Below are positions 1 to 64,000 of a stretch of 64,000 bases of DNA, in pieces; position 1 is the stretch's first letter; the number at the start of each line of letters is the position of its first letter. The stretch covers positions 1-64,000 of the forward strand of contig PEAM01000010.1 in assembly GCA_002753565.1 (NCBI GenBank), given 5' to 3'. A program made the position numbers and the translations under genes. A model generated the notes under the pieces. That model did not search any database and was not told the DNA's origin. It saw nothing but the letters and a program-made list of their open reading frames with translations. The DNA is from Magnetococcales bacterium (GTDB lineage Bacteria > Pseudomonadota > Magnetococcia > Magnetococcales > JADFYX01).

Positions 1-154
1 GATCGACAGAGCGATAGCCTTACGAGGGAAGCTACCAAGGCATTTCTGCTGAACTCAGCCAAAATTCTCCAAAACGGTCAGTAGAATCTGCCAGCAGGAG
101 CTCAGTCCGACAGGCTCCTAGAATTAACCATTATTGGGACGAGGGAAGTGAAGC
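1..154. other. Left edge, no gene seen
   Basis: No coding frame could be supported in the first 154 bases. A short hairpin (AGGAGC near base 96 with GCTCCT near base 114) lies about 35 bases before the first gene and may belong to its leader or to the end of a gene outside the window. A purine-rich ribosome binding site (GAGGGAAG) precedes the ATG at 155. Confidence 0.4.
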
Positions 155-1453
155 ATGTCAAACAGTCTACTTGAAGATGCCAGAAAGCAACTGGACAAAG
201 CCTTGGAACATATCGAAATTTCAGATGACTCCCGAGAACGGCTCTCCATGCCCAAATCGACCATCATCACCCGCATACCGGTACGTATGGATGATGGAAC
301 CCTCAAGGTGTTTCAAGGGTTCCGGGTCCGATTCGATGACAGTCGGGGACCGACCAAAGGGGGTATTCGGTTTCATCCTGGTGTCACCCTGGACGAGGTA
401 CAGTCTTTGGCGTTCTGGATGACCTTTAAATGTGCGGTTTTAGACCTGCCCTACGGGGGCGGCAAGGGGGGGGTCACCGTCAACCCCAAGGAGCTGTCCA
501 AGCTGGAGTTGGAAAGGTTGTCACGGGGCTATATCAACGGTGTTGCCGACTTTATCGGTCCAGATGTCGACATACCAGCCCCGGATGTCTATACCAACTC
601 CATGATTATGGGCTGGATGATGGATCAATACAACATCATCCGACGCTCCGTACAGCCTGCCGTCATTACCGGTAAACCCCTCTCCATGGGAGGAAGTCGG
701 GGACGTGAGGCTGCCACCAGTCTGGGTGCTTTTTTTGTCATGCGTACTCTTCTTCCCAAAATGGGATTTAAAAAACCGGAGAAGACCCGCATTGCCATTC
801 AGGGTTTTGGGAATGCCGGTTCCATCCTGGCCCTGCAGCTCTATGAGGCTGGCTACAAAGTGGTGGCGGTCTCCGACTCCAAAGGGGGGATCTACGATCC
901 CAAAGGTCTTGACATACCGGTTATCAAAAAGCAAAAAGAGGATACGCAAAAACTTCAGACCCTCTATTGCGATATGTCGGTTTGTCACATCGACGAATAT
1001 CAATCCATCGATAATGCCCAACTGCTCGAATTGGATGTGGATATTCTGGTTCCCTCGGCGCTGGAGAACCAGATTACCGAAAAAAATGCCTATAATATTA
1101 AAGCAAAAGCTCTGTTTGAGGTAGCCAATGGCCCGGTAGATTTTGCTGGAGATACCATCCTCGAATCCCGTGGTATTCCTGTGGTACCCGACATTCTTAC
1201 CAACGCAGGTGGGGTGACGGTAAGCTATTTTGAGTGGGTGCAAAATCGGTCCGGTCTCTACTGGACCGAAGAGGATGTCAACGAGCGACTGGAACAGCGC
1301 ATGGTTCGGGAGGCGGGGAATATCTGGCAGTTGGCCTCGGAGAAAAAACTGCCACTACGCACCGCAGCCTACGTTCATGCTCTAAGCCGTATCAGCGAAT
1401 CGATGGATGCCAGGGGAACCAAAAACTATTACCAAAAAAGGGATGCTGATTAG
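155..1453 (+). CDS. gdhA: Glu/Leu/Phe/Val-family glutamate dehydrogenase
   Basis: Predicted cytoplasmic glutamate dehydrogenase of 432 residues, interconverting glutamate with 2-oxoglutarate and ammonium using NAD(P). The ELFV signature is clear: KGGIRFHP around residues 68-75, then PYGGGKGG at 99-106, where the lysine is the catalytic one in this family. A Rossmann segment with GFGNAGS follows near residues 217-223. Length and end-to-end similarity fit the bacterial hexameric type without extra domains. ATG at 155 is preceded by GAGGGAAG. It stands alone and converges on the alarmone-synthetase gene. Coenzyme preference and direction cannot be told from sequence; another amino-acid substrate within the family is possible but less likely. 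Confidence 0.9.
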   Translation: MSNSLLEDARKQLDKALEHIEISDDSRERLSMPKSTIITRIPVRMDDGTLKVFQGFRVRFDDSRGPTKGGIRFHPGVTLDEVQSLAFWMTFKCAVLDLPYGGGKGGVTVNPKELSKLELERLSRGYINGVADFIGPDVDIPAPDVYTNSMIMGWMMDQYNIIRRSVQPAVITGKPLSMGGSRGREAATSLGAFFVMRTLLPKMGFKKPEKTRIAIQGFGNAGSILALQLYEAGYKVVAVSDSKGGIYDPKGLDIPVIKKQKEDTQKLQTLYCDMSVCHIDEYQSIDNAQLLELDVDILVPSALENQITEKNAYNIKAKALFEVANGPVDFAGDTILESRGIPVVPDILTNAGGVTVSYFEWVQNRSGLYWTEEDVNERLEQRMVREAGNIWQLASEKKLPLRTAAYVHALSRISESMDARGTKNYYQKRDAD

Positions 1454-1542
1454 GACCGGTTAACATGACCTTTCTTTGAATAACTACAAACGATTGCCGG
1501 GGTCTGTCATGGTCCCCGGCAGAGTTTGGGGCTTGCTGAGTC

Positions 1543-2580
1543 TTACTGTTTATCCCCCGCATTTTTTGCCAACCAGAGTTTAATTTTTTCTGCCTTATAC
1601 TCCCACAACAGGCCGTGATAGGTCTCCGGGTCTGAAAGATAGAGGGCGTAGCGTATTTTGGCAGAGGACCCAAAGGGGCGACCACCTTTTTTTTGGTTGA
1701 CCTTCTCATATTTTTTAACGGTTTTCATCTGCTGACCCAAGATTTTTTGCAACGATTTTCCGGTAAGAGTAGGACAATATTGCAAAATCTCATGAACAAA
1801 GCGGTCGGAAGATTTCGGAGAGGGAGGGGTTCCACGAAAAAACTCGGTAGAAATTTTTTGGAAGGTAAAGACATCCAGGATCTCCTTGGAGGAGTGCTTG
1901 ACCCAATTGGCCGCTTTCTGCTCCAGGTTTTGCGATAGATCGCGAACACTTTCAAACTCTCGGTCGGCAATTTCAAACAGGGCTGCCAAGGCGTTGATGC
2001 GGCGCTCCAGCCCTTGGGGAATGGATTTTTTATACTTTATCCGATGGTCCAACACGCTCCAGGCATCTTGAACGACGGTGCGGATTTGCACTTCGATGGG
2101 AAGATTTTTGGCCGGTTTCCGGATGGGGTGGTCAAGCCAGGGTGGCTGGAGTTTAAGGTCCAGATGAAGCCCCACATAGCCAAAGCCACTGTCGGTTCCC
2201 TCCAGATGGGCCGCTTTATCGGTGGTTCTCAACACATGGAACTCTCGCTCAAGCACAGCACGGATTAAGGGGATTTCTGAGGTGTAATGGCAGATGATCC
2301 GTACACCGACCAGGTCGGTAAGATACTCTTGAATGGCGTAAACCGAGGGAGTTTCAAGCAGGTTGATCCGATATTTGCGGTTGAATTTCCGCAGGCACTC
2401 CTCTTCATCCTTCACCCGATAGAGGATGGAGACCAACTTCAAGGAGGTCAACTCCTCAAAAATGTGTAGCAACAGATCCCGCATGGATGCCCCGGCCTGA
2501 TTCAGGTCGGCAGCGTTTTCCTGGTAATAGTCGTGAAAGGTCTCTTGGCTGAGATGATGGTAATCTTTCTGTTTTGACAT
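1543..2580 (-). CDS. RelA/SpoT-type (p)ppGpp synthetase domain protein
   Basis: A 345-residue protein with a single RelA/SpoT nucleotidyltransferase domain in roughly the first 200 residues, predicted to make guanosine alarmones from GTP or GDP and ATP. Conserved family blocks are visible: LVGVRIICHY, then GYVGLH, then EVQIRTVVQDAW followed by YKK. There is no HD hydrolase domain and no TGS/ACT region, so it is closer to small alarmone synthetases than to RelA or SpoT; the remaining C-terminal part is basic and unassigned. The frame is open 50 codons further upstream, but that stretch is not protein-like, and ATG (reading MSKQKD) at 2580 is preferred. Whether it is constitutive or allosterically controlled cannot be seen. 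Confidence 0.82.
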   Translation of the reverse strand: MSKQKDYHHLSQETFHDYYQENAADLNQAGASMRDLLLHIFEELTSLKLVSILYRVKDEEECLRKFNRKYRINLLETPSVYAIQEYLTDLVGVRIICHYTSEIPLIRAVLEREFHVLRTTDKAAHLEGTDSGFGYVGLHLDLKLQPPWLDHPIRKPAKNLPIEVQIRTVVQDAWSVLDHRIKYKKSIPQGLERRINALAALFEIADREFESVRDLSQNLEQKAANWVKHSSKEILDVFTFQKISTEFFRGTPPSPKSSDRFVHEILQYCPTLTGKSLQKILGQQMKTVKKYEKVNQKKGGRPFGSSAKIRYALYLSDPETYHGLLWEYKAEKIKLWLAKNAGDKQ

Positions 2581-2901
2581 AATGAGTAGAACCCTAAAAA
2601 AACCGCAACGACTCCCTATTGCCCGAAGCCAAGAGAAAAAGTATACGGTAGGATTGATTCTTTTGCCAAGAAATGGGTTGGTGTTTATTGGATCGCAACA
2701 GCATAATGGGGGTATCCTCTCCCTTACCACCTGAAGTATAATCCTCTCTGCAGGCTTTTTTTTTCGGATTCGACTGTTTGTTGAGGGAGGTCTGTCTCAA
2801 CCTGTCGAGTTTCCGTATGGTGACACAAGCCTCATCAGGGATGGACACCCCTTCATCCCCTTTTGTCAGGCCATTTCTCCAAAATAGACGGAGCCACTTC
2901 C
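2581..2901. other. Divergent intergenic region
   Basis: About 320 bases separate the start of the alarmone synthetase (minus strand) from the ZntB-like gene (plus strand), so both promoters should lie here. A TATAAT hexamer is present at 2737-2742 on the plus strand, but no convincing -35 box stands in front of it. I see no other gene or RNA. Confidence 0.4.
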
Positions 2902-3912
2902 ATGGAATTACCAGATAAGACAGAACCTAAACAGATGGAGGGTTTAATCTATGCTATCCTCTTTGATGGAGCGGGAGGAGGGAGAGATTTAAGCCTGTCT
3001 GAAATTGAGGCCTGGAGACCGGAACAGGGTTTTCTCTGGCTCCATTTTCAGATGAACTTTGACGACACAAAGGACTGGATTGAACAAAAAAGTGGCCTTG
3101 ACCCGGTTGTCTCCGGTGCTCTGATCAACGAAGACAACCACCCTCGTATCGTGTGGGAACCTGGGGTTGATTCGTTGTTTGGAACCTTGCGAGGTCTTAA
3201 TTTCAATCGTAAAGCCGACCTGGAAGATATGGTGGTCGTCAACCTCTACATCGATTCCCAGCGCGCTATTACCACCCGAACAGCCCGTGTCATGACCATG
3301 AATACCATTGTCCGACTCCTGAAAAAAGGGGTGGGTCCCCAGAGGCCGGCTGGATTTCTTTTGGCTGTTCTTGAACGACTTCACGATCGAATGGAGCCTA
3401 TTCTTGAGGAGATTTCCGAAGAGTTGGACGAGTGTGAAGAGAAGCTGACAATCGGGGAGACCACCACCGATGAACTTCGGGAAAAACTGATCGAACTACG
3501 TCACGAAATCATTCAACTTCGCCGGTATCTTTCTCCTCAAAAAAATGCCATGACCTCCCTGGGTAAAACCGCCACCACCTGGATCAGCAAAAAACGGCTG
3601 CGGGAGATCCGGGAGGTTGAAGGTCGTCTTCAGCGCTTTCTGGCCGACCTGGACAGTTATCGGGAACGGGCTGTGGTTATTCGGGAGGAGATTAACAATC
3701 AGTTGACCGAAAAGATGAACCGGGCCATGTACATGGTCTCTGTGGTCACGGGGATTTTTCTTCCATTGGGTTTTTTGACCGGGCTGCTGGGTATCAATGT
3801 GGGGGGGATGCCGGGGGTCGAGTCGAGGTGGGCCTTTTGGATTGTCTGTAGTCTGCTGGTCGGCTGTTCCATCTTCTGCCTGTGGCTTTTCCGTCGCCTT
3901 AAATGGATTTGA
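2902..3912 (+). CDS. ZntB/CorA-family metal ion transporter
   Basis: A 336-residue inner-membrane metal transporter of the 2-TM-GxN (CorA/ZntB) family. The long soluble N-terminal part ends in helical, charged segments (about residues 160-270), followed by two C-terminal membrane segments. The loop motif between them is GIN followed by VGGMPG rather than the GMN of CorA; the GIN form with a glycine-proline-glycine tail is typical of ZntB, which points to zinc or another divalent cation. The frame could begin at TTG 2863, but ATG 2902 has a GGAG about eight bases upstream and is the better start. Pentamer formation and the direction of transport are family knowledge, not visible here. Confidence 0.85.
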   Translation: MELPDKTEPKQMEGLIYAILFDGAGGGRDLSLSEIEAWRPEQGFLWLHFQMNFDDTKDWIEQKSGLDPVVSGALINEDNHPRIVWEPGVDSLFGTLRGLNFNRKADLEDMVVVNLYIDSQRAITTRTARVMTMNTIVRLLKKGVGPQRPAGFLLAVLERLHDRMEPILEEISEELDECEEKLTIGETTTDELREKLIELRHEIIQLRRYLSPQKNAMTSLGKTATTWISKKRLREIREVEGRLQRFLADLDSYRERAVVIREEINNQLTEKMNRAMYMVSVVTGIFLPLGFLTGLLGINVGGMPGVESRWAFWIVCSLLVGCSIFCLWLFRRLKWI

Positions 3913-3963
3913 TGCGGCCTGCTGTTAGCATTATACAACCGTTTGAATAGAGTGAATTTTACC

Positions 3964-4374
3964 ATGACAATGACACCTAAATTAGCCTATGTAACCGCCT
4001 TTATCTATTTAATTTCAGCCGACAAAAAGATTGACTCCTGGGAGCCGATCCAGCTTAAGGCCGACCTGAAGGGGCTGATCAAGGAGGAGGAGATCGCCTC
4101 TATTCCCGGTCTGATCAGTCGCTGTATCGACTATGCCCGAAAAACCCCCTTAAGCCGTTTTCTTTCCGAGTCGGTTGCTGTTTTGGATAAAGATCAACGG
4201 TTTTGTATTCTGCTCAACCTGCTGGATGCCATCCATAAAAATGGTGAGGTCAACCCCAAGGAGATGGAGTTGGTTCGCAAGATTGGTGACGGGTATGATG
4301 TCGCAGATGGTCGCCTGCAACCCTATGAAAAAATGTTTGTCATCAAAAATGATATGAAGGTATTTCTGCGATAA
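3964..4374 (+). CDS. TerB-like domain protein
   Basis: A 136-residue soluble, mostly helical protein resembling the tellurite-resistance TerB fold: it opens with a segment like AYVTAFIYLISADKKI and has LLDAIHKNGEVNPKEMELV later on, matching the paired acidic-helix pattern of the family. The biochemical role of such stand-alone TerB proteins is not known. It lies between the ZntB-like transporter and the large MscS channel on the same strand, so it may belong to an envelope or metal-stress operon. The frame extends to a TTG seven codons upstream; ATG 3964 is preferred. The ribosome binding site is weak. Confidence 0.6.
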   Translation: MTMTPKLAYVTAFIYLISADKKIDSWEPIQLKADLKGLIKEEEIASIPGLISRCIDYARKTPLSRFLSESVAVLDKDQRFCILLNLLDAIHKNGEVNPKEMELVRKIGDGYDVADGRLQPYEKMFVIKNDMKVFLR

Positions 4375-4423
4375 TCTCTGACCATTCAATCGATGTTGGA
4401 TTGACTACAAGGATGCTGATTTG

Positions 4424-7400
4424 ATGTGGCGTAACCGGCGGTTCTCATTGCTCTGTCTGATGGCCCCTCTCTCTGTTCTGTTCTACTCTCTGTTACTGCT
4501 GTTCACTCCTGTGGTTTTGGCCCAGAGCGAGGAGCTGCTTACCAATAAAACCGATCTGCCACTTTGGGAGCAGAGCGGCATGACCCCAGCCAAGTTGGAT
4601 CTGGCTTTAGAGGGGTGGAAAAAGAGGCTGGACGAGCTTCCCAAAGAGGCCACCGAGAAAAGCGTGGAGGGGCAACAACGTTTGGCCTGGAAGGAGCGCA
4701 TCGGTCGTTTGTCGGAGTGGAAGGAGATCCTGGAACGTAACCTGGCCCTTCAAGAGGAGCTGGCCTCTCTCTCTGCAAACCGGGAGGAGGTTGAGAAAGC
4801 GCTGGATCAGCAGGAGAAAAAACAGCCATCAACCGCACCATCCGATCCAACCCCCCAAGGGTTGGAGAGTTATCGCGCGGTCATGGAAAAAAGCCAGAAA
4901 GAGTTGGCAACCATCCAGGAAAAGCTCAAGGAGCGCAATGAACTCATTACCGCACTTCCCGACCGATTGGCTGCCTTCAAGGAGCGGTTGAAAACTTATC
5001 GTAAGGATGCCGAACAGTACGTTGAAATGGCCAAGAAAAAAAGCGGTTCTGACCAACAGATCCTGCTTTTTCACGGTGACAGTGCCCGTCTTGGCATTCG
5101 ATTGGTGGAGGAGGGAATTGACCTTCTTGCCAATGAACAGCGCTTTCAGAATGAAATTTTACCCCTGAGAGAGAAAAAACGAGACCTTTTTGCAAGTCGC
5201 AACCGCTGGAACGAACAGGCTTTTATCCTTTATCAGAGCAGTTTAAACCAACGGCAGGATTCGGTCGTTAAACAGAAGGCGGCGGAACTCTTTGAAAAGA
5301 CCCAGAACGCCCAGTTGGCGGTCAGTCCCGATGAACGTTTTCTCAGGAAGTGGGAGGCGGAGATTGCCCGCCTGCAAAAAAATCTGGCCGATTTGAACAA
5401 GCTCAAGACCGACTTACTCTCTCTATCTGCCGAACAGGAAAAGTTGCTGAAGTCGGAGCAGAATGAGCTGAAAAACCTCCAGGAGATGCTTAAAAAAAAC
5501 GGTATTAGTGACAATACAGCCAATATTCTCAAAAGTGTCTTCCAACGTCTGGAGCTGCGGCGTAAATCGTTGTCTAGCCTTATCCCGTCCAGCATTATCA
5601 CCAAGCTTCAGGCTGTTAGCTCCAGGCTTCACGAAATTGATACCGAACTGTTCGACCTGCGGGAGAGGTGGCGACTGGAGCAGGATCTGGCCGGACAGCA
5701 GATAGAGGAGCGCGCCCTGAAACGTCTTGAAAAAGAGGCAGACCACCTTTTCAAGAGCTACCGGGAGCTTCTCGGGCAGGAGAAACAGCTTCTTCTGGAG
5801 GTCGAAGGGGAAGAGCGTCGCTTGTCTCTTTATCCCTCCGAGCGGGAAGAGGCTCTGCTGTTACTGGAGACCTTTGTCCGTTCCAAGGTTTTTTGGGTTC
5901 AAGATGCTGATCCCATCAACATGAAGATGATCAGCCTGATGTTGAGGGAGGCTTTTTCCCCCTACAAACCGCACTCTCTCTATAACTGGTGGCGGGAGGC
6001 CCTGTCGAAAGAGACCATAGCCCACTTTTATCAGGCACTCAGAGAGCCCTCTTTTTTGCTGCTGTTTCTTGTTTTAGCCATCGGTTTTCCCATGGGTTAC
6101 CTTCCCTTGCGGCATCGTTGGCATGTGGCCGATCAAGAGGCCCTGTGTAACAAGGAAAAGCGATCCACTTCAGATCTCTCTCTTACCGTCATCATCCGTA
6201 TCGGCCTGATTCCCTTTTTTCTCTACCTGTTATACCAGACCATTGCCGTGGCAGCTCTACCGGCTTCCATTGGCCTGGTGACACAACGTGTTTTGCTGCA
6301 TGTGGCCCTGTTTTTCCTGGCCTGGGGCATCAATCGTCACATGGTTCACCCCACTGGTGTGCTGGCCTCAAAATTTAAAGTGCCAGAACCGGTCTGCTTC
6401 TCCCTCTTTGTCTCCATCAGACTGATTCTACTGGTCTATCTGGCTTTTTTGTTGCCCTGGATCATCTTTAAAGATGCCCCCTTTAATTTTACCGCCATTC
6501 CCAGGCTGGGCTATACCCTTTTTGAGTTGGTTACAGCCATTGCCATTTTCTCTTTAATACGTCACACATCCCCTTTGGTGCGGCACACTTTCAGCACTCC
6601 AGCTGGACCAAAGGGGGGTGGAGGAGGGGCGTCATCCGTTCAACCGGGCTTTTTGGCCCACAACTGGCCCTTAATCTCCAAGTTGATCACTCTTTTTATG
6701 ATCTCGGTGGTTGGGTTGGATATTATGGGTTACCGGTTTGGTGCTTCACGGCTGGCCAGCAACGGCCTGCTGACCCTGTTCACCCTTTTTGCTCTGGTTG
6801 GCCTCTTCCATGCCTCTCTGGCTCTGTTGGAGACCATGATTCGCTCCCGTCGTCGTATCCCCACCGCCAACGCGCCGGGAAGTAAGGCAACAGAGAGTCG
6901 TTCCGCTTTTATTGGTCAGATCAGGGGGACGCTCCGGCTGCTTTTCCTGGTGGCTGGTGCCTATCTTTTTGCCCATTTTTGGGGGCTGAATAAAAGTGTT
7001 TTTCACGTGTTAAGTGAATATGTACTCTACAGCTCTGCGGGTAGTGAAGGTACGTTGGAGTTTATTACCCTGGCTGATCTGACCCGTTTTCTGATCGGCC
7101 TGATCTTTCTTATCTGGGTCACCCGTCATCTGCCCAGACTGTTTGAACTGATCCTGTTCTCCCGTGTTCCTTTCGATGCCGGGTTGCGCTATGCCATTGT
7201 CACCATGTCCCGATACCTTATTATTTTGGTAGGGCTGTTCATCACCTTCTCTTTTCTCAAGTTGGACCTTGCCAAGGTGGGCTGGCTGGTTGCGGCCATT
7301 TCGGTTGGATTGGGCTTTGGGCTGCAAGAGATCGTGGCCAACTTTGTCAGCGGCATCATTCTTCTGCTGGAGCGGCCCATCCGGGTAGGGGATCTGATTA

Positions 7401-7918
7401 CCGTTGGTGCCTCCTTTGGCAGGGTGACTCGAATCAATATCCGCTCTACCACCATTTTAACCCCTGATATCCAGGAGTTGCTGATTCCCAATCGGGACCT
7501 GATCACCAAGGAGGTGACCAACTGGACCCTGGCCAGCAGTAATATCCGGCTGATTGTTCTCATCGGTGTCGCTTATGGTTCGGATGTGGAGAAGGTTTTT
7601 GAGCTCTTATACAGCATAGCCAAAGCCCAACCCGAGGTGCTCGTTGAGCCAAAACCCGAGGTTCTGTTCATGGCCCACGGTGCCAGCTCTCTGGATTTTG
7701 AGCTACGGGTATTTCTCTCCAACCCCACCTTGCGCATGCCCATGCTGAGCAAGCTCAATACGTTGATTAATGCGGGACTAAAGGCCAACAATATCGAGAT
7801 ACCGTTTCCCCAGCAGGATATCCATATCCGCTCGGGCTTGATTCCAAGCGGCAAAAGGGCGGAACCAGAGGAAAAACAACCTCCCGTGGAAGACCAGAAA
7901 CAGCCTGTTCCAGGGTGA
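4424..7918 (+). CDS. Large MscS/MscK-type mechanosensitive channel
   Basis: A 1164-residue mechanosensitive channel of the KefA/MscK/MscM architecture, expected to release solutes on hypo-osmotic shock. It has a signal peptide (residues 1-35), a long charged coiled-coil periplasmic region to about residue 540, a series of membrane helices from about 545 to 960, and a C-terminal MscS core. The pore-lining helix is recognisable (GWLVAAISVGLGFGLQEI), followed by the beta-domain with ERPIRVGDLI and LIPNRDLITKEVTNW. The C-terminus ends in a short acidic/proline tail. ATG 4424 is chosen because AAGGA lies about ten bases upstream. The domain order matches MscK-like proteins, but gating regulators such as potassium cannot be inferred. 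Confidence 0.88.
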   Translation: MWRNRRFSLLCLMAPLSVLFYSLLLLFTPVVLAQSEELLTNKTDLPLWEQSGMTPAKLDLALEGWKKRLDELPKEATEKSVEGQQRLAWKERIGRLSEWKEILERNLALQEELASLSANREEVEKALDQQEKKQPSTAPSDPTPQGLESYRAVMEKSQKELATIQEKLKERNELITALPDRLAAFKERLKTYRKDAEQYVEMAKKKSGSDQQILLFHGDSARLGIRLVEEGIDLLANEQRFQNEILPLREKKRDLFASRNRWNEQAFILYQSSLNQRQDSVVKQKAAELFEKTQNAQLAVSPDERFLRKWEAEIARLQKNLADLNKLKTDLLSLSAEQEKLLKSEQNELKNLQEMLKKNGISDNTANILKSVFQRLELRRKSLSSLIPSSIITKLQAVSSRLHEIDTELFDLRERWRLEQDLAGQQIEERALKRLEKEADHLFKSYRELLGQEKQLLLEVEGEERRLSLYPSEREEALLLLETFVRSKVFWVQDADPINMKMISLMLREAFSPYKPHSLYNWWREALSKETIAHFYQALREPSFLLLFLVLAIGFPMGYLPLRHRWHVADQEALCNKEKRSTSDLSLTVIIRIGLIPFFLYLLYQTIAVAALPASIGLVTQRVLLHVALFFLAWGINRHMVHPTGVLASKFKVPEPVCFSLFVSIRLILLVYLAFLLPWIIFKDAPFNFTAIPRLGYTLFELVTAIAIFSLIRHTSPLVRHTFSTPAGPKGGGGGASSVQPGFLAHNWPLISKLITLFMISVVGLDIMGYRFGASRLASNGLLTLFTLFALVGLFHASLALLETMIRSRRRIPTANAPGSKATESRSAFIGQIRGTLRLLFLVAGAYLFAHFWGLNKSVFHVLSEYVLYSSAGSEGTLEFITLADLTRFLIGLIFLIWVTRHLPRLFELILFSRVPFDAGLRYAIVTMSRYLIILVGLFITFSFLKLDLAKVGWLVAAISVGLGFGLQEIVANFVSGIILLLERPIRVGDLITVGASFGRVTRINIRSTTILTPDIQELLIPNRDLITKEVTNWTLASSNIRLIVLIGVAYGSDVEKVFELLYSIAKAQPEVLVEPKPEVLFMAHGASSLDFELRVFLSNPTLRMPMLSKLNTLINAGLKANNIEIPFPQQDIHIRSGLIPSGKRAEPEEKQPPVEDQKQPVPG

Positions 7919-8042
7919 TAGAGGCCACAAGATTGGGGCGTAACCATGATAAAATAAAGCGCTCTGCAACCCAAGGCACTGAAGAAGAGAGTGGCTGCTT
8001 GGTGGCAAAAAGAAAAAGGGGTTTCTAACCCTATTGGTATTG

Positions 8043-8072
8043 TTGCCAATAATGGTATACTTATCTTGTAAT
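8043..8072 (+). promoter_or_regulatory. Possible sigma-70 promoter before the kinase-like gene
   Basis: TTGCCA at 8043-8048 and TGTAAT at 8067-8072 are separated by 18 bases, about 100 bases before the ATG at 8175. Both hexamers are imperfect; this is a plausible but unproven promoter. Confidence 0.3.
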
Positions 8073-8174
8073 GGCTGGAAAATCGTTACTGGGTCGGAGT
8101 GCTTGACATGGTAAAATAAACCAATTGATCACCATCAATTCGGATAAAGCTTCTCAGGTATAAGGAAATCGTTC

Positions 8175-8852
8175 ATGAAAAATGCAGAAAAGTCCAGATT
8201 ACAGTCCATCATTCAGGCTACCTTTTTTGAGACAAAGCCCAAAGCTAAAGTCGGCAAAGTCCGTCCCCTGGTAACAGTGGCACGGGATTTTGGTGCTGAA
8301 GGTGAAAAAGTTGCCCAACTCATGGCTAAAAAGCTCGGTGTTGCCTGTTTCGACCAAGAGATATTGGATGGTATCGTCAAAACAGTCGGGGTTGATCCCC
8401 ATCTCATGAGAATGCTGGATGAACGCATGCCGAGCAAAATTGAAGATTGGGTGGTGGACATTTTTTCTTCTGGCAAGGGGAGCCGGGAAGAGTTTCTGAA
8501 ACGTCTGTTTATGGCGATGAACGGCATTGCTGTATCGGGTGGTGTGGTTGTTGGTCGGGGTGGGCAGATTATCTTGGCTAAGCAGGGGGCTTTTCGGATC
8601 CGGGTCACCGGGTCACCAGAGGTGTGTGCCAAGCGGGTGGCCGACCGGGAGAATATTTCCCTCGATGCAGCCAGAAAACGGGTGCATAAGGTTAATAGTG
8701 AGCGGTTTGAGTTTGTTAAAGAGCTGTTTCAGCGTCGCCCGACAGACACATCCTACTATGACTTCGTGATCAGTTCCGACCGGTTGACCCCAGAGCAGGT
8801 TGCCGATTCAGCTTTGGATATCATGAAGAAAATGGGGTTTGCGACGCACTAA
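8175..8852 (+). CDS. Cytidylate-kinase-like family protein
   Basis: A 225-residue soluble protein of the cytidylate kinase-like P-loop family. After a basic N-terminal tail it begins VTVARDFGAEGEKVAQLMA, which aligns with the nucleotide-binding region of this group although the P-loop is atypical (no GxxGxGKS). Further family blocks are VVVGRGGQ near residue 125, RIRVTGSPEVCAKRV, and YDFVISSDRLTPEQ near the end. True CMP kinases are usually separate housekeeping genes, so the substrate here is uncertain. ATG 8175 has TAAGGA about nine bases upstream. The gene is monocistronic as far as can be seen. Confidence 0.75.
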   Translation: MKNAEKSRLQSIIQATFFETKPKAKVGKVRPLVTVARDFGAEGEKVAQLMAKKLGVACFDQEILDGIVKTVGVDPHLMRMLDERMPSKIEDWVVDIFSSGKGSREEFLKRLFMAMNGIAVSGGVVVGRGGQIILAKQGAFRIRVTGSPEVCAKRVADRENISLDAARKRVHKVNSERFEFVKELFQRRPTDTSYYDFVISSDRLTPEQVADSALDIMKKMGFATH

Positions 8853-9166
8853 CCCCTTTTTTTCTTCAAGACAGCCCAACTCCATGGATTTAGGCTGTCA
8901 AGATCCCTCTGCTCTTGGTGGTGGGTAACAGCTATGTGAGCCTCTCTCTTCTATTGACTAAAAAATGGATGGAGAGAGGCCTCTCACTGTCGATGCTGGA
9001 CGCTCCTCCTTCATATGGCCTGCACCTGTCAAGCCAACCTTCCAACTCGGATCTCCTGGCGGTGGTATCTGTTTTTTTTGGGGATAAGCCAACCTCTTTC
9101 CCAAAGCAACCAGACAGGAATCCAAACCCCTGAACAGAACGTACCTTTGGTGTTAGGAGTCCAAGT
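8853..9166. other. Intergenic region with two hairpins
   Basis: About 310 bases between the kinase-like gene and the CPA2 antiporter. Two inverted repeats stand out: GACAGCC (8870-8876) with GGCTGTC (8893-8899), and GCCTCTCTC (8940-8948) with GAGAGAGGC (8972-8980). Neither is followed by a good T-run, so terminator function is uncertain. No coding frame is convincing. Confidence 0.4.
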
Positions 9167-10900
9167 ATGCATGATGGAATTTTGGTGGAACTACTGGTTA
9201 TTTTTTCTCTTTCAGTGGTCGTTGTCTATCTGTGTCACCGATTTAACATTGCGCCGATCCTTGGCTTTTTAATCACCGGCACCGTAGCAGGCCCTCACGG
9301 ACTCTCCCTGGTTTCATCCCTCAAAGAGGTTGAACTACTGGCTGAAATTGGCGTGATGCTTCTGCTGTTTACCATTGGGCTGGAACTCTCTCTGGGCAAG
9401 TTGATCGAGATGAAGCGGGCGGTTTTTCTGGGTGGGGGGCTGCAAGTTGGGTTGACGGTATTGGTCGTCTTCATCTCTGCCTTGGTGTTGGGGTATGGTG
9501 CCAATCAGGCGCTCTTTTTTGGTTTTCTGGTTACCTTGAGCAGCACCGCTATCGTATTGAAAATATTACAGGAGCGAGGAGAGGTCGGCACGACCCATGG
9601 TGGGGCTGCTGTGGGTATCCTTATCTTTCAGGATTTGATTGTCGTCCCCATGCTGCTCTTGATTCCCCTGTTGGCCGGCAAGGCGGAAAACCCCCTGTTG
9701 GCCATGGCCCTTTTTCTGTTTAAGTTTTTGGTAATCGGCTTGATTCTCTGGTACGGCGCAAGGCGGTTGGTGCCGGCTATCCTTTTTCGTATTGTCAAAA
9801 AAAGAGACCCGGAACTGTTTCTGCTGAGCATCATTGTGATGGGGCTGGGTATCGCTTGGCTTACGGCCATGGCAGGACTCTCCCTGGCCTTGGGGGCCTT
9901 TCTGGCCGGGTTGATTATTTCGGAGTCGGAGTACGGTCATCAGGCCTTTGCAACCATGATGCCCTTTCGGGATATCTTTACCAGTCTCTTTTTTGTCTCA
10001 GTCGGCATGCTGTTAGATGCCCATTTTCTCTGGGCCAATCTACCTTGGGTGATGTTGGCTACCCTGTCGGTCATTTTTCTTAAAGCCCTCATGGCGGGGG
10101 GGGCGGCCTATTTTTCCAGTGTGGGGTTTGCCGCCTCCATCGGTGTGGGGGTTGGTCTGGCTCAAGTGGGTGAGTTCTCCTTTGTGCTTGCTAAAGCCGG
10201 GGTTGCGGAAGGGTTGCTTTCGGCACCGGCCTATCAGTTTTTTCTGGCTGTTTCGGTCATGACCATGGCTATCGCTCCGACGCTGGTAGCCTATGGTGGG
10301 CGCATGGGCCGGAAAATATCACATTTTCCGGTATTTCACGCTCTGGCAGTTGGTCGTGACAATACCCGAACCAGGGAAAAATCGTTGACGGACCATCTGA
10401 TGATCATCGGACTGGGTGAGAACGGCCATGCTGCCGTACAACTGGCTTGCCGCCGGGGAATAGACCATGTGGTGCTGGAGACCAACCCGGAGACCGTGCG
10501 ACGAGAAAAAGCTGCAGGCATTAACATCCAGTTTGGTGATGCCAGCCAGGAAACGGTTCTCAAACATGCCGGAATCATGCAGGCGAAAACGCTTCTTGTG
10601 ACCGTACCGGACGCCGCAGCCACACGAAAAATCATCTCGGCGGCAAACCATCTCCGTCCCGACCTGCCCATTGTGGCCCGAGCCTCTTTTTTGGGTGAGG
10701 TCAGCGAACTCCAGGCGTTGGGGGCCGACCATGTGGTCTCCATGCAGTTGGAGGCTTCGGTAGCGCTGTGTGAAAGAGTGCTGATACTGTTTGGCGCCAC
10801 AGAAGAAGAGCGAAACCGAGATTTGGAAGATGTCCGTACCAATCGAATCTTGCGCTGTGAGATTCCTGTCCACAACCCCTTTGAACAGGAGATTAAATAG
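9167..10900 (+). CDS. CPA2-family cation/proton antiporter with RCK (TrkA-N) domain
   Basis: A 577-residue inner-membrane antiporter of the KefB/KefC type. Residues 1-385 form about a dozen hydrophobic segments with the CPA2 landmarks (FTIGLELSLGKLIEMKRAV, FQDLIVVPMLL, FVSVGMLLDAHF). A cytoplasmic RCK/TrkA-N domain follows from about residue 405, with the Rossmann start LMIIGLGENGHAAVQLA and an acidic residue at the end of the second strand (VLETN), as expected for nucleotide binding. There is no second RCK_C domain, and the C-terminus is short. It probably exchanges potassium or sodium for protons under control of NAD(H) or a similar ligand. ATG 9167 has AGGAG eight bases upstream. Confidence 0.88.
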   Translation: MHDGILVELLVIFSLSVVVVYLCHRFNIAPILGFLITGTVAGPHGLSLVSSLKEVELLAEIGVMLLLFTIGLELSLGKLIEMKRAVFLGGGLQVGLTVLVVFISALVLGYGANQALFFGFLVTLSSTAIVLKILQERGEVGTTHGGAAVGILIFQDLIVVPMLLLIPLLAGKAENPLLAMALFLFKFLVIGLILWYGARRLVPAILFRIVKKRDPELFLLSIIVMGLGIAWLTAMAGLSLALGAFLAGLIISESEYGHQAFATMMPFRDIFTSLFFVSVGMLLDAHFLWANLPWVMLATLSVIFLKALMAGGAAYFSSVGFAASIGVGVGLAQVGEFSFVLAKAGVAEGLLSAPAYQFFLAVSVMTMAIAPTLVAYGGRMGRKISHFPVFHALAVGRDNTRTREKSLTDHLMIIGLGENGHAAVQLACRRGIDHVVLETNPETVRREKAAGINIQFGDASQETVLKHAGIMQAKTLLVTVPDAAATRKIISAANHLRPDLPIVARASFLGEVSELQALGADHVVSMQLEASVALCERVLILFGATEEERNRDLEDVRTNRILRCEIPVHNPFEQEIK

Positions 10901-11044
10901 ACCAACAGGCTTTTCCAGGTATATTTTTCAGATGATCTTGCAAAGCGCCAAGGGACATACCATCTTGTTCCATAAAGGGGAGCCACTGATCGTCAGTGCC
11001 CCCAGAGCTTTTTCACCCACTGTTTTTTTAGGAGGGAGACTCCA

Positions 11045-11929
11045 GTGAAACGCATTTTCCTGTTTTTATCGACTAACCTGGCCATCTTGTTGGTGCTAAG
11101 CGTTGTCATGAATGTTTTGTCATCTCAGTTGGGTCTTTCCCGATCGAGCATGACGGGGTTGCTTGTCATGGCAGCTATTTTTGGCATGGGTGGCTCCCTC
11201 ATCTCTCTGGCCATGTCGAAAACAATGGCCAAATGGAGTACCGGAGCGCAGATTATTGAACAACCCCGCAACGGTATGGAGTCATGGCTGTTCACAACCG
11301 TTCGCCACCAAGCCAAAAAAGCCGGAATCGGTATGCCCGATGTGGCGATCTACAGCTCCCCAGACATGAACGCCTTTGCAACCGGTATGAACAAAAACAG
11401 CGCCCTGGTCGCGGTCAGTACCGGCCTTCTGGAGCAGATGAACAAAGAGGAGGCCGAGGCGGTCTTAGCCCATGAGATCAGCCATGTAGCCAATGGAGAT
11501 ATGGTGACACTCTCCCTGATTCAAGGGGTGGTCAATACGTTTGTCATCGTTCTGGCCAGGGTTATTGGTGGGGTGGTGGATGGCATGTTGTCTAAAAGAG
11601 GCTCCGATGAGGGGGAGTCATCTGGTGGGGGGATGTTTTACTTTGCCATCGTGTTTGTTTTAGAGATCATCTTTGGTGTGTTGGCCAGCATTATTGTCAT
11701 GTGGTTTTCACGCCATCGCGAGTTTCATGCTGACCGAGGTGGGGCCAAACTGGCGGGACGGGAGAAGATGATCGCCGCCTTGGAAAGACTCCGCCGTGAC
11801 CGCTACGATGCTCAACTGCCGCAAGAGGTGGCTGCCTTTGGGGTCTCGGGACGCAAGGCGTGGTCTCATCTTTTCATGACCCATCCCCCTCTGGAGGACC
11901 GGATCAAGGCCCTGCGGGAGATGAAATAG
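11045..11929 (+). CDS. htpX: Membrane zinc metalloprotease HtpX
   Basis: A 294-residue HtpX protease, an M48-family inner-membrane enzyme that degrades misfolded membrane proteins. Two N-terminal membrane helices are followed by the zinc site HEISH at residues 143-147, two further hydrophobic segments, and a downstream glutamate in the [12 protein letters not shown] block that provides the third ligand. The C-terminus has the usual THPPLEDRI motif. Translation starts at GTG 11045, with GGAGG about nine bases upstream. Length and order match the family exactly. HtpX is usually under envelope or heat stress control; no such operator was seen. Confidence 0.93.
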
Positions 11930-12135
11930 GAAGCCGGACCAGGCCGTTGGATTGATAGAGTGGATGGTGGGTATAAGGGGGTGGTTTGATCTCAATGGTT
12001 GCGATTTCTGGCGTAGCGTGGCAACCTGACGCTCTTGCATGCAGGCAGTGACCACAAGGGAGCTTGCCACCCTTGTACCGGGGGCTTGGATAAAGCCTTT
12101 ACTTTTTTTATTCAACTCGTTTCACAGGATTTGAA

Positions 12136-13098
12136 ATGCCCATTATCATTCTCCTCATCGTCGCCCTGTCCGGACTCTCTTTCTACTGGAGCAGTGAACC
12201 GGATCGATTCAATGTGCATCAAACGGCCCTAACTCGAGCCAAAAACAACCCCGCTCAGTTGGTGACAGGCTATGTAACCACAGCCACCTTGCTCCAGGTT
12301 ACCGAGACCCTTCTCTACAAACAGGGCGGATATCTTTCCAACGACAAACTCCCCCCTGGCATTCTGATGGATAACATGCCCAATTGGGAGTTTGGCGTTA
12401 TTGTTCAAATAAGAGATCTGGCCAGATCTCTGCGTAACGATATCAGCCGCTCTCAATCACAATCCATCGAAGATAAAGATTTGGCCAAAGCGGAGCCACA
12501 ATTCAACTTTAACAACAACTCCTGGATTTTCCCCGATACTGAAGGGGAGTATAAAAAAGGGGCTGAACATCTGAAAAGCTATCTGGGCCGACTAGCCGAT
12601 CCCAGCAAGCAGAATGCCCAGTTTTTTGCTCGGTCTGATAATCTGCGTGACTGGCTGGAGATCGTCAGCAAACGGTTAGGAAGCTATTCCAACCGTTTGC
12701 GTTCCAGTACGGGACAGAAAAAAATCAATACCGATCTGGCCGGTGATTCCGCCGCCACCCAGTCAACCCCCGTTGACTCTCAAAGGATGGTAAAGACCTC
12801 ATGGCTGGAAATTGATGATGAATTTTACGAGGCACGGGGGGCCTGCTGGGCCTTGCTGCACTTTTTAAAAGCGGTAGAAATAGACTTTAAAGAGATTCTG
12901 CAAAAGAAGAATGCCTTAGTCAGTCTTCGGCAGATTATCCGGGAGTTGGAGCCAACCCAGAATACGGTCTGGAGCCCTGTGATTCTTAATGGAGGCGGTT
13001 TTGCGCTGTTTGCCAACCACTCTCTGGTTATGGCCTCTTATATTTCCCGAGCCAACTCAGCCATTATCGACCTCAACCATCTTTTGTCTGAGGGCTGA
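12136..13098 (+). CDS. DUF2333 family protein
   Basis: A 320-residue protein of the DUF2333 family with one N-terminal membrane anchor (residues 1-18) and a periplasmic or membrane-associated remainder. Recognisable family blocks are VTGYVTTATLLQV, GGYLSNDKLPPG, MDNMPNWEFGVIVQIRDLAR and SRSQSQSIEDKDLA. The function is unknown; the family is found in gammaproteobacteria and some related groups. The ATG at 12136 follows AGGAT closely. The SLC13 permease starts 18 bases downstream, so the two are probably co-transcribed. Confidence 0.8.
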   Translation: MPIIILLIVALSGLSFYWSSEPDRFNVHQTALTRAKNNPAQLVTGYVTTATLLQVTETLLYKQGGYLSNDKLPPGILMDNMPNWEFGVIVQIRDLARSLRNDISRSQSQSIEDKDLAKAEPQFNFNNNSWIFPDTEGEYKKGAEHLKSYLGRLADPSKQNAQFFARSDNLRDWLEIVSKRLGSYSNRLRSSTGQKKINTDLAGDSAATQSTPVDSQRMVKTSWLEIDDEFYEARGACWALLHFLKAVEIDFKEILQKKNALVSLRQIIRELEPTQNTVWSPVILNGGGFALFANHSLVMASYISRANSAIIDLNHLLSEG

Positions 13099-13116
13099 TC
13101 GGTTAAACCTGACATA

Positions 13117-14973
13117 ATGAATGCAACCACGCTTGTCGTACCCGAATTCCACGCCCTGCTGACCCTGCTTATTCTGGTAGGGGTCATCTTTCTGTTTGTT
13201 CGTGGAAAACCGCCGTTGGATCTGGTCTCATGGGGGTTGTTGGTCACCCTGATTGTCACCTTCCAGATTTTTCCATTGGAAGACCCGGTTACCGGGGCCA
13301 ACCTATTGGATGCCCCTCGGCTTTTTGCCGGTTTTTCCAACCCGGCCATGATTACCGTCGTCGGTCTGCTGATTATGGGGGAGGGGGTCTCACGCACCGG
13401 TGTTCTTTCGGTGGTGGCCCGGTGGATTCAGGCTATCTCTGCCGGGAGTTGGCGTCGGGCCATGGGGCTCTCTCTCGTAGTGGTGGCCATCGGTAGTGCT
13501 TTTCTCAACAATACCCCCATTGTCGTCATCTTTATTCCCATTCTTCTCTCTGTTTCGGAGGAGATGAAGGTCTCTCCCTCTCGGCTGATGATGCCGCTCT
13601 CATTTGCCTCCATTCTTGGTGGTACCTGCACCTTGATCGGCACCTCCACCAACATTCTCATTGCCGACTACATGGTCAAGACCGGCTTGCCGCCCCTGGG
13701 CATGTTTACCTTTTCGGCCTTGGGTATTGTTCTGTTGGTTGTCGGACTGCTCTATCTTATTTTTATTGCCCCCTCACTGCTGGAGGACCGACGACTGCCG
13801 GGAGGGGGTGACCCCTCAGGAAATGATCGAAAACGGTTTACCTCCCAACTGCAAATTCAACCTTCCTCTCCCCTGATTGGACGAAAAATGTCCGAACTTT
13901 TGAAAGAGGAAATTCTGCAAAAGGTGGAGATTTTTCGTGTCGTCCGTGGAGAACTGGTTGATTTTCGCCCCCCCTTTGATGAGGTGGTCTTAAAGGAGGG
14001 GGACACCTTGCTACTCTCTGCGGGGGTCAAGGCGTTAAAAAAACTGGAGTGGGAGAGTCAATCCACTTTGGCCCCCTATATTCCGGGTAGCCGCATTCAG
14101 GAAAAGACAGAGCAGGGAAACACCACTCTTGCTGAACTGGTCATCCCCTCCGGTTCAAACCTGGTCGGCCAGGATCTTTCCCAAGCCCGGTTCCGCAACC
14201 GATTTCAGGTGATTGTCATCGGCCTCTGTCGACGGGGAAGGGCGGTGGAGGGGCGCATTACCGACGAGACCCTGCAAACCGGCGATTTGCTCTTGATAGA
14301 AGGGCTGGGAAGCAACATTGATGCTCTGACCAGAAACCCGGATGTACTACTCTATTGGGGCGTACACGAGTCGGTGATCAAGGCCCCCAAAGCCCCCATT
14401 GCCGGCGCAATTCTGGGAGGTATGGTGCTGTTGGCAGCGACAGGGGTCACCGGTATGCTCACTCTGGCAACGGTGGGGGCTTTTCTGATGCTGGCAACCC
14501 GCTGCCTGACCCTGAGACAGGCCTATCAGGCCATCTCGCCACAAATTGTACTGCTTCTGGTCGCTACCCTGGCCCTGGGCGATGCCATGCAGGCTACCGG
14601 GGCAGCCACCTGGTTGGCCAATACGTTTGTCATAGCAACCATGGGGCAGCAACCTTGGTTGGTCATGTCTCTGTTTGGGCTGTTGGTCATGGTGTTGACC
14701 AACGTTATCTCCAACAACGCCACAGCGGTACTCATGGCCCCTGTTGCCTACAGCATGGCCCAGACACTTGGGGTTAATCCCATGCCGTTTCTGATGGCGG
14801 TTCTGTTTGGTGCCAATGCCGCCTTTGCCAGCCCCATTGGCTATAAAACCAACCTGCTGGTGATGAGTGTCGGTGCCTATCGTTTTGGGGACTTTTTAAA
14901 AGCTGGTCTTATTCTGAATATTGTAACATGGCTTTTGGTCAGCGCTCTCATTCCCTATTTTTGGCCGTTTTAA
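13117..14973 (+). CDS. SLC13-family permease with two RCK_C domains
   Basis: A 618-residue permease of the divalent anion:sodium symporter (SLC13/CitT) superfamily. Membrane helices at about 1-220 and 425-618 flank a cytoplasmic insert holding two TrkA-C (RCK_C) domains, the usual layout of bacterial sulfate or thiosulfate/dicarboxylate-type SLC13 proteins. The substrate motif region SFASILGGTCTLIGTSTN and the second repeat VLTNVISNNATAVLMAPV are both present. Given the sulfur-oxidation genes in the window, sulfate movement is an attractive guess, but the substrate is not shown by sequence. It follows the DUF2333 gene by 18 bases and ends in a perfect hairpin. Confidence 0.85.
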   Translation: MNATTLVVPEFHALLTLLILVGVIFLFVRGKPPLDLVSWGLLVTLIVTFQIFPLEDPVTGANLLDAPRLFAGFSNPAMITVVGLLIMGEGVSRTGVLSVVARWIQAISAGSWRRAMGLSLVVVAIGSAFLNNTPIVVIFIPILLSVSEEMKVSPSRLMMPLSFASILGGTCTLIGTSTNILIADYMVKTGLPPLGMFTFSALGIVLLVVGLLYLIFIAPSLLEDRRLPGGGDPSGNDRKRFTSQLQIQPSSPLIGRKMSELLKEEILQKVEIFRVVRGELVDFRPPFDEVVLKEGDTLLLSAGVKALKKLEWESQSTLAPYIPGSRIQEKTEQGNTTLAELVIPSGSNLVGQDLSQARFRNRFQVIVIGLCRRGRAVEGRITDETLQTGDLLLIEGLGSNIDALTRNPDVLLYWGVHESVIKAPKAPIAGAILGGMVLLAATGVTGMLTLATVGAFLMLATRCLTLRQAYQAISPQIVLLLVATLALGDAMQATGAATWLANTFVIATMGQQPWLVMSLFGLLVMVLTNVISNNATAVLMAPVAYSMAQTLGVNPMPFLMAVLFGANAAFASPIGYKTNLLVMSVGAYRFGDFLKAGLILNIVTWLLVSALIPYFWPF

Positions 14974-14999
14974 CCTGGAAACGGCCATTTCCAGGTTAA
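14970..14999 (+). terminator. Perfect 12-bp hairpin after the SLC13 gene
   Basis: TTAACCTGGAAA (14970-14981) pairs perfectly with TTTCCAGGTTAA (14988-14999) around the loop CGGCCA. It includes the stop codon of the permease gene. There is no T-run after it, so it may act as a weak terminator or mRNA-stabilising element. The same half-site AACCTGGA occurs in other gaps of this window (19135, 43558, 59127), suggesting a dispersed palindromic unit. Confidence 0.6.
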
Positions 15000-15084
15000 A
15001 GGGCTCGACTTAGGATGCCTGCTCTTTTCAACCTGAAGGGGCGCAGACTTAACTATTTTAACGGACTGAATCGGGAGAAGCTTT

Positions 15085-16119
15085 TTGGATATTATAAGTA
15101 CAGAAGCGTTGACATGGATTGGAATCGCCCTCTGTGTTTCTCAATCTGCCACTTTCTCGGGGCTGAATCTGGCCATGTTTGGTGTCAGCCGGTTGCGGCT
15201 GGAGGTGGAACTTTCTACCGGCAACCAAAATGCGGGAAAAATTCTTGCACTCCGGCAAGATGCCAACCTGCTGCTCGCTACCATTCTGTGGGGAAACGTC
15301 GGCATCAACGTGTTGTTGACCCTGCTGTCCAACTCGGTACTGACCGGCATGAGCGCCTTTCTTTTTTCTACAGTGGTCATCACCTTTTTGGGAGAGATCA
15401 TTCCCCAAGCCTATTTTTCACGTAATGCCATCCGTATGGGGGCTTTGATGGCCCCTCTGCTGCGTTTTTATCAGTTTTTACTCTACCCAGTCGCCAAGCC
15501 TTGTGCCTGGGTACTTGATCGTTGGCTGGGGAAGGAGTCCATCAGTTATTTCAAGGAGCGTGGCCTTCGGGAGATTATTCAACGACACCTGGAAGCCGAA
15601 GAGAGTGATATTGATCGACTGGAAGGTATGGGAGCCATGAATTTCCTGAGCCTTGATGACCTGAGTGTCAAAGAGGAGGGAGAGCCTGTTGACCCCAAAA
15701 GCATCCTTGTTTTACCCACTAAAGAGGGGAAGCCAATCTTCCCCGTTTTTCAACCTCTGCCAACTGACCCCTTCATCCAGTCCATTCATGCTTCCCGCCA
15801 GAAATGGGTTATATTGACCGATCAACAGGATACTCCACTTCTTGTCTTGAATGCCCCAGACTTTATTGCCGAAACCCTGTTTCAAGGTGTCGCCCTCAAT
15901 CCCACACTCTACTGCCACCGACCCATTATTGTCCAAAAAGGCTCCACCCCCCTTGGCAAGGTATTGATCAAGTTGAAAGTCATCCCAGAAAAAGATGGCG
16001 ATGATGTGATTGACCAGGACATTATTCTGCTCTGGGGAGAGAAAAAACGGGTGATTACGGGAGCCGATATTCTAGGTCGCTTATTGCGTGGGGTCGTTGA
16101 CATTCAAAACCGGAGATAG
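15085..16119 (+). CDS. DUF21 (CNNM/CorC-like) membrane protein
   Basis: A 344-residue protein with an N-terminal DUF21/CNNM membrane domain (about residues 1-145: TFSGLNLAMFGVSRLRLEV, then GNVGINVLLTLLSNS and FLGEIIPQAYFSR). These are the classic features of magnesium/cobalt efflux-associated CNNM proteins. The C-terminal half has no convincing CBS pair or CorC-HlyC tail, so it departs from the standard CorC layout. Translation must start at TTG 15085 or close by, because the first membrane helix begins at once; GGGAG lies about nine bases upstream. It converges on the QEGLA-family gene. Confidence 0.75.
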   Translation: MDIISTEALTWIGIALCVSQSATFSGLNLAMFGVSRLRLEVELSTGNQNAGKILALRQDANLLLATILWGNVGINVLLTLLSNSVLTGMSAFLFSTVVITFLGEIIPQAYFSRNAIRMGALMAPLLRFYQFLLYPVAKPCAWVLDRWLGKESISYFKERGLREIIQRHLEAEESDIDRLEGMGAMNFLSLDDLSVKEEGEPVDPKSILVLPTKEGKPIFPVFQPLPTDPFIQSIHASRQKWVILTDQQDTPLLVLNAPDFIAETLFQGVALNPTLYCHRPIIVQKGSTPLGKVLIKLKVIPEKDGDDVIDQDIILLWGEKKRVITGADILGRLLRGVVDIQNRR

Positions 16120-16156
16120 TGTTGACTCTTGGTTAGGCCGCGTTCATAAACGACAC

Positions 16157-18079
16157 TCAACCGGAAGTCAGAGTGGTAATACCGGCCCCCTGTCGAATGG
16201 TCTCCATGCGCTGAGCGGCGCCATCAAGAGTTAGGAATCGAGGCTGTAGAGTTGGGGGGATCAACACCTCTCGCCAGAGCAACTCCTGGATGATCGGCAG
16301 ATGATTACGACTCATTTTTCCCATCCATAACGGCTCGGTTGTACCCCCACCGGCCAGATAATCCAACGCATCAACCAGACCCGACAGATAGATGGCATCT
16401 TTGGTCAAACCACCACCACGGTGGACTCGCATGGCGATTGAAAAGGCGCTCTCCTTGGAAAAACCCATACCTTCGTGAAGCATGGCAAAGGTTTGAACAA
16501 AGGTCGCCCCCTGGATCATATCCGAAACAGCCACAACCCGAGCCGCCAACACCCTCAGCCTGTTGACCGTCAGGCCGCCGGCTAGATATTCAGCCATCAC
16601 CGCCAGCCCCTCCTGAAAGGATTCGTAGTTACCAAACCCAACAGAGAGTAAATGTAGCGGCTGTTGCAGACCATTAAATTGCGTCAACATGTGAACACCA
16701 ATCTCATGCTGCAGAAGAGCGGTTGCTCGGGCTGGTGTGGCTTTGGTTCCTGGTCCGAGGAGGAGCTTTCCATTGGAGACCAAAAAGTTGCTGGGCATTT
16801 CCGGGCGAATTTCCACCCCCTGACCAAAACCGGGTTGGCTGGCCCGATAGTGAGCAATCTCTTCCCAGGCCATCTGTTCAAGTTGGAGCGCTTCCAGCTC
16901 GTTTGCTGGCTCTTGATCGGAGTTGACAGAGGAGAACTGTTGTAACAAGGTTTCGGCCATGGAACGCAAAGCGGGCTTGACACCACCAAACAGTTGCAGG
17001 CTTTCCGGTAAAAAACGGTCAGAACCACAATCCCGCAACAGATTGATCTGACTATCCAACTCTTCGGATTTTTCCCGAAACAGGGCTTCCAGTGCCGGGT
17101 CATCCACCGAATCTACCGGGATTCTGAATAGCGTACGCTTGAGCGCTACCGGATCGAAAGGGAGGGGGCGATAGAAAAAAACCGGTGGTTTGACAAAGCC
17201 ATTCTCACTAAAATCCTGCCAGGCAGCCCGAACATTAATGGGTGTGACATACATCAGGTAGTCAATCCGCTTGCTAATGTCAGCCAGACGGTGATCGGTC
17301 TGCCAGGTTTTTTCGGTTACCGAGCGGGGGCCCAGAGCTTGAAAATGGGGAATGGCCTTTGCCGAACCAAAACAGGTAAACCGATAGAGCGCCTTACGCA
17401 AGGCCAAACTCAAACAGCGCCGGAGATTCCGGTGAGGAACCGGATAGACCCCACCACTTTCGTCTGGCATTAAACTTTGGAAAAAAGACTGGATACCAAC
17501 ACCCAAGCGGTGCAGGCCGGCAGGTGTACCCTCTTGAAACAGGCTGTCGACCTGATACCAAGGTTCTGAAAAATGGTCGGATTCGGTGTTGATTTGGATC
17601 AGGGAACGTTTACCATCCGGCCCACATTGGCGCAGCCCCGCTGTCAGGCTTTTTACCGGGCCTTCCAGACGTGGAGAGAGTTGAGAGACAATCTGAAAAG
17701 CTGGCTGATTTCCTCCGTCACCCTGGCTTTCGCCCTTTGGTACAGCGGGTAGGCTCCAAATTTGAAAGAGAAGAAAATCACCAAATTGAGGGGCTAAATG
17801 GCCGACAAGCTCTTTGAGCAGGGAATCATCTCGGGGGCCATGAGAGATAAAGAAAGCCGACTCTCCAGAGATAAGCTCTGCCACACCCGGCTCAGGCGAA
17901 CCGGTGGGGGAGCGATAGTAACAGAGAAAAGGAAAAATTCGGTCCAGATGAAGCGTCCCACCATCTGGCAGAGGCAGTTGAATGGGGGCACTTTTTTTCT
18001 GCACCCCTTTGGAAAAAAGAGCCTGGAAAAGCTCTGAATCAACTGGTTCCGACAACGGTTCAGGCGCCGTATTCGTCAT
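16157..18079 (-). CDS. QEGLA-motif putative metallohydrolase (HExxxH)
   Basis: A 640-residue protein of the group annotated as flavohemoglobin-expression-modulating QEGLA motif proteins (DUF1704). The name-giving QEGLA lies at residues 489-493, downstream of a HEIGVH motif at 458-463. The HExxxH arrangement is the one found in tyrosine carboxypeptidase-type (MATCAP-like) metallopeptidases, so a zinc-dependent hydrolase acting on a peptide C-terminus is a reasonable prediction. The N-terminal 400 residues are soluble and unassigned. Its start overlaps the end of the upstream M14 gene by 20 bases, so the two are translationally coupled. The physiological substrate is unknown. Confidence 0.8.
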   Translation of the reverse strand: MTNTAPEPLSEPVDSELFQALFSKGVQKKSAPIQLPLPDGGTLHLDRIFPFLCYYRSPTGSPEPGVAELISGESAFFISHGPRDDSLLKELVGHLAPQFGDFLLFQIWSLPAVPKGESQGDGGNQPAFQIVSQLSPRLEGPVKSLTAGLRQCGPDGKRSLIQINTESDHFSEPWYQVDSLFQEGTPAGLHRLGVGIQSFFQSLMPDESGGVYPVPHRNLRRCLSLALRKALYRFTCFGSAKAIPHFQALGPRSVTEKTWQTDHRLADISKRIDYLMYVTPINVRAAWQDFSENGFVKPPVFFYRPLPFDPVALKRTLFRIPVDSVDDPALEALFREKSEELDSQINLLRDCGSDRFLPESLQLFGGVKPALRSMAETLLQQFSSVNSDQEPANELEALQLEQMAWEEIAHYRASQPGFGQGVEIRPEMPSNFLVSNGKLLLGPGTKATPARATALLQHEIGVHMLTQFNGLQQPLHLLSVGFGNYESFQEGLAVMAEYLAGGLTVNRLRVLAARVVAVSDMIQGATFVQTFAMLHEGMGFSKESAFSIAMRVHRGGGLTKDAIYLSGLVDALDYLAGGGTTEPLWMGKMSRNHLPIIQELLWREVLIPPTLQPRFLTLDGAAQRMETIRQGAGITTLTSG

Positions 18080-19109
18080 CCGGGTCCTCGTGAAAAAGCT
18101 CTAATGTTTCTTGTACCTTATCCTCTAGTGCCTCGGCATCCTGTACAAAGGCAATATGGAACATGGCGTCCCCCTGGTTGACCATGGGCAGATTGGAACA
18201 GCCAATGATAATCCCCTCCTTGGGTGCAACCATATCCACCTTTTCTGTCCCCAGTGGATTATAGACGTAGGCGATAACCTCCCCTTCCTGTACACGGGCC
18301 CCAATGGGTTTGACCGATTGGGCAATACCGCTGACAGGGGCTCTGATCCAACGGCTTGAGTGGGCTGCACACCACTCACCGCACACTTTTTTGAGTTTGG
18401 AACCCCCCGGCAGCATTTTTAAATAGCGCATGACCCGCAACACCCCTTTCAGCCCAGCCCGAATAGAGGCCTCATCCAACCGCAACGCCTCGCCGGCCTC
18501 GTAAAGAAGAACCGGTACACCGGCCTCATGGGCGGCAAGACGCAGGGAACCTTCTCGAAGCTGGGTATGCAGGTGAATAGGGGTGTTGAAGGCTTGGGAG
18601 ATCTCGTTGATGAGGGGATCATCACTCAAGCCACGGGTTTGGGGAAGGTTGCTCCGGTGGATGGCGCCGGTATGCAAATCGATGCCGCAGGTTGAGGGGG
18701 CGACAATGCTCTCCATAAATAGGGCGGCTGTCTGGCTTGCCAGAGAGCCACGGCTCACCCCTGGAAAACAGCGGTTGAGATCACGACGGTCGGGAAAATA
18801 CCGGCTACGATGAAGAAATCCCAACACATTAACCACCGGAACCGCCAACAGGGTTCCATGCAGATTACGCAGTCCGGGATGGTTCAGCAAACGGCGGATA
18901 ATTTCGACACCATTGAGTTCATCCCCATGAATGGCCGCGCTGACAAACAGGCAGGGACCGGGATTGTTGCCATGGATGACATGGACTGTCAGAGAGACCG
19001 GCGTGTGGGTATAGAGCTTGGTGATGGGGAGGTTGACTGTTTTGCGCTCTCCCGGTTGTATGGTATCTCCATTGATGACAAAAGGATTGTTTTTAGCGGT
19101 TCTACCCAT
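18060..19109 (-). CDS. Succinylglutamate desuccinylase/aspartoacylase family (M14) protein
   Basis: A 349-residue zinc-dependent deacylase of the AstE/AspA branch of M14. The metal-binding region AAIHGDELNGVEIIRRL (about residues 58-74) gives a His and a Glu, and CGIDLHTG supplies the second His. A C-terminal beta-rich region (PVSGIAQSVKPIGARVQEGE) is also typical of this branch. The likely reaction is removal of an acyl or amino-acid group, but the substrate cannot be assigned. It precedes and overlaps the QEGLA-family gene; the pairing of an M14 deacylase with a QEGLA protein suggests a shared peptide or amino-acid-adduct substrate. ATG 19109 is clear. Confidence 0.85.
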   Translation of the reverse strand: MGRTAKNNPFVINGDTIQPGERKTVNLPITKLYTHTPVSLTVHVIHGNNPGPCLFVSAAIHGDELNGVEIIRRLLNHPGLRNLHGTLLAVPVVNVLGFLHRSRYFPDRRDLNRCFPGVSRGSLASQTAALFMESIVAPSTCGIDLHTGAIHRSNLPQTRGLSDDPLINEISQAFNTPIHLHTQLREGSLRLAAHEAGVPVLLYEAGEALRLDEASIRAGLKGVLRVMRYLKMLPGGSKLKKVCGEWCAAHSSRWIRAPVSGIAQSVKPIGARVQEGEVIAYVYNPLGTEKVDMVAPKEGIIIGCSNLPMVNQGDAMFHIAFVQDAEALEDKVQETLELFHEDPDDEYGA

Positions 19110-19253
19110 TGTTTGGCCTCAAGTCTCGATCTTTGAACCTGGAAACAGCAGTTGGGCGTTCACACCCCCCTGCGACACACCATATCCTAGCACCAACACA
19201 TAAGGCAGGATACGGATGACCGCATGCATGGAGATCATATTGGACAAAAAACC

Positions 19254-20774
19254 CTAGCCAACCAAATGAGTCACGCGGGCAAGCAACTCTTTTTTATCCG
19301 TAGGTTGAGTAATAAAATCGTAGGCACCCAGTGAAAAAAGGCGTACGTCAAAATCATCGGAGGATGTCAGGATGATCGTCCGAACCTCGCCACCCTTAGG
19401 GTTTAAACTTTCAAATGAGGTCAGGTTCTCTTCCACCACGTTATCTTCGACAATCAGGAGATTCATCCGGTTCTCAGCCAGCCAGACCCGGACATCTTGC
19501 AGGGTCTTCACCATAACCAGGTGGGCATCCAGACTGGTGGCACACGCTTGAATGGCAGCTTGGGAGGATTCACTCTGGCTTGCCAATAAAATGGTGGGTT
19601 TTGGCAGCGCCAAAATAAGGGAAAAACGGCTCCCTTCCCCCACCGTCGAGGTGACCTGAATCTCGCCCTTATGCGCATTGACGAGGTCCATGCAGTAAGG
19701 CAGGCCAAACCCGGTCCCTTTCTCTCCCAGAGTACCAATGGTCGATGTCTTCTCCTCAATTTTGAAAAGTGTTTGGATCGCCTCTTTACTGATTCCCGTA
19801 CCACTATCCTCTACAGTCAAGCGGCTGTTTTCGCCCTCTCTCTCATAGTCAATAAGGATGGTATCGCCGCTATGACAAAATTTGATGGCATTGGAAACAA
19901 AGTTTCCGACTACCTCACCAAGAAGGGTGGTATCACCATACATTTGATCGGCAGGGGATAGCCTGTTTTCAATGGTAATCCCCTTTTGTTTGGCAGAAAG
20001 GCCATAATTGGTTATAACCCGGTCAACCATGGCATGCGCACTGAAAAAACTGATGGAAAGCTGAATCTTCCCCGTTTTTAAACGGTTGATATTCAACAAG
20101 GTTTCAACCATGTGCAGCATGTTGTTGCCGGTATCAATCAGACTGGAGATGATGGTGTTGCTGTTCTGATCAAGGGTTTCAGACTGCCGAGAGGCTGTCA
20201 GCTGCTCAAGGCTGTTAATGATGGCAGCCAGTGGCCCTCTTAAGTCATGGGCAACCAAGGAGACAAACTTATCCTTCAGACTGTTGGCATCCTCCACCTC
20301 TTTGGTGCGCACCAGAACCCTGTCTTCAAGTTGGGCATTCTGGTTGGCCAGCTGTTCAACCAAAAAACGGTTTTGGATGATAAGTTCATATTTTTCAAAG
20401 GCCTCCTGAACAATGGTATCCAGTTCGACCGGGTTCCAGGGTTTCATGACATATCGGAAAATATTGCCATCGTTGATGGCCTGGATGACAGCATTGATAT
20501 CGGCATAACCGGTTAGAAGCAGACGCATGGCATCGGGATAGCGCTCTTTAGCCTTGGCAAAAAACTCACTGCCGGTCATCTCTGGCATGCGTTGATCGGA
20601 AATAATAACCTGGATGGAGTTGGACTTGAGAATCTCCAACCCCTCGGCAGCACTATTGGCAATATAGACCTTGAACGTACGCATGAACTGTCGACGAAGA
20701 GATTTGATAATCTCCATCTCATCATCCACAACCAGCAGGCCTCTTTCATAGGAGGGAATCTCAATATTATTCAT
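19254..20774 (-). CDS. Hybrid signalling protein: REC, HisKA, HATPase, C-terminal REC-like
   Basis: A 506-residue cytoplasmic signalling protein. An N-terminal receiver domain (residues 12-125) has the acidic pair VVDDE and phospho-acceptor Asp60 in ISDQRMPEMTG. A short coiled coil leads to a histidine kinase domain with the H-box LVAHDLRGPLAAI near residue 175, an N-box (VGNFVSNAIKFCHSG), and G-boxes DSGTGIS and GTGFGLPYC. The last 115 residues look like a degenerate second receiver with DN rather than a full acidic pocket. There is no output DNA-binding domain. It overlaps the kinase upstream by eight bases and is the last gene of a run beginning with the B12-binding protein. Confidence 0.82.
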   Translation of the reverse strand: MNNIEIPSYERGLLVVDDEMEIIKSLRRQFMRTFKVYIANSAAEGLEILKSNSIQVIISDQRMPEMTGSEFFAKAKERYPDAMRLLLTGYADINAVIQAINDGNIFRYVMKPWNPVELDTIVQEAFEKYELIIQNRFLVEQLANQNAQLEDRVLVRTKEVEDANSLKDKFVSLVAHDLRGPLAAIINSLEQLTASRQSETLDQNSNTIISSLIDTGNNMLHMVETLLNINRLKTGKIQLSISFFSAHAMVDRVITNYGLSAKQKGITIENRLSPADQMYGDTTLLGEVVGNFVSNAIKFCHSGDTILIDYEREGENSRLTVEDSGTGISKEAIQTLFKIEEKTSTIGTLGEKGTGFGLPYCMDLVNAHKGEIQVTSTVGEGSRFSLILALPKPTILLASQSESSQAAIQACATSLDAHLVMVKTLQDVRVWLAENRMNLLIVEDNVVEENLTSFESLNPKGGEVRTIILTSSDDFDVRLFSLGAYDFITQPTDKKELLARVTHLVG

Positions 20775-22047
20775 TGTCTGACCTTCTAAGGGGAAGCGTA
20801 ACGGTAAACGTCGTGCCTATTCCTGTTTCGGAGTGTATCGCGATGGTTCCACGATGGTTATCGGTGATAATCTTATAGGCAATGCTCATACCCAGTCCGG
20901 TTCCCGTACCCACAGGCTTGGTGGTATAAAAAGGGTCGAATACCTTTTTCCGCACCTCTTCGGACATGCCACATCCGGTATCCGAGAAGGTCAGCCGTAA
21001 CCAATCCTTCTCGTGTCTGGCCCCTGATATGACGATCTCTCCCCCCCCTTCCATGGCTTGGGAGGCGTTGATGATGATGTTTAAAAAAACCTGATTTAAC
21101 TCCGATGGGTGGCACTGGATGGTGGGGATGGAATCTAACTCAAGGCGGTAGGTGACATTATTCTTTTTAAGTTGTGGTCCAGCCAGAGAGAGGGTGCTTA
21201 AGAGGTTCTCTTTCAGATCAACCTCTTGAACGGCTGACTCATCCAGATGGGAGAATTGGCGTAAATCACTGACAATCTTGGTGACACGGTCCAGACCATC
21301 TTTGGAGCCTGAAACCAGATCATCCACATCCTCAAAGACAAAATCGATATGATATTTCTCTCGGATGTTTTTTAGCGCTGCCCCTTCTACACCACTTTTT
21401 AAACACTGCTCCTCCAGAGAGCCATAGGCGTTGATCACATCACCAAAAGAGGTATCCAGATAGTGTAGATTACTGCTGACAAATGCAATGGGGTTGTTGA
21501 TCTCATGGGCCACACCGGCAACCAGCTGCCCCAAGGCGTTCATTTTTTCGGAGTGGATCAGCATATCCTGGGTGTTTCGCAACGCAAGCAGTGTCTTCTC
21601 CAGGCTCCTGTTTTTCTGCATGACCTGGCGTTGCAGTTGGTTAATCTCATTGTTCAAGCCAATGACGGTATGGCTTAAATGTTGAATCTCTTTGATGTCG
21701 TGCTCACCAAAGAAAAGAAACCGGTCAGCACGGCGGTATACCCGACAAATCAGGCTGACCGATATATCCTGTTGATTACCCAGGGAAGCGATACCAGAAA
21801 AGACGATCTCCTGATCATCCACAGGTAGATTGAGTAACTGCTCAAAGGTTGGGTTGACCAGAAAATCGATGGCCGGATGAGGATAGGAGGCCATCATCTC
21901 TTTCAGACCGGAGTTGGCAAACAGGGTCTGTTTGTCGGCGTCGAAAATCCAGACAATACTATGGAGACTCGACGCCAACAGTCCGCCCAGTTGAGTCGAC
22001 CACTCCGCTAAAGATGAGGTGGCCTCTTTCATGGGAAACAGAGCCAC
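20767..22047 (-). CDS. PAS-like sensor histidine kinase
   Basis: A 426-residue soluble histidine kinase. The first 130 residues look like a PAS fold (IVWIFDADKQTLFANSGLKEM), followed by a coiled coil and the dimerisation/phospho-acceptor motif GVAHEINNPIAFVSSNLHYL near residue 180. The catalytic domain has the N-box VFLNIIINASQAMEGGG and G-boxes DTGCGMS and GTGTGLGMS. The HEINNP form with long linker is typical of NtrB-like or HPK4 kinases. No membrane segment is present, so the signal is probably intracellular. GTG 22047 is the most distal start; ATG 22032, five codons later, is equally possible. It is co-directional with the B12-binding gene. Confidence 0.82.
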   Translation of the reverse strand: MALFPMKEATSSLAEWSTQLGGLLASSLHSIVWIFDADKQTLFANSGLKEMMASYPHPAIDFLVNPTFEQLLNLPVDDQEIVFSGIASLGNQQDISVSLICRVYRRADRFLFFGEHDIKEIQHLSHTVIGLNNEINQLQRQVMQKNRSLEKTLLALRNTQDMLIHSEKMNALGQLVAGVAHEINNPIAFVSSNLHYLDTSFGDVINAYGSLEEQCLKSGVEGAALKNIREKYHIDFVFEDVDDLVSGSKDGLDRVTKIVSDLRQFSHLDESAVQEVDLKENLLSTLSLAGPQLKKNNVTYRLELDSIPTIQCHPSELNQVFLNIIINASQAMEGGGEIVISGARHEKDWLRLTFSDTGCGMSEEVRKKVFDPFYTTKPVGTGTGLGMSIAYKIITDNHRGTIAIHSETGIGTTFTVTLPLRRSDNE

Positions 22048-22091
22048 CCGATAGGATGAAACAGTGGGTGCATGGTGTTGTTGTCGCTACG

Positions 22092-22529
22092 TTAGGTTTG
22101 ATCGGTTAATGTCACAAAAGAGGACTGATTGACAATCAACCACTGATAAAGAGGTTCTATTTCAGTATAGGCGCTGGCGGATAGGGACTGTTTGAGAACC
22201 GTCATCCAGCCATTCAGTTGGGCAGGCCAGTAGGTTAGGTTGAAGCCATGGGATCGATAGGCCCGAAACACCCATAACACCGTATCCACCAACATGCCGG
22301 CCTCATAGTGCCGTAGAAGAGACTCGATAAAACGGCTATGGTTGGTGTGGTTGTCGTTCATCATGCTCTGATGATCCGCTCCGATCATCTTCTCCAGATC
22401 GCTGCGTTCACTCATGATGGCGTTCAACTCCGCAACCAGAGACTCTCTTTTGTTGGTGTACTCCTCTACTGTTTGTGGTGAAACAGAGATCAGGTTTTGG
22501 GCAGAGGCCAGAAGTTGAGCTTTATCCAT
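22092..22529 (-). CDS. Hypothetical protein in the B12/kinase cluster
   Basis: A 145-residue soluble, mostly helical protein that I do not recognise as a named family. It opens with a heptad-like stretch (about 15-55) and has a tryptophan/tyrosine-rich region (VLWVFRAYRSHGF and YWPAQLNGWMTVLK). It sits between the B12-binding protein (49 bases upstream) and the PAS kinase (44 bases downstream) on the same strand, so it is very likely an adaptor or regulator in the same pathway. A good GGAGTAGGA precedes the ATG at 22529. A link between the sensor and the kinase is inference from position only. Confidence 0.6.
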   Translation of the reverse strand: MDKAQLLASAQNLISVSPQTVEEYTNKRESLVAELNAIMSERSDLEKMIGADHQSMMNDNHTNHSRFIESLLRHYEAGMLVDTVLWVFRAYRSHGFNLTYWPAQLNGWMTVLKQSLSASAYTEIEPLYQWLIVNQSSFVTLTDQT

Positions 22530-22578
22530 TATCCTACTCCAGTTTAACGGGTTTCTTTCATTAAGATAACAGACGGCG

Positions 22579-23244
22579 TTATCTCTGTCGTCTAGGGTTG
22601 AACTCGGGTTTGTCCAGAAAGGTGGTTAAATCTTCAAGTGTGGAAATGTAATATACTTTTTGACCTTTTTTTGCAATCTGAGTGCCGTTGGTCGATAGCC
22701 CTTGACCACCGATGATGATCGGAATATCCGGAAAGGCCGAACGAATGGCGGCAATCATTTTTTCCAAACCCGGCAGATTAAAATAGATGGACATGGAGAG
22801 GCCAATGATATCCGGCCTCTTTTCCTCGATAAAGCCGATCATCTCGCTGGTTGGCGTGCTTGCCCCAAGATAGAAGGCTTCCCACCCATTCAGTTCTAGA
22901 ATATCACAGACCATTTTGGCCCCAACCTGGTGCAACTCTTTCTCTACGGAGCCTACAACCGCACACTTTCCAACACTCTCTCCCCGCTCAAACTGGGGAT
23001 AAACCTGGTTGAGCAACCCTTCGGTTATGGCGGTTGCCATATGTTCCGTCGCAACGGATAGCTGGTTTTTTTCCCAAAGATCGCCAACTTGATACATGGA
23101 TTTTTGCATCAGTTTTTCGTACAGCACAGGAATAGGAATCTGTTCATTCATTAATGTTTGAACAATTTCTGATGTTTGCCTGCGCTTTCCAGAGAGTAGA
23201 TTCTGGAAATAGGCCTCATAGAGAGTGTCGGAAATGATCGCCAT
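22579..23244 (-). CDS. Stand-alone B12-binding sensor protein (CarH-like cap and cobalamin domain)
   Basis: A 221-residue cytoplasmic cobalamin-binding protein. Residues 1-85 form the four-helix cap and contain W57 followed nine residues later by E67-H68, the Wx9EH motif found in light-sensing adenosylcobalamin proteins such as CarH. The cobalamin domain then shows E103-x-H105-x-x-G108, in which the histidine is the expected lower cobalt ligand, and later GLSMSIYF and IIIGGQGLS. There is no DNA-binding domain and no catalytic methyltransferase part. Its place at the head of a run with two histidine kinases suggests a B12-based light or redox sensor that signals through proteins rather than DNA. 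The light role is inference. Confidence 0.8.
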   Translation of the reverse strand: MAIISDTLYEAYFQNLLSGKRRQTSEIVQTLMNEQIPIPVLYEKLMQKSMYQVGDLWEKNQLSVATEHMATAITEGLLNQVYPQFERGESVGKCAVVGSVEKELHQVGAKMVCDILELNGWEAFYLGASTPTSEMIGFIEEKRPDIIGLSMSIYFNLPGLEKMIAAIRSAFPDIPIIIGGQGLSTNGTQIAKKGQKVYYISTLEDLTTFLDKPEFNPRRQR

Positions 23245-23279
23245 TATTCGTTACGATGTTTTTTGCAAACAGATCCCAT

Positions 23280-23615
23280 TTAGTTGCCAATCACTTCATA
23301 TTTACCAAAAGTTGACATCATTGGACATTTTTTCCCCTCTTTTTTAGCTTGGTCCATATCTTTGAAGGCGCGGGCGTGGCCCTCTTTGAATGCCTCTGAT
23401 TTGGTCCAACCATCGAAGGCGTCGGGGCTGTCCCAATGGCTGATGACCAGATAGGGTTGGTCGGGGTCGGCGGGGCGCAAAATTTCTACATGCTGAAAAC
23501 CGGGCATTTTTTCAATGGCCTTGGCTCGGGTTTTGAAAAGATGCTCCATCCGTTCAACATAACTGGGTTCGCAGGTGATGTTGTTGATTGCCACGTAGGA
23601 TTTTTTTTCACGCAC
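23280..23615 (-). CDS. IsdG-like antibiotic-biosynthesis-monooxygenase-fold protein
   Basis: A 111-residue ABM-fold protein resembling IsdG/HmuQ haem-degrading monooxygenases. The three catalytic-type residues of that group fall at matching spacing: N11 or N12, W70 and H80, the latter in FDGWTKSEAFKEGH. This suggests it binds haem and opens it with oxygen, releasing iron. Translation starts at GTG 23615, with AGGAGAG about nine bases upstream. No haem transport genes are nearby, so it may serve haem turnover or another small monooxygenase role. It lies just upstream of the B12-binding gene on the same strand. Confidence 0.7.
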   Translation of the reverse strand: MREKKSYVAINNITCEPSYVERMEHLFKTRAKAIEKMPGFQHVEILRPADPDQPYLVISHWDSPDAFDGWTKSEAFKEGHARAFKDMDQAKKEGKKCPMMSTFGKYEVIGN

Positions 23616-23747
23616 GCTTCAGACTCTCCTTTTATAAACTGCAAAACACAATAGAAAAAAAACAAGCATCAGCCAATCCAGAAACCATCTCTCTACTTTA
23701 GAGTATGACAAAATGGTATACTATCGCCGGTATTTTGTCCGTAACTT

Positions 23748-24815
23748 TTAGCTGTTCAAGTGTCGTTTAAAGATGGCCTTATGAATATCACCCCGGCTAA
23801 CAAACCCCAGCAGGCTATTTTGGTCATCAACGACAGGTAAGCGCTGAATGTTGTGAATGTCCATCTGGACCGCCGCCTTGATGGCCGGGTCGGTTTCGTT
23901 GACGGTAAAAAGGGTGCGTATCATCAACTTCTCTACCGTCCATTGCAGCGCATCCCCATAGCTCTCCTCAATTGCCGAGAAGTCGTTGACCATCTGCGGA
24001 TTTTTCCGAAACGCCTCATAGCCGGGGTACATCGCCTCTAAAATATCTTTTTCGGAGATGATACCCACCAATCGGTTTTTCTTGTCCACCACCGGCATAC
24101 CACTGATTTTTTTGGCACAGAGGGTTTTGGCCACCTTTCGCAAGGGGTCTGTTGGTCGGACAGTGTGCACTTTTCGGGTCATCACCTCGCCGACAAGCAG
24201 GCCACTTTTTTTGGTGACGACTGCTTCGGGTTCGGTAGGTGGGTTGGTAAAGTTTTCCACCCCTTCCCCCGGAACAATAATCTGTTCTTCTTCATCGATG
24301 GGTTCGGGAACAGGCCATTGATTGGGGTAGGGGTTGGGCTGGGAAAGAAAATCTGAGGGGTAGGCTTTATCTTCCATGACCGGGTTCCAGAATAGATCGA
24401 GTCCCGGTACATCGGTGCTAAACTCAATGGGTATGCCGTTGGGGTCATAGCTGTAGATGGATAAAAAACAGCCGTGGTCAATGACATCCGAACAGGGAAA
24501 ATCAGCGGCATCCAGCCGGGACATCATATCCCACAGCACGGAAACATCGGCAACACCAATAGAGATATGATCAAAACCAAAAGGGCCGACCACAGGTTCT
24601 CCATGGCGACGCATGGGGAGAGGTTCGACCTCATCCCAGGCAAAAAAGGAGATGCGGTTGTTACTTGTAATTTGGAAAAAATATTGCCGATAGCCCGTTT
24701 CTCCATACGCATAGATTAATCGGGCACCTATAAGATCTCGCCAAAACTTGACGGTACCTTCAATATCATTGGTGGCAAATGCGGCATGGTGAATTCCGGT
24801 AAATTCCTGTTTCAT
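23748..24815 (-). CDS. VOC (glyoxalase-fold) domain fused to a CBS pair
   Basis: A 355-residue fusion. Residues 1-140 are a vicinal-oxygen-chelate domain: HHAAFATNDIEGTVKFWRD supplies a metal-ligand histidine, DHISIGVADV a second, and PIEFS a glutamate. A proline- and glutamate-rich linker (about 150-205) leads to two CBS domains (VGEVMTRKVHTVRPTDPLR, and MIRTLFTVNETDPAIKAAV with RLPVVDDQNSLLGFVSRGD). CBS pairs usually bind adenine nucleotides, so the enzyme may be energy-regulated. The substrate is unknown. I know of no characterised protein with this pairing. The ribosome binding site is weak. It runs ahead of the IsdG-like gene on the same strand. Confidence 0.75.
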   Translation of the reverse strand: MKQEFTGIHHAAFATNDIEGTVKFWRDLIGARLIYAYGETGYRQYFFQITSNNRISFFAWDEVEPLPMRRHGEPVVGPFGFDHISIGVADVSVLWDMMSRLDAADFPCSDVIDHGCFLSIYSYDPNGIPIEFSTDVPGLDLFWNPVMEDKAYPSDFLSQPNPYPNQWPVPEPIDEEEQIIVPGEGVENFTNPPTEPEAVVTKKSGLLVGEVMTRKVHTVRPTDPLRKVAKTLCAKKISGMPVVDKKNRLVGIISEKDILEAMYPGYEAFRKNPQMVNDFSAIEESYGDALQWTVEKLMIRTLFTVNETDPAIKAAVQMDIHNIQRLPVVDDQNSLLGFVSRGDIHKAIFKRHLNS

Positions 24816-25131
24816 ATCAATATGACCATACTATCCTATGGTTGATCAGGGGTGGTGCTGGTTAGATTGAAGAGAGACGGTTTAGCCTGATCACATCATT
24901 TCCGTTGAAGAGGCTGTGTACAACAACTCTACAGTATATTTCTTTCTGAAGGAAATGAGTTGATGGTCAAGTGAGCAGGAGAGGGGGGGGGAGCAGAGGG
25001 AAACCTCCCCCCTAACGGCCTTAAACCCACGAAACTCAAGCATGCATCATAGGTTGCATCTTGATATTTAGCTTTGCTATAATTTTAGCTATCACACAGT
25101 AGTATTCCTTGAAAAACATGGAGAGAACAGA
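24816..25131. other. Divergent intergenic region with G/C-run hairpin
   Basis: About 315 bases between the VOC-CBS gene (minus) and cytochrome c' (plus). A run of G at about 24982-24992 can pair with a run of C at about 25005-25012 to form a strong hairpin. The cytochrome promoter lies nearer the right end. No gene is seen. Confidence 0.4.
25054..25083 (+). promoter_or_regulatory. Probable sigma-70 promoter of cytochrome c'
   Basis: TTGCAT at 25054-25059 and a perfect TATAAT at 25078-25083 are 18 bases apart, about 50 bases before the ATG at 25132. Confidence 0.5.
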
Positions 25132-25617
25132 ATGATTTCCAACAAAGTAGTCAGTTTAGGGGCGGTATTTGCCATGATGATCATGGCGGCTGGTTTGGCT
25201 CAGGCTTCCAGTCATGGTGGCAACCATAACAAGGCAGACGCCTTGGTGATGGAGCGGGAAGCATTAATGGAGGGGATTGGCGGTTCCATGGGGGCCTTGG
25301 CCTGCTATCTCAAGGAGGAGTGCAAACTAGAACCCAAAATAGCCAAACGGTTGGCTGTTGGCATCTCTGCCATGGCCAAACCTTCCATCGAGGCGTTCCG
25401 TACACCTACCCCGACAGCCAGCAAAAAAACAACGGCCATCGCAAAAATCTGGACAGATTGGGACCAGTTCGAAGAGGGGTTGATGTCAATGTCCACCAAG
25501 GCCCAAGGGTTGGCCGAGGCGATAAAAAACGGTAAAATGGGTGACATCAAAGCCGCTATGGGTGAGTTGGGTAAAAACTGCAAGGGGTGTCACGACAATT
25601 TCCGGGAGAAAAAATAG
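25132..25617 (+). CDS. Cytochrome c' family protein
   Basis: A 161-residue periplasmic cytochrome of the c' class. It has a signal peptide ending near ALA/QAS at residues 22-26, a four-helix-bundle body, and the single haem-binding motif CKGCH at residues 150-154 close to the C-terminus, as expected for this class. Cytochromes c' bind nitric oxide and carbon monoxide and may protect against or carry such gases; they can also shuttle electrons. ATG 25132 follows GGAGAGAA closely. It faces a cytochrome b561 gene across a shared terminator, a layout suggesting that the two redox proteins may be partners. Confidence 0.88.
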   Translation: MISNKVVSLGAVFAMMIMAAGLAQASSHGGNHNKADALVMEREALMEGIGGSMGALACYLKEECKLEPKIAKRLAVGISAMAKPSIEAFRTPTPTASKKTTAIAKIWTDWDQFEEGLMSMSTKAQGLAEAIKNGKMGDIKAAMGELGKNCKGCHDNFREKK

Positions 25618-25646
25618 TCTGACCCGTCAAGAATAATCTTCACAAC

Positions 25647-25681
25647 AAAAGCCCCGATGGTACTGCCATCGGGGCTTTTGT
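25647..25681. terminator. Bidirectional rho-independent terminator
   Basis: AAAGCCCCGATGG pairs with CCATCGGGGCTTT around a five-base loop, with A-runs on the left and T-runs on the right. It sits between the convergent cytochrome c' and cytochrome b561 genes and can serve both. Confidence 0.9.
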
Positions 25682-25683
25682 TG

Positions 25684-26388
25684 TTAGGGGCTGAGAATCC
25701 AGATGGAGCCTTGAACCAGCAGGATGGCCATACCCAGGCAGAGCAGTGCCAGTCGAATGCTTCCCGCTTTAGGGTCACCCTGGGCAACCAGCTGTTCTGG
25801 GAACTTTTTTTGACCGGTAATCATGGGCCAGATCAGATTATCGCCAAAGAGAAGCAGATAACTCAACGCAGCCCCCACATGGGTGGCAACCAGGATAAGC
25901 AGAACGATGGGGAGTGATTTGTGAATGGCTGTCAACTGGTTGCTGATGGATGAACCAACCAGATGAACCAGGGGAGCATCAAAGTATAAGAAGGTATCCT
26001 CATTGGAAAACAGCCCCAGAACAGCCTGAACAAGCACAGCCAGAAGAAGCAAGAGGATCATCAATCCGCCCGCTGGGTTATGACCGACACTATGGGGCTT
26101 TTCACCCTCTTTTCCCAAGGCTTTACGCAAATCAACAAGGTAGGCAATGAGGGTTTTCGGACCTTTGACAAAGTGACGAAAGCGGGTCGTTTCCCCCCCC
26201 ACAAATCCCCAGAGAATACGATAGATTATCAGAGAGAGGATGGCCTGCCCAATCAGAGCGTGTCTTTCCATCATGGCCTGATTGGCTGTGATAAAGGCGC
26301 CGATCATTAGGAGCACCAAGCTCCAATGAAACAGGCGGGTAGGGATATCCCACAGTAGAATGGAGCGGGTGGGGGAGCTGTTGTTCAT
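25684..26388 (-). CDS. Cytochrome b561-type di-haem membrane protein
   Basis: A 234-residue inner-membrane cytochrome b of the bacterial b561/Ni-hydrogenase b-type group. Four main hydrophobic helices are seen, with haem-ligand candidates in RLFHWSLVLL (about residue 21), ERHALIGQ, AIHKSLPIVLLILVATHVGAAL. Such proteins pass electrons between the quinone pool and periplasmic cytochromes. Its 3' end faces the cytochrome c' gene, making that cytochrome a likely partner. A hydrophobic C-terminal helix ends the protein. ATG 26388 is clear. Which way the electrons flow is not visible. Confidence 0.82.
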   Translation of the reverse strand: MNNSSPTRSILLWDIPTRLFHWSLVLLMIGAFITANQAMMERHALIGQAILSLIIYRILWGFVGGETTRFRHFVKGPKTLIAYLVDLRKALGKEGEKPHSVGHNPAGGLMILLLLLAVLVQAVLGLFSNEDTFLYFDAPLVHLVGSSISNQLTAIHKSLPIVLLILVATHVGAALSYLLLFGDNLIWPMITGQKKFPEQLVAQGDPKAGSIRLALLCLGMAILLVQGSIWILSP

Positions 26389-26545
26389 GGGCCATTTTCT
26401 CCAGATCGTTGCTTGGAAAGCATTGGTATCTTAAACACAATGCGCTATTATTCCCTGTGAGAGGCTAGCATGACGCAGGCTGAGATATTTTGCAATAGCC
26501 GGATAGAGAGTCTCCTCACACCCTTTTTTATATGCATAACTCGAT

Positions 26546-29023
<2,478 letters not shown>

Positions 29024-29053
29024 GGCTCTTTTACACCCTTGCCTTGTGATGAG

Positions 29054-29094
29054 ACAAAGTGTCATGAGACAAATCGTCCCATGACACAAAGTGT
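29054..29094 (+). promoter_or_regulatory. Candidate operator before the Mrp/Mbx-like operon
   Basis: ACAAAGTGT occurs twice in direct orientation (29054-29062 and 29086-29094), 32 bases apart, about three helical turns. Nested between them is an imperfect inverted repeat, TGTCATGaGAC (29060-29070) with GTCccATGACA (29076-29086). The block lies about 200 bases before the first gene of the operon, suggesting a regulator binding site. Confidence 0.4.
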
Positions 29095-29293
29095 GGCACA
29101 GAACGTTCTGCCTGCCATTTGACAAAACAACCCGATCTACCGAGCCGATTTGCCTATAAAAACAAAAAGTTGTTTTGATAGATAGCCTGAAACCATTCAA
29201 AGGAAAATTTATATTTTTTTGGTATGGTTTTTGAACAATATAACCAGATGGTGGGCGGTGCCTGCCTTGATTAAGGATAATAAAGGTCTAAGG

Positions 29294-29791
29294 ATGAGAA
29301 TTGGTCGAGAAAAGGTGGTGCTGTTTGCAACCATTCTGCTTTTTTGGGTGCTGCTCAATGGTACCCTCGCTCTTGATAGCCTGCTTGTGGGGCTTCTGGC
29401 ATCGTTTGTCATTACCATTCTCTACCGGGATGGCTTTTCACCTTTTACCGAGTTTCGGGCGACTCCAGCTGGTTTTTGGGCGGCAGGCTGTTTTCTTCTC
29501 TATTTTTCCAAAGAGCTGGTCCGCTCCAACCTTAAACTGGCTGCCATTGTTCTCTCCCCCTCCTTACCGATCAACCCGGGTATTATCAAGGTTCGGACCA
29601 CCTTGAAAAGTCGCATGGGCAGACTCCTGCTTGCCAACTCCATCACCCTGACACCCGGCACGTTGACTGTGCAGTTGGAAGAGGAGTGGCTCTACATTCA
29701 TTGGGTTACCGTCGAGGCAACCGATATCGACAGTGCTACAGCGCAAATTGTCGCCGGTTATGAAACGTACCTTGAGGTGATGTATGGTTGA
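29294..29791 (+). CDS. MrpE/MnhE-type antiporter subunit (MbxA-like)
   Basis: A 165-residue membrane protein of the MnhE family, the first gene of the complex. It has two to three hydrophobic segments near its N-terminus and a soluble C-terminal domain with the family block LLLANSITLTPGTLTV followed by LYIHWV. In Mrp antiporters and in MBH/MBX complexes this subunit is part of the sodium-translocating membrane arm. The frame extends upstream to a TTG, but ATG 29294 has AAAGG seven bases upstream and gives the normal family length. It overlaps the next gene by eight bases. Confidence 0.85.
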   Translation: MRIGREKVVLFATILLFWVLLNGTLALDSLLVGLLASFVITILYRDGFSPFTEFRATPAGFWAAGCFLLYFSKELVRSNLKLAAIVLSPSLPINPGIIKVRTTLKSRMGRLLLANSITLTPGTLTVQLEEEWLYIHWVTVEATDIDSATAQIVAGYETYLEVMYG

Positions 29792-30044
29792 TTTTCTGGT
29801 TTATCTCTCTGCAACCCTGGCTGGGGCGGCCTTTTTGTTGGCTTTGAGCCGGTTTCTCAAGGGACCGACCCTTGCCGATCGGATCGTCGCTTTCGATGTG
29901 CTGACCATTATTGCCATAACCGGTATTGTTCTGGTTGCACTGGATGAGGGGCGCAGCATCTATCTGGATGTGGCTCTGGTCTATGCGCTGCTCTCCTTTC
30001 TTGGTGTTATTGTGGTGGCCCGTTATCTGGAAAGGGGATTTTAG
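29784..30044 (+). CDS. MrpF/MnhF-type antiporter subunit (MbxB-like)
   Basis: An 86-residue membrane protein with three helices and the MnhF signature RFLKGPTLADRIVAFDVLT followed by an acidic helix (YLDVALVYALLSFLG). It belongs to the small-subunit part of the Mrp-like membrane arm. Its ATG overlaps the end of the preceding gene and its stop is directly followed by the GTG of the next, so translation is coupled. Confidence 0.88.
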   Translation: MVDFLVYLSATLAGAAFLLALSRFLKGPTLADRIVAFDVLTIIAITGIVLVALDEGRSIYLDVALVYALLSFLGVIVVARYLERGF

Positions 30045-30383
30045 GTGGATAGTCTGCTGGATCTTATCGGGGGGGTGTTGCTGGTGATGGGCACCGGTTT
30101 TCTGTTTCTTGGTGGGCTGGGACTGGTTCGGATGCCGGACCTTTTCAACCGTATTCAGGTGGGGACCAAAGCCACCACTCTGGGGACCATTCTAACCTTG
30201 GTCGGGGCGATTTTTTTACACCCTGAATGGGGGCTGAAATTGGCCCTGATTGGTCTGTTCCTCCTTTTTACCAACCCTCTCTCCTCCCAGGTTTTGGCCC
30301 GTGCGGCCCATCGCATCGGCATTAAACAGTCCCCGGCTACCAAAGTCGATCGGTTGATTGAGCTTCCCTGGAGGAGACCATGA
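30045..30383 (+). CDS. MrpG/MnhG-type antiporter subunit (MbxC-like)
   Basis: A 112-residue membrane protein with three helices. The MnhG motif GLVRMPDLFNRIQVGTKATT (about residues 27-46) is unmistakable, as is the following FLHPEWGLKLALIGLFLLFTNP. Translation starts at GTG 30045, immediately after the stop of the previous gene. It is the third member of the small-subunit group of the Mrp-like sodium module. Confidence 0.88.
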   Translation: MDSLLDLIGGVLLVMGTGFLFLGGLGLVRMPDLFNRIQVGTKATTLGTILTLVGAIFLHPEWGLKLALIGLFLLFTNPLSSQVLARAAHRIGIKQSPATKVDRLIELPWRRP

Positions 30384-30634
30384 GTCCCCTGTTAACCATC
30401 ATGACACTGCTGCTCTCCATCGCCATGATAGGAGGGGCCTGGGTAGCCATACGCAGTTTTAGCTTGCCCATGGCCATTTTGGCCGCGGGGTTGGTCAGCC
30501 TTCTGGCTTCGGTGATGTTTCTGATTTTAGCCGCTCCAGATGTAGCCATGACCGAGGCCGCCATCGGGAGTGGATTAACCACGTTCCTCTTCTTTTTTGT
30601 CTTGGGACGGGTTAAAGGGGGAGAAGATGATTAA
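30380..30634 (+). CDS. DUF4040 subunit (MbhD/MrpB-N-like)
   Basis: An 84-residue membrane protein with three helices, matching the DUF4040/MbhD subunit of membrane-bound hydrogenases and related to the region of MrpA that precedes MrpB. The block VMFLILAAPDVAMTEAAIGS is the family hallmark. It overlaps both its neighbours by a few bases. It belongs to the membrane arm of the complex. Confidence 0.85.
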   Translation: MSPLLTIMTLLLSIAMIGGAWVAIRSFSLPMAILAAGLVSLLASVMFLILAAPDVAMTEAAIGSGLTTFLFFFVLGRVKGGEDD

Positions 30635-31328
30635 ACGCTTTTTTGTTCTGGCCTTGCTGTTTGCTATGGGACTGCTCTTTACCGACCTGCTGTTAAGCTA
30701 TACCCCAGACACAGAGCTTAACTCAACGGCGCTCTATTATGCCAACCACACGGCAAAAGATTTAGGTGCCGCCAATATTGTCACTGCCATTATCGTCTCC
30801 TACCGGGGGTTGGATACCTTGGGAGAGGTGACGGTTCTTTTTCTCTCTGCTGCTATTTTGGTTTTGGTGCTGCCCAAGGGGTGGCGGCGGGGTAAAAGAA
30901 AACCTCGTATTCTTCCGTCAACAGGCGAGCTGTTGGGGACGGGTAGCCACCTGTTGGTCCCTCTCATTCTTTTGTTGGGTGTCTATCTGTTTGTCAATGG
31001 TCACCTGACCCCAGGTGGGGGGTTTCAGGGGGGGGCCATTATCGCTTCGGCGGCTCTTTTGCTCCTTCTGACCAACCCACTGCAACCGTTTAGCCGTCAT
31101 CTCTTTTCTGTTGTTGAATCCATTGCCGGGCTATGTTTTGTGGTTATTGGCCTTTTGGGTATCGTCTACGCAGGGGGATTTCTTGATAATCGCCTGCTGC
31201 CTATTGGTCAGTTGGGCGAGCTGTTCTCGGCAGGGACCATGCCTATTCTCTACTCTCTCATCGGGTTGAAAGTTGGTGCAGAGTTTAGCTCCATGCTGAT
31301 AAACCTCTCAGAAACAAAGGACTCCTAA
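30627..31328 (+). CDS. MbhE-MnhB fusion subunit
   Basis: A 233-residue membrane protein that joins two modules usually encoded separately in MBH-type complexes. Residues 1-90 match MbhE (ANIVTAIIVSYRGLDTLGEV), and residues 100-233 match MnhB/MrpB (LLVPLILLLGVYLFVNGHLTPGGGFQGG, divided here as LTPGGGFQGGAIIAS for the core). The arrangement is also seen as the C-terminal part of MrpA fused to MrpB in some species. ATG 30627 overlaps the previous stop. Together with its neighbours it builds the sodium/proton-exchange arm. Confidence 0.82.
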   Translation: MIKRFFVLALLFAMGLLFTDLLLSYTPDTELNSTALYYANHTAKDLGAANIVTAIIVSYRGLDTLGEVTVLFLSAAILVLVLPKGWRRGKRKPRILPSTGELLGTGSHLLVPLILLLGVYLFVNGHLTPGGGFQGGAIIASAALLLLLTNPLQPFSRHLFSVVESIAGLCFVVIGLLGIVYAGGFLDNRLLPIGQLGELFSAGTMPILYSLIGLKVGAEFSSMLINLSETKDS

Positions 31329-31684
31329 TGGTTCTGATTGTCATGTCTACCGGTTTTTTATTAATCCTCATGGGTCTGTACGGCTCTCTGACCAACCGCA
31401 ATATTTTGCGTATGATCGTCTCTTTTACGGTGACCAATACCGGGGTGAATCTTGTTCTTATTTCGGTGGGCTACATGCCGGGACGCACAGCGCCCATCCT
31501 GGATGAGACCGTTGCCGTCTCGGAGGTTGCTCAAAGAATCATCGACCCGGTTCCGCAGGCTCTGGTGTTGACCGCCATTGTCATTGGTGTCGGTGTGACC
31601 GCTCTGATGCTGGCCTATGCTTACCGGCTTTACGAGACAAAAGGAACCCTGGATATCTCGCAATTTACGGAGCTTAAGTGGTGA
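31328..31684 (+). CDS. MrpC/NuoK-like antiporter subunit (MbxG-like)
   Basis: A 118-residue, three-helix NuoK-like subunit. The family pattern GLYGSLTNRNILRMIVSF, GVNLVLISVGY and QALVLTAIVIGVGVTALML is complete, including the conserved acidic/polar positions along the helices. It overlaps the stop of the preceding gene by one base and the next start by seven. In complex I and in Mrp proteins NuoK/MrpC sits next to the antiporter-like subunits in the membrane. Confidence 0.88.
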   Translation: MVLIVMSTGFLLILMGLYGSLTNRNILRMIVSFTVTNTGVNLVLISVGYMPGRTAPILDETVAVSEVAQRIIDPVPQALVLTAIVIGVGVTALMLAYAYRLYETKGTLDISQFTELKW

Positions 31685-34600
31685 GCCCCCTCGTTTTATT
31701 AGGTACCCCTTTGGGGATGGCATTTTTGTTGGGCATGTTGCAGAACAGGTGGCGTTTTGCCTCTTATGGCATCACCCTCCTGACCATGACCTGTATGAGC
31801 CTGTTCTCGGCTGATTGGGTGTTGGGGTTTGCTTCTGGCAGCCTGGTTGCAACCGACTTTTCTACCGCGGGGGCCCCACCCCCGTTTGCCATCAGTCTAA
31901 GAATGTCCCTGACAGAGGCCAGCCTGATTCTGCTGGTCAACCTGGCGGGCCTCTTCTCCACCCTCTACTTGAAAGAGGAGCTACTGCGGATAGGGCGCCG
32001 GGGTATGGCGGTGCTGCTGATTGATATCATGGCCTTGTGTGGCATTATCCTCACCCGTGATATTTTTAATCTTTTTGTCTTTTTTGAACTGGTGGTCATC
32101 TCGACGGGTGGCTTGGTTCTGCTCTCCGATGACCAGCGGGCGCCCTCGGCTGGTTTTAAATATCTGATTGTCTCCCAGTTGATTTCGGTCCTTCTATTAA
32201 TCGGCATCATCTTTGCCTACCACAGCACGGGCACCCTCAACATCGATGGAATGGCAGCGGCTTCCCTGGGTCTGCTCAAGGGGGGGGCTCTGGCCTTTTT
32301 TCTTATCCTGATTGCCGTCATAAGCGAGCTGAAGCCCTTTCCGGCCAACGGCTGGGCTTTGGATATTTATGAGTCGGCCCATCCCGCCTTTTCGGCTATT
32401 TTTTCGGCAGCCGCCAGTTCGGCGGCCCTGTTTGCGGTGGCTAAACTATTACCCATGGGGGGGGAGAGCTGGCTTCCGGTGGTGAGTAGCATCGGTCTGG
32501 TGAGTTTTCTGGCTGCCAACCTTTTTGCCCTGTGCCAAGAGAACGATCGGCGGCTGTTGGGCTACTCCTCCATTGCCCAGACCGGGCTTGTTTTGGTGGT
32601 GATTGGTCAGCAGGATATTCTGGGTGAACGCTATCTTTTTATTGCTGGCGGCATCCTGCTGGCACATGCCGTGGCAAAAGCTGGCCTCTATTGGCTTTCG
32701 GGCCTTCTCTCCAATCGTCACCTGACGGCCTGGACAGTGTTACGCCAATCGCCGCTGCTGCTCTTTGCTTTCATCAGCTTTATCGCTCTATTGGTCGGCC
32801 TGCCGCCTTTTCCGGGTTTTTATGCCAAATGGGAGTTGGTGCACCTGTTGGCTCAGGAGGGTCGTCTGGCTATTCTGGGGCTGGTTTTACTGGGTGCTCT
32901 GGTCGAAGCCGGTTATCTGTTCCGCTGGTTTGGCAAGGTCGTTAAACGGTCGGACGGGGGCGAAGAGGCGGCTGTTTTTTCGGTAGCCCCCATCAAAACC
33001 CTGGTGGTTTTCGCCGCCGTTGCGGGGGGGTGGAGCTTGGGCTATCTTTGGGGGCAGCTCTCTCTCTTTGATAATATTCTCCACACCATCCCGGTTCTGT
33101 TTGCCCTTGGGTTTTTGTTGCTGGAACGGTTTCCCGTCTGGCTGAAAAACAGCTTGGCCATTGTCGGGTTGGTGAGCTATTACCTGATCAGCTATCCGGC
33201 CTATGATCCCATGCAGTTGATCTTTGGCACCGTTATTCTCATTGGCGGTGGGGTTATTCTGCTGGCCAGCTACTCTGTCTCGGGCAGACGTATGGGCTTC
33301 TATCCTTCGGCCATGCTGATGTTTGCTGGCTTGTCTTTGCTTATTGAGGCCAAAGATTCGTTTCATTTTTTTGTTGCCTGGGAGCTGCTGACGATCGGCT
33401 CCTACTTTCTTATCCTGCGTGGTAAACAGTCGGAACCTCATGCTCTCTCCTATCTTGTCTTTTCTCTGGGGGGGGCCTTCCTCATCCTGGCAGGCTTTGC
33501 TCTGGCTGCCGAGGGGGTTGAACTGTTTCCACTCTCCTCTTTGTCCCAAGTTACAGCCGACAAAGCCCCGTGGGTCTTTATCTTATTGGCCGTCGGTTTT
33601 ATGACCAAAACAGCATCGGTTGGTCTGCACATCTGGCTACCGGGCGCCCATGCCGAGGCTGAAACGGATGTTTCACCCATGGTATCGGGTATTCTGCTCA
33701 AGGCGGGTCTTTACGGGTTGGTGGTCCTGTTGCTGGGTATGGGTAAGCAGCAGCTTTACGGGGTTGAACTTACCCATGTCATGCTTTGGATTGGGGCGCT
33801 GTCGGCTCTTTTAGGTAATTTAATGGCGGTCTTCCAAGAGGATGCCAAACGACTGCTGGCCTACTCCTCCATTGGGCAGATGGGCTATGCCCTCTTTGGT
33901 CTGGCCTTGATGAACCATCTTGGCTGGTTGATGGCGCTGATGTTTGTCATCAATCACTACATTTACAAGTCCATGCTGTTTCTCTCGGTTGGAGGGGTCG
34001 CCAAACGGACCGGAACACGGCTGATGTACCAAATGGGGGGACTGATCACCCTGATGCCGCTCTCTTTTATTGCGGTCTTGATTGGTATTATCGCTGTTTC
34101 GGGTGTGCCGCCTTTGTCAGGGTTTGGCGGCCGGTGGATTTTCTATAACGCCATCCTCACCGCGGAGTATCGTCTGCCCATTATCCTGATTTTTTTAGCC
34201 GGTCCCATCGCGTTTCTCTACCTGTTTCGCCTGATTCATACCCTTTTTCTCGGGCAGCTGAAGGATGAACACCGACAGATTAAAGAGGCCCCTTTCTGGC
34301 TGATCGTACCCCAGATGATCTTTGTGGCCTGTTTGATGGCTTTTGCGCTGGTTCCGGGTGTGGCACTGCGCCGGTTTGATCTCTACCTCAACCAATTTTT
34401 TCCTCAAGGGGGGCTCAACTGGGAAGGGGTGAGCATCACCAGCCAGTTTGGTTACTGGAGCCCTGTCTCTATTATGGTGGTGGTGATGGTGATCTTTGCC
34501 TCGCTGCTGGGCTGGTTGATTTTTGTCAACAGAAAAGCCCAAAAGGTTAAGCAGTTCAATATGGTCTTTGCGGCAGAGAGACCCTATCGCCCAGAAACCA

Positions 34601-34815
34601 CTCACTTTGCCTGGAACTTCTTCGCCCCCTATAAAAAAGCCTTGGGGTTTCTCATCCAGCCGCTGGCAACCCGATTTTGGGGGATGGTTATGGATCTGCT
34701 GCATACATCGGCTGATCTAACTCGGCGTTTCTATACTGGCAATGGTCAGACCTATGCCATCCATCTTCTGGCCTTTGTGGTGGTTGTCTATCTCTTTTCC
34801 ATGGGGTCATTGTGA
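31678..34815 (+). CDS. Fused pair of MrpD/NuoN-type antiporter subunits
   Basis: A 1045-residue polytopic membrane protein consisting of two complete antiporter-like modules in tandem (about 1-500 and 510-1045). Each half has the helix with the conserved glutamate (LFVFFELVVISTGG; FFVAWELLTIGSYF), a central lysine helix (ELKPFPANGWALD; KTASVGLHIWLPGAHAEAE) and a YSSIAQTG/YSSIGQMG block. In archaeal MBX/MBS the equivalent H' and H subunits are separate genes; here they are one polypeptide. GTG 31678 and GTG 31681 are both possible starts after GGAG. It probably moves two ions per catalytic cycle. Fusion by assembly error is unlikely, because both halves are intact and in frame. Confidence 0.88.
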   Translation: MVSPLVLLGTPLGMAFLLGMLQNRWRFASYGITLLTMTCMSLFSADWVLGFASGSLVATDFSTAGAPPPFAISLRMSLTEASLILLVNLAGLFSTLYLKEELLRIGRRGMAVLLIDIMALCGIILTRDIFNLFVFFELVVISTGGLVLLSDDQRAPSAGFKYLIVSQLISVLLLIGIIFAYHSTGTLNIDGMAAASLGLLKGGALAFFLILIAVISELKPFPANGWALDIYESAHPAFSAIFSAAASSAALFAVAKLLPMGGESWLPVVSSIGLVSFLAANLFALCQENDRRLLGYSSIAQTGLVLVVIGQQDILGERYLFIAGGILLAHAVAKAGLYWLSGLLSNRHLTAWTVLRQSPLLLFAFISFIALLVGLPPFPGFYAKWELVHLLAQEGRLAILGLVLLGALVEAGYLFRWFGKVVKRSDGGEEAAVFSVAPIKTLVVFAAVAGGWSLGYLWGQLSLFDNILHTIPVLFALGFLLLERFPVWLKNSLAIVGLVSYYLISYPAYDPMQLIFGTVILIGGGVILLASYSVSGRRMGFYPSAMLMFAGLSLLIEAKDSFHFFVAWELLTIGSYFLILRGKQSEPHALSYLVFSLGGAFLILAGFALAAEGVELFPLSSLSQVTADKAPWVFILLAVGFMTKTASVGLHIWLPGAHAEAETDVSPMVSGILLKAGLYGLVVLLLGMGKQQLYGVELTHVMLWIGALSALLGNLMAVFQEDAKRLLAYSSIGQMGYALFGLALMNHLGWLMALMFVINHYIYKSMLFLSVGGVAKRTGTRLMYQMGGLITLMPLSFIAVLIGIIAVSGVPPLSGFGGRWIFYNAILTAEYRLPIILIFLAGPIAFLYLFRLIHTLFLGQLKDEHRQIKEAPFWLIVPQMIFVACLMAFALVPGVALRRFDLYLNQFFPQGGLNWEGVSITSQFGYWSPVSIMVVVMVIFASLLGWLIFVNRKAQKVKQFNMVFAAERPYRPETTHFAWNFFAPYKKALGFLIQPLATRFWGMVMDLLHTSADLTRRFYTGNGQTYAIHLLAFVVVVYLFSMGSL

Positions 34816-35720
34816 TGAACTTTGAGTGGATTCAGATTCCCTATTCTCTATTGACCCTATTCATCGTCATCAATTACGGCCTGCTGCTTAATGCCTTCAT
34901 TGCCAAAATTGCAGCTCGAATCGGACGGCGACACGGTATCCATCTTTTTCAAAACCATATCGATCTGATTAAAAACTACAGCCTTCGCACCTCCATCACC
35001 CACGGCGTCATGTTCTATCTGGGGCCGGTGTTTCGTCTGGGGGGCGGGGTGGGACTGTTGCTGTTTGTCCCTACCCTTTATGGCTCCGAGATGTTCTCCA
35101 ACCTCTCCTTCTCGGGGGACCTTATCCTGGCGCTCTATTTTGTCTTTTTTGGCGCCCTGGGTATGGCTTTGGGGGCGGGAGAGAGTGGACACCCCCATGC
35201 GGCGATCGGCGTCAGCCGAGGTCTTTCGCAGATGACTACGGCAGAGCTGCCGTTTGCTTTGGCTGTTTTTTCGGTGTCGCTTCAGTATCAGACCCTCTCC
35301 ATAACGGAGATTGTCTCTCTGCAGCAGGGGGGCTTTTTAAACTGGACGCTCTTTACCAACCCTCTGGCGGTAGCGGCTGCCATGCTCTCTTTTTTAGGCT
35401 CTATGATGCGCCCTCCCTTTGATGTGGTGCTGGCCCCTCAAGAGATTCCCATTGGCCCGCCTACCGAATACCACTCCTCCTATCTGGCCATGATGCAGAC
35501 CAACCGGACCATCTTTCCCATCGCCAAGATTGTCATCTACATGAATCTATTTTTTGGTGGCGCTGCCAGTTGGCCGGTCTTTTTTCTGAAAGTCTTTTTA
35601 ATCTATATGGTCTCGGTGTTTGTTGGTGTGGTTTTTCCTCGCTTTCGGGTTGAGCAGTCCATCCGTTGGTTTTTAATCTATGCGGTGCCATTGGGCATTC
35701 TTTCGATCCTATGGGTATGA
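34815..35720 (+). CDS. NuoH-like membrane subunit (MbxM-like)
   Basis: A 301-residue membrane protein of the NuoH/MbhM/HyfC family, which connects the membrane arm to the peripheral arm. About eight helices are seen, with family features GAGESGHPHAAIGVSRGLSQ and AELPFALAVFSVS in the middle, and MMRPPFDVVLAPQEIP, where the Pro-Phe-Asp and Glu form the loop next to the active site. ATG 34815 (rather than GTG one codon earlier) overlaps the stop of the fused antiporter gene. The NuoB-like gene starts seven bases after its stop codon. Confidence 0.88.
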   Translation: MNFEWIQIPYSLLTLFIVINYGLLLNAFIAKIAARIGRRHGIHLFQNHIDLIKNYSLRTSITHGVMFYLGPVFRLGGGVGLLLFVPTLYGSEMFSNLSFSGDLILALYFVFFGALGMALGAGESGHPHAAIGVSRGLSQMTTAELPFALAVFSVSLQYQTLSITEIVSLQQGGFLNWTLFTNPLAVAAAMLSFLGSMMRPPFDVVLAPQEIPIGPPTEYHSSYLAMMQTNRTIFPIAKIVIYMNLFFGGAASWPVFFLKVFLIYMVSVFVGVVFPRFRVEQSIRWFLIYAVPLGILSILWV

Positions 35721-35726
35721 GGTAAC

Positions 35727-36368
35727 ATGAAAAAAGAGCTAGAAAAACGCACCATCAAAGGGCCGGATGGCTTTGAGTTTGAGGTTGACCCGCTCACAGA
35801 TTACTACTGCGACTTGCCCCCCACGGTTCAAACACCGGCCTATACCAGAATAATCGAGTCCTTTTTTAACTGGGCTCGGTCGGAATCCCTGTGGATTTTG
35901 GGGTTTGGCACCGGCTGCGGTGCCATCGAGATGCGGCCCCTCATGACACCCCGGTTTGATGCCTACCGTTATGGTGTGCAGTGGCGGCCCACACCACGTC
36001 AGGCCAATCTGTTTGTTATCTCCGGGTATCTTTCGGTCAAAACCCTCAAACGGGTTATCCGCTCATATGAGCAGATGCAAAGCCCTAAATATGTCATGGG
36101 TTTGGGATCTTGCACCATTAATGGCGGCATGTATTGGGACTCGTACAACACCATTAAGCGCCTGGACGATTTTCTGCCAGTCGACCTCTATGTGGCTGGC
36201 TGCATGCCTCGACCGGAGGCTCTTTTAGCTGGCTTTCAGGAGCTGAAAAAGATTATTCGCGCCGGTGAAGGGGAGGGAGCCAACGAGTATGCCAAACGGT
36301 TTGAGTGGTATAAAAAAAATCAAAAACGAACGATCCATGACTGGGATATGCCGGACTACAACTGGTAG
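35727..36368 (+). CDS. NuoB-like iron-sulfur subunit (MbxJ-like)
   Basis: A 213-residue peripheral subunit of the NuoB/MbhJ family, which carries the cluster next to the active site. The region FGTGCGAIEM (C64) corresponds to the tandem-cysteine motif of NuoB (CCAIE) or CxGC of hydrogenases, but only one cysteine is present. The remaining ligands GLGSCTINGG (C129) and VAGCMPRPEA (C159) are normal. C28 in YYCDLPP is the only other cysteine in the protein. The protein therefore has three canonical ligands, and the fourth is missing or replaced. It directly follows NuoH in the operon. Whether C28 takes part cannot be told without a structure. Confidence 0.85.
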   Translation: MKKELEKRTIKGPDGFEFEVDPLTDYYCDLPPTVQTPAYTRIIESFFNWARSESLWILGFGTGCGAIEMRPLMTPRFDAYRYGVQWRPTPRQANLFVISGYLSVKTLKRVIRSYEQMQSPKYVMGLGSCTINGGMYWDSYNTIKRLDDFLPVDLYVAGCMPRPEALLAGFQELKKIIRAGEGEGANEYAKRFEWYKKNQKRTIHDWDMPDYNW

Positions 36369-36371
36369 CTT

Positions 36372-36902
36372 ATGATGCGTGAACTCTATAAAAAAACAAA
36401 GCAACTTTTCCCTCTGGGCGACCTGACCGAGCAGCGTCACGATCTGGTTTTTGTCTCTATTCCACACCCGTTTCTCTCCTCGCTGTTACGCCACTTGCGA
36501 GATAAAGAGGGGTTTAGCCATTTGGTGTTGCTGACAGCGGTCGACTGGCTGGAGAGAGGGGAGTTTCAGTTGACCTACCTGCTTTGCAACCGCAGCAAAG
36601 CCTGGGATATGGGGGTGCGGGTGGTGCTACCCCGTGAGGGGGCCACCATGGAGAGTATCCATACCCTCTGGCCCACGGCGGCAACCTATCAGCGAGAACT
36701 TAAAGAGATGTTTGGAATCGATTTTCCTGGTAGCCCCGGCGTCAACGACGATTTTATCCTGGAGGGGTGGGACGATATTCCTCCGTATCGTCGTGACTTT
36801 GATACCCTGAAGTTTGCCGAAGCACGTTTTACCCAACGACCCGGTCGAGAGAGCCTTGATCCGGCTCAACACATGGCAAAACATCATTCGGACGGGAGTT
36901 GA
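36372..36902 (+). CDS. NuoC-like subunit (MbxK-like)
   Basis: A 176-residue soluble peripheral subunit of the NuoC/MbhK family. The signature WPTAATYQRELKEMFGIDF, then LEGWDDIPPYRRDFDT, is intact and matches the 30-kDa subunit motif of complex I. It has no cofactor of its own and holds the NuoB-like and NuoD-like subunits together. It starts three bases after the NuoB-like stop and ends one base before the NuoD-like ATG, so the peripheral arm is translated as a block. Confidence 0.87.
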   Translation: MMRELYKKTKQLFPLGDLTEQRHDLVFVSIPHPFLSSLLRHLRDKEGFSHLVLLTAVDWLERGEFQLTYLLCNRSKAWDMGVRVVLPREGATMESIHTLWPTAATYQRELKEMFGIDFPGSPGVNDDFILEGWDDIPPYRRDFDTLKFAEARFTQRPGRESLDPAQHMAKHHSDGS

Positions 36903-36903
36903 T

Positions 36904-38079
36904 ATGGTCTACCAACCTGACCGCAGTCAATATCCACAACAGCGGGCCGATGGCAGCTTGGATATTGATTTGGAATCCGGTAAATATCTCAAGCTCTGGC
37001 AGGGACCGCAACACCCCGGCATCACCGGCAACATGTCTTTGGAGTTGACCGTGTGTGGTGATGAGGTGGTGGAGGCTAAAACCCATGTGGGATACCTGCA
37101 TAGAGGGTTCGAAAAGCTGATGGAGCGGCGCACCTTTATCCAGTGTTTCCCCATTGTCTGCCGGATCTGTGTACCGGAGCCAGATTTTAACGAATATTGC
37201 TATGCGGCAGCCGTGGAAGAGTTGGCAGGCATTCAACCCCCGGAGCGATCCGACTGGATTCGCACCCTGATACTCGAAATGGGGCGCATCAACAGCTATC
37301 TCATGTTCCTGGGTGGGCAGGCGGGTAGTTTGGGTTTGGGGGTTGTTGCCCAGTGGTCTACCTATGTTCGAGACTTGATGCTGGACCGTTTTGAGGAGCT
37401 GACCGGCGCCAGAATCTACCATATGTTTATTCTGCCGGGCGGGGTTCGTGGTGATCTGCCGGAAGGGTTTCAACAGCGGATGGAGGAGACCCTGAAAGAG
37501 ATAGAGCGTACCCTTGGAGATATTGAGGATGTGATGTTTTGCAATGCGGTCTTTAAAAAGCGCACTGTCGGCCTGGGTTATATCGACCCCGCTCTGTTCA
37601 ACCCTTATGGTGTCACCGGCCCCAATGCTCGGGCTGGAGGGGTGGCCAAAGATGTCCGTCGAGATCAACCTTATCTGATCTATTCCCAACTGGCGTTTGA
37701 ACCAATCGTCGGCCAAGATTCAGACGTCTTTGCTCGGGCTGATGTTCGGCGTCGGGATCTGCTGCTCTCCATCGACCTGATTCGACAAATTTTGGCAGGT
37801 ATGCCCAAAAAAGGGCCGGTGATGGCTAAAATTCCCAATGTACTCCACTGGAAAATCCCTCCGGGTGAAACCTATATTCGTGGTGAATGCTCCCGAGGTG
37901 AATATGGCTATTATCTGGTCACCGATGGCAGTGGCTATCCACGCCGAGTGAATGTGCGTGGCCCCTCTTATACCCATGCGGTTGCCCTGCTGGAACGTCT
38001 CATTGTCCATGTGAATATTTCTGATGTAGCAGGGTTGATGGTCTCTCTGCACACCTATCCCCCAGAGATCGAGAGATAA
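36904..38079 (+). CDS. NuoD-like catalytic subunit without NiFe or quinone residues (MbxL-like)
   Basis: A 391-residue subunit of the NuoD/MbhL family, homologous to the large subunit of NiFe hydrogenases. In hydrogenases the N-terminal motif is RICGxC; here it reads RICVPE at 87-92, so only C89 remains and the second cysteine is Glu92. The C-terminal DPCxxC motif is absent (the tail is ISDVAGLMVSLHTYPPEI). NiFe therefore cannot be bound in the usual way. The quinone-site His of complex I (QHPxTHG) is Thr here (QHPGITG), and the quinone-site Tyr region is not conserved. ATG 36904 follows GGGAG. The electron acceptor is therefore unknown; a sulfur compound is one possibility by analogy with archaeal MBS. 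Confidence 0.85.
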   Translation: MVYQPDRSQYPQQRADGSLDIDLESGKYLKLWQGPQHPGITGNMSLELTVCGDEVVEAKTHVGYLHRGFEKLMERRTFIQCFPIVCRICVPEPDFNEYCYAAAVEELAGIQPPERSDWIRTLILEMGRINSYLMFLGGQAGSLGLGVVAQWSTYVRDLMLDRFEELTGARIYHMFILPGGVRGDLPEGFQQRMEETLKEIERTLGDIEDVMFCNAVFKKRTVGLGYIDPALFNPYGVTGPNARAGGVAKDVRRDQPYLIYSQLAFEPIVGQDSDVFARADVRRRDLLLSIDLIRQILAGMPKKGPVMAKIPNVLHWKIPPGETYIRGECSRGEYGYYLVTDGSGYPRRVNVRGPSYTHAVALLERLIVHVNISDVAGLMVSLHTYPPEIER

Positions 38080-38081
38080 TC

Positions 38082-39875
38082 ATGAGCATACAGGATCTCC
38101 TCTCACCTTTTACGGCATGGAAAAATCTCTTTCGGGACCCGGTCACCATTCAAGACCCTTTTAACGACCGACCGGGGTCTGAGCGGTATCGTGGTTTCCA
38201 TAAAAACGATGTGGCAAGCTGCATCGGCTGTGGCACCTGCGAAACCATCTGCCAAAATGCCGCCATCGATATGGTGGTGGGGGAGGGTGAGCCGACAGGA
38301 GCAGGGGATTCGGGGTTAAGACCCCGTATAGACTATGGTCGCTGTTGTTGGTGCGCCCTCTGTGTGGATATCTGCATGACCGGCTCTCTGACCATGTCCA
38401 ACGCCTACACCTGGGTGGAACGTGACCCGGACGCCTATCGATTTACTCCCGGTGTGGATAAAAAATCGTGGGATAACGCTCCCCTCGGTTATCAAAGGGC
38501 AGAATCCCACCGTCTGGCCCCCACCCAAAGGGTGACCATGGGAGAGGTGGCCCCGGAGAGACGAATTGGCTCCTTTGAAGAGATTGTCCAGGGGTATGGC
38601 GTCGAACAGGCCCGGCTAGAGGCGGATCGGTGCGTCTCTTGTGGGCTCTGTATTGCGACCTGCCCCACCCATATGTCCATTCCAGACTATATCCAGTCGG
38701 TACGGGATGGTGATTATGAAAAAGGGTTGGCTCTACTCTACGAAACCAACCCCTTTTCCAATGTGTGTGGCCGGGTCTGTACCCATAAGTGCGAAACAGT
38801 CTGTGCTGCCGGTCATGAAGGGGAACCGGTGGCCATTCGTTGGCTTAAGCGGCATATTGTCGATCAACTCCCGGTGGAAAAATATCGTCGCATTATTGGG
38901 GACCCCAAACCGCCAACCGGCAAGCGGGTAGCCGTTATCGGTGCAGGACCAGCCGGATTGACTGCAGCCTTTGACCTGGCAAAGATGGGACACAGTGTGG
39001 TGGTGTATGAGGCCCGAGAAAAACCGGGGGGGATGTTCCGTTACGGTATTCCCGAATATCGCCTGCCGTATGATGCCATGGATATTGATATCGAGATTAT
39101 CACCTCCATGGGGGTAGAAATACGCTGTCATAACCGTGTCGGAACCGATATCACCATGGAGCAGCTGCATCAGGAGTATGATGCGGTCTTACTCTCTATT
39201 GGTCTGCACCTGGGACGCTCAACCCGCATTGCCGGCTCCGATCATAAAGGGGTTGCCAAGGCGGTGGATCTGCTCAGAGATATTGCCGATGGAAAGAGCA
39301 TTGACGTACCCAAGCAGTGTGTGGTCATCGGTGGCGGCAATGTCGCCATGGACATTGCCCGCAGTATGGCTCGCTTGCAAAAAAGCACCCAGGGCGAAAT
39401 AAGAGTAACGGTAACCGCCCTGGAAGATCTGGACCATTTTCTGGCTGACCCCGAGGAGGTTAAAGAGTGTGGCGAGGAGGGGATTGCCATTCTCGACTCT
39501 CGTGGGCCGCAAGAGATCTGTCTTGACGATCAGGGGCAGATAATAGGGTTGCGTACTTGGGGGGTTGAGTCCATATTTGATGAACAGGGCCGGTTTGCAC
39601 CCCGTTATAATCCAGAGGATGAGCAGATTCATCCTGCTGACAGGGTAATCGAGGCCATTGGTCAACAGTCTGATGTGACCCTTTTAGGTGAGGCGTTAAC
39701 AGAAAAACTGGCGTGGAATAGGGGTCGTATTGCTGTGGATGGTCAAGGTCGCACCTCGGAAGGGTGGTTATGGGCGGCAGGAGATTGCGTTAACGGCCCG
39801 GATGTGGTCCATGCGGTGGCAGATGGCCATCGGGTAGCCACCGACATCGACCTGATGCTCCAAAAAAAGCGATAG
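38082..39875 (+). CDS. Ferredoxin (NuoI/MbhN-like) domain fused to GltD/NfnL-type flavoprotein
   Basis: A 597-residue soluble redox protein joining three parts. Residues 40-100 carry two 4Fe-4S motifs (C47, C50, C53, C57 and C88, C91, C94, C98) and correspond to MbhN/NuoI. Residues 180-285 repeat the N-terminal cluster domain of glutamate synthase beta-type proteins, with CVSCGLCIATCP at 184-195 and CGRVCTHKCE. From residue 285 an FAD fold (GAGPAG 287-292, then EKPGGMFRYGIPEYRLP) and an NAD(P) fold (VVIGGGNVAMD near 415) complete a GltD/NfnL-like flavoprotein. It could link NAD(P)H or ferredoxin to the membrane complex. It ends the core of the operon. Confidence 0.85.
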   Translation: MSIQDLLSPFTAWKNLFRDPVTIQDPFNDRPGSERYRGFHKNDVASCIGCGTCETICQNAAIDMVVGEGEPTGAGDSGLRPRIDYGRCCWCALCVDICMTGSLTMSNAYTWVERDPDAYRFTPGVDKKSWDNAPLGYQRAESHRLAPTQRVTMGEVAPERRIGSFEEIVQGYGVEQARLEADRCVSCGLCIATCPTHMSIPDYIQSVRDGDYEKGLALLYETNPFSNVCGRVCTHKCETVCAAGHEGEPVAIRWLKRHIVDQLPVEKYRRIIGDPKPPTGKRVAVIGAGPAGLTAAFDLAKMGHSVVVYEAREKPGGMFRYGIPEYRLPYDAMDIDIEIITSMGVEIRCHNRVGTDITMEQLHQEYDAVLLSIGLHLGRSTRIAGSDHKGVAKAVDLLRDIADGKSIDVPKQCVVIGGGNVAMDIARSMARLQKSTQGEIRVTVTALEDLDHFLADPEEVKECGEEGIAILDSRGPQEICLDDQGQIIGLRTWGVESIFDEQGRFAPRYNPEDEQIHPADRVIEAIGQQSDVTLLGEALTEKLAWNRGRIAVDGQGRTSEGWLWAAGDCVNGPDVVHAVADGHRVATDIDLMLQKKR

Positions 39876-39883
39876 GGGATCCT

Positions 39884-40387
39884 ATGAAGCAGCAACAGCG
39901 GGACAAAGAGAAGTTGTTAAAGGCTAAAAAAAGTATCGTTGAAATTCTGGAGGTTGCCATGGAATTTGAACGGACGGCTCAGGTTTTTTATGCCGAATTG
40001 GCCTCTCGGGTCAGCAAACGGATTCGATATCTGGTCGAGGAGCTTGCTGAAGAGGAGCAGGGCCATTACGATCGGTTCAAAAAACTACGGGATCGGGAGG
40101 ATCTGGAAGAGCAGATTAACACCCTCATCACTCTTCCCGCCAGTGACGGCCATTTTTCCGATGCGGTGCATCTGCCTCAGTTAGGGGAGAAGCCAGACGA
40201 CCAGGAGGTGCTGCAATACGCGCTCTGGCGTGAACATCTTGCCATCGATCAATACCACGCGCTGGCAGAGTCGACGGCACCCGGCCCAATCCAGGATCTT
40301 TTCCTGTTTTTGGTGGATGAAGAGACCAAACATAAAAAAGAGCTGGAAAAAATCTACTATGAGGTAGTCCATAGTGGTGGGGTCTGA
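39884..40387 (+). CDS. Ferritin-like (rubrerythrin-type) di-iron protein
   Basis: A 167-residue four-helix ferritin-like protein lacking a rubredoxin domain. Di-iron ligands are seen in EFERTAQVFYAELA, EEEQGHYDRFKKL, REHLAIDQYHALAE and DEETKHKKELEKIYYE, giving the E...ExxH pattern twice. Such proteins usually reduce peroxide or store iron; in an operon with iron-sulfur redox subunits a protective role is likely. It begins eight bases after the flavoprotein stop, with AGGGGAT upstream, and is probably the last gene of the operon. Confidence 0.8.
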   Translation: MKQQQRDKEKLLKAKKSIVEILEVAMEFERTAQVFYAELASRVSKRIRYLVEELAEEEQGHYDRFKKLRDREDLEEQINTLITLPASDGHFSDAVHLPQLGEKPDDQEVLQYALWREHLAIDQYHALAESTAPGPIQDLFLFLVDEETKHKKELEKIYYEVVHSGGV

Positions 40388-40452
40388 CCACGCCAACCAA
40401 GCTGCTGCAGAAGCCCGCTGAGCTTTCTATATTAAGGAGTCGCCACGTTAGA

Positions 40453-40914
40453 ATGGATATTAAGATATACGTTGATGCCGATGCCTGTCCGGTCAAGGAG
40501 GAGACTGTCCGGGTGGCTGAACGTCATCAAGTGCCGGTCTTCATGGTAAGCAACCAGTGGATGCGTCTGCCCCAAAGTCCCCTGGTGCAGTTAAAGTTGG
40601 TGGAGGGGGGGATGGACAAGGCGGATGATTGGATTGCCGAGGAGATCGGCGCAACGGATGTAGCGATTACAGCGGATATTCCACTGGCGGCTCGCTGTCT
40701 GGAAAGAGGGGCCAAGGTAATTGGTCCCACCGGCAAACCCTTTGATGACGACTCCATCGGCATGGCTCTCTCCATGCGGGACCTGAATGCCCATCTGCGC
40801 GATACCGGCGAGATAGCCGGCAACAACCCCAGCTTTCAGAAAAAAGACCGTTCCCGTTATTTGAATAGTTTGGAAAATATTCTTCAAGGGATCAAACGCA
40901 CGGCCTCCTCCTGA
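40453..40914 (+). CDS. yaiI: YaiI/YqxD family protein (DUF188)
   Basis: A 153-residue protein of the YaiI/YqxD family, a PIN-like fold thought to be a nuclease but of unproven function. The start IYVDADACPVKEE and the blocks GGMDKADDWIAEEI, AITADIPLAARCL and RDLNAHLRDTGEI are nearly complete family signatures, with the acidic residues of a metal site. It is the first of four small co-directional genes with almost no gaps between them. AAGGAG lies about 14 bases upstream, a slightly long spacing. Confidence 0.9.
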   Translation: MDIKIYVDADACPVKEETVRVAERHQVPVFMVSNQWMRLPQSPLVQLKLVEGGMDKADDWIAEEIGATDVAITADIPLAARCLERGAKVIGPTGKPFDDDSIGMALSMRDLNAHLRDTGEIAGNNPSFQKKDRSRYLNSLENILQGIKRTASS

Positions 40915-41135
40915 TGAGTGAATATCTGGAAAAAGAGTGCCCCAACTGCGGGCAGCAACTAAGAATACCCAAAAAAGTCGGTGGAATTCTCATGGCTTGT
41001 CCTGCTTGTGGACACCGATTCAGCTCCGATTTCAAATGGGGGGGTGTTGGCAAGCCTCAAGGGGTACTTGGTAGAATTTTCAACCTGCCTCAGACCCTGA
41101 TCCAGAAGATCAGCCGGCTCTTTTCTGGCCCATGA
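40914..41135 (+). CDS. Small zinc-ribbon protein
   Basis: A 73-residue protein with two CxxC pairs, ECPNCGQQL and MACPACGHRF, forming a zinc ribbon over residues 9-37. The C-terminal half is basic and hydrophobic (RIFNLPQTLIQKISRLF) and may form an amphipathic or membrane-attached helix. No further function can be assigned. Its ATG overlaps the last base of the yaiI stop codon, indicating translational coupling. Confidence 0.75.
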   Translation: MSEYLEKECPNCGQQLRIPKKVGGILMACPACGHRFSSDFKWGGVGKPQGVLGRIFNLPQTLIQKISRLFSGP

Positions 41136-41148
41136 ACGGTTGGCAGCG

Positions 41149-41574
41149 ATGATCTTTGTCAGCAAACAGATTGTTATTCCCGAAAGTGAAATTCAGTTGG
41201 ACTTTGTTCGGGCATCCGGCCCTGGTGGGCAGAATGTCAACAAAGTGGCCACCGCCGTTCAACTGCGTTTTGATGTCAGGGGATCATCCTATCTGTCAAC
41301 GGATGTACGAGACCGGCTTGTTCGGCTCGCTGGCAGTCGGATGACGGAGAGTGGGGTTTTGATTTTGGATGGTCGGCAATTTCGCAGCCAACGTCGCAAC
41401 CGGATGGATGTCATAGAACGGCTGGCCGATCTGATTCGCCAGGCTCTACCACCCCCAAAACCCCGCAAAAAAAGCCGACCCACTCTAGCCTCCAAACGCA
41501 GAAGACTGGAAGGAAAACGCCATCGCTCCATGGTGAAAAAACAGCGTGGCAACAAACTGAGCATGGATGAATAG
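41149..41574 (+). CDS. arfB: ArfB-type peptidyl-tRNA hydrolase
   Basis: A 141-residue rescue factor that frees stalled ribosomes by hydrolysing peptidyl-tRNA. The catalytic motif ASGPGGQNVNKV is intact, preceded by IVIPESEIQLDFVR as usual for ArfB, and the C-terminus is a very basic tail (RKKSRPTLASKRRR region) that enters the empty mRNA channel in the family. ATG 41149 gives the normal MI start; a TTG three codons earlier is less likely. It lies 13 bases downstream of the zinc-ribbon gene. Confidence 0.93.
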   Translation: MIFVSKQIVIPESEIQLDFVRASGPGGQNVNKVATAVQLRFDVRGSSYLSTDVRDRLVRLAGSRMTESGVLILDGRQFRSQRRNRMDVIERLADLIRQALPPPKPRKKSRPTLASKRRRLEGKRHRSMVKKQRGNKLSMDE

Positions 41575-41589
41575 GCCAGGGAGAGACAG

Positions 41590-41796
41590 ATGGAAATTCC
41601 TTTTGAGCAGTTGAACCCCGACGTGTTGTACGCCATTGCAGAGGATTATGTCACCCGTGAAGGGACAGATTATGGTGCGGTTGATCACACGTTAGAGGTC
41701 AAAGTGGCCCAGGTGCTAAGGCAGATCAAGCTGGGTCAGGCGGTCATTCGCTTCGATCCCAAGAGTGAGACCTGCGGAATCTTTCCCAAAGAGTAG
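41590..41796 (+). CDS. yheU: YheU family protein (UPF0270)
   Basis: A 68-residue protein matching the YheU family from end to end (IPFEQLNPDVLYAIAEDYVT, then EGTDYG). Its function is unknown. It is the last of the four-gene set starting with yaiI and has AGGGAGAGA shortly upstream. It ends nine bases before the end of the convergent LysE-family gene. Confidence 0.9.
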   Translation: MEIPFEQLNPDVLYAIAEDYVTREGTDYGAVDHTLEVKVAQVLRQIKLGQAVIRFDPKSETCGIFPKE

Positions 41797-41805
41797 CCCC
41801 CTCTC

Positions 41806-42423
41806 TTACATGCCAAGAAAGCGCGTTACGCCTTGATCCAACAGATGCAGGCCATACCCAGCCAGCAGCAGGCCCAGCAGGCGCATGGTCCAGAGGTAGG
41901 ATGCCCCGGTCAAAAAAGAGCGAACCCGACCTGTTATCAGAGCAATCACCATTTTCCCTCCGATCAACATCAAATAGAACCCCGCCAAAAAAAGCCCGGC
42001 ATGGGTGGTGGATTGGTGCAAGGCCTCTAGAAGGATGGGGGCGCCAATGGTAAACCAGAACAGGTAGGGGTTGGGGCTGGTCCCATTGATCAGCACCCCT
42101 TGGCGCAGAGAGTGGGGCAACCGAGGGGTGATATCTAAAACCACCGGTTGAATACGCATGCTTTGCCAGCCAATCCGCAACAGATAGAGACCACCAACCA
42201 CCGAGATAACCGCCAGGAAGAGCTGTAAACTGGCGGCCTGGTCGACAATCCATAGAGAGACGGCAATAATGGGGAGATCGGTAATCAGGGGGGAGAGGGC
42301 CACCTTGAGCCCCTCTCTGGAGTCATATCGCAGGGTTTGGGAGATTACCAGGGTAGTTAGAGGGCCAGGAGCAAAGCCGGCAGACAGCCCAAACAGAAGG
42401 GCGGTAAGGGTTAAGGATAGCAC
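41806..42423 (-). CDS. LysE-family exporter
   Basis: A 205-residue membrane protein of the LysE/RhtB exporter family with about six hydrophobic segments. The N-terminus FGLSAGFAPGPLTTLVISQT is the classic family start, and NGTSPNPYLFWFTIGAP is the second signature. It probably exports an amino acid or a related metabolite; the substrate cannot be told. GTG 42423 is the start and lies three bases after the stop of a small upstream frame, suggesting coupling. Confidence 0.87.
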   Translation of the reverse strand: MLSLTLTALLFGLSAGFAPGPLTTLVISQTLRYDSREGLKVALSPLITDLPIIAVSLWIVDQAASLQLFLAVISVVGGLYLLRIGWQSMRIQPVVLDITPRLPHSLRQGVLINGTSPNPYLFWFTIGAPILLEALHQSTTHAGLFLAGFYLMLIGGKMVIALITGRVRSFLTGASYLWTMRLLGLLLAGYGLHLLDQGVTRFLGM

Positions 42424-42426
42424 CGG

Positions 42427-42624
42427 TCAGCCCCGCAGCAGCAAGCCAACAAACTTGTACCCCTGTTTATGGTTGAACCTTGGCTGGCAGGCGGTATTGA
42501 TGCCATAAAAACGGTGTTCAATCGCTTGGGCTGACAGGATGGCGGTGGCCTGCTTTTTCCCGCCATATAAGGTACCTGGCACCTGGGCCGTATTGTGGCA
42601 TGTCGCAGGGTTTTTCTCAGTCAT
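42427..42624 (-). CDS. Small hypothetical ORF upstream of the LysE-family gene
   Basis: A 65-codon frame with ATG at 42624 and a stop three bases before the GTG of the LysE-family gene. The protein is basic and polar, with two cysteines, and matches nothing I know. Support comes only from its close coupling; codon use and the weak ribosome binding site do not help. It could be a leader peptide or noise. Confidence 0.35.
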   Translation of the reverse strand: MTEKNPATCHNTAQVPGTLYGGKKQATAILSAQAIEHRFYGINTACQPRFNHKQGYKFVGLLLRG

Positions 42625-42886
42625 GATATCACTCTCTGATCGGGTGAATGGTAGGGTTGGTAAAGGTGTGTTATCGGTAAAACACGCATTTTTCTATCTT
42701 TTCTACTCAGATTGAGGTATAGATCTGGAGTCAACTTTGCGAGACCGCCAGCAAGGAGTAATCGATTCCATGTCACCTTATCCTGAAAATAACCGTTTTT
42801 AGGGTAACCGATACCTAAGAAAGAGAGACCGTTTTTTTTTGGGTCGTATTGAATGAAACCAACAACGATTCTGGGATACAGCCCAC

Positions 42887-43558
42887 ATGAGTTCAAGTTC
42901 AGTACGCATCCGCTATCAGACCATAGAGTTTGGAAAAATGGATATTCATATCCGTTCGCTGCGTGACAGGCAAGAGTATTCTGATCCGATCGGTACCGCA
43001 TTCGATCTGGGAATCTACTCTTCATCATGGTCACTGTTTGGTGTTATCTGGGCATCGGGAGAGCTGCTTGCTCACCTGATGAGTGAATATGAAATTAAGG
43101 GGCTGCGTATCTTGGAGGTCGGCTGTGGCATCGGGCTTGCCAGTCTTGTGCTCAACCATCGTTCAGCCGACATCACCGCTACCGATTATCACCCTGAGGC
43201 CGAGACCTTTTTGATGGAGAATGCAAAACTCAATAAAGATGAAAGCATTCCGTTCCTTCGCGCCAATTGGTCTGAAGAGCAGGATGCGTTGGGTAAGTTT
43301 GACCTGATAATCGGCAGCGATCTTTTATATGAAATGGGCCATGCCAAAGCTCTGTCCAACTTTATCAATCGCCACGCCAACCCAGGTTGCAAGGTGATTC
43401 TTATTGACCCCGGACGGAGTCATCACTCAAAATTCAGCAAGAGAATGATCGAACTAGGCTACTCTTTCAGCAAAAGCTCTCCTCAATCGGTTCAACACTT
43501 AACCCAACCCATGCGCCATGCCGTCAACTTCCATATTCTGCGCTACACTCTGACATAA
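42887..43558 (+). CDS. Class I SAM-dependent methyltransferase (METTL21/protein-lysine type)
   Basis: A 223-residue methyltransferase with a Rossmann core. Motif I is ILEVGCGIGLASLVL (about residues 75-89), followed by ITATDYHPEAE for SAM ribose binding and LIIGSDLLYE for motif IV, the DxxY-type pattern of METTL21/nicotinamide N-methyltransferase-like protein methylases. An upstream IWASGELLAHLM block is also typical of that group. The target may be a protein lysine, but this is only family-level inference. ATG 42887 begins a clean frame. A half palindrome (AAACCTGGAAACGG) follows the stop. Confidence 0.8.
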   Translation: MSSSSVRIRYQTIEFGKMDIHIRSLRDRQEYSDPIGTAFDLGIYSSSWSLFGVIWASGELLAHLMSEYEIKGLRILEVGCGIGLASLVLNHRSADITATDYHPEAETFLMENAKLNKDESIPFLRANWSEEQDALGKFDLIIGSDLLYEMGHAKALSNFINRHANPGCKVILIDPGRSHHSKFSKRMIELGYSFSKSSPQSVQHLTQPMRHAVNFHILRYTLT

Positions 43559-43591
43559 ACCTGGAAACGGCTGATTGCTGGCGATGGAGTT

Positions 43592-43626
43592 AAAAAAAAA
43601 GCACCACCCCAAATAGGGTGGTGCTT
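43592..43626 (-). terminator. Rho-independent terminator of the cold-shock gene
   Basis: On the minus strand AAGCACCACCC and GGGTGGTGCTT form an 11-bp stem with a six-base loop and are followed by a run of nine T. It lies about 30 bases after the cold-shock gene stop. Confidence 0.92.
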
Positions 43627-43652
43627 GATCTTACGCAGCTTGATGGATCAGC

Positions 43653-43865
43653 TTAGAGGCCAACCACATTTTCACAAGCAGGGCCTTTTTGGCCTTGGAC
43701 GCAATTGAACTCAACACGCTGACCTTCGGCCAGTGATTTGAAGCCGTCTCCGCTGATTGTTGAGTGATGAACAAAGGCGTCGCCTTTACCACCGTCACGC
43801 TCAACAAAACCAAAGCCTTTGCTGTCGTTGAACCATTTTACGATACCTGTTTCACGTTCTGACAT
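43653..43865 (-). CDS. CspA-family cold-shock protein
   Basis: A 70-residue single cold-shock domain protein binding single-stranded RNA/DNA. Both RNP motifs are present: [15 protein letters not shown] and DAFVHHSTI. The frame has two candidate ATGs; GAAGGA lies directly before the first (43874), leaving no spacer, but gives a proper nine-base spacer to the second (43865), which also gives the usual family start MSERETG. The later start is therefore chosen. A long leader and a strong promoter lie upstream, as in cspA genes whose mRNA folds in response to temperature. A T-rich terminator ends it. Confidence 0.93.
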
Positions 43866-44079
43866 AATCTTCATTCCTTCAAAAAAATAATGGGATTTGG
43901 TGTTACGTTGAGCCGAACCACATTAGTTAATCACGAATGCAATGAGTCTGAGATCTGTGAACTGTAACTGAGGACCTAAAAGGGAACTGAGGACAGAAGA
44001 GACCAACTGGGACTGCAAAGAAGTTATGATAACGTGCAGAGGTTGTGCTTTCAATTAATTTACCAAATTTACAAGGCGG

Positions 44080-44108
44080 ATAGTGACACGCTGTTTCAGC
44101 CATGTCAA
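44080..44108 (-). promoter_or_regulatory. Sigma-70 promoter and long leader of the cold-shock gene
   Basis: On the minus strand TTGACA (44108-44103) and CACTAT (44085-44080) are 17 bases apart. Transcription from here would give a leader of about 205 bases before the ATG at 43865, comparable to the long leaders of cspA-type mRNAs. The rest of the 347-base gap up to the tex gene end (44213) shows no gene. Confidence 0.6.
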
Positions 44109-44212
44109 ACAAAAAATAGTTTTCTCTGTTATTTCACCTAAGGATCAAGGCGAATAACCAAGCCAACCCAGCGTCAAAACTCTCCTGTTTATCGTTGCTA
44201 TAATCTCTTGAT

Positions 44213-46543
44213 CTACCGTTTTTTTCCCGCTTGGGCAAAGGCTGTCGCCATGGCACTTTCGGTTGGGGATGAAGATTGCCTGACAGCCTTTTTTGCTGGT
44301 TTTTCAGGCTGTTTTATCTGATGGCGGGGAACGCCTTGTTGTGGTCTTGTGCCCGAGGCCTGTTCCGGCGTGTCATCCAAGCGCATGCTCAGGGCGATCC
44401 GTTTTCGGTTTATATCCACCTCCATCACTTTTACCTGCACAACCGCTCCAGCTCGGGTGACGGCGTGGGGGTCTTTGACAAATCGATTGGCCATGGCAGA
44501 GATATGGACCAAACCATCTTGATGAACACCAATATCAACAAAAGCACCAAAGTTGGTGACGTTACTGACCACCCCCTGCAGAATCATGCCCTGTTGCAGA
44601 TCCTTCATCTCCTCCACCCCCTCCTGGAAGGTCACAGTACGAAAGGCGGGGCGTGGATCGCGGCCCGGTTTTTCCAACTCACCCAGAATATCCCGCACTG
44701 TGGGCTCACCAAACTGATCATCGACAAAATCACCCACAGAAAGCGTGCTGAGAATCTCACTGTTCCCGATGAGCTTTCCCAGATTGATGCCGGTTTGTCG
44801 CACAATTCGCTCCACCAACGGATAGGACTCCGGGTGGACGGCAGAACGGTCCAGAGGGGTGTCTCCGTTTTGAATACGGAGAAATCCTGCTGCCAACTGG
44901 AAACTCTTGGGGCCGAATCGAGGTACTTTATTCAGGGCTTTGCGGTTGCTGAACAGACCATTCTTATTCCGATAGGCAACAATATTTCTGGCCAACGTAG
45001 CATTGAGCCCAGAGACACGTTCGAGCAGAGGAGGGGAGGCGGTATTAATATCCACCCCAACCCCATTGACCGCATCCTCCACCACGCCATCCAGAGAGTG
45101 GGCCAACTGCTTGGGGTCGATATCGTGCTGATACTGCCCGACACCGATGGATCTGGGGTCGATCTTGACCAGCTCCGCCAGAGGGTCTTGCAGTCGCCGG
45201 GCGATGGAGACGGCACCCCGTAGGGAGACATCCAGCTGAGGCAGCTCCTGAGAGGCATATTCTGATGCGGAGTAGACAGATGCCCCTGCTTCACTGACCA
45301 CCACACCGGTAATGTTGAGTTCGGGTTGCTCTTTTTTCAGCTCTGTCACCAAGCGATCGGTCTCCCGTGAGCCGGTGCCGTTACCGATGGCGATAAGGCG
45401 AATGGCATGTTTATGTACCAGGGAGGCGATTATCTTTTGTGCCTCTCGCCATTGATTTCTGGGCGGATGGGGATAAAGGGTTGTGGTCTGCTTAACCTGG
45501 CCTGTCTCATCGACAATGGCCAGTTTGACCCCGGTACGAATACCAGGGTCCAGCCCCATGACCGGCACCATGCCCGCCGGGGGTGAGAGCAGCAGATCCC
45601 GAAGGTTGGAAGAGAATACCCGTACCGCTTCCTGGTGGGCCTGTTCGATCAACCGTTTTGTCAGGTCTGTATCCAGATGGGGTTTGAGCTTTTTGCTCCA
45701 GGCGTGGTGAACGGCGTCCAATAACCATGAATCACCAGGACGACCCTGGTTTTTAATGGAAAAATGGTGGCAGATTGATCGTTCGCCTGATGAGACTGTT
45801 TTTCCACTGTTTTCCCCATCCAACTTATCGATCAGGCTGAGCCTGAGAATACCCAGGGTTTTTCCTCGTACCAGGGCCAGAACCCGATGAGAGGGGAGCT
45901 TTTTTAACGGGTGTACAAAGTCAAAATAGTCAGAAAACTTCTCACCTTCCAGCTCTTTTCCCTTGACCAACCGGGACTGAATCTCCCCACGATTCCACAG
46001 CGCTTCACGCATTTGACCAACCAGGGTGGCATCCTCGGAGATCAGATCGGCAAGAATGTGTTTCGCCCCATCCAGTGCAGACGCCACATCGGAGATCCCT
46101 TTTTCGGCGGAGAGAAAAGAGCGTGCCTGCTGTTCGGGCCGAAGGGGTGGATTGTTCAGAAGCGCCATCGCCAAGGGCTCTAAACCGGCCTCTCTGGCAA
46201 CAGAGGCCTTGGAGCGGCGTTTAGGGCGATAGGGTAGATAGAGATCTTCGAGTTGGGTTCGGGTTTCCGCTGCCAGGATGGCGGCCTCCAGTTTGGGGGT
46301 GAGTTTCTCCTGCTCCCGAATGCTGTTTAATACTGTTTCACGGCGCTCCTCTAAATCCCGTAGTTGACCCAGCCGTTTTTCCAGATCTCGCAAGTGACTA
46401 TCGGTCAGACCGCCTGTCACCTCTTTTCGGTAACGAGCAATAAAGGGGACCGTAGACCCCTCATCAAGCAGTTGAATGGCGGACAGAACCTGTTGAGGGC
46501 GAACCCCCAACTCTTCGGCAATACGGTGATGAATGGCTTTCAT
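44213..46543 (-). CDS. tex: Tex-family S1 RNA-binding transcription accessory protein
   Basis: A 776-residue Tex protein, a conserved RNA/ssDNA-binding factor acting in transcription. It has an N-terminal helical region (VPFIARYRKEVTGGLTD), an RNaseH-like/YqgF domain (PVMGLDPGIRTGVKLAIVD), paired helix-hairpin-helix motifs (GVGVDINTASPPLLERVSGL; RNIVAYRNKNGLF) and a C-terminal S1 domain (GVVSNVTNFGAFVDIGVHQD). It ends in a basic, glutamine-rich tail. Of the two nearby ATGs, 46543 has AGGA five bases upstream and is chosen over 46549. The order and length are entirely standard. Confidence 0.95.
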   Translation of the reverse strand: MKAIHHRIAEELGVRPQQVLSAIQLLDEGSTVPFIARYRKEVTGGLTDSHLRDLEKRLGQLRDLEERRETVLNSIREQEKLTPKLEAAILAAETRTQLEDLYLPYRPKRRSKASVAREAGLEPLAMALLNNPPLRPEQQARSFLSAEKGISDVASALDGAKHILADLISEDATLVGQMREALWNRGEIQSRLVKGKELEGEKFSDYFDFVHPLKKLPSHRVLALVRGKTLGILRLSLIDKLDGENSGKTVSSGERSICHHFSIKNQGRPGDSWLLDAVHHAWSKKLKPHLDTDLTKRLIEQAHQEAVRVFSSNLRDLLLSPPAGMVPVMGLDPGIRTGVKLAIVDETGQVKQTTTLYPHPPRNQWREAQKIIASLVHKHAIRLIAIGNGTGSRETDRLVTELKKEQPELNITGVVVSEAGASVYSASEYASQELPQLDVSLRGAVSIARRLQDPLAELVKIDPRSIGVGQYQHDIDPKQLAHSLDGVVEDAVNGVGVDINTASPPLLERVSGLNATLARNIVAYRNKNGLFSNRKALNKVPRFGPKSFQLAAGFLRIQNGDTPLDRSAVHPESYPLVERIVRQTGINLGKLIGNSEILSTLSVGDFVDDQFGEPTVRDILGELEKPGRDPRPAFRTVTFQEGVEEMKDLQQGMILQGVVSNVTNFGAFVDIGVHQDGLVHISAMANRFVKDPHAVTRAGAVVQVKVMEVDINRKRIALSMRLDDTPEQASGTRPQQGVPRHQIKQPEKPAKKAVRQSSSPTESAMATAFAQAGKKR

Positions 46544-46659
46544 GAACATCCTGTCGTTTACTGGGCATGGTGTCGAACCAAAAGTGAATAAAGCAATGGA
46601 CTACCCGCAATCGTACCATCTTGTTCATTCTAAGTCATCCGCCCCCAACCTATACGCCT

Positions 46660-47037
46660 CTAATGGTTGTTCCGGCTCTTAGAGTGGTCATTTTTGTGCT
46701 GTTTTTTCTCTTTTTTCCCATTTTTTTCGCCATTCACACGATTATGCCGAGACCGTTCATTACTCATGGCCTTGCCACGAGCTGCTTTGTCTTTCTCCCA
46801 GCCTTGAGTACGATTATCCGCTTCATCCGAGCTGTTTTTTTCCAACGCTTCATAGTCAACAGGAAATTTTCTATCACCAGTGACCACTTCAGCCGTGCCG
46901 ACACTCCTGTCGCCAATGGTTTTAAACCGCTCCCAAGCCCCGCGCATACGTTCCGACCAGGTTGGTTCAGCATAGAGTGGAGAGGATAGGGTAAGAGTGG
47001 CAAGGAGCGTTAACAAGAAAACTCGAAAAAAATTCAT
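46660..47037 (-). CDS. Secreted basic hypothetical protein
   Basis: A 125-residue protein with a signal peptide (about residues 1-23, ending SSPLYA) and a very basic, Lys/Asn/His-rich C-terminal tail. Nothing in it identifies a family. AAGGTG lies six bases before the ATG. It is the first of a group of small envelope proteins on the minus strand (through 49.0 kb). Confidence 0.6.
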   Translation of the reverse strand: MNFFRVFLLTLLATLTLSSPLYAEPTWSERMRGAWERFKTIGDRSVGTAEVVTGDRKFPVDYEALEKNSSDEADNRTQGWEKDKAARGKAMSNERSRHNRVNGEKNGKKEKKQHKNDHSKSRNNH

Positions 47038-47121
47038 CTATTCACCTTAAGTAAAAGTGTGCGCTGTATCCTGGTTTCGGTTCGTGTACCCACGTTAGGG
47101 TTGCAACCGCCGAAGCCATGA

Positions 47122-47337
47122 CTATTGAATCGCCTTGAAAAGGCAGCTTTTGGCATAACTGGCCGCATCATTGGAGGACCACTCACCCTTGGGTTGGTTG
47201 TTCATCTGCTCACACCACTTGTCACTGCCCACTTCAGCCGAACAACCTCCCAGAAAAGCCAGCACCACTCCAAACACAATCCAACGTTGATAGCTTTTGT
47301 CAATGATGAGTCTCTCCAATAGGGATAAAGGTTGCAT
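47122..47337 (-). CDS. DUF3012 family lipoprotein
   Basis: A 71-residue protein with a lipobox (FLGGCSAEVGS) and the DUF3012 signature VGSDKWCEQMNNQPKGEW followed by NDAASYAKSC. The mature part is about 40 residues and carries two more cysteines, which could form a disulfide in the periplasm. The N-terminal stretch before the signal helix is longer than usual, so an internal start cannot be excluded. Function is unknown. It follows the OmpA-family lipoprotein. Confidence 0.75.
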   Translation of the reverse strand: MQPLSLLERLIIDKSYQRWIVFGVVLAFLGGCSAEVGSDKWCEQMNNQPKGEWSSNDAASYAKSCLFKAIQ

Positions 47338-47363
47338 AACCTTGCCAATCAGCAGGTTGGATG

Positions 47364-48035
47364 TTACGTAGAGGTGAGGGGGCTGATACGAATTTCTACC
47401 CTTCGATTGGTACTACGACCGGCACTGGTATCATTGGTAGTAACCGGATGGTTTTCTCCAAACCCTTTGGTTGCAATGCGCTTTCTCATCACCCCTTGTG
47501 TGATGAAATATTGACCGACACTGGCGGCCCGATTTTCAGAGAGTTGCTGGTTCATCTGAGCGGAACCGGTACTGTCGGTATGACCAAAAACATCCACCAA
47601 GCTTTTGGGGTACTCATTAAGCACCAAAGAGACCGAGTTCAACACCTCATAAAAGTTTGATTTAACCGAAGCGGAACCAGAATCAAAGGTGATGTTCCCC
47701 GGCATGTTCAGCACAATTTCATCACCGACTCGTGTCACACTCACCCCAGAGACTTGCAGACGTTGGCGCAGTTTAGTCTCTTGCACATCCATGTAATAGC
47801 CGGCTCCACCCCCTGCCAAGGCACCAACACCGGCGCCAATCAGTGCGTGGTTGCGTCTCTCTCGGCTATCATCACCGGTCAACATACCGATAAGGGCACC
47901 GCTGGCCGCACCAATACCCGCTCCATAGGCCACTTTTCCAACTTGCTTCTCTCCGGAATAGGGGTTGACGGTACACCCTGTCACCAACCCGGCAAAAATG
48001 AGGCCAACTACCAGTGATATATTATCTTTTTTCAT
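47364..48035 (-). CDS. OmpA-family outer-membrane lipoprotein (YiaD-like)
   Basis: A 223-residue lipoprotein with lipobox LVTGC at residues 17-21, a glycine-zipper region (GAGIGAASGALIGML; GAGVGALAGGGAGYY) and a C-terminal OmpA peptidoglycan-binding domain ending with NRRVEIRI. The motif VFGHTDSTGSAQMNQQLSENRA matches the peptidoglycan-contact loop of the family. It should anchor the outer membrane to the cell wall. GGAG lies about nine bases before the ATG. Such YiaD-like proteins are often stress induced. Confidence 0.88.
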   Translation of the reverse strand: MKKDNISLVVGLIFAGLVTGCTVNPYSGEKQVGKVAYGAGIGAASGALIGMLTGDDSRERRNHALIGAGVGALAGGGAGYYMDVQETKLRQRLQVSGVSVTRVGDEIVLNMPGNITFDSGSASVKSNFYEVLNSVSLVLNEYPKSLVDVFGHTDSTGSAQMNQQLSENRAASVGQYFITQGVMRKRIATKGFGENHPVTTNDTSAGRSTNRRVEIRISPLTST

Positions 48036-48119
48036 GTTTAAAACTCCATTGTGTGGGTTATTGTTTTGCAGTTATGGTCAGTTAAAACCAAATTGGGACA
48101 ATGGTTAAAGGCAAAGTCA

Positions 48120-48241
48120 ACACCTTGGGAGGCCTTGCAGACCCCCAAACCCCCACGCTTTTAAAGTAAAAAAAAGCAACGTCAAACTCTTAGGACCTTG
48201 GGCGCTGCCCAAACCTGCTGGGAAGGCATGCATGCCTTCCC
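48120..48241. repeat. Palindrome-rich intergenic block
   Basis: Between the OmpA-family gene and the truncated PA2779-like ORF the sequence carries nested inverted repeats: TTGGGCGCTGCCCAA at about 48199-48213 and a perfect 22-base palindrome at 48220-48241 (half-site GGGAAGGCATG). Further G/C-rich runs lie to the left (CACCTTGGGAGGCC, ACCCCCAAACCCCC). A shorter unit with GGGAGGGCT/AGCCCTCCC occurs near 58420. The style resembles dispersed non-coding repeats. Confidence 0.55.
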
Positions 48242-48284
48242 AGACCCATCCGCAATCGTTTTGTACAAATTTGGTTTGAAATCT

Positions 48285-48443
48285 CTATATTTGCTTGGAA
48301 GAGGCTCCTTGCTCCTGCATCAACAGCGCATCGGTGTCGATCATCTCAGCGTTGGCCCATTGATAGGGCAGGGTGAAGAAGATCATAGCCACCATCAGAG
48401 GCAAGGCCATGAAACGTTTTGAACGAAGGATCGCTTGCAACAT
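48285..48443 (-). pseudogene. Truncated PA2779-like membrane protein
   Basis: A 52-codon ORF starting at ATG 48443 with a clear signal-like N-terminus (residues 1-32) and the PA2779-family start AEMIDTDALLMQEQ. Intact members continue for about 70 more residues and end in a membrane helix; here a stop comes just before the palindromic block, so most of the protein is missing. It looks like a remnant truncated by the repeat region. It may still be expressed as a short secreted peptide. Confidence 0.5.
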
Positions 48444-48611
48444 ATACCTTATTCCCTGTCAGCTAAGTTGAAAAAGCCTGTTCCCGATAAACCAGCCCAT
48501 TGAGAATGATAACATTTCTGTTATCTATGTGGGGTATCCATCCACACTGGTCCCTATCCTATCAATCCAGGGATAGTCCGTTCCTGATGGATTGTAAGGC
48601 AACGCCTTATC

Positions 48612-48770
48612 CTAGATTCGCCCGAGCAATAACAGTACGATCAAAACGACGACAATAAGGCTAATAAAGCCGCTAGGACGGTTTCCCCAACTGCGGCTAT
48701 GGGGCCACATTGGCAGAACACCAACCGCCATGAGCAACAGCACGATGATGAGAATGGCAGCAAGACTCAT
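48612..48770 (-). CDS. DUF3309 family small membrane protein
   Basis: A 52-residue protein matching DUF3309: MSLAAILIIVLLLMAVGVLP, then WPHSRSWGNRPSG, and a second hydrophobic segment ending LLLLGRI. It should span the membrane twice. GGAGAAGAC lies six bases before the ATG at 48770, which decides the start over longer frames. Such proteins are abundant but of unknown function, often stress related. It follows the DUF3185 gene. Confidence 0.85.
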   Translation of the reverse strand: MSLAAILIIVLLLMAVGVLPMWPHSRSWGNRPSGFISLIVVVLIVLLLLGRI

Positions 48771-48810
48771 TGTCTTCTCCAGATTGGGTTGGCAAACCTG
48801 CGATGTACTC

Positions 48811-49017
48811 TTAACGTGATCCAAAAAAGGCAATCAGACCGCCCCCGACGGTAGCCGCCAGACCAACAACAAAGTACCTCATGGTTCCATTGCTGTAGCG
48901 ACCGGTAAGAGTGTTGGCAAACTCCTCCACCGGTGTCTGTGTGGCGTTGAATGCAAAGCCCAAAAGGAGCAGCCCAACGGCAAAAATGGCCAGTCCAACG
49001 GTTCGGTTCATTTTCAT
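48811..49017 (-). CDS. DUF3185 family small membrane protein
   Basis: A 68-residue protein of the DUF3185 family: one helix near the N-terminus (VGLAIFAVGLLLLGFAFNAT), a polar loop with TLTGRYSNGTM, and a second glycine-rich helix (VVGLAATVGGGLIAFFG). GGAG lies eight bases before the ATG at 49017, which decides the start over an earlier frame. It probably forms a two-helix membrane hairpin. It is transcribed with the DUF3309 gene away from the Crp/Fnr gene. Confidence 0.8.
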   Translation of the reverse strand: MKMNRTVGLAIFAVGLLLLGFAFNATQTPVEEFANTLTGRYSNGTMRYFVVGLAATVGGGLIAFFGSR

Positions 49018-49160
49018 GTGTTTTCTCCATGGGCGACCATTAGACATCAAGGTTGTTCCTCACAGCCTTGATGTTCATTTATAGGAGTGATAATGCGCTA
49101 AAAAAGAGAATGAAGCTGTTCAAGTTTGCACATAAAGTATCTTTTAAATAGAGTAGAGTG

Positions 49161-49193
49161 TATTTAAAGTTTCAGTAAGCCGTACTTTAAATA
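49161..49193. promoter_or_regulatory. Candidate operator in the divergent Crp/DUF3185 gap
   Basis: TATTTAAAGT (49161-49170) and ACTTTAAATA (49184-49193) form a perfect 10-base inverted repeat with a 13-base spacer, in the 378-base gap between the divergent DUF3185 and Crp/Fnr genes. A further CTTTTAAATA lies at 49141. The rest of the gap is AT-rich; a TATAAT hexamer at 49267-49272 may be the -10 box of the Crp/Fnr gene. No coding frame is seen here. Confidence 0.45.
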
Positions 49194-49395
49194 AAATGAA
49201 GTGTTCAGCATGGAAAAACAGGTAATACAAGCGGTATTCAGGCTTTATCTTGTGAGGAGGCAATGCTATAATACCATATCTGGATATATTCAACAGGTCT
49301 CCTGATCTTTTATTTCAGACAACGATTTGCCTAGAACCGTGTCCGATCTTTACTTGCGAGCTCACCACCCGCCCACTTGTTGCTGTGGAGACCCT

Positions 49396-50067
49396 ATGAT
49401 AGCCAAACTACCTGAAAAAGTCGGGAAGGAGTCGAAGTTTGATGCTCAGGCTTTCCTCTCTTTGGTTGAAGTCGGGCGGCGTAGTGTCAAGTACCAGGAA
49501 AAAGAGATCATCTTTCGGCAAGGGGATTGTGCCAACACCGTTTTCTATATCAAGCAAGGCGCCGTACAAATTACGGTTGTCTCTGACCAAGGCAAGATAG
49601 GCATGATTGCAAGGCTTGGGGCTGGTGATTTTTTCGGTGAGGGGTGTCTCGCCGGTCAGGAGTTCTACCTCTCCTCTGCCACAACCATAGCCGCAACAAC
49701 CGCCGTCAGTATCGACAAAGCGGCGATGATTTGCTTGCTCCACGAGCAGCCAGAGTTGTCAGAGCTGTTCACAGCCTTCCTGCTGTTGCGTAATATCCAG
49801 ATCGAAGCCGATCTGGTTGACCAACTGTTCAACTCTAGCGAAAAGCGGCTCGCCCGTGTGCTTCTGCTACTTGCCAACTTCGGCAAAGATGGCAAGATGG
49901 AGGCGGTGATTCCTAAGATCAGCCAAGAAACGCTGGCAGCTCAAGTGGGCACAACACGAGCCAGGGTCAACTTTTTCATGAACAAATTCCGCAAGCTTGG
50001 CCTGATTGAATACAATGGCGGTCTGAAGGTGCATTCGGCCCTTTTGAATATCATCATCCACGATTAA
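49396..50067 (+). CDS. Crp/Fnr-family transcription regulator
   Basis: A 223-residue regulator with an N-terminal cyclic-nucleotide-binding fold (about residues 25-140: EIIFRQGDCANTVFYIKQGAVQI; GAGDFFGEGCLAGQ) and a C-terminal winged helix (ISQETLAAQVGTTRARVNFFMNKFRKLGLIEYNGG). No Fnr-type cysteine cluster is present, so it is not an Fnr oxygen sensor; the ligand is unknown. GGAG six bases before ATG 49396 decides the start over a TTG 23 codons upstream. It is divergent from the DUF3185/DUF3309 pair and could control them. Confidence 0.85.
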   Translation: MIAKLPEKVGKESKFDAQAFLSLVEVGRRSVKYQEKEIIFRQGDCANTVFYIKQGAVQITVVSDQGKIGMIARLGAGDFFGEGCLAGQEFYLSSATTIAATTAVSIDKAAMICLLHEQPELSELFTAFLLLRNIQIEADLVDQLFNSSEKRLARVLLLLANFGKDGKMEAVIPKISQETLAAQVGTTRARVNFFMNKFRKLGLIEYNGGLKVHSALLNIIIHD

Positions 50068-50139
50068 GATAGCCGTATCTTTCAGCCACTTTTCATCAAG
50101 GCCGGAAGTTTCCAGGCTTTCTTTTCACCATCTATACGC

Positions 50140-50700
50140 CTAATCTTGGCTGGAGAGGCGATAGAGATAAATTGTAAGACGACGAACCTCCCCTATCTCC
50201 ACAACCCTCTCTGGATGCCATCCGGGAATTTCAAAGGTAATGGAGGCTACCCAACTGTCAGGGGGCAGTTCCGATTTAAATTTGCTCCGCAAAGATTCCA
50301 TAGCCCCAGGAAAAAGATAGCAGACCACAAGAGAGGCATGGGATAACGAAGTGTCATAAAAATTTTCTCGGCGGATGGTGATGTTTTTTTGTGATGAAAG
50401 GCGGTTGTAGAGCTGGCTCATTAACCAGGGAATCCAGGATAACTCCACTCCAATTACCTGAGATTGTGGGTATTTTTCAGCCAAACATTGAACCAAACCG
50501 CCCCAGCCACTACCAAGGTCCCAGATCTCTCCCTGGGCTTGGACAGAGTCGGGGAGGGCCTCGATGAGGGCACGACGCATCTGACGGTTAGATGGCCATG
50601 GAGAGATGTCCACATCCAGACTTTGCTTGAATAAAAGGATGAATAAAAGGGTGGGTAGAGCAAGGGTCAAAATAATGATCAACACACGTGTAGCTCCCAT
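50140..50700 (-). CDS. Membrane-anchored class I methyltransferase
   Basis: A 186-residue SAM-dependent methyltransferase with an N-terminal membrane helix (about residues 5-25) that places the catalytic domain at the inner membrane. Motif I is IWDLGSGWGGLVQCLAE (about 58-74), followed by VIGVELSWIPWLMS for cofactor binding. The target is unknown; the layout resembles FAM173-like methyltransferases. ATG 50700 is clear. It is convergent with the Crp/Fnr gene. Confidence 0.75.
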   Translation of the reverse strand: MGATRVLIIILTLALPTLLFILLFKQSLDVDISPWPSNRQMRRALIEALPDSVQAQGEIWDLGSGWGGLVQCLAEKYPQSQVIGVELSWIPWLMSQLYNRLSSQKNITIRRENFYDTSLSHASLVVCYLFPGAMESLRSKFKSELPPDSWVASITFEIPGWHPERVVEIGEVRRLTIYLYRLSSQD

Positions 50701-50912
50701 TCAAAGTTTCCATACGGATTTCTTATCCCTTTCAATTGGAAGAAAAAGACCGCTAAAGGTGCATGGGATGGAATAAACAAGCAAAAGAAGAGGTGAATCA
50801 TGATTTCACAGGTTTCCATCCGATAAAAAAAAATGGTATAATCCCCAGATTGAAGTGTACCTTAAGCACTTGCAAGTAATGACCATCTCAACTATAGAGG
50901 AATAAGTGACCT

Positions 50913-51074
50913 ATGAGCGCTCCGAAGAAATCTCGTCCAAAAGTTCCCGATGGAAAGACCAAGTTTTTCACCACCCGGCAGAAAGCCGCAAATGAAAAAG
51001 GCTTCGTCGGCTATGAAACCATCTGGGTAGAGATGCAAAAAGTGGCCCAGTACCAGACCCCAAAGCGCCCCTAA
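50913..51074 (+). CDS. Small basic protein (unrecognised)
   Basis: A 53-codon ORF with a plausible ribosome binding site (GAGG about 12 bases upstream) and a basic start (MSAPKKSRPKVPDGKTKFF). Its C-terminal half (GYETIWVEMQKVAQY) is not repetitive or compositionally odd and looks like a real fold. I know of no family for it. A strong hairpin follows 6 bases after the stop. Confidence 0.5.
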   Translation: MSAPKKSRPKVPDGKTKFFTTRQKAANEKGFVGYETIWVEMQKVAQYQTPKRP

Positions 51075-51080
51075 GCTTTC

Positions 51081-51119
51081 CTGACCGCACGAACCCCTAT
51101 CCAAGGTTCGTGCGGTCAG
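51081..51119 (+). terminator. Strong hairpin after the small basic gene
   Basis: CTGACCGCACGAACC (51081-51095) and GGTTCGTGCGGTCAG (51105-51119) form a perfect 15-base stem around a nine-base loop. There is no T-run, so it may terminate transcription inefficiently or block 3' decay. Confidence 0.7.
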
Positions 51120-51207
51120 GATACGTTCTCTCCTGCTCATGCTTCCCAAACGTTGTGGTTTAACAACACCCTCTCCTACCCCCTAACCCCCCTCTACAGA
51201 GAAAACC

Positions 51208-51234
51208 AAAAAAAACCGCCTGGCGGGGCGGTTT
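51208..51234 (-). terminator. Terminator of the SlyD-type gene
   Basis: On the minus strand AAACCGCC and GGCGGTTT form a stem with a six-base loop and are followed by a T-run. It lies about 40 bases after the SlyD-type stop. Confidence 0.8.
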
Positions 51235-51273
51235 CTGATGAATCTATTGGGGTGTTGTTGAGTGAGTTCCAGA

Positions 51274-51786
51274 TTAAATCTCAACCTTTAAAGCACCGTC
51301 TACATCAGGCCCATCTTCAATGACAGGACCACCCACCTCAATCTCTTCGTCGGTGGCTTCTCGAACCGAGATAATCTCCAAGGTAAACAACACATCACGG
51401 CCACACATCGGGCTGTTTCCGTCGATAGTTACCCGCTTGCCATCATTTTTGGTAACATAAAAGGTCTTGGTCTCCCCCTTGTCGTTTTCCATGATCACTT
51501 TGGTGCCCACTTCCCGGTAGGACTCGGGTACCTTTTCAATGCTTTCGACAAAGACCAATGAATTGTCTCGGCGACCGTAAAGCTCATTACAATCAATCGG
51601 CACTTCAATCACATCACCAGCCCGCTTGCCTTCCAACTCGTCGGTCACCATAGAGCTCAGTACCGATTTGGTGCCGTGAACGTAGCCCAAAGGAAACTGG
51701 ACATCGCTCAGAACATCCCCACTCTTGGCATCGACCACCTTGTAGGTTAATTCGACAAATTTGTTCTCTTGGATCGTATCAATCAT
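51274..51786 (-). CDS. SlyD-type FKBP peptidyl-prolyl isomerase
   Basis: A 170-residue SlyD-like isomerase with chaperone insertion. Family blocks are FVELTYKVVDAKSGDVLSDV, FPLGYVHGTKSVLSSMV, ELEGKRAGDVIEVPI and ELYGRRD. There is no histidine-rich metal-binding tail as in E. coli SlyD; the end is acidic. It should help fold proteins in the cytoplasm. It lies upstream of a terminator on the same strand as aprMBA but is separated from it by a second terminator, so it is probably expressed independently. Confidence 0.85.
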   Translation of the reverse strand: MIDTIQENKFVELTYKVVDAKSGDVLSDVQFPLGYVHGTKSVLSSMVTDELEGKRAGDVIEVPIDCNELYGRRDNSLVFVESIEKVPESYREVGTKVIMENDKGETKTFYVTKNDGKRVTIDGNSPMCGRDVLFTLEIISVREATDEEIEVGGPVIEDGPDVDGALKVEI

Positions 51787-51807
51787 GATAAACCTGAATC
51801 TAAAAGA

Positions 51808-52158
51808 CTAGAAAATGGATGCAGCAAAGATTTTTACTTCACCTTTTTCGTAACCGAGGACCAATCTACCCAGCCATTCACCATCCAGTTTGGTGCTCCG
51901 TTGCCGATAGAGAACCGTTACATGTTCACCACGACGGATGGTACCCAAAAAGTCAAAATCTTCAGCTAAATTTCTGCTTAAAGTACTGTGGGCAAACTGG
52001 TGACCCACCTCAACCTCATTTAAGCCAAGGAGCAGATCATAACAGAAGTGTCTGACAAATTTTCCATAGTTTCCTTCATTGGAATATTTGATGAGGTGAG
52101 ACCAAAAAGGGTTGGCAATTTCCAAAATTTCTTCATCGGTTTTTTCAATTATATTCAT
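51808..52158 (-). CDS. Hypothetical protein between slyD-type gene and apr operon
   Basis: A 116-residue soluble protein that I do not recognise. It has a helical N-terminal half and a C-terminal beta-rich end (EHVTVLYRQRSTKLDGEWLGRLVLGYEKGE, given here only in part as EHVTVLYRQR and GRLVLGYEKGE), somewhat like SnoaL/NTF2-type folds. GAGAG about eight bases upstream supports ATG 52158 over a longer frame whose first 47 codons cross the apr terminator. Its gene sits 21 bases upstream of slyD-type, so they form an operon. Confidence 0.6.
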   Translation of the reverse strand: MNIIEKTDEEILEIANPFWSHLIKYSNEGNYGKFVRHFCYDLLLGLNEVEVGHQFAHSTLSRNLAEDFDFLGTIRRGEHVTVLYRQRSTKLDGEWLGRLVLGYEKGEVKIFAASIF

Positions 52159-52240
52159 CTGTGTCTCTCGTAGTGGTAACACCCAGGCCCCTAAGCCTCT
52201 TCGCTCAATCTCTATCAAGCTTGGAGTAGGAGTATACGCA

Positions 52241-52273
52241 AAAAAGATCAACACATACAGTGTTGATCTTTTT
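52241..52273. terminator. Terminator of the apr operon
   Basis: AAAAAGATCAACAC (52241-52254) and GTGTTGATCTTTTT (52260-52273) form a perfect 14-base stem; on the minus strand it is followed by a run of T. It lies 107 bases after the aprA stop and can act in both directions. Confidence 0.9.
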
Positions 52274-52379
52274 TGACGTAATGAAAGAAGTCTAAACAAA
52301 CCTTCTTGAGATAGTTGACATCTTCACGGACGAAACGGGTGAAGAGTGGCTCGGCTCAGGTACTTCCGCAGCCTGCTTC

Positions 52380-54251
52380 CTACTCTTCTTTTTCCGAAAC
52401 GATGTGATAGCAAGGCGCCTTCTCCATGGTGTATTCGCCGGTCTTTGGATCACGACGAGACACAGTCAGAACATGCCAGTTTTCGTCATCCAGTTTCATG
52501 GCATCACCACGGTAGTAGTATCCGGGCCAGCGTGTTTCCTTACGGAACAGGGTGTGATGGAAAACCGACTCTGCAGCAAGGTGGCGATGCTTCAATTCCC
52601 AGGAACGAAGTAGCTCGTGAATATCCGCAGCACCCAATTTTTCCAGGTCCTCTTCCAGAAGCTTCATCTTCTGCAGGCCGATATTGAGCAGTTTTTCGTT
52701 GGTCATGTAACTTACTGTTACACCACCACAATACTCATCCATCATCTTCTGCAGGCGATCCAGGCCTTGACGTGGGTTGATATAGTTGGGGTTGACACTC
52801 CCAGCCACGATCTCGTTACGATAGACCTTGTAGTGTTCCATCGGTTTGTAGATCTCTTCCCGACGTTTTTCGATCTGCTGTTCGGAGACCCGGATACCAT
52901 TGGCTTTGCCGTCATCAATGTATTGGCAGGCAGCTTTGGCAGCCAGACGACCCTCTGTGAAGGAGCCGGAGGAGAAAGCGTGAGGCGTACCGCCAACCGC
53001 ATCACCCGCTCCGAAAAGACCTTCAACCGTGGTCATACGGTTGTAGCCCCAGAAATACTCTGGTGGAGAGAGATCTTCAGGACCAGAACACCAAGCTCCG
53101 CAACCGGTCGCATGGGAACCCATGACATAAGGCTCGGAGGTGGTCAGTTCTGGGTTTTGATTCTTGGGATCCACATCAGTGGCAGCCCAGAGAACGGCTT
53201 GACCCACTGTCATACCCAGGAAGTTGTGCCAGCCGATCTCTTCGAGATGCGGGTCTTGGAAAGCTTCCATGGTGACCATGTGGATGGGACCACGACCTGC
53301 ATTAACTTCGCTGATGAATGCATGGTTACGCAGACAGGTTGGAATCGGCTTATGAGAGAAATGTTGGTTTTCTGTATCCAGATACTCTTTACCCACCATC
53401 TCTGTCAGACCTGGGAACCAATTTGATTCGTACTCTTCACCGTGACAGTTCTGCGTATAGGTCTTCAGATGCAGGAAGTAAGCACCAACCGGACCGTAGC
53501 CATCCTTGAAACGGGCGAGAACAATCTTGTTCTCCATCTGGGTCATCTTGGCACCGGCTTCAATCATCAAGCCGTAAGCTGAACCTGAAGACCAGGGAGC
53601 GTACCATACACGGCCCGCACCTTCACCAACCGAGCGTGGCTTGTAAATATTGGATGCACCACCCGCACCGACGATAACGGTCTTGGATTTGAAAACGTGG
53701 TAGTTGCCAGTGCGAACGTTAAAGCCTACGGCTCCAGCTACCCGGTTCTCCTTGGACTCGTCCATAAGGAGATGGGTGACACAGATCCGGTTGAAAACCT
53801 TATCAGCCGACTTCTTGGCTGCTTCTGCCACGATGGGCTTATAGGACTCACCGTGGATCATGATTTGCCAACGGCCTTCACGGAGATAGTTGCCTTTTTT
53901 GGGATCTTTCATCAAAGGCAGGCCCCACTCTTCAAACTGATGCACGGCGGAGTCAACGTGGCGAGCCATGTCGAACAGCAAATCCTCACGCACCATGCCC
54001 ATCAGATCCATACGAGCGTAGCGTACGTGGTCCTCGGGATTGTTCTCACCAAAGCGAGTACCCATGTAACAGTTGATGGCGTACAGACCCTGGGCTACAG
54101 CCCCGGAGCGGTCAATGTTGGCCTTCTCAGCGATAACGATTTTTTTGTTCTGCCCCCAAAACCGAGCTTCCCATGCTGCGCCTGTGCCACCCAGTCCCGC
54201 GCCGGCCACAAGAATATCGATATTGTCTTCGACGATGGTTTGATAAGCCAT
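52380..54251 (-). CDS. aprA: Adenylylsulfate (APS) reductase alpha subunit
   Basis: A 623-residue flavoprotein catalytic subunit of APS reductase, interconverting adenylylsulfate with sulfite and AMP in the cytoplasm. The FAD-binding start VAGAGLGGTGAAWEARFWG is followed by family landmarks such as DRSGAVAQGLYAINCYMG, ADKVFNRICVTHLL, GAGGASNIYKPRSVGEGAGR and GMTVGQAVLWAATDV. The length matches AprA. It overlaps aprB by one base and is last in the order aprM-aprB-aprA, ending in a strong terminator. With AprM present and no Qmo genes nearby, the oxidative direction (sulfite oxidation) is likely, though that is inference. Confidence 0.95.
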   Translation of the reverse strand: MAYQTIVEDNIDILVAGAGLGGTGAAWEARFWGQNKKIVIAEKANIDRSGAVAQGLYAINCYMGTRFGENNPEDHVRYARMDLMGMVREDLLFDMARHVDSAVHQFEEWGLPLMKDPKKGNYLREGRWQIMIHGESYKPIVAEAAKKSADKVFNRICVTHLLMDESKENRVAGAVGFNVRTGNYHVFKSKTVIVGAGGASNIYKPRSVGEGAGRVWYAPWSSGSAYGLMIEAGAKMTQMENKIVLARFKDGYGPVGAYFLHLKTYTQNCHGEEYESNWFPGLTEMVGKEYLDTENQHFSHKPIPTCLRNHAFISEVNAGRGPIHMVTMEAFQDPHLEEIGWHNFLGMTVGQAVLWAATDVDPKNQNPELTTSEPYVMGSHATGCGAWCSGPEDLSPPEYFWGYNRMTTVEGLFGAGDAVGGTPHAFSSGSFTEGRLAAKAACQYIDDGKANGIRVSEQQIEKRREEIYKPMEHYKVYRNEIVAGSVNPNYINPRQGLDRLQKMMDEYCGGVTVSYMTNEKLLNIGLQKMKLLEEDLEKLGAADIHELLRSWELKHRHLAAESVFHHTLFRKETRWPGYYYRGDAMKLDDENWHVLTVSRRDPKTGEYTMEKAPCYHIVSEKEE

Positions 54252-54733
54252 TAGTAGTACACTCCCTCCTTCATTTTCAGACCATTAGACTCCAAAGTAT
54301 GCAGGCCACCTTCATCCATGCGAATGTACTTCGGCTCATTATACAACAACTGGCTGTCACGCATTTCCTGGGTTGGTGCGGGAACACTCTTCAGCTGAGG
54401 AATTCCTACGCCCCATGGCTTGGTAGTAATCGGCGCGAGCAGATTCATATCTTTCTCGCCGTTACGGAATTTGATGCGCCAGGCGATGACGCCCTTTTCC
54501 TCATCGCGAAGCACGCGAACCGAGTGGCCCAGCGGTGCGAAGTCGGCATAACCGCGTACATCAACCGCTTGGTGAGGACAGGCCTTCACGCAGGAGTAGC
54601 ACTCCCAGCACATATTGGGTTCAATGTTGTAAGCGCGACGGTATGTGGTGTCGATGTGCATGATGTCGGACGGACAGATGTCGACACAGTGCCCACAGCC
54701 ATCACATCGTGTCATATAGACGAAAGTTGGCAT
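54251..54733 (-). CDS. aprB: APS reductase beta subunit (two 4Fe-4S)
   Basis: A 160-residue iron-sulfur subunit passing electrons to or from the FAD of AprA. Two cluster motifs are present: CDGCGHCVDICPSD and CWECYSCVKACPHQ, the latter with the family-specific WEC. The C-terminal tail wraps around the alpha subunit in known structures and has the usual MRDSQLLYNEPKYIRMDEGG block. Its stop overlaps the aprA start by one base. ATG 54733 follows GAAAGGTG. Confidence 0.95.
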   Translation of the reverse strand: MPTFVYMTRCDGCGHCVDICPSDIMHIDTTYRRAYNIEPNMCWECYSCVKACPHQAVDVRGYADFAPLGHSVRVLRDEEKGVIAWRIKFRNGEKDMNLLAPITTKPWGVGIPQLKSVPAPTQEMRDSQLLYNEPKYIRMDEGGLHTLESNGLKMKEGVYY

Positions 54734-54780
54734 TTTTTATTCACCTTTCATGTGGAGAAACAGTAATTGTTTCGTAATTT

Positions 54781-55614
54781 TTAGTAGTGCCTGGGGGCTT
54801 CACGCTTAATGCCGAGTCCCATGTTGGGCGGGTTGCTGCCCATGTATTCTGGGATGTCAGGAAACTGCTTTTGCAGAGCAGGATCAGTCAGCTCTCCCAG
54901 CTCAGGTAGATTTTCGTTGGAACCGTCAGCCTGGGCTACCCGTTTTTGGTAGGCAGCAGCCGGCTTGAAGAACATGTGAGCAAACTTGGACCAGCGTACA
55001 CCGCCAAACAGTACGGTGGCAGAGAGCAAAAACAGAGAGAAGGCTGCCATCGTCAAGCTAGAGCCGGAGGACTGGAGGTAAGACCAGATCAGGCCGAAAA
55101 GTGTGGTGCCAATCAGGGAGAGGATAAAGGCGTCGCCCTTAACCACGGTACTCCAGGATTGCCCTTCGGAGGAGCCGTTAACACGCAAGTAAAACCAGAA
55201 ATACAACCCGCCGGCGGAGACGCTCGCAGCACCCAGGTGCCACAGAACCGCAACCATGGGTGAGGTCTCAGCCGAGAAGATCAGGAGGAGAGTGGTCACC
55301 ATGAAAATGATGAAGCCCAACATCTTGCACATATGTGCTATACGGCGTTTCTGATTGTAGAACTCACCGGAAGTGAGTACATCCACGAGGAGGGTCTGGG
55401 TGGCGATAGAGAACTTATCGCTGTCGGTGAGATCTTTCTTACGATTCTGTTGGGCTTTTTCCGCATTTTGGAAAAAGTAGGTGGCACTTTTTTTGTGGAT
55501 CAGGTCAAGCACAACGCCTACGACGACCAGAGCGATCATAATAATCACATAGGTCTGCATGGCAGACTGCGGTATGAGTGACGAGAGTTCGGCAAAGGGG
55601 TTGCTACCAATCAT
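54781..55614 (-). CDS. aprM: AprM, membrane partner of APS reductase
   Basis: A 277-residue membrane protein in the aprM-aprB-aprA order known from sulfur-oxidising bacteria. It has about five to six membrane segments (one near 20-37, then LGFIIFMVTTLLLIFSAE, a pair near 135-150, LSLIGTTLFGLIW, and MAAFSLFLLSATVLFGG). It is thought to link AprBA to the quinone pool. AAGGAG lies about ten bases before ATG 55614. The C-terminal cytoplasmic tail ends in a proline-rich stretch. Confidence 0.88.
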   Translation of the reverse strand: MIGSNPFAELSSLIPQSAMQTYVIIMIALVVVGVVLDLIHKKSATYFFQNAEKAQQNRKKDLTDSDKFSIATQTLLVDVLTSGEFYNQKRRIAHMCKMLGFIIFMVTTLLLIFSAETSPMVAVLWHLGAASVSAGGLYFWFYLRVNGSSEGQSWSTVVKGDAFILSLIGTTLFGLIWSYLQSSGSSLTMAAFSLFLLSATVLFGGVRWSKFAHMFFKPAAAYQKRVAQADGSNENLPELGELTDPALQKQFPDIPEYMGSNPPNMGLGIKREAPRHY

Positions 55615-56132
55615 GGTCTGATTTCTCCTTGGGCAGAAGGTCCTGACTGCATTGAAATGAACTAATTACCAGTTTATTACTATATCATAAATTACTAATA
55701 CAACCAGATAGAGTGGGTACTGTCAAGTTGTTATCTGTACGGCCCCATCATGGCACTGTCGGCTGGGGCTTGTCGTCAGGTTCAAGGGACGGTGGCACGA
55801 CTCCAACCCGGTCTTGATCAACCCAAAAAAGGGACTGATTTTCACAAGGAACAGGGAGTGGCGCCGAAAAGCAGTGTCGTCTACATTTGCTTGAGGCGGA
55901 ATCTGCCCCCCTCGGCCCCCATAAATTCCATCATGTGGCTCCTGCATACTCCGTCTGGACCGAAAATACAGGATATTTTTGTGTTGTCAAGTTACCATCT
56001 AGCCGGACCCATAATAAATTTAGACTCTCACAAACGCTCCCTCTCTCTATGACGGTTTTGTGCTGTTGCAGAGCCTCTTATCTTAAATGCTTTATCGCCA
56101 CCATCCACGTGATGCTAAGAGCTTGCTTCTCT
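55615..56132. other. Large gap before the apr operon, no gene assigned
   Basis: This 518-base gap holds the apr promoter region at its left end; the first 100 bases are AT-rich on the minus strand. From about 55740 to 56050 both strands have frames of 75-100 codons, but neither has a convincing start, codon pattern or known motif. The region may hold a decayed gene. Confidence 0.45.
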
Positions 56133-57191
56133 TTAATGAAAGAGTCGGTCTCGCAGTCTTTTAAGTAACGCTGCAAAGCGGTCAGCCGGACTTTGCGGAT
56201 GAAATGCGTTCCCGCACCCCAAGACCCAGCGTTTCCGACATTGGGACATCCAGAACCGCTTGTAAGGGTCGTTCCCTGTAAGGAAATCGATCTCCTGTAC
56301 ATGATCAACGTCGATGACATGCTCCATCAGGAATCGGGTAAGAATGGAGCCTGGCGAATAGCTTTTCCAGCTTTGGTCATAAGCGAGCCTGAAAATACTC
56401 GCCTTGTGATGGGCCACAAACCAGAGTTGAGCGGCGGCAGGTTGCCCGGCAACATAGAGAATGGCAAGCCTTAGCCAACCTTGCTCTGCCAGTCGGTCGA
56501 CCAACCCCGGAATAAGGCCGGCATGATGTTCGGTTCCCTGCCAGCTGACACGAAAGACTGTCTGAAAATCTGCCACTGCCTGCTGCAGGTCGTCACGTAC
56601 AAAAAGACGGATATGGTAGCCATGCTCACGGGCCAGCTTTCGGCTTTTGCGGGCGATGGTGTTGCGCAACGAAGCGGGACGGGCGGCCATGTACTGCTCA
56701 AAAGATGCCTCTTGCAGAGTATGAACCCAATTGAAGATACGAAAATAGCGATAGCATTTTAATCCGGCCGCCTCCATCGCCTGCTGCAAATGGTTCATGT
56801 TTTCGTCATCGCTATCAACAGGGAGGAAGCGGTGAATACGGTTTGGCAAGCGACGCAAACCATCAACCAGGCATAGGATACTGTTCTTTTGCTCTCTCTC
56901 TGCCAGTAGTAGCGAATAGAGAGGGCTGACGTGGCTGCTTAACGGCTCGTAATTGCCATCTGGCCGGGTAGTCAGTGGTAGGATAGCAAGCATATGCTCA
57001 CCTTTCTCCACACAAGCTAAAAACAGGGTCTGATCTTTCCCTATCGACGTAGCGGCCAGATTTTCGAACCAGGGGCGTGAGAGGAACAGGCTCTTCTCTG
57101 CCGCCTTGGCAAACAGTATATCGGCGCTGGCTGGTAGCTGATCCCATGCGCTGTAGCAGACAAATTGCATCTGACCTGTGATTCTCATCAT
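56133..57191 (-). CDS. CelD/BcsL-like GNAT acyltransferase
   Basis: A 352-residue protein of the CelD-like (FemAB-related) GNAT group, often found in polysaccharide or cellulose synthesis loci. Core blocks are ARPASLRNTIARKSRKLA, FQTVFRVSWQGTEHHAGLIPG, LAILYVAGQPAAAQLWFV and SPGSILTRFLMEHVID, which include the acyl-CoA binding turn. The acceptor is unknown and no polysaccharide genes are in the window. Two neighbouring ATGs (57191, 57188) are possible starts. It is not obviously part of an operon. Confidence 0.72.
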   Translation of the reverse strand: MMRITGQMQFVCYSAWDQLPASADILFAKAAEKSLFLSRPWFENLAATSIGKDQTLFLACVEKGEHMLAILPLTTRPDGNYEPLSSHVSPLYSLLLAEREQKNSILCLVDGLRRLPNRIHRFLPVDSDDENMNHLQQAMEAAGLKCYRYFRIFNWVHTLQEASFEQYMAARPASLRNTIARKSRKLAREHGYHIRLFVRDDLQQAVADFQTVFRVSWQGTEHHAGLIPGLVDRLAEQGWLRLAILYVAGQPAAAQLWFVAHHKASIFRLAYDQSWKSYSPGSILTRFLMEHVIDVDHVQEIDFLTGNDPYKRFWMSQCRKRWVLGCGNAFHPQSPADRFAALLKRLRDRLFH

Positions 57192-57387
57192 TTTTTTTCA
57201 CCCTATTCATTCCGCATCTCCGGGATCTGCGAAAAAAACAAATCGCTGATAACCGCCCCTGTAGAGGCTGAAAAGGTTTGGTTCGTCTTTCAGGCAGGGG
57301 GTGAAAAATGGGCTGCAGATCTCTGGGTGTCAAGCCAGTGACGCGCGCATAACAACCGCATTACAACTAATGTCTACTACCAGAAAG

Positions 57388-57505
57388 TTATCCACAGTTT
57401 GTACATTTAATGTATATCATGGATTGTTGATATTTATATCAAGCCTCACCAGTCAGATCTTTGTTTGGCATATTTTTGCAATGATATTATCAATTTATAT
57501 TGATA
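57388..57505. other. AT-rich region with perfect DnaA box and three dyads
   Basis: A perfect DnaA box TTATCCACA lies at 57388-57396. It is followed within 110 bases by three palindromes: TACATT-T-AATGTA (57402-57414), TTGATAT-TT-ATATCAA (57427-57442) and TATCAAT-TTAT-ATTGATA (57488-57505), in strongly AT-rich sequence. This lies in the 425-base gap between the GNAT and VRR-NUC genes. It could be a minor replication-related or DnaA-regulated site. Only one DnaA box was seen, so a full origin is not supported. Confidence 0.5.
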
Positions 57506-57616
57506 TTTTCAGAATATGGACAGGCCAGTTGTCAGATAGTAACGAGAGGTTTTCAGAGAGGCTGGCCAGACAAAGGGTCGGAAGAGAGAGCCAGCAACAG
57601 CTCTCTTTGGACCTCT

Positions 57617-58195
57617 TTAGCCTTTTGTTGCCTTCAGAATCGCTGGGTTGTTGAATACATCGATCTGAATTTTCCCACTGATATAATCAAGCAACACATT
57701 TTGGGCAACACCCCAGCCATAACATACAACGGCAAGATATCCCTGTTTAGCAAGATTGCCAGCCCACTCTTGTTGTGTTTGCTGCCAAGTACCGCCACCG
57801 GGTGCCTTCATTTCGACAAAGAGACCGTGAAAGCCACCTCTGGCAATCGGGAATATGATATCTGGAAAGCCAGACTTAACCCCTTCAGCCTTCATTTTGC
57901 CCGCGACAGCTTTAAGCCGATGTCCACCATTTGGGATCGCCGCCAGCAGGCTTAACTCTGGGATGGCTTTAGAGCTTATCTCTGCCCACTCAAAAAGCGC
58001 GACCTGCTCGCTGTGCTCGGAAGGGGCGACTTTGATCAAGCTTTTTCGGGATCTGCTCTTTCGAACAGCCCCTTTGCCTGCTAGAGGATGTCGAGTGGCA
58101 TCGAAGCTCTTCAACATTCCCTGTCGTGTTGCGCTCTTGCTTGAAGAAGAGAGCTGAAATAATTGTGCTTCACTCAATCGGACAGAACTGGCCAT
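57617..58195 (-). CDS. VRR-NUC domain nuclease
   Basis: A 192-residue protein with a basic N-terminal region and a C-terminal VRR-NUC domain (about residues 60-170), a PD-(D/E)XK-like nuclease often carried by phages and mobile elements. The characteristic blocks are LLAAIPNGGHRLKAVAGKMK, EGVKSGFPDIIFPIARGGF and HGLFVEMKAPGGG, where D, E and K build the catalytic site. Such enzymes can cut branched DNA. Its location between a GNAT gene, a DnaA-box region and the CRISPR operon suggests an accessory region. No phage genes accompany it. Confidence 0.85.
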   Translation of the reverse strand: MASSVRLSEAQLFQLSSSSKSATRQGMLKSFDATRHPLAGKGAVRKSRSRKSLIKVAPSEHSEQVALFEWAEISSKAIPELSLLAAIPNGGHRLKAVAGKMKAEGVKSGFPDIIFPIARGGFHGLFVEMKAPGGGTWQQTQQEWAGNLAKQGYLAVVCYGWGVAQNVLLDYISGKIQIDVFNNPAILKATKG

Positions 58196-58419
58196 GGAGC
58201 CTCATTGAATCGGGAAAAACCAACCTTTAAAATGACTTGACAAAGGGGTGTGGATCCCAAATTTTTGACACAACCTACCCCTTTCACGGTAAGGGTGGCA
58301 AGATGGATACCAAGAGTGGGTCTTGCAGCTGTTTTGATGGTAAACGGCGACTAGAGCAAAGAGAGCCACCAAGGCTCTACTGCTCCATTGGGTGGAATAG
58401 AGATGATTAGAGGAGGGAA

Positions 58420-58440
58420 GGGAGGGCTTTCAGCCCTCCC
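58420..58440. repeat. Short G/C-rich inverted repeat
   Basis: GGGAGGGCT (58420-58428) and AGCCCTCCC (58432-58440) form a perfect nine-base stem with a three-base loop, 52 bases after the nitroreductase stop on the minus strand. It resembles the units at 48.2 kb in style and may act as a terminator or repeat. The rest of the 296-base gap 58196-58491 shows no gene. Confidence 0.55.
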
Positions 58441-58491
58441 AGGGGGTTACGGTACAAACGTCAACGGGAAAAACAGTGTTTTTTGTTGGTA

Positions 58492-59082
58492 TCAGACCAA
58501 TGAACAGGCATCATCAAAATCCAGACGTGGACTTCTGGGAAACAGCAGGCTGGCGTCTCCATAGCCGAGGTTGCACAAGAAGTTGGATTTGATGCGCCCT
58601 TCAGGAAAGAACGCCTGATCGACCATGTTGTTGTCAAATCCTGACATGGGACCACAATCCAGGCCGATTGATCTTGCCGCCAGCATAAAATAAGCACTTT
58701 GTAATGTGCCGTTCAAGAAAGCGGTATGGGCAATTTTTTTCTCATTCCCAACAAACCAGGATCGGGCGTCTGTGTGCGGAAAGAGCTTTGGCAGGGTGTC
58801 GGGGAAATCCAGATCGTGGGCCAGGATTGCGGTTACGGGAGCGGTCATGGTCTTCTCTACGTTACCCTCTTGCAAAGCTGGTTTTAGTCGTTGCCGACCC
58901 TCTGAGGTGCGGATGAACACCACCCGCAGTGGGCAACAGTTGGCGCTGGTCGGGCCATACCTGGTCAACGTATAAAGCTCTTTGAGTTGCTCGTCGCTGA
59001 CCGGTTTTTTCAGCCAACCATTTTGGCTGCGTGCAGCCCGAAACAGAAGATCCCTTGATTGGTCGTCCAGTGTATTTGCCAT
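58492..59082 (-). CDS. RutE/HadB-type nitroreductase family protein
   Basis: A 196-residue FMN-dependent nitroreductase-fold protein closest to RutE (malonic semialdehyde reductase). Family features are RAARSQNGWLKKPVSDEQL, RYGPTSANCCPLRVVFIR, and the C-terminal FFPEGRIKSNFLCNLGYGD. It should reduce a small semialdehyde or nitro compound using NAD(P)H; no other rut genes are nearby, so the substrate is open. AGAGGAG eight bases before ATG 59082 decides the start over a 15-codon extension. Confidence 0.85.
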   Translation of the reverse strand: MANTLDDQSRDLLFRAARSQNGWLKKPVSDEQLKELYTLTRYGPTSANCCPLRVVFIRTSEGRQRLKPALQEGNVEKTMTAPVTAILAHDLDFPDTLPKLFPHTDARSWFVGNEKKIAHTAFLNGTLQSAYFMLAARSIGLDCGPMSGFDNNMVDQAFFPEGRIKSNFLCNLGYGDASLLFPRSPRLDFDDACSLV

Positions 59083-59126
59083 GTGATTTACTCCTCTATC
59101 AGCCGTAAAGGGACTCAAAATCATCA

Positions 59127-59178
59127 AACCTGGATTAAATCGTTAAGAAGCACCGCTTCCAACTGCCGAATCCAGGTT
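59127..59178. repeat. AACCTGGATT inverted repeat in the pre-CRISPR gap
   Basis: AACCTGGATT (59127-59136) and AATCCAGGTT (59169-59178) are a perfect inverted pair 32 bases apart. The half-site is shared with the hairpin at 14970 and single copies near 19135 and 43558. The 543-base gap 59083-59625 has no convincing gene; its last 110 bases are AT-rich and should contain the cas promoter (TATAAA at 59584-59589, poor -35). Confidence 0.5.
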
Positions 59179-59625
59179 AAAGTACAACTACTCTCTGGTG
59201 GGTATGTTGACATTCAGCCCAAAACCGCACAACCCGTTCTGGTTTTTGCCAAGTCAAACCGTATCCTGCTTGAGATGGTTATTAAAAAAGGCCGGTATTC
59301 TTTCCCATGATTACTCGGCGTTATCCTCGCCCTAACAAGAGCCGGTGGGGTTGGCGAAGGCATGATCCACTCATCCCGAGAAGAAAACACCCCAACACCG
59401 GCCCATCTCATGGATTTTATTCACTCTTCAAACTATCTCCTTATCATCAACAGGTCAACCATTGCAGTCACTCCTGCCCAGCCTCTTGACTACCGCTAAA
59501 GAGGATTATGGATTGGGTTATGGGGGAGAAACAAAAAAAAGATTTTTTAAAAACAAACAGTTTTAGTGTCGTTATTATATTGGTATAAAAGATAAGTTAA
59601 ACATCCAGCAGGATATAGTTATCCC

Positions 59626-62043
59626 ATGACAGAGAGACCTTTTGGTTTTATTGCCCATTATCGCAAAAAAGAAGACAGCATACAGAGGCTTGATGAGCAT
59701 CTGATTGGGGTCGGATTTTTAGCTGGTAAACAGTGTGCCAAAATTGGCCTGCAATCGGTGGGGGAGCTGCTGGGGCTGCTGCACGATTTTGGCAAGTACA
59801 GTGATGATTTTCAAAACTATCTGCATTCCGCCACCGGACAGCTTGATCCTGATGGCGATAACTGGGTCGACGCTCTCTCCCTTAAAGGCAAAATAGACCA
59901 TTCCACGGCTGGCGCACAACTCATCTGGAATAACTGGTCTCGCTATGGAGAAAAGGGCCGTTTGGCGGGGCAGATTGTAGCGTTGTGTGTGGCTTCGCAC
60001 CATAGCGGCTTGATCGACTGCTTGACTCCGGAAGGTGAGAACGGCTTTCAAAAACGGATAGATAAAGCGAAGGAAAAAACCCATCTGCAGGTGTGCCAAT
60101 CCCACGCCGATGACGCCATACGCCAGCGCATCGAGCATCTTGGCAATTTGGAACATTTAAAACAGTTTCTTCAAAGCCTTACCCCCATTGTAACGATCGA
60201 ACGCCCTTTACAGCGTGATCTCTATCTCGGTCTGTTAACGCGTTTTATTTTTAGCGCTCTGATTGATGCCGATCGTCAGGATAGTGCCGATTTTGAGATC
60301 CCTGAAAACCGCAAACAGCGTCAGCCGGAAAAACCAGACTGGTCGGTCAGCGTCCAGAGGCTAAACAGTGCGCTGGCAAACTGGCCAGACACGACTCCCA
60401 TTGATGCAATACGTCGGCACATTTCACACAACTGCCAAAAGAGAGCCCATGAACCGAGAGGGCTATACACCCTCACGGTGCCAACCGGTGGTGGCAAGAC
60501 CCTCGCCAGCCTCCGTTTTGCGCTGCACCATGCAGAAAAACATCTTATGGATCGCATTATCATCATCATTCCCTATACATCCATTATTGAGCAGAATGCT
60601 GCGGCCATTCGCGAACTCTTAGAGCAAGAGGGGGATCCCTGGCCATGGGTACTGGAACAGCACTCAAACCTGGAACCCCAGCAGCAGACCTGGCATGGCA
60701 AACTGGCCAGCGAAAACTGGAGCGCTCCGCTTGTTCTGACCACCATGGTGCAGTTTCTCGAAACCCTGTTTTCTGGTGGAACCCGCAGTGTGCGACGGTT
60801 ACATCAACTGGCCAATAGCGTGTTGATTTTTGATGAGATCCAAACCTTGCCGGTTCGCTCTATCCACCTCTTTTGCAACGCCCTCAATTTTTTGGTAGAC
60901 CATGCTCAAACCACCGCTCTGCTCTGCACCGCCACTCAGCCACGTCTGCATCAACTGAAACAGCCGGAGAGGGGTGCGTTGAATCTGGACCCCGCCAAGG
61001 AACTGGTCGGTGATGTCGACAAGCTGTTCAGGCAGCTCAATCGGGTCGCCCTGATCGACAGACGAAAAACCTCGGGTTGGTCATGCAGCGAACTCTCAGA
61101 GCTGGCACAACAGCAACTGGCAGAAACAGGCAGTTGTCTGGTAATCGTCAACACCAAAAGGTGGGCAAAAAACCTTTTTCTTGCCTGCGCAGAACAGGTG
61201 GAGATGGCCACCCTGTTTCATCTCTCCACCCACCAGTGTCCCAGCCATCGAAAAACACTGTTTACAACCATTCGTCAACGGCTTGAGGCAGGGTTGCCGG
61301 TACTCTGCATCAGCACCCAGCTTATTGAGGCAGGTGTCGATATCGACTTTTCAACTGTCATTCGTTTTCTGGCGGGAATGGACTCCATTGCCCAGGCAGC
61401 CGGGCGCTGTAATCGTCACGGTCGGCGAGAACAGGGTCAGGTGCTGATTGTTAATCCAGACAGGGAGTCACTTGCCAAACTCCACGACATTCGCATAGGG
61501 CGTGATGTGGCCCAACGAGTGATGGAGGAGTTCAGTACCGACCAGTGGTTAACGCCGCGTGTGATGGATCGCTATTTTGATCTTTATTATTTTAATCGTA
61601 GCCTTGATATGTGCTATGTTGTAAAAGGATCGAATGATTCGTTGTTAAATTGGCTTGGAAGCAACCAAAAGAATAGTGGATACCAAGAGGTGGGGGTGCC
61701 AAAACTACAACAATCCTTTGGGAGTGCAGGCAGACATTTTCAGTCGATTGATGCTCCCACCCAACCGGTGCTTATCTCCTATGGGGATGGCAAAAAGATT
61801 ATTGAGGAGCTGTGTGCTATCAGCAAACAGTTCGATCCAAATCGCTATCGGCAACGGCTGAGAGCCGCTCAACCCTATAGCGTCAACCTGTTTCATCATG
61901 AACAACAACAATTGGTTCAGGCCGGAGCACTACATGAAATGGGTCAAGGTGAAGGGCTCTATTATTTAGATGAACGCCACTACAGTCAGACTTTCGGTGT
62001 CAGTGAAGAGCCGGTGGCTGGGATGGGTTTTATCATGATTTAG
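59626..62043 (+). CDS. cas3: Type I-C CRISPR helicase-nuclease Cas3
   Basis: An 805-residue Cas3 with N-terminal HD nuclease and superfamily 2 helicase. HD residues H53-D54 lie in LLHDFGKYSDDF, with H25 upstream and SHHSG near residue 126. The helicase has Walker A PTGGGKT (286-292), the DEIQ box at 403-406, LCTATQPRL, and the C-terminal motifs STQLIEAGVDIDF and QAAGRCNRHGR. It unwinds and degrades DNA after recruitment by Cascade. It leads the cas operon, ten bases before cas5c; a promoter should lie in the AT-rich gap upstream. Confidence 0.95.
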   Translation: MTERPFGFIAHYRKKEDSIQRLDEHLIGVGFLAGKQCAKIGLQSVGELLGLLHDFGKYSDDFQNYLHSATGQLDPDGDNWVDALSLKGKIDHSTAGAQLIWNNWSRYGEKGRLAGQIVALCVASHHSGLIDCLTPEGENGFQKRIDKAKEKTHLQVCQSHADDAIRQRIEHLGNLEHLKQFLQSLTPIVTIERPLQRDLYLGLLTRFIFSALIDADRQDSADFEIPENRKQRQPEKPDWSVSVQRLNSALANWPDTTPIDAIRRHISHNCQKRAHEPRGLYTLTVPTGGGKTLASLRFALHHAEKHLMDRIIIIIPYTSIIEQNAAAIRELLEQEGDPWPWVLEQHSNLEPQQQTWHGKLASENWSAPLVLTTMVQFLETLFSGGTRSVRRLHQLANSVLIFDEIQTLPVRSIHLFCNALNFLVDHAQTTALLCTATQPRLHQLKQPERGALNLDPAKELVGDVDKLFRQLNRVALIDRRKTSGWSCSELSELAQQQLAETGSCLVIVNTKRWAKNLFLACAEQVEMATLFHLSTHQCPSHRKTLFTTIRQRLEAGLPVLCISTQLIEAGVDIDFSTVIRFLAGMDSIAQAAGRCNRHGRREQGQVLIVNPDRESLAKLHDIRIGRDVAQRVMEEFSTDQWLTPRVMDRYFDLYYFNRSLDMCYVVKGSNDSLLNWLGSNQKNSGYQEVGVPKLQQSFGSAGRHFQSIDAPTQPVLISYGDGKKIIEELCAISKQFDPNRYRQRLRAAQPYSVNLFHHEQQQLVQAGALHEMGQGEGLYYLDERHYSQTFGVSEEPVAGMGFIMI

Positions 62044-62053
62044 GAGGAGATCT

Positions 62054-62761
62054 GTGGATAACCGCATTAGCTTTAAGGTGAGTGGTCGATATGCCCTGTT
62101 TACCGATCCTGTTTCACGGGTGGGAGGCGAGAAGTGCAGCTACCATCTGCCTACCTACGAGGCGATCAAGGGTGTTGTCAAGTCGATCTACTGGAAACCC
62201 ACTCTGGTCTGGATCGTCGACCGGGTAAGGGTCATGAAACCACTGCGTACCCAGACCAAAGGGACCAAACCGATCAAATTTCAGTCTTCCGGCAACGATC
62301 TGGCCATCTACACTTTTTTGCGTGATGTTGAATATCAGGTCGAAGCCCATTTTGAGTGGAACCCATATCGGCCTGAACTCAAAGCGGACCGCAACCCCAG
62401 AAAGCATCTCGCTATTGCCCAACGCATGGTTGAACGGGGCGGACGGCAGGATGTTTTTCTGGGCAGCCGTGACTGTCAGGGTTATGTGGAATCCTGTGAA
62501 TTTGGTGCGGGAGAAGGGGCCTATGATGGGATTGAGGAGCTGGGATTTGGCCTGATGTTTCATGGCTTTGACTACCCCGATGAAACCGGAGAAGAGGCGC
62601 TGGGCAGTCGCTTTTGGCACGCCACTCTGCGTCACGGTCTGATCGACTTTCCACGACCTGAGGCCTGCACGATTCGCCGCCACATTCGACCGATGCGGGC
62701 TAAGCGATTTGAACTGAACGCAAGTCAACTACCTGTGACCCACGAGGAGAGTCGGTTATGA
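62054..62761 (+). CDS. cas5c: Type I-C Cas5 (Cas5c/Cas5d)
   Basis: A 235-residue Cas5 of the type I-C branch, in which Cas5 cuts pre-crRNA because Cas6 is absent. The start SGRYALFTDPVSRVGGEKCSY and the blocks YEAIKGVVKSIYWKPTL, TFLRDVEYQVEAHF and HLAIAQRMVERGGRQDVFLG match the family closely. GTG 62054 follows AGGAGG. Its stop overlaps the cas8c start (ATGA), so the proteins of the complex are made together. Confidence 0.93.
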   Translation: MDNRISFKVSGRYALFTDPVSRVGGEKCSYHLPTYEAIKGVVKSIYWKPTLVWIVDRVRVMKPLRTQTKGTKPIKFQSSGNDLAIYTFLRDVEYQVEAHFEWNPYRPELKADRNPRKHLAIAQRMVERGGRQDVFLGSRDCQGYVESCEFGAGEGAYDGIEELGFGLMFHGFDYPDETGEEALGSRFWHATLRHGLIDFPRPEACTIRRHIRPMRAKRFELNASQLPVTHEESRL

Positions 62762-64000
62762 GCTGGATGGCCAAACTGTATGCAACCTATGAAGCGGGAA
62801 TACGCCTTGATCTGGATGGTGAAGAGCCATTAATGCCCATAAGCCACTCCATTCAAAATGCCCACATCCACCTGACCCTTAACGAAGCGGGGCAGCTGCT
62901 GCGTGCCGAAGCGGTCGAAAAAATGGCCGTCATGCTCCCAGCCACAGAAAAATCGGCTGGTCGTACCAGTAATGAAGCGCCCCACGCATTGGCTGATAAA
63001 CTGCAATATGTAGCAGCTGACTACCTTGCCTTTGGTGGAATCAAAAAAAGCTATTATGCCGGCTATCAACAACAGCTTCGCGGGTGGTGCCAATCCCCTT
63101 TCAACCATCCCAAGGCAGAAGCGGTACTGCGCTATATCGAGAAGGGGCGGGTTATCGCTGATTTGGTTGACCAGGGGGTGGTTTTTCTCGATGAAGCGGG
63201 GAAACTGCTCCAGCGATGGTCTGGAGACGATGTCCCACGGCTCTTTAAATCTCTTCCAAAACAGAGCGGTATCACAGACCAGGGAGCAGCCTTGGTCTGT
63301 TGGAGTGTCGAAATAAGCAGGGAGCCTGAATCCCGCAGTTGGGTTGATCCTGACCTGCAGCAGAGCTGGGTGGACTATCAAGCCAGTCAGGGCAGTGATA
63401 CAGGTCTCTGTTATATAACCGGTCAACAGTTGCCCCTAGCCACCAGCCATCCCGCCAAGCTACGCCATTCGGGAGATGGTGCCAAGCTTGTCTCCGCAAA
63501 CGATGAAAGAGGATTTACCTTTCGTGGTCGCTTTCACCATTCAAACGAGTCAGCCGCCATCGGTTTCGATGTCACCCAAAAAGCCCATAACGCCTTGCGC
63601 TGGCTCATCAACCGCCAAGGGTTTCGCAACGGCGAGCAAGTCTGGGTTTGCTGGGCAGTCTCTGGCAAGCCGATCCCAGAGGTGACAGTCAGTAGTTTGG
63701 AGTGGCATCTCGACGACTTGGCCATTCAAGAGCCCACCCCCCCAGAGTCCAACCACAACCAGCCGCCTGCCATCCTCCACAGTCGTAATCTGGGGGCGCA
63801 GTTTGCTCATCAACTTAACCGTTATCTGGCCGGTTATCGGGCCAAGCTCCATCCCACCGACGAGATCGTCATCTTGGGGCTGGATTCAGCTACACCTGGA
63901 CGCATGAGCATCATCTATTACAGAGAGTTTTTGGCTGAGGCATTTCTCAACCGACTACACGACTGGCACCTGCATTTTTCGTGGTATCAACGTCACACCC
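62758..64000 (+). CDS. cas8c: Type I-C Cas8c (Csd1), partial at the right edge
   Basis: An open frame from ATG 62758 to the end of the window (414 codons, no stop reached). It matches the large subunit of type I-C Cascade (Csd1), which recognises the PAM. Family features are MAKLYATYEAG at the start, KLQYVAADYLAFGG around residue 80-95, LCYITGQQLPLATSHPAKLR, then GFTFRGRFHHSNESAAIGFD and KAHNALRWLINRQGF. The end, together with cas7, cas4, cas1, cas2 and the array, lies outside the window. It overlaps cas5c by four bases. Confidence 0.93.
   Translation, partial: MSWMAKLYATYEAGIRLDLDGEEPLMPISHSIQNAHIHLTLNEAGQLLRAEAVEKMAVMLPATEKSAGRTSNEAPHALADKLQYVAADYLAFGGIKKSYYAGYQQQLRGWCQSPFNHPKAEAVLRYIEKGRVIADLVDQGVVFLDEAGKLLQRWSGDDVPRLFKSLPKQSGITDQGAALVCWSVEISREPESRSWVDPDLQQSWVDYQASQGSDTGLCYITGQQLPLATSHPAKLRHSGDGAKLVSANDERGFTFRGRFHHSNESAAIGFDVTQKAHNALRWLINRQGFRNGEQVWVCWAVSGKPIPEVTVSSLEWHLDDLAIQEPTPPESNHNQPPAILHSRNLGAQFAHQLNRYLAGYRAKLHPTDEIVILGLDSATPGRMSIIYYREFLAEAFLNRLHDWHLHFSWYQRHT

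Follow-up and report, generated by a model that had tools for sequence, protein, structure and literature searches.

The window analysed here, a stretch of 64,000 nucleotides from a Magnetococcales genome, contains a run of closely spaced genes on the minus strand, listed in their order on that strand:

23280..23615, minus strand: ABM-domain protein of 111 aa, HmoB/IsdG/HmuQ-like, with N11, W70 and H80
22579..23244, minus strand: stand-alone B12-binding protein of 221 aa, with a four-helix cap (PF02607) and a Rossmann domain (PF02310)
22092..22529, minus strand: photoglobin-like subunit, diverged and stand-alone, 145 aa, modelled as an all-helical phycobiliprotein-type globin fold
20767..22047, minus strand: kinase 1, a soluble histidine kinase of 426 aa with a PAS-like N-terminal domain, HisKA (H181) and HATPase_c
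19254..20774, minus strand: kinase 2, REC-HisKA-HATPase-REC, 506 aa, with H176

According to the ORF positions, the intergenic gaps are 35 bp (ABM/B12), 49 bp (B12/145-aa) and 44 bp (145-aa/kinase 1), and the ORFs of the two kinases overlap by 8 bp. The first-pass annotation had described four genes on one strand with short gaps, and these coordinates agree with it; the run is, however, longer than the B12-led one it described, as the heme-monooxygenase-like ABM gene lies upstream and is probably the first gene. Neither a riboswitch nor a B12-metabolism gene was found beside the cluster, and a promoter scan gave matches below the shuffle expectation. There is no DNA-binding output gene in the cluster, so the final target should be elsewhere. 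A cobalamin adenosyltransferase is encoded in the host genome.

In the 221-aa protein, only PF02607 and PF02310 were recognized by Pfam, with no MerR DNA-binding domain at the N-terminus, in agreement with the earlier description of a protein devoid of DNA-binding and enzymatic domains. The translated ORF shows the motifs G54xxW57-x9-E67H68, E103xH105xxG108 and G127xxxP131, and W57, E67, H68, E103, H105 and G108 are all at the positions previously assigned to them. From the SignatureFinder signature of CarH-type AdoCbl photoreceptor domains (GxxW / EH / GxxH / GxxxP; PMC11796333), 3 of the 4 motifs are present (G54-W57, E67-H68 and G127-P131). In the fourth, GxxH, the cobalt His is present as H105 and the Gly position is occupied by Lys102; this Gly is also missing in most of the rows checked from the split clade described below.

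A phmmer search against solved structures placed photocobilins first (4e-25), followed by CarH (3e-7) and MetH. The AF2 model (pLDDT 94) is predicted to have the fold of the CarH/photocobilin cobalamin domain: the top Foldseek matches were 8j2x (E 8.5e-17) and 8j2w (E 3e-16, rmsd 2.0), and then the CtMerR cobalamin domain, AbPcob and CarH (5c8d, E about 1e-12). The kinship with AdoCbl photoreceptors suggested by the first-pass annotation is thus supported by both sequence and Foldseek, photocobilins and CarH being the best solved relatives. A GTDB scan for relatives found none with the single protein and succeeded with an alignment. The W-x9-EH motif is kept in 40 of 40 aligned relatives and in none of the 23 MetH-type ORFs of the same order, which indicates that it is not due to chance, with part of this conservation being a selection effect, as the scan patterns that fetched most relatives were derived from the same motif region. 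We infer that the protein binds AdoCbl and responds to light.

The 145-aa protein, first taken as a helical unknown, is indeed helical in its AF2 model (pLDDT 96, pTM 0.89), but model and profile comparison together give it a probable identity. No family was found for it in Pfam or NCBIfam, and a PDB sequence search was also without match; 26 clear homologues are present among the fetched loci. The leading Foldseek matches of the model are nearly all allophycocyanins and related phycobiliproteins, including smURFP (TM 0.72/0.76, rmsd 2.5), with modest E-values, the best being 0.015. Another group of relatives has a domain of ~150 aa fused N-terminally to the B12 domain, with matches to the SasPcob globin (E 1e-7) and to allophycocyanins (E 3e-8). 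When the 145-aa family was compared with these fused photoglobin domains by hhalign, 119 colinear columns were aligned along the whole length with a score of 55.8, against controls of at most 17.9 (60 column shuffles), 9.9 (reversed) and 10-13 (unrelated helical families). A second, independent profile build gave 92% and E 6e-7, the profile-profile E-values being those of single comparisons. Pairwise comparison of the 145-aa protein with three fused domains was not significant, and the relation is visible by profile-profile comparison and structure only. Intermediate sequences (e.g. L146, L120 and L154) match both the split and the fused globin profiles. Judged by modelled fold and profile relation, the 145-aa protein belongs to the photoglobins, which form the globin part of photocobilins, as a diverged member. 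The B12 protein remains the B12 part of the sensor as first described, but it does not seem to be alone, as it has a globin-fold partner with which it probably forms a two-protein unit.

Within the 145-aa family, N60, N63, H64 and W86 are conserved and no Cys is found. H64 and W86 are kept at equal numbering in the 145-aa and fused families, whereas position 60 is a nearly invariant Asn in the split subgroup and an invariant Asp in the fused relatives. In SasPcob, Trp296 hydrogen-bonds the corrin and Asp270 binds biliverdin (PMC10979010). Based on the alignment and on an equal spacing of 26 residues, we read W86 as the likely counterpart of Trp296, and its retention suggests that the globin still contacts the B12 domain. 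The biliverdin-binding Asp of photocobilins, in turn, is Asn60 in the window protein.

Kinase 1 is a soluble kinase as annotated at first, but the PAS domain then attributed to it was not found by Pfam, which recognizes HisKA and HATPase only. We call its N-terminal domain PAS-like because it is conserved among B12-linked kinases: 19 of its 20 direct relatives are B12-adjacent, and the remaining one is in a locus (L093) that also carries the globin. Kinase 2 was correctly anticipated as a REC-kinase hybrid (REC-HisKA-HATPase-REC in Pfam). Its first REC is intact (D17/D18, D60, K111) and its last one is degenerate, with the acidic pair missing and Gln for Lys, and is thus probably not phosphorylated normally.

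Both B12 and globin genes are present in 25 loci, being adjacent in 16 and separated by one kinase in 8. The exact order B12, globin, kinase 1, kinase 2 was found in five Bacteroidota MAGs (L097, L099, L100, L103 and L107), whose kinases have about 37-41% identity with those of the window over most of their length. The globin profile alone, used against 395 Bacteroidota genomes, detected 5 carriers with a single copy each, and a B12 gene and a kinase were beside the globin in 4 of the 4 carriers not already in the query. Carriers belong to Bacteroidota, SAR324, Thermodesulfobacteriota, Omnitrophota and Deferribacterota, with one intermediate in Chloroflexota. The linkage of the sensor genes to this specific kinase type is far beyond chance; the conserved co-occurrence proposed earlier as a check on the cascade was found, with the genes linked across phyla. 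Five or more bacterial phyla share this co-travelling gene set, which we therefore read as a probable two-piece photocobilin wired to phosphate signalling.

In the photocobilin-type tree, the window falls in a clade of 36 rows (support 100/100) with no fused member. This clade is nested among fused rows, so a single split of a fused ancestor probably gave rise to it. None of 60 relatives, including four congeners, has the globin. The upstream neighbour of the run is native (73-74% identity within the genus), and two congeners carry it with no such run beside it. We suggest from these observations that the run was probably acquired horizontally; contamination of the contig is unlikely, given the identity of the upstream neighbour within the genus.

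A canonical heme oxygenase is absent from the host genome and from 23 of the 25 other globin-carrying genomes searched, many of them incomplete MAGs. With heme oxygenase so rare among carriers, this branch of photoglobins may have lost its bilin or replaced it by another. The ABM gene (23280-23615) is the only one of its kind in the host genome, and the alignment of its product with solved HmoB/IsdG-type structures reveals the N11, W70 and H80 triad. An N-W-H triad defines IsdG-type heme oxygenases (PMC5557675); with the NCBIfam HmuQ model the window protein scores 51.8 bits, below the cut-off of 130 bits. Bilin in the host could come from this IsdG-like upstream gene, but the globin may also be bilin-free. 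An original association of the ABM gene with the native gene upstream was rejected, as congeners have that gene with no ABM gene. Other lineages also have ABM genes next to their B12 loci (L073/L137, L018, L076, L116, L121, L122, L124 and L128), their proteins having Ser for the triad Asn and a different C-terminus; their link to the window gene is thus at most putative, and the idea of an IsdG-like gene as the standard bilin supplier of the family was not retained. In favour of a bilin, a canonical heme oxygenase gene adjoins the B12 gene in six loci (L114, L119, L125, L140, L141 and L149), and in the first three of these, window-like kinases are found in the following genes.

The heme oxygenase ORFs of those three loci (L114:3102-4391, L119:6689-8005 and L125:6596-7948), from Geobacter, Myxococcota and Desulfobulbaceae MAGs, sit between the stand-alone B12 gene and a window-like kinase. 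They contain a heme oxygenase domain and, after it, ~220 aa with a weak photoglobin-like stretch, possibly a fusion of bilin-making and bilin-holding parts. An independent split case was found in another Pseudomonadota lineage (L047/L076, G235:C348), where an ABM gene is followed by a stand-alone photoglobin that retains the CxxD motif, then by a stand-alone B12 protein and finally by a PAS-like ORF truncated at the end of the contig.

Other genes of the window were also recorded. The ORF at 23748-24815 encodes a glyoxalase-like domain fused to two CBS domains. Elsewhere in the order these two halves mostly match separate genes, the full-length fusion occurring only in a few members (G001, G003 and G032). 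At 26546-29023, on the opposite strand and ~3 kb upstream of the B12 cluster, a PocR sensory domain forms the N-terminal part of a hybrid histidine kinase that also contains two PAS domains and a receiver. At 16157-18079, a 640-aa bacterial protein with a MATCAP-type domain (microtubule tyrosine carboxypeptidase family) adjoins an AstE/AspA-like deacylase.

The reading we favour, with a probability of about 0.6, is a split photocobilin: two subunits would together form an AdoCbl sensor, probably of light, that controls the kinases by protein contact. The AdoCbl-binding CarH-type domain and the photoglobin-fold subunit would be made as two proteins instead of one and would dock like the fused domains, with globin W86 against the corrin edge in the role of Trp296 of SasPcob; we assume here that so strongly diverged a globin docks on the B12 protein. 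H105 would keep AdoCbl base-off, and the adenosyl moiety would rest against W57/E67/H68 in a dimer interface. Under green light, or on loss of the adenosyl group by any other route, the Co-C bond would break, the E67/H68 helix would move and the dimer would come apart. The changed surface would be read by the PAS-like domain of kinase 1, which would then alter phosphotransfer to the intact receiver of kinase 2, and in this manner we infer that the sensor pair controls the kinases. The replacement of Asp270 by Asn60, Lys102 in place of the Gly of GxxH, the scarcity of heme oxygenase, and the origin of many carriers (sediment and groundwater MAGs, from habitats where light may be absent) count against a split photocobilin.

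Several of these points would suit a light-independent sensor, in which the pair reports AdoCbl supply or the redox or ligand state of cobalamin (adenosyl vs hydroxo/apo) to the kinases and light has no physiological role. This is the main rival, and the dark or anoxic provenance of many carriers (sediment/groundwater MAGs or anaerobic lineages) makes it a real, if lesser, possibility. In its favour are also the scarcity of canonical heme oxygenase among carriers and the loss of the biliverdin Asp, and the AdoCbl level could itself be the signal, as CarH-type dimerisation needs bound AdoCbl. However, the adenosyl cap W57/E67/H68 is that of proven photoreceptors, tested proteins with this cap respond to green light (PMC11796333, PMC10979010), and no B12-metabolism gene or riboswitch adjoins the cluster. 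More doubtful is a reading in which the globin, docked in trans on the AdoCbl domain, binds a tetrapyrrole other than biliverdin (e.g. an IsdG-type bilin from the adjacent monooxygenase) or holds another ligand in its conserved pocket of N60/N63/H64/W86; the pair would then be a receptor of two proteins and two chromophores, with the kinase cascade set by its state of assembly.

A convergent globin-like fold, with the 145-aa protein as a helical adaptor of other ancestry, is very improbable. Single-sequence searches relate it to no known globin, the Foldseek E is only 0.015 and 8j2w is not among the 50 matches listed, but the colinear profile match of 119-121 columns is far above the shuffled controls, the intermediates L146, L120 and L154 match both profiles, and the neighbour gene is the same as for the fused domain. 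We regard as likewise very improbable that the B12 protein is a corrinoid methyl carrier of the MtaC/MtbC/MetH type, i.e. an enzyme subunit and no sensor. The two-domain layout is identical and there are weak NCBIfam matches to MtbC, MtgC and MetH; these are nevertheless far below the curated cut-offs (MtbC/MtgC/MtaC), the run has no methyltransferase gene, the W-x9-EH cap is missing from all 23 MetH-type ORFs of the order, and kinase and globin neighbours are constant.

Photocobilins are the newest class of B12 photoreceptors, the stand-alone ones being thought to act through protein contact (PMC10979010). The cluster ties a photocobilin-type sensor to two specific co-inherited kinases, which makes the output step testable in vitro with four small soluble proteins. 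A separable globin subunit would be useful for probing the role of the globin and for two-part optogenetic switches.

The cascade had been presented as not well described, which is right only in part: B12-domain/globin light sensors are already published (PMC10979010; Schneider et al. 2022 as cited there), and separate globin and B12 genes with heme oxygenase are known from other bacteria (PMC10151467). As far as the literature was compared, the new elements are a subgroup of diverged, stand-alone globins and the conserved connection of this subgroup with two kinases, with a possible overlap with the original description of the photoglobin family (Schneider et al. 2022). According to the papers citing that description (PMC10979010, PMC10151467), the photoglobin is a globin without heme that is coupled to B12 domains and to further functional domains. 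CarH/LitR (PDB 5C8D/5C8E) shares the cap motif, the cobalt-His motif and the fold with the window protein. Its MerR DNA-binding domain is missing here. The bis-His ligand of light-state CarH is the residue after the cap Trp (H132 in TtCarH), a position occupied by Glu58 in the window B12 protein and by Gln in SasPcob. The BBAG-2 globin and B12 gene pairs of Myxococcales and relatives are separate neighbouring genes, as here, are associated with heme oxygenase and bind biliverdin (PMC10151467). Their globin belongs to another subgroup, with an RGMC Cys motif in contrast to no Cys in ours; no histidine kinase is mentioned in PMC10151467, while heme oxygenase is missing from nearly all carriers of our set. 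Photocobilins (SasPcob 8J2W/8J2X and AbDPcob 8J2Y; PMC10979010) have in common with the cluster a CarH-type AdoCbl domain with W-x9-EH and a photoglobin-fold partner. They are, however, single polypeptides, whereas two genes 49 bp apart are found here, with a strongly diverged globin (Asp270 to Asn60) and two co-encoded kinases.
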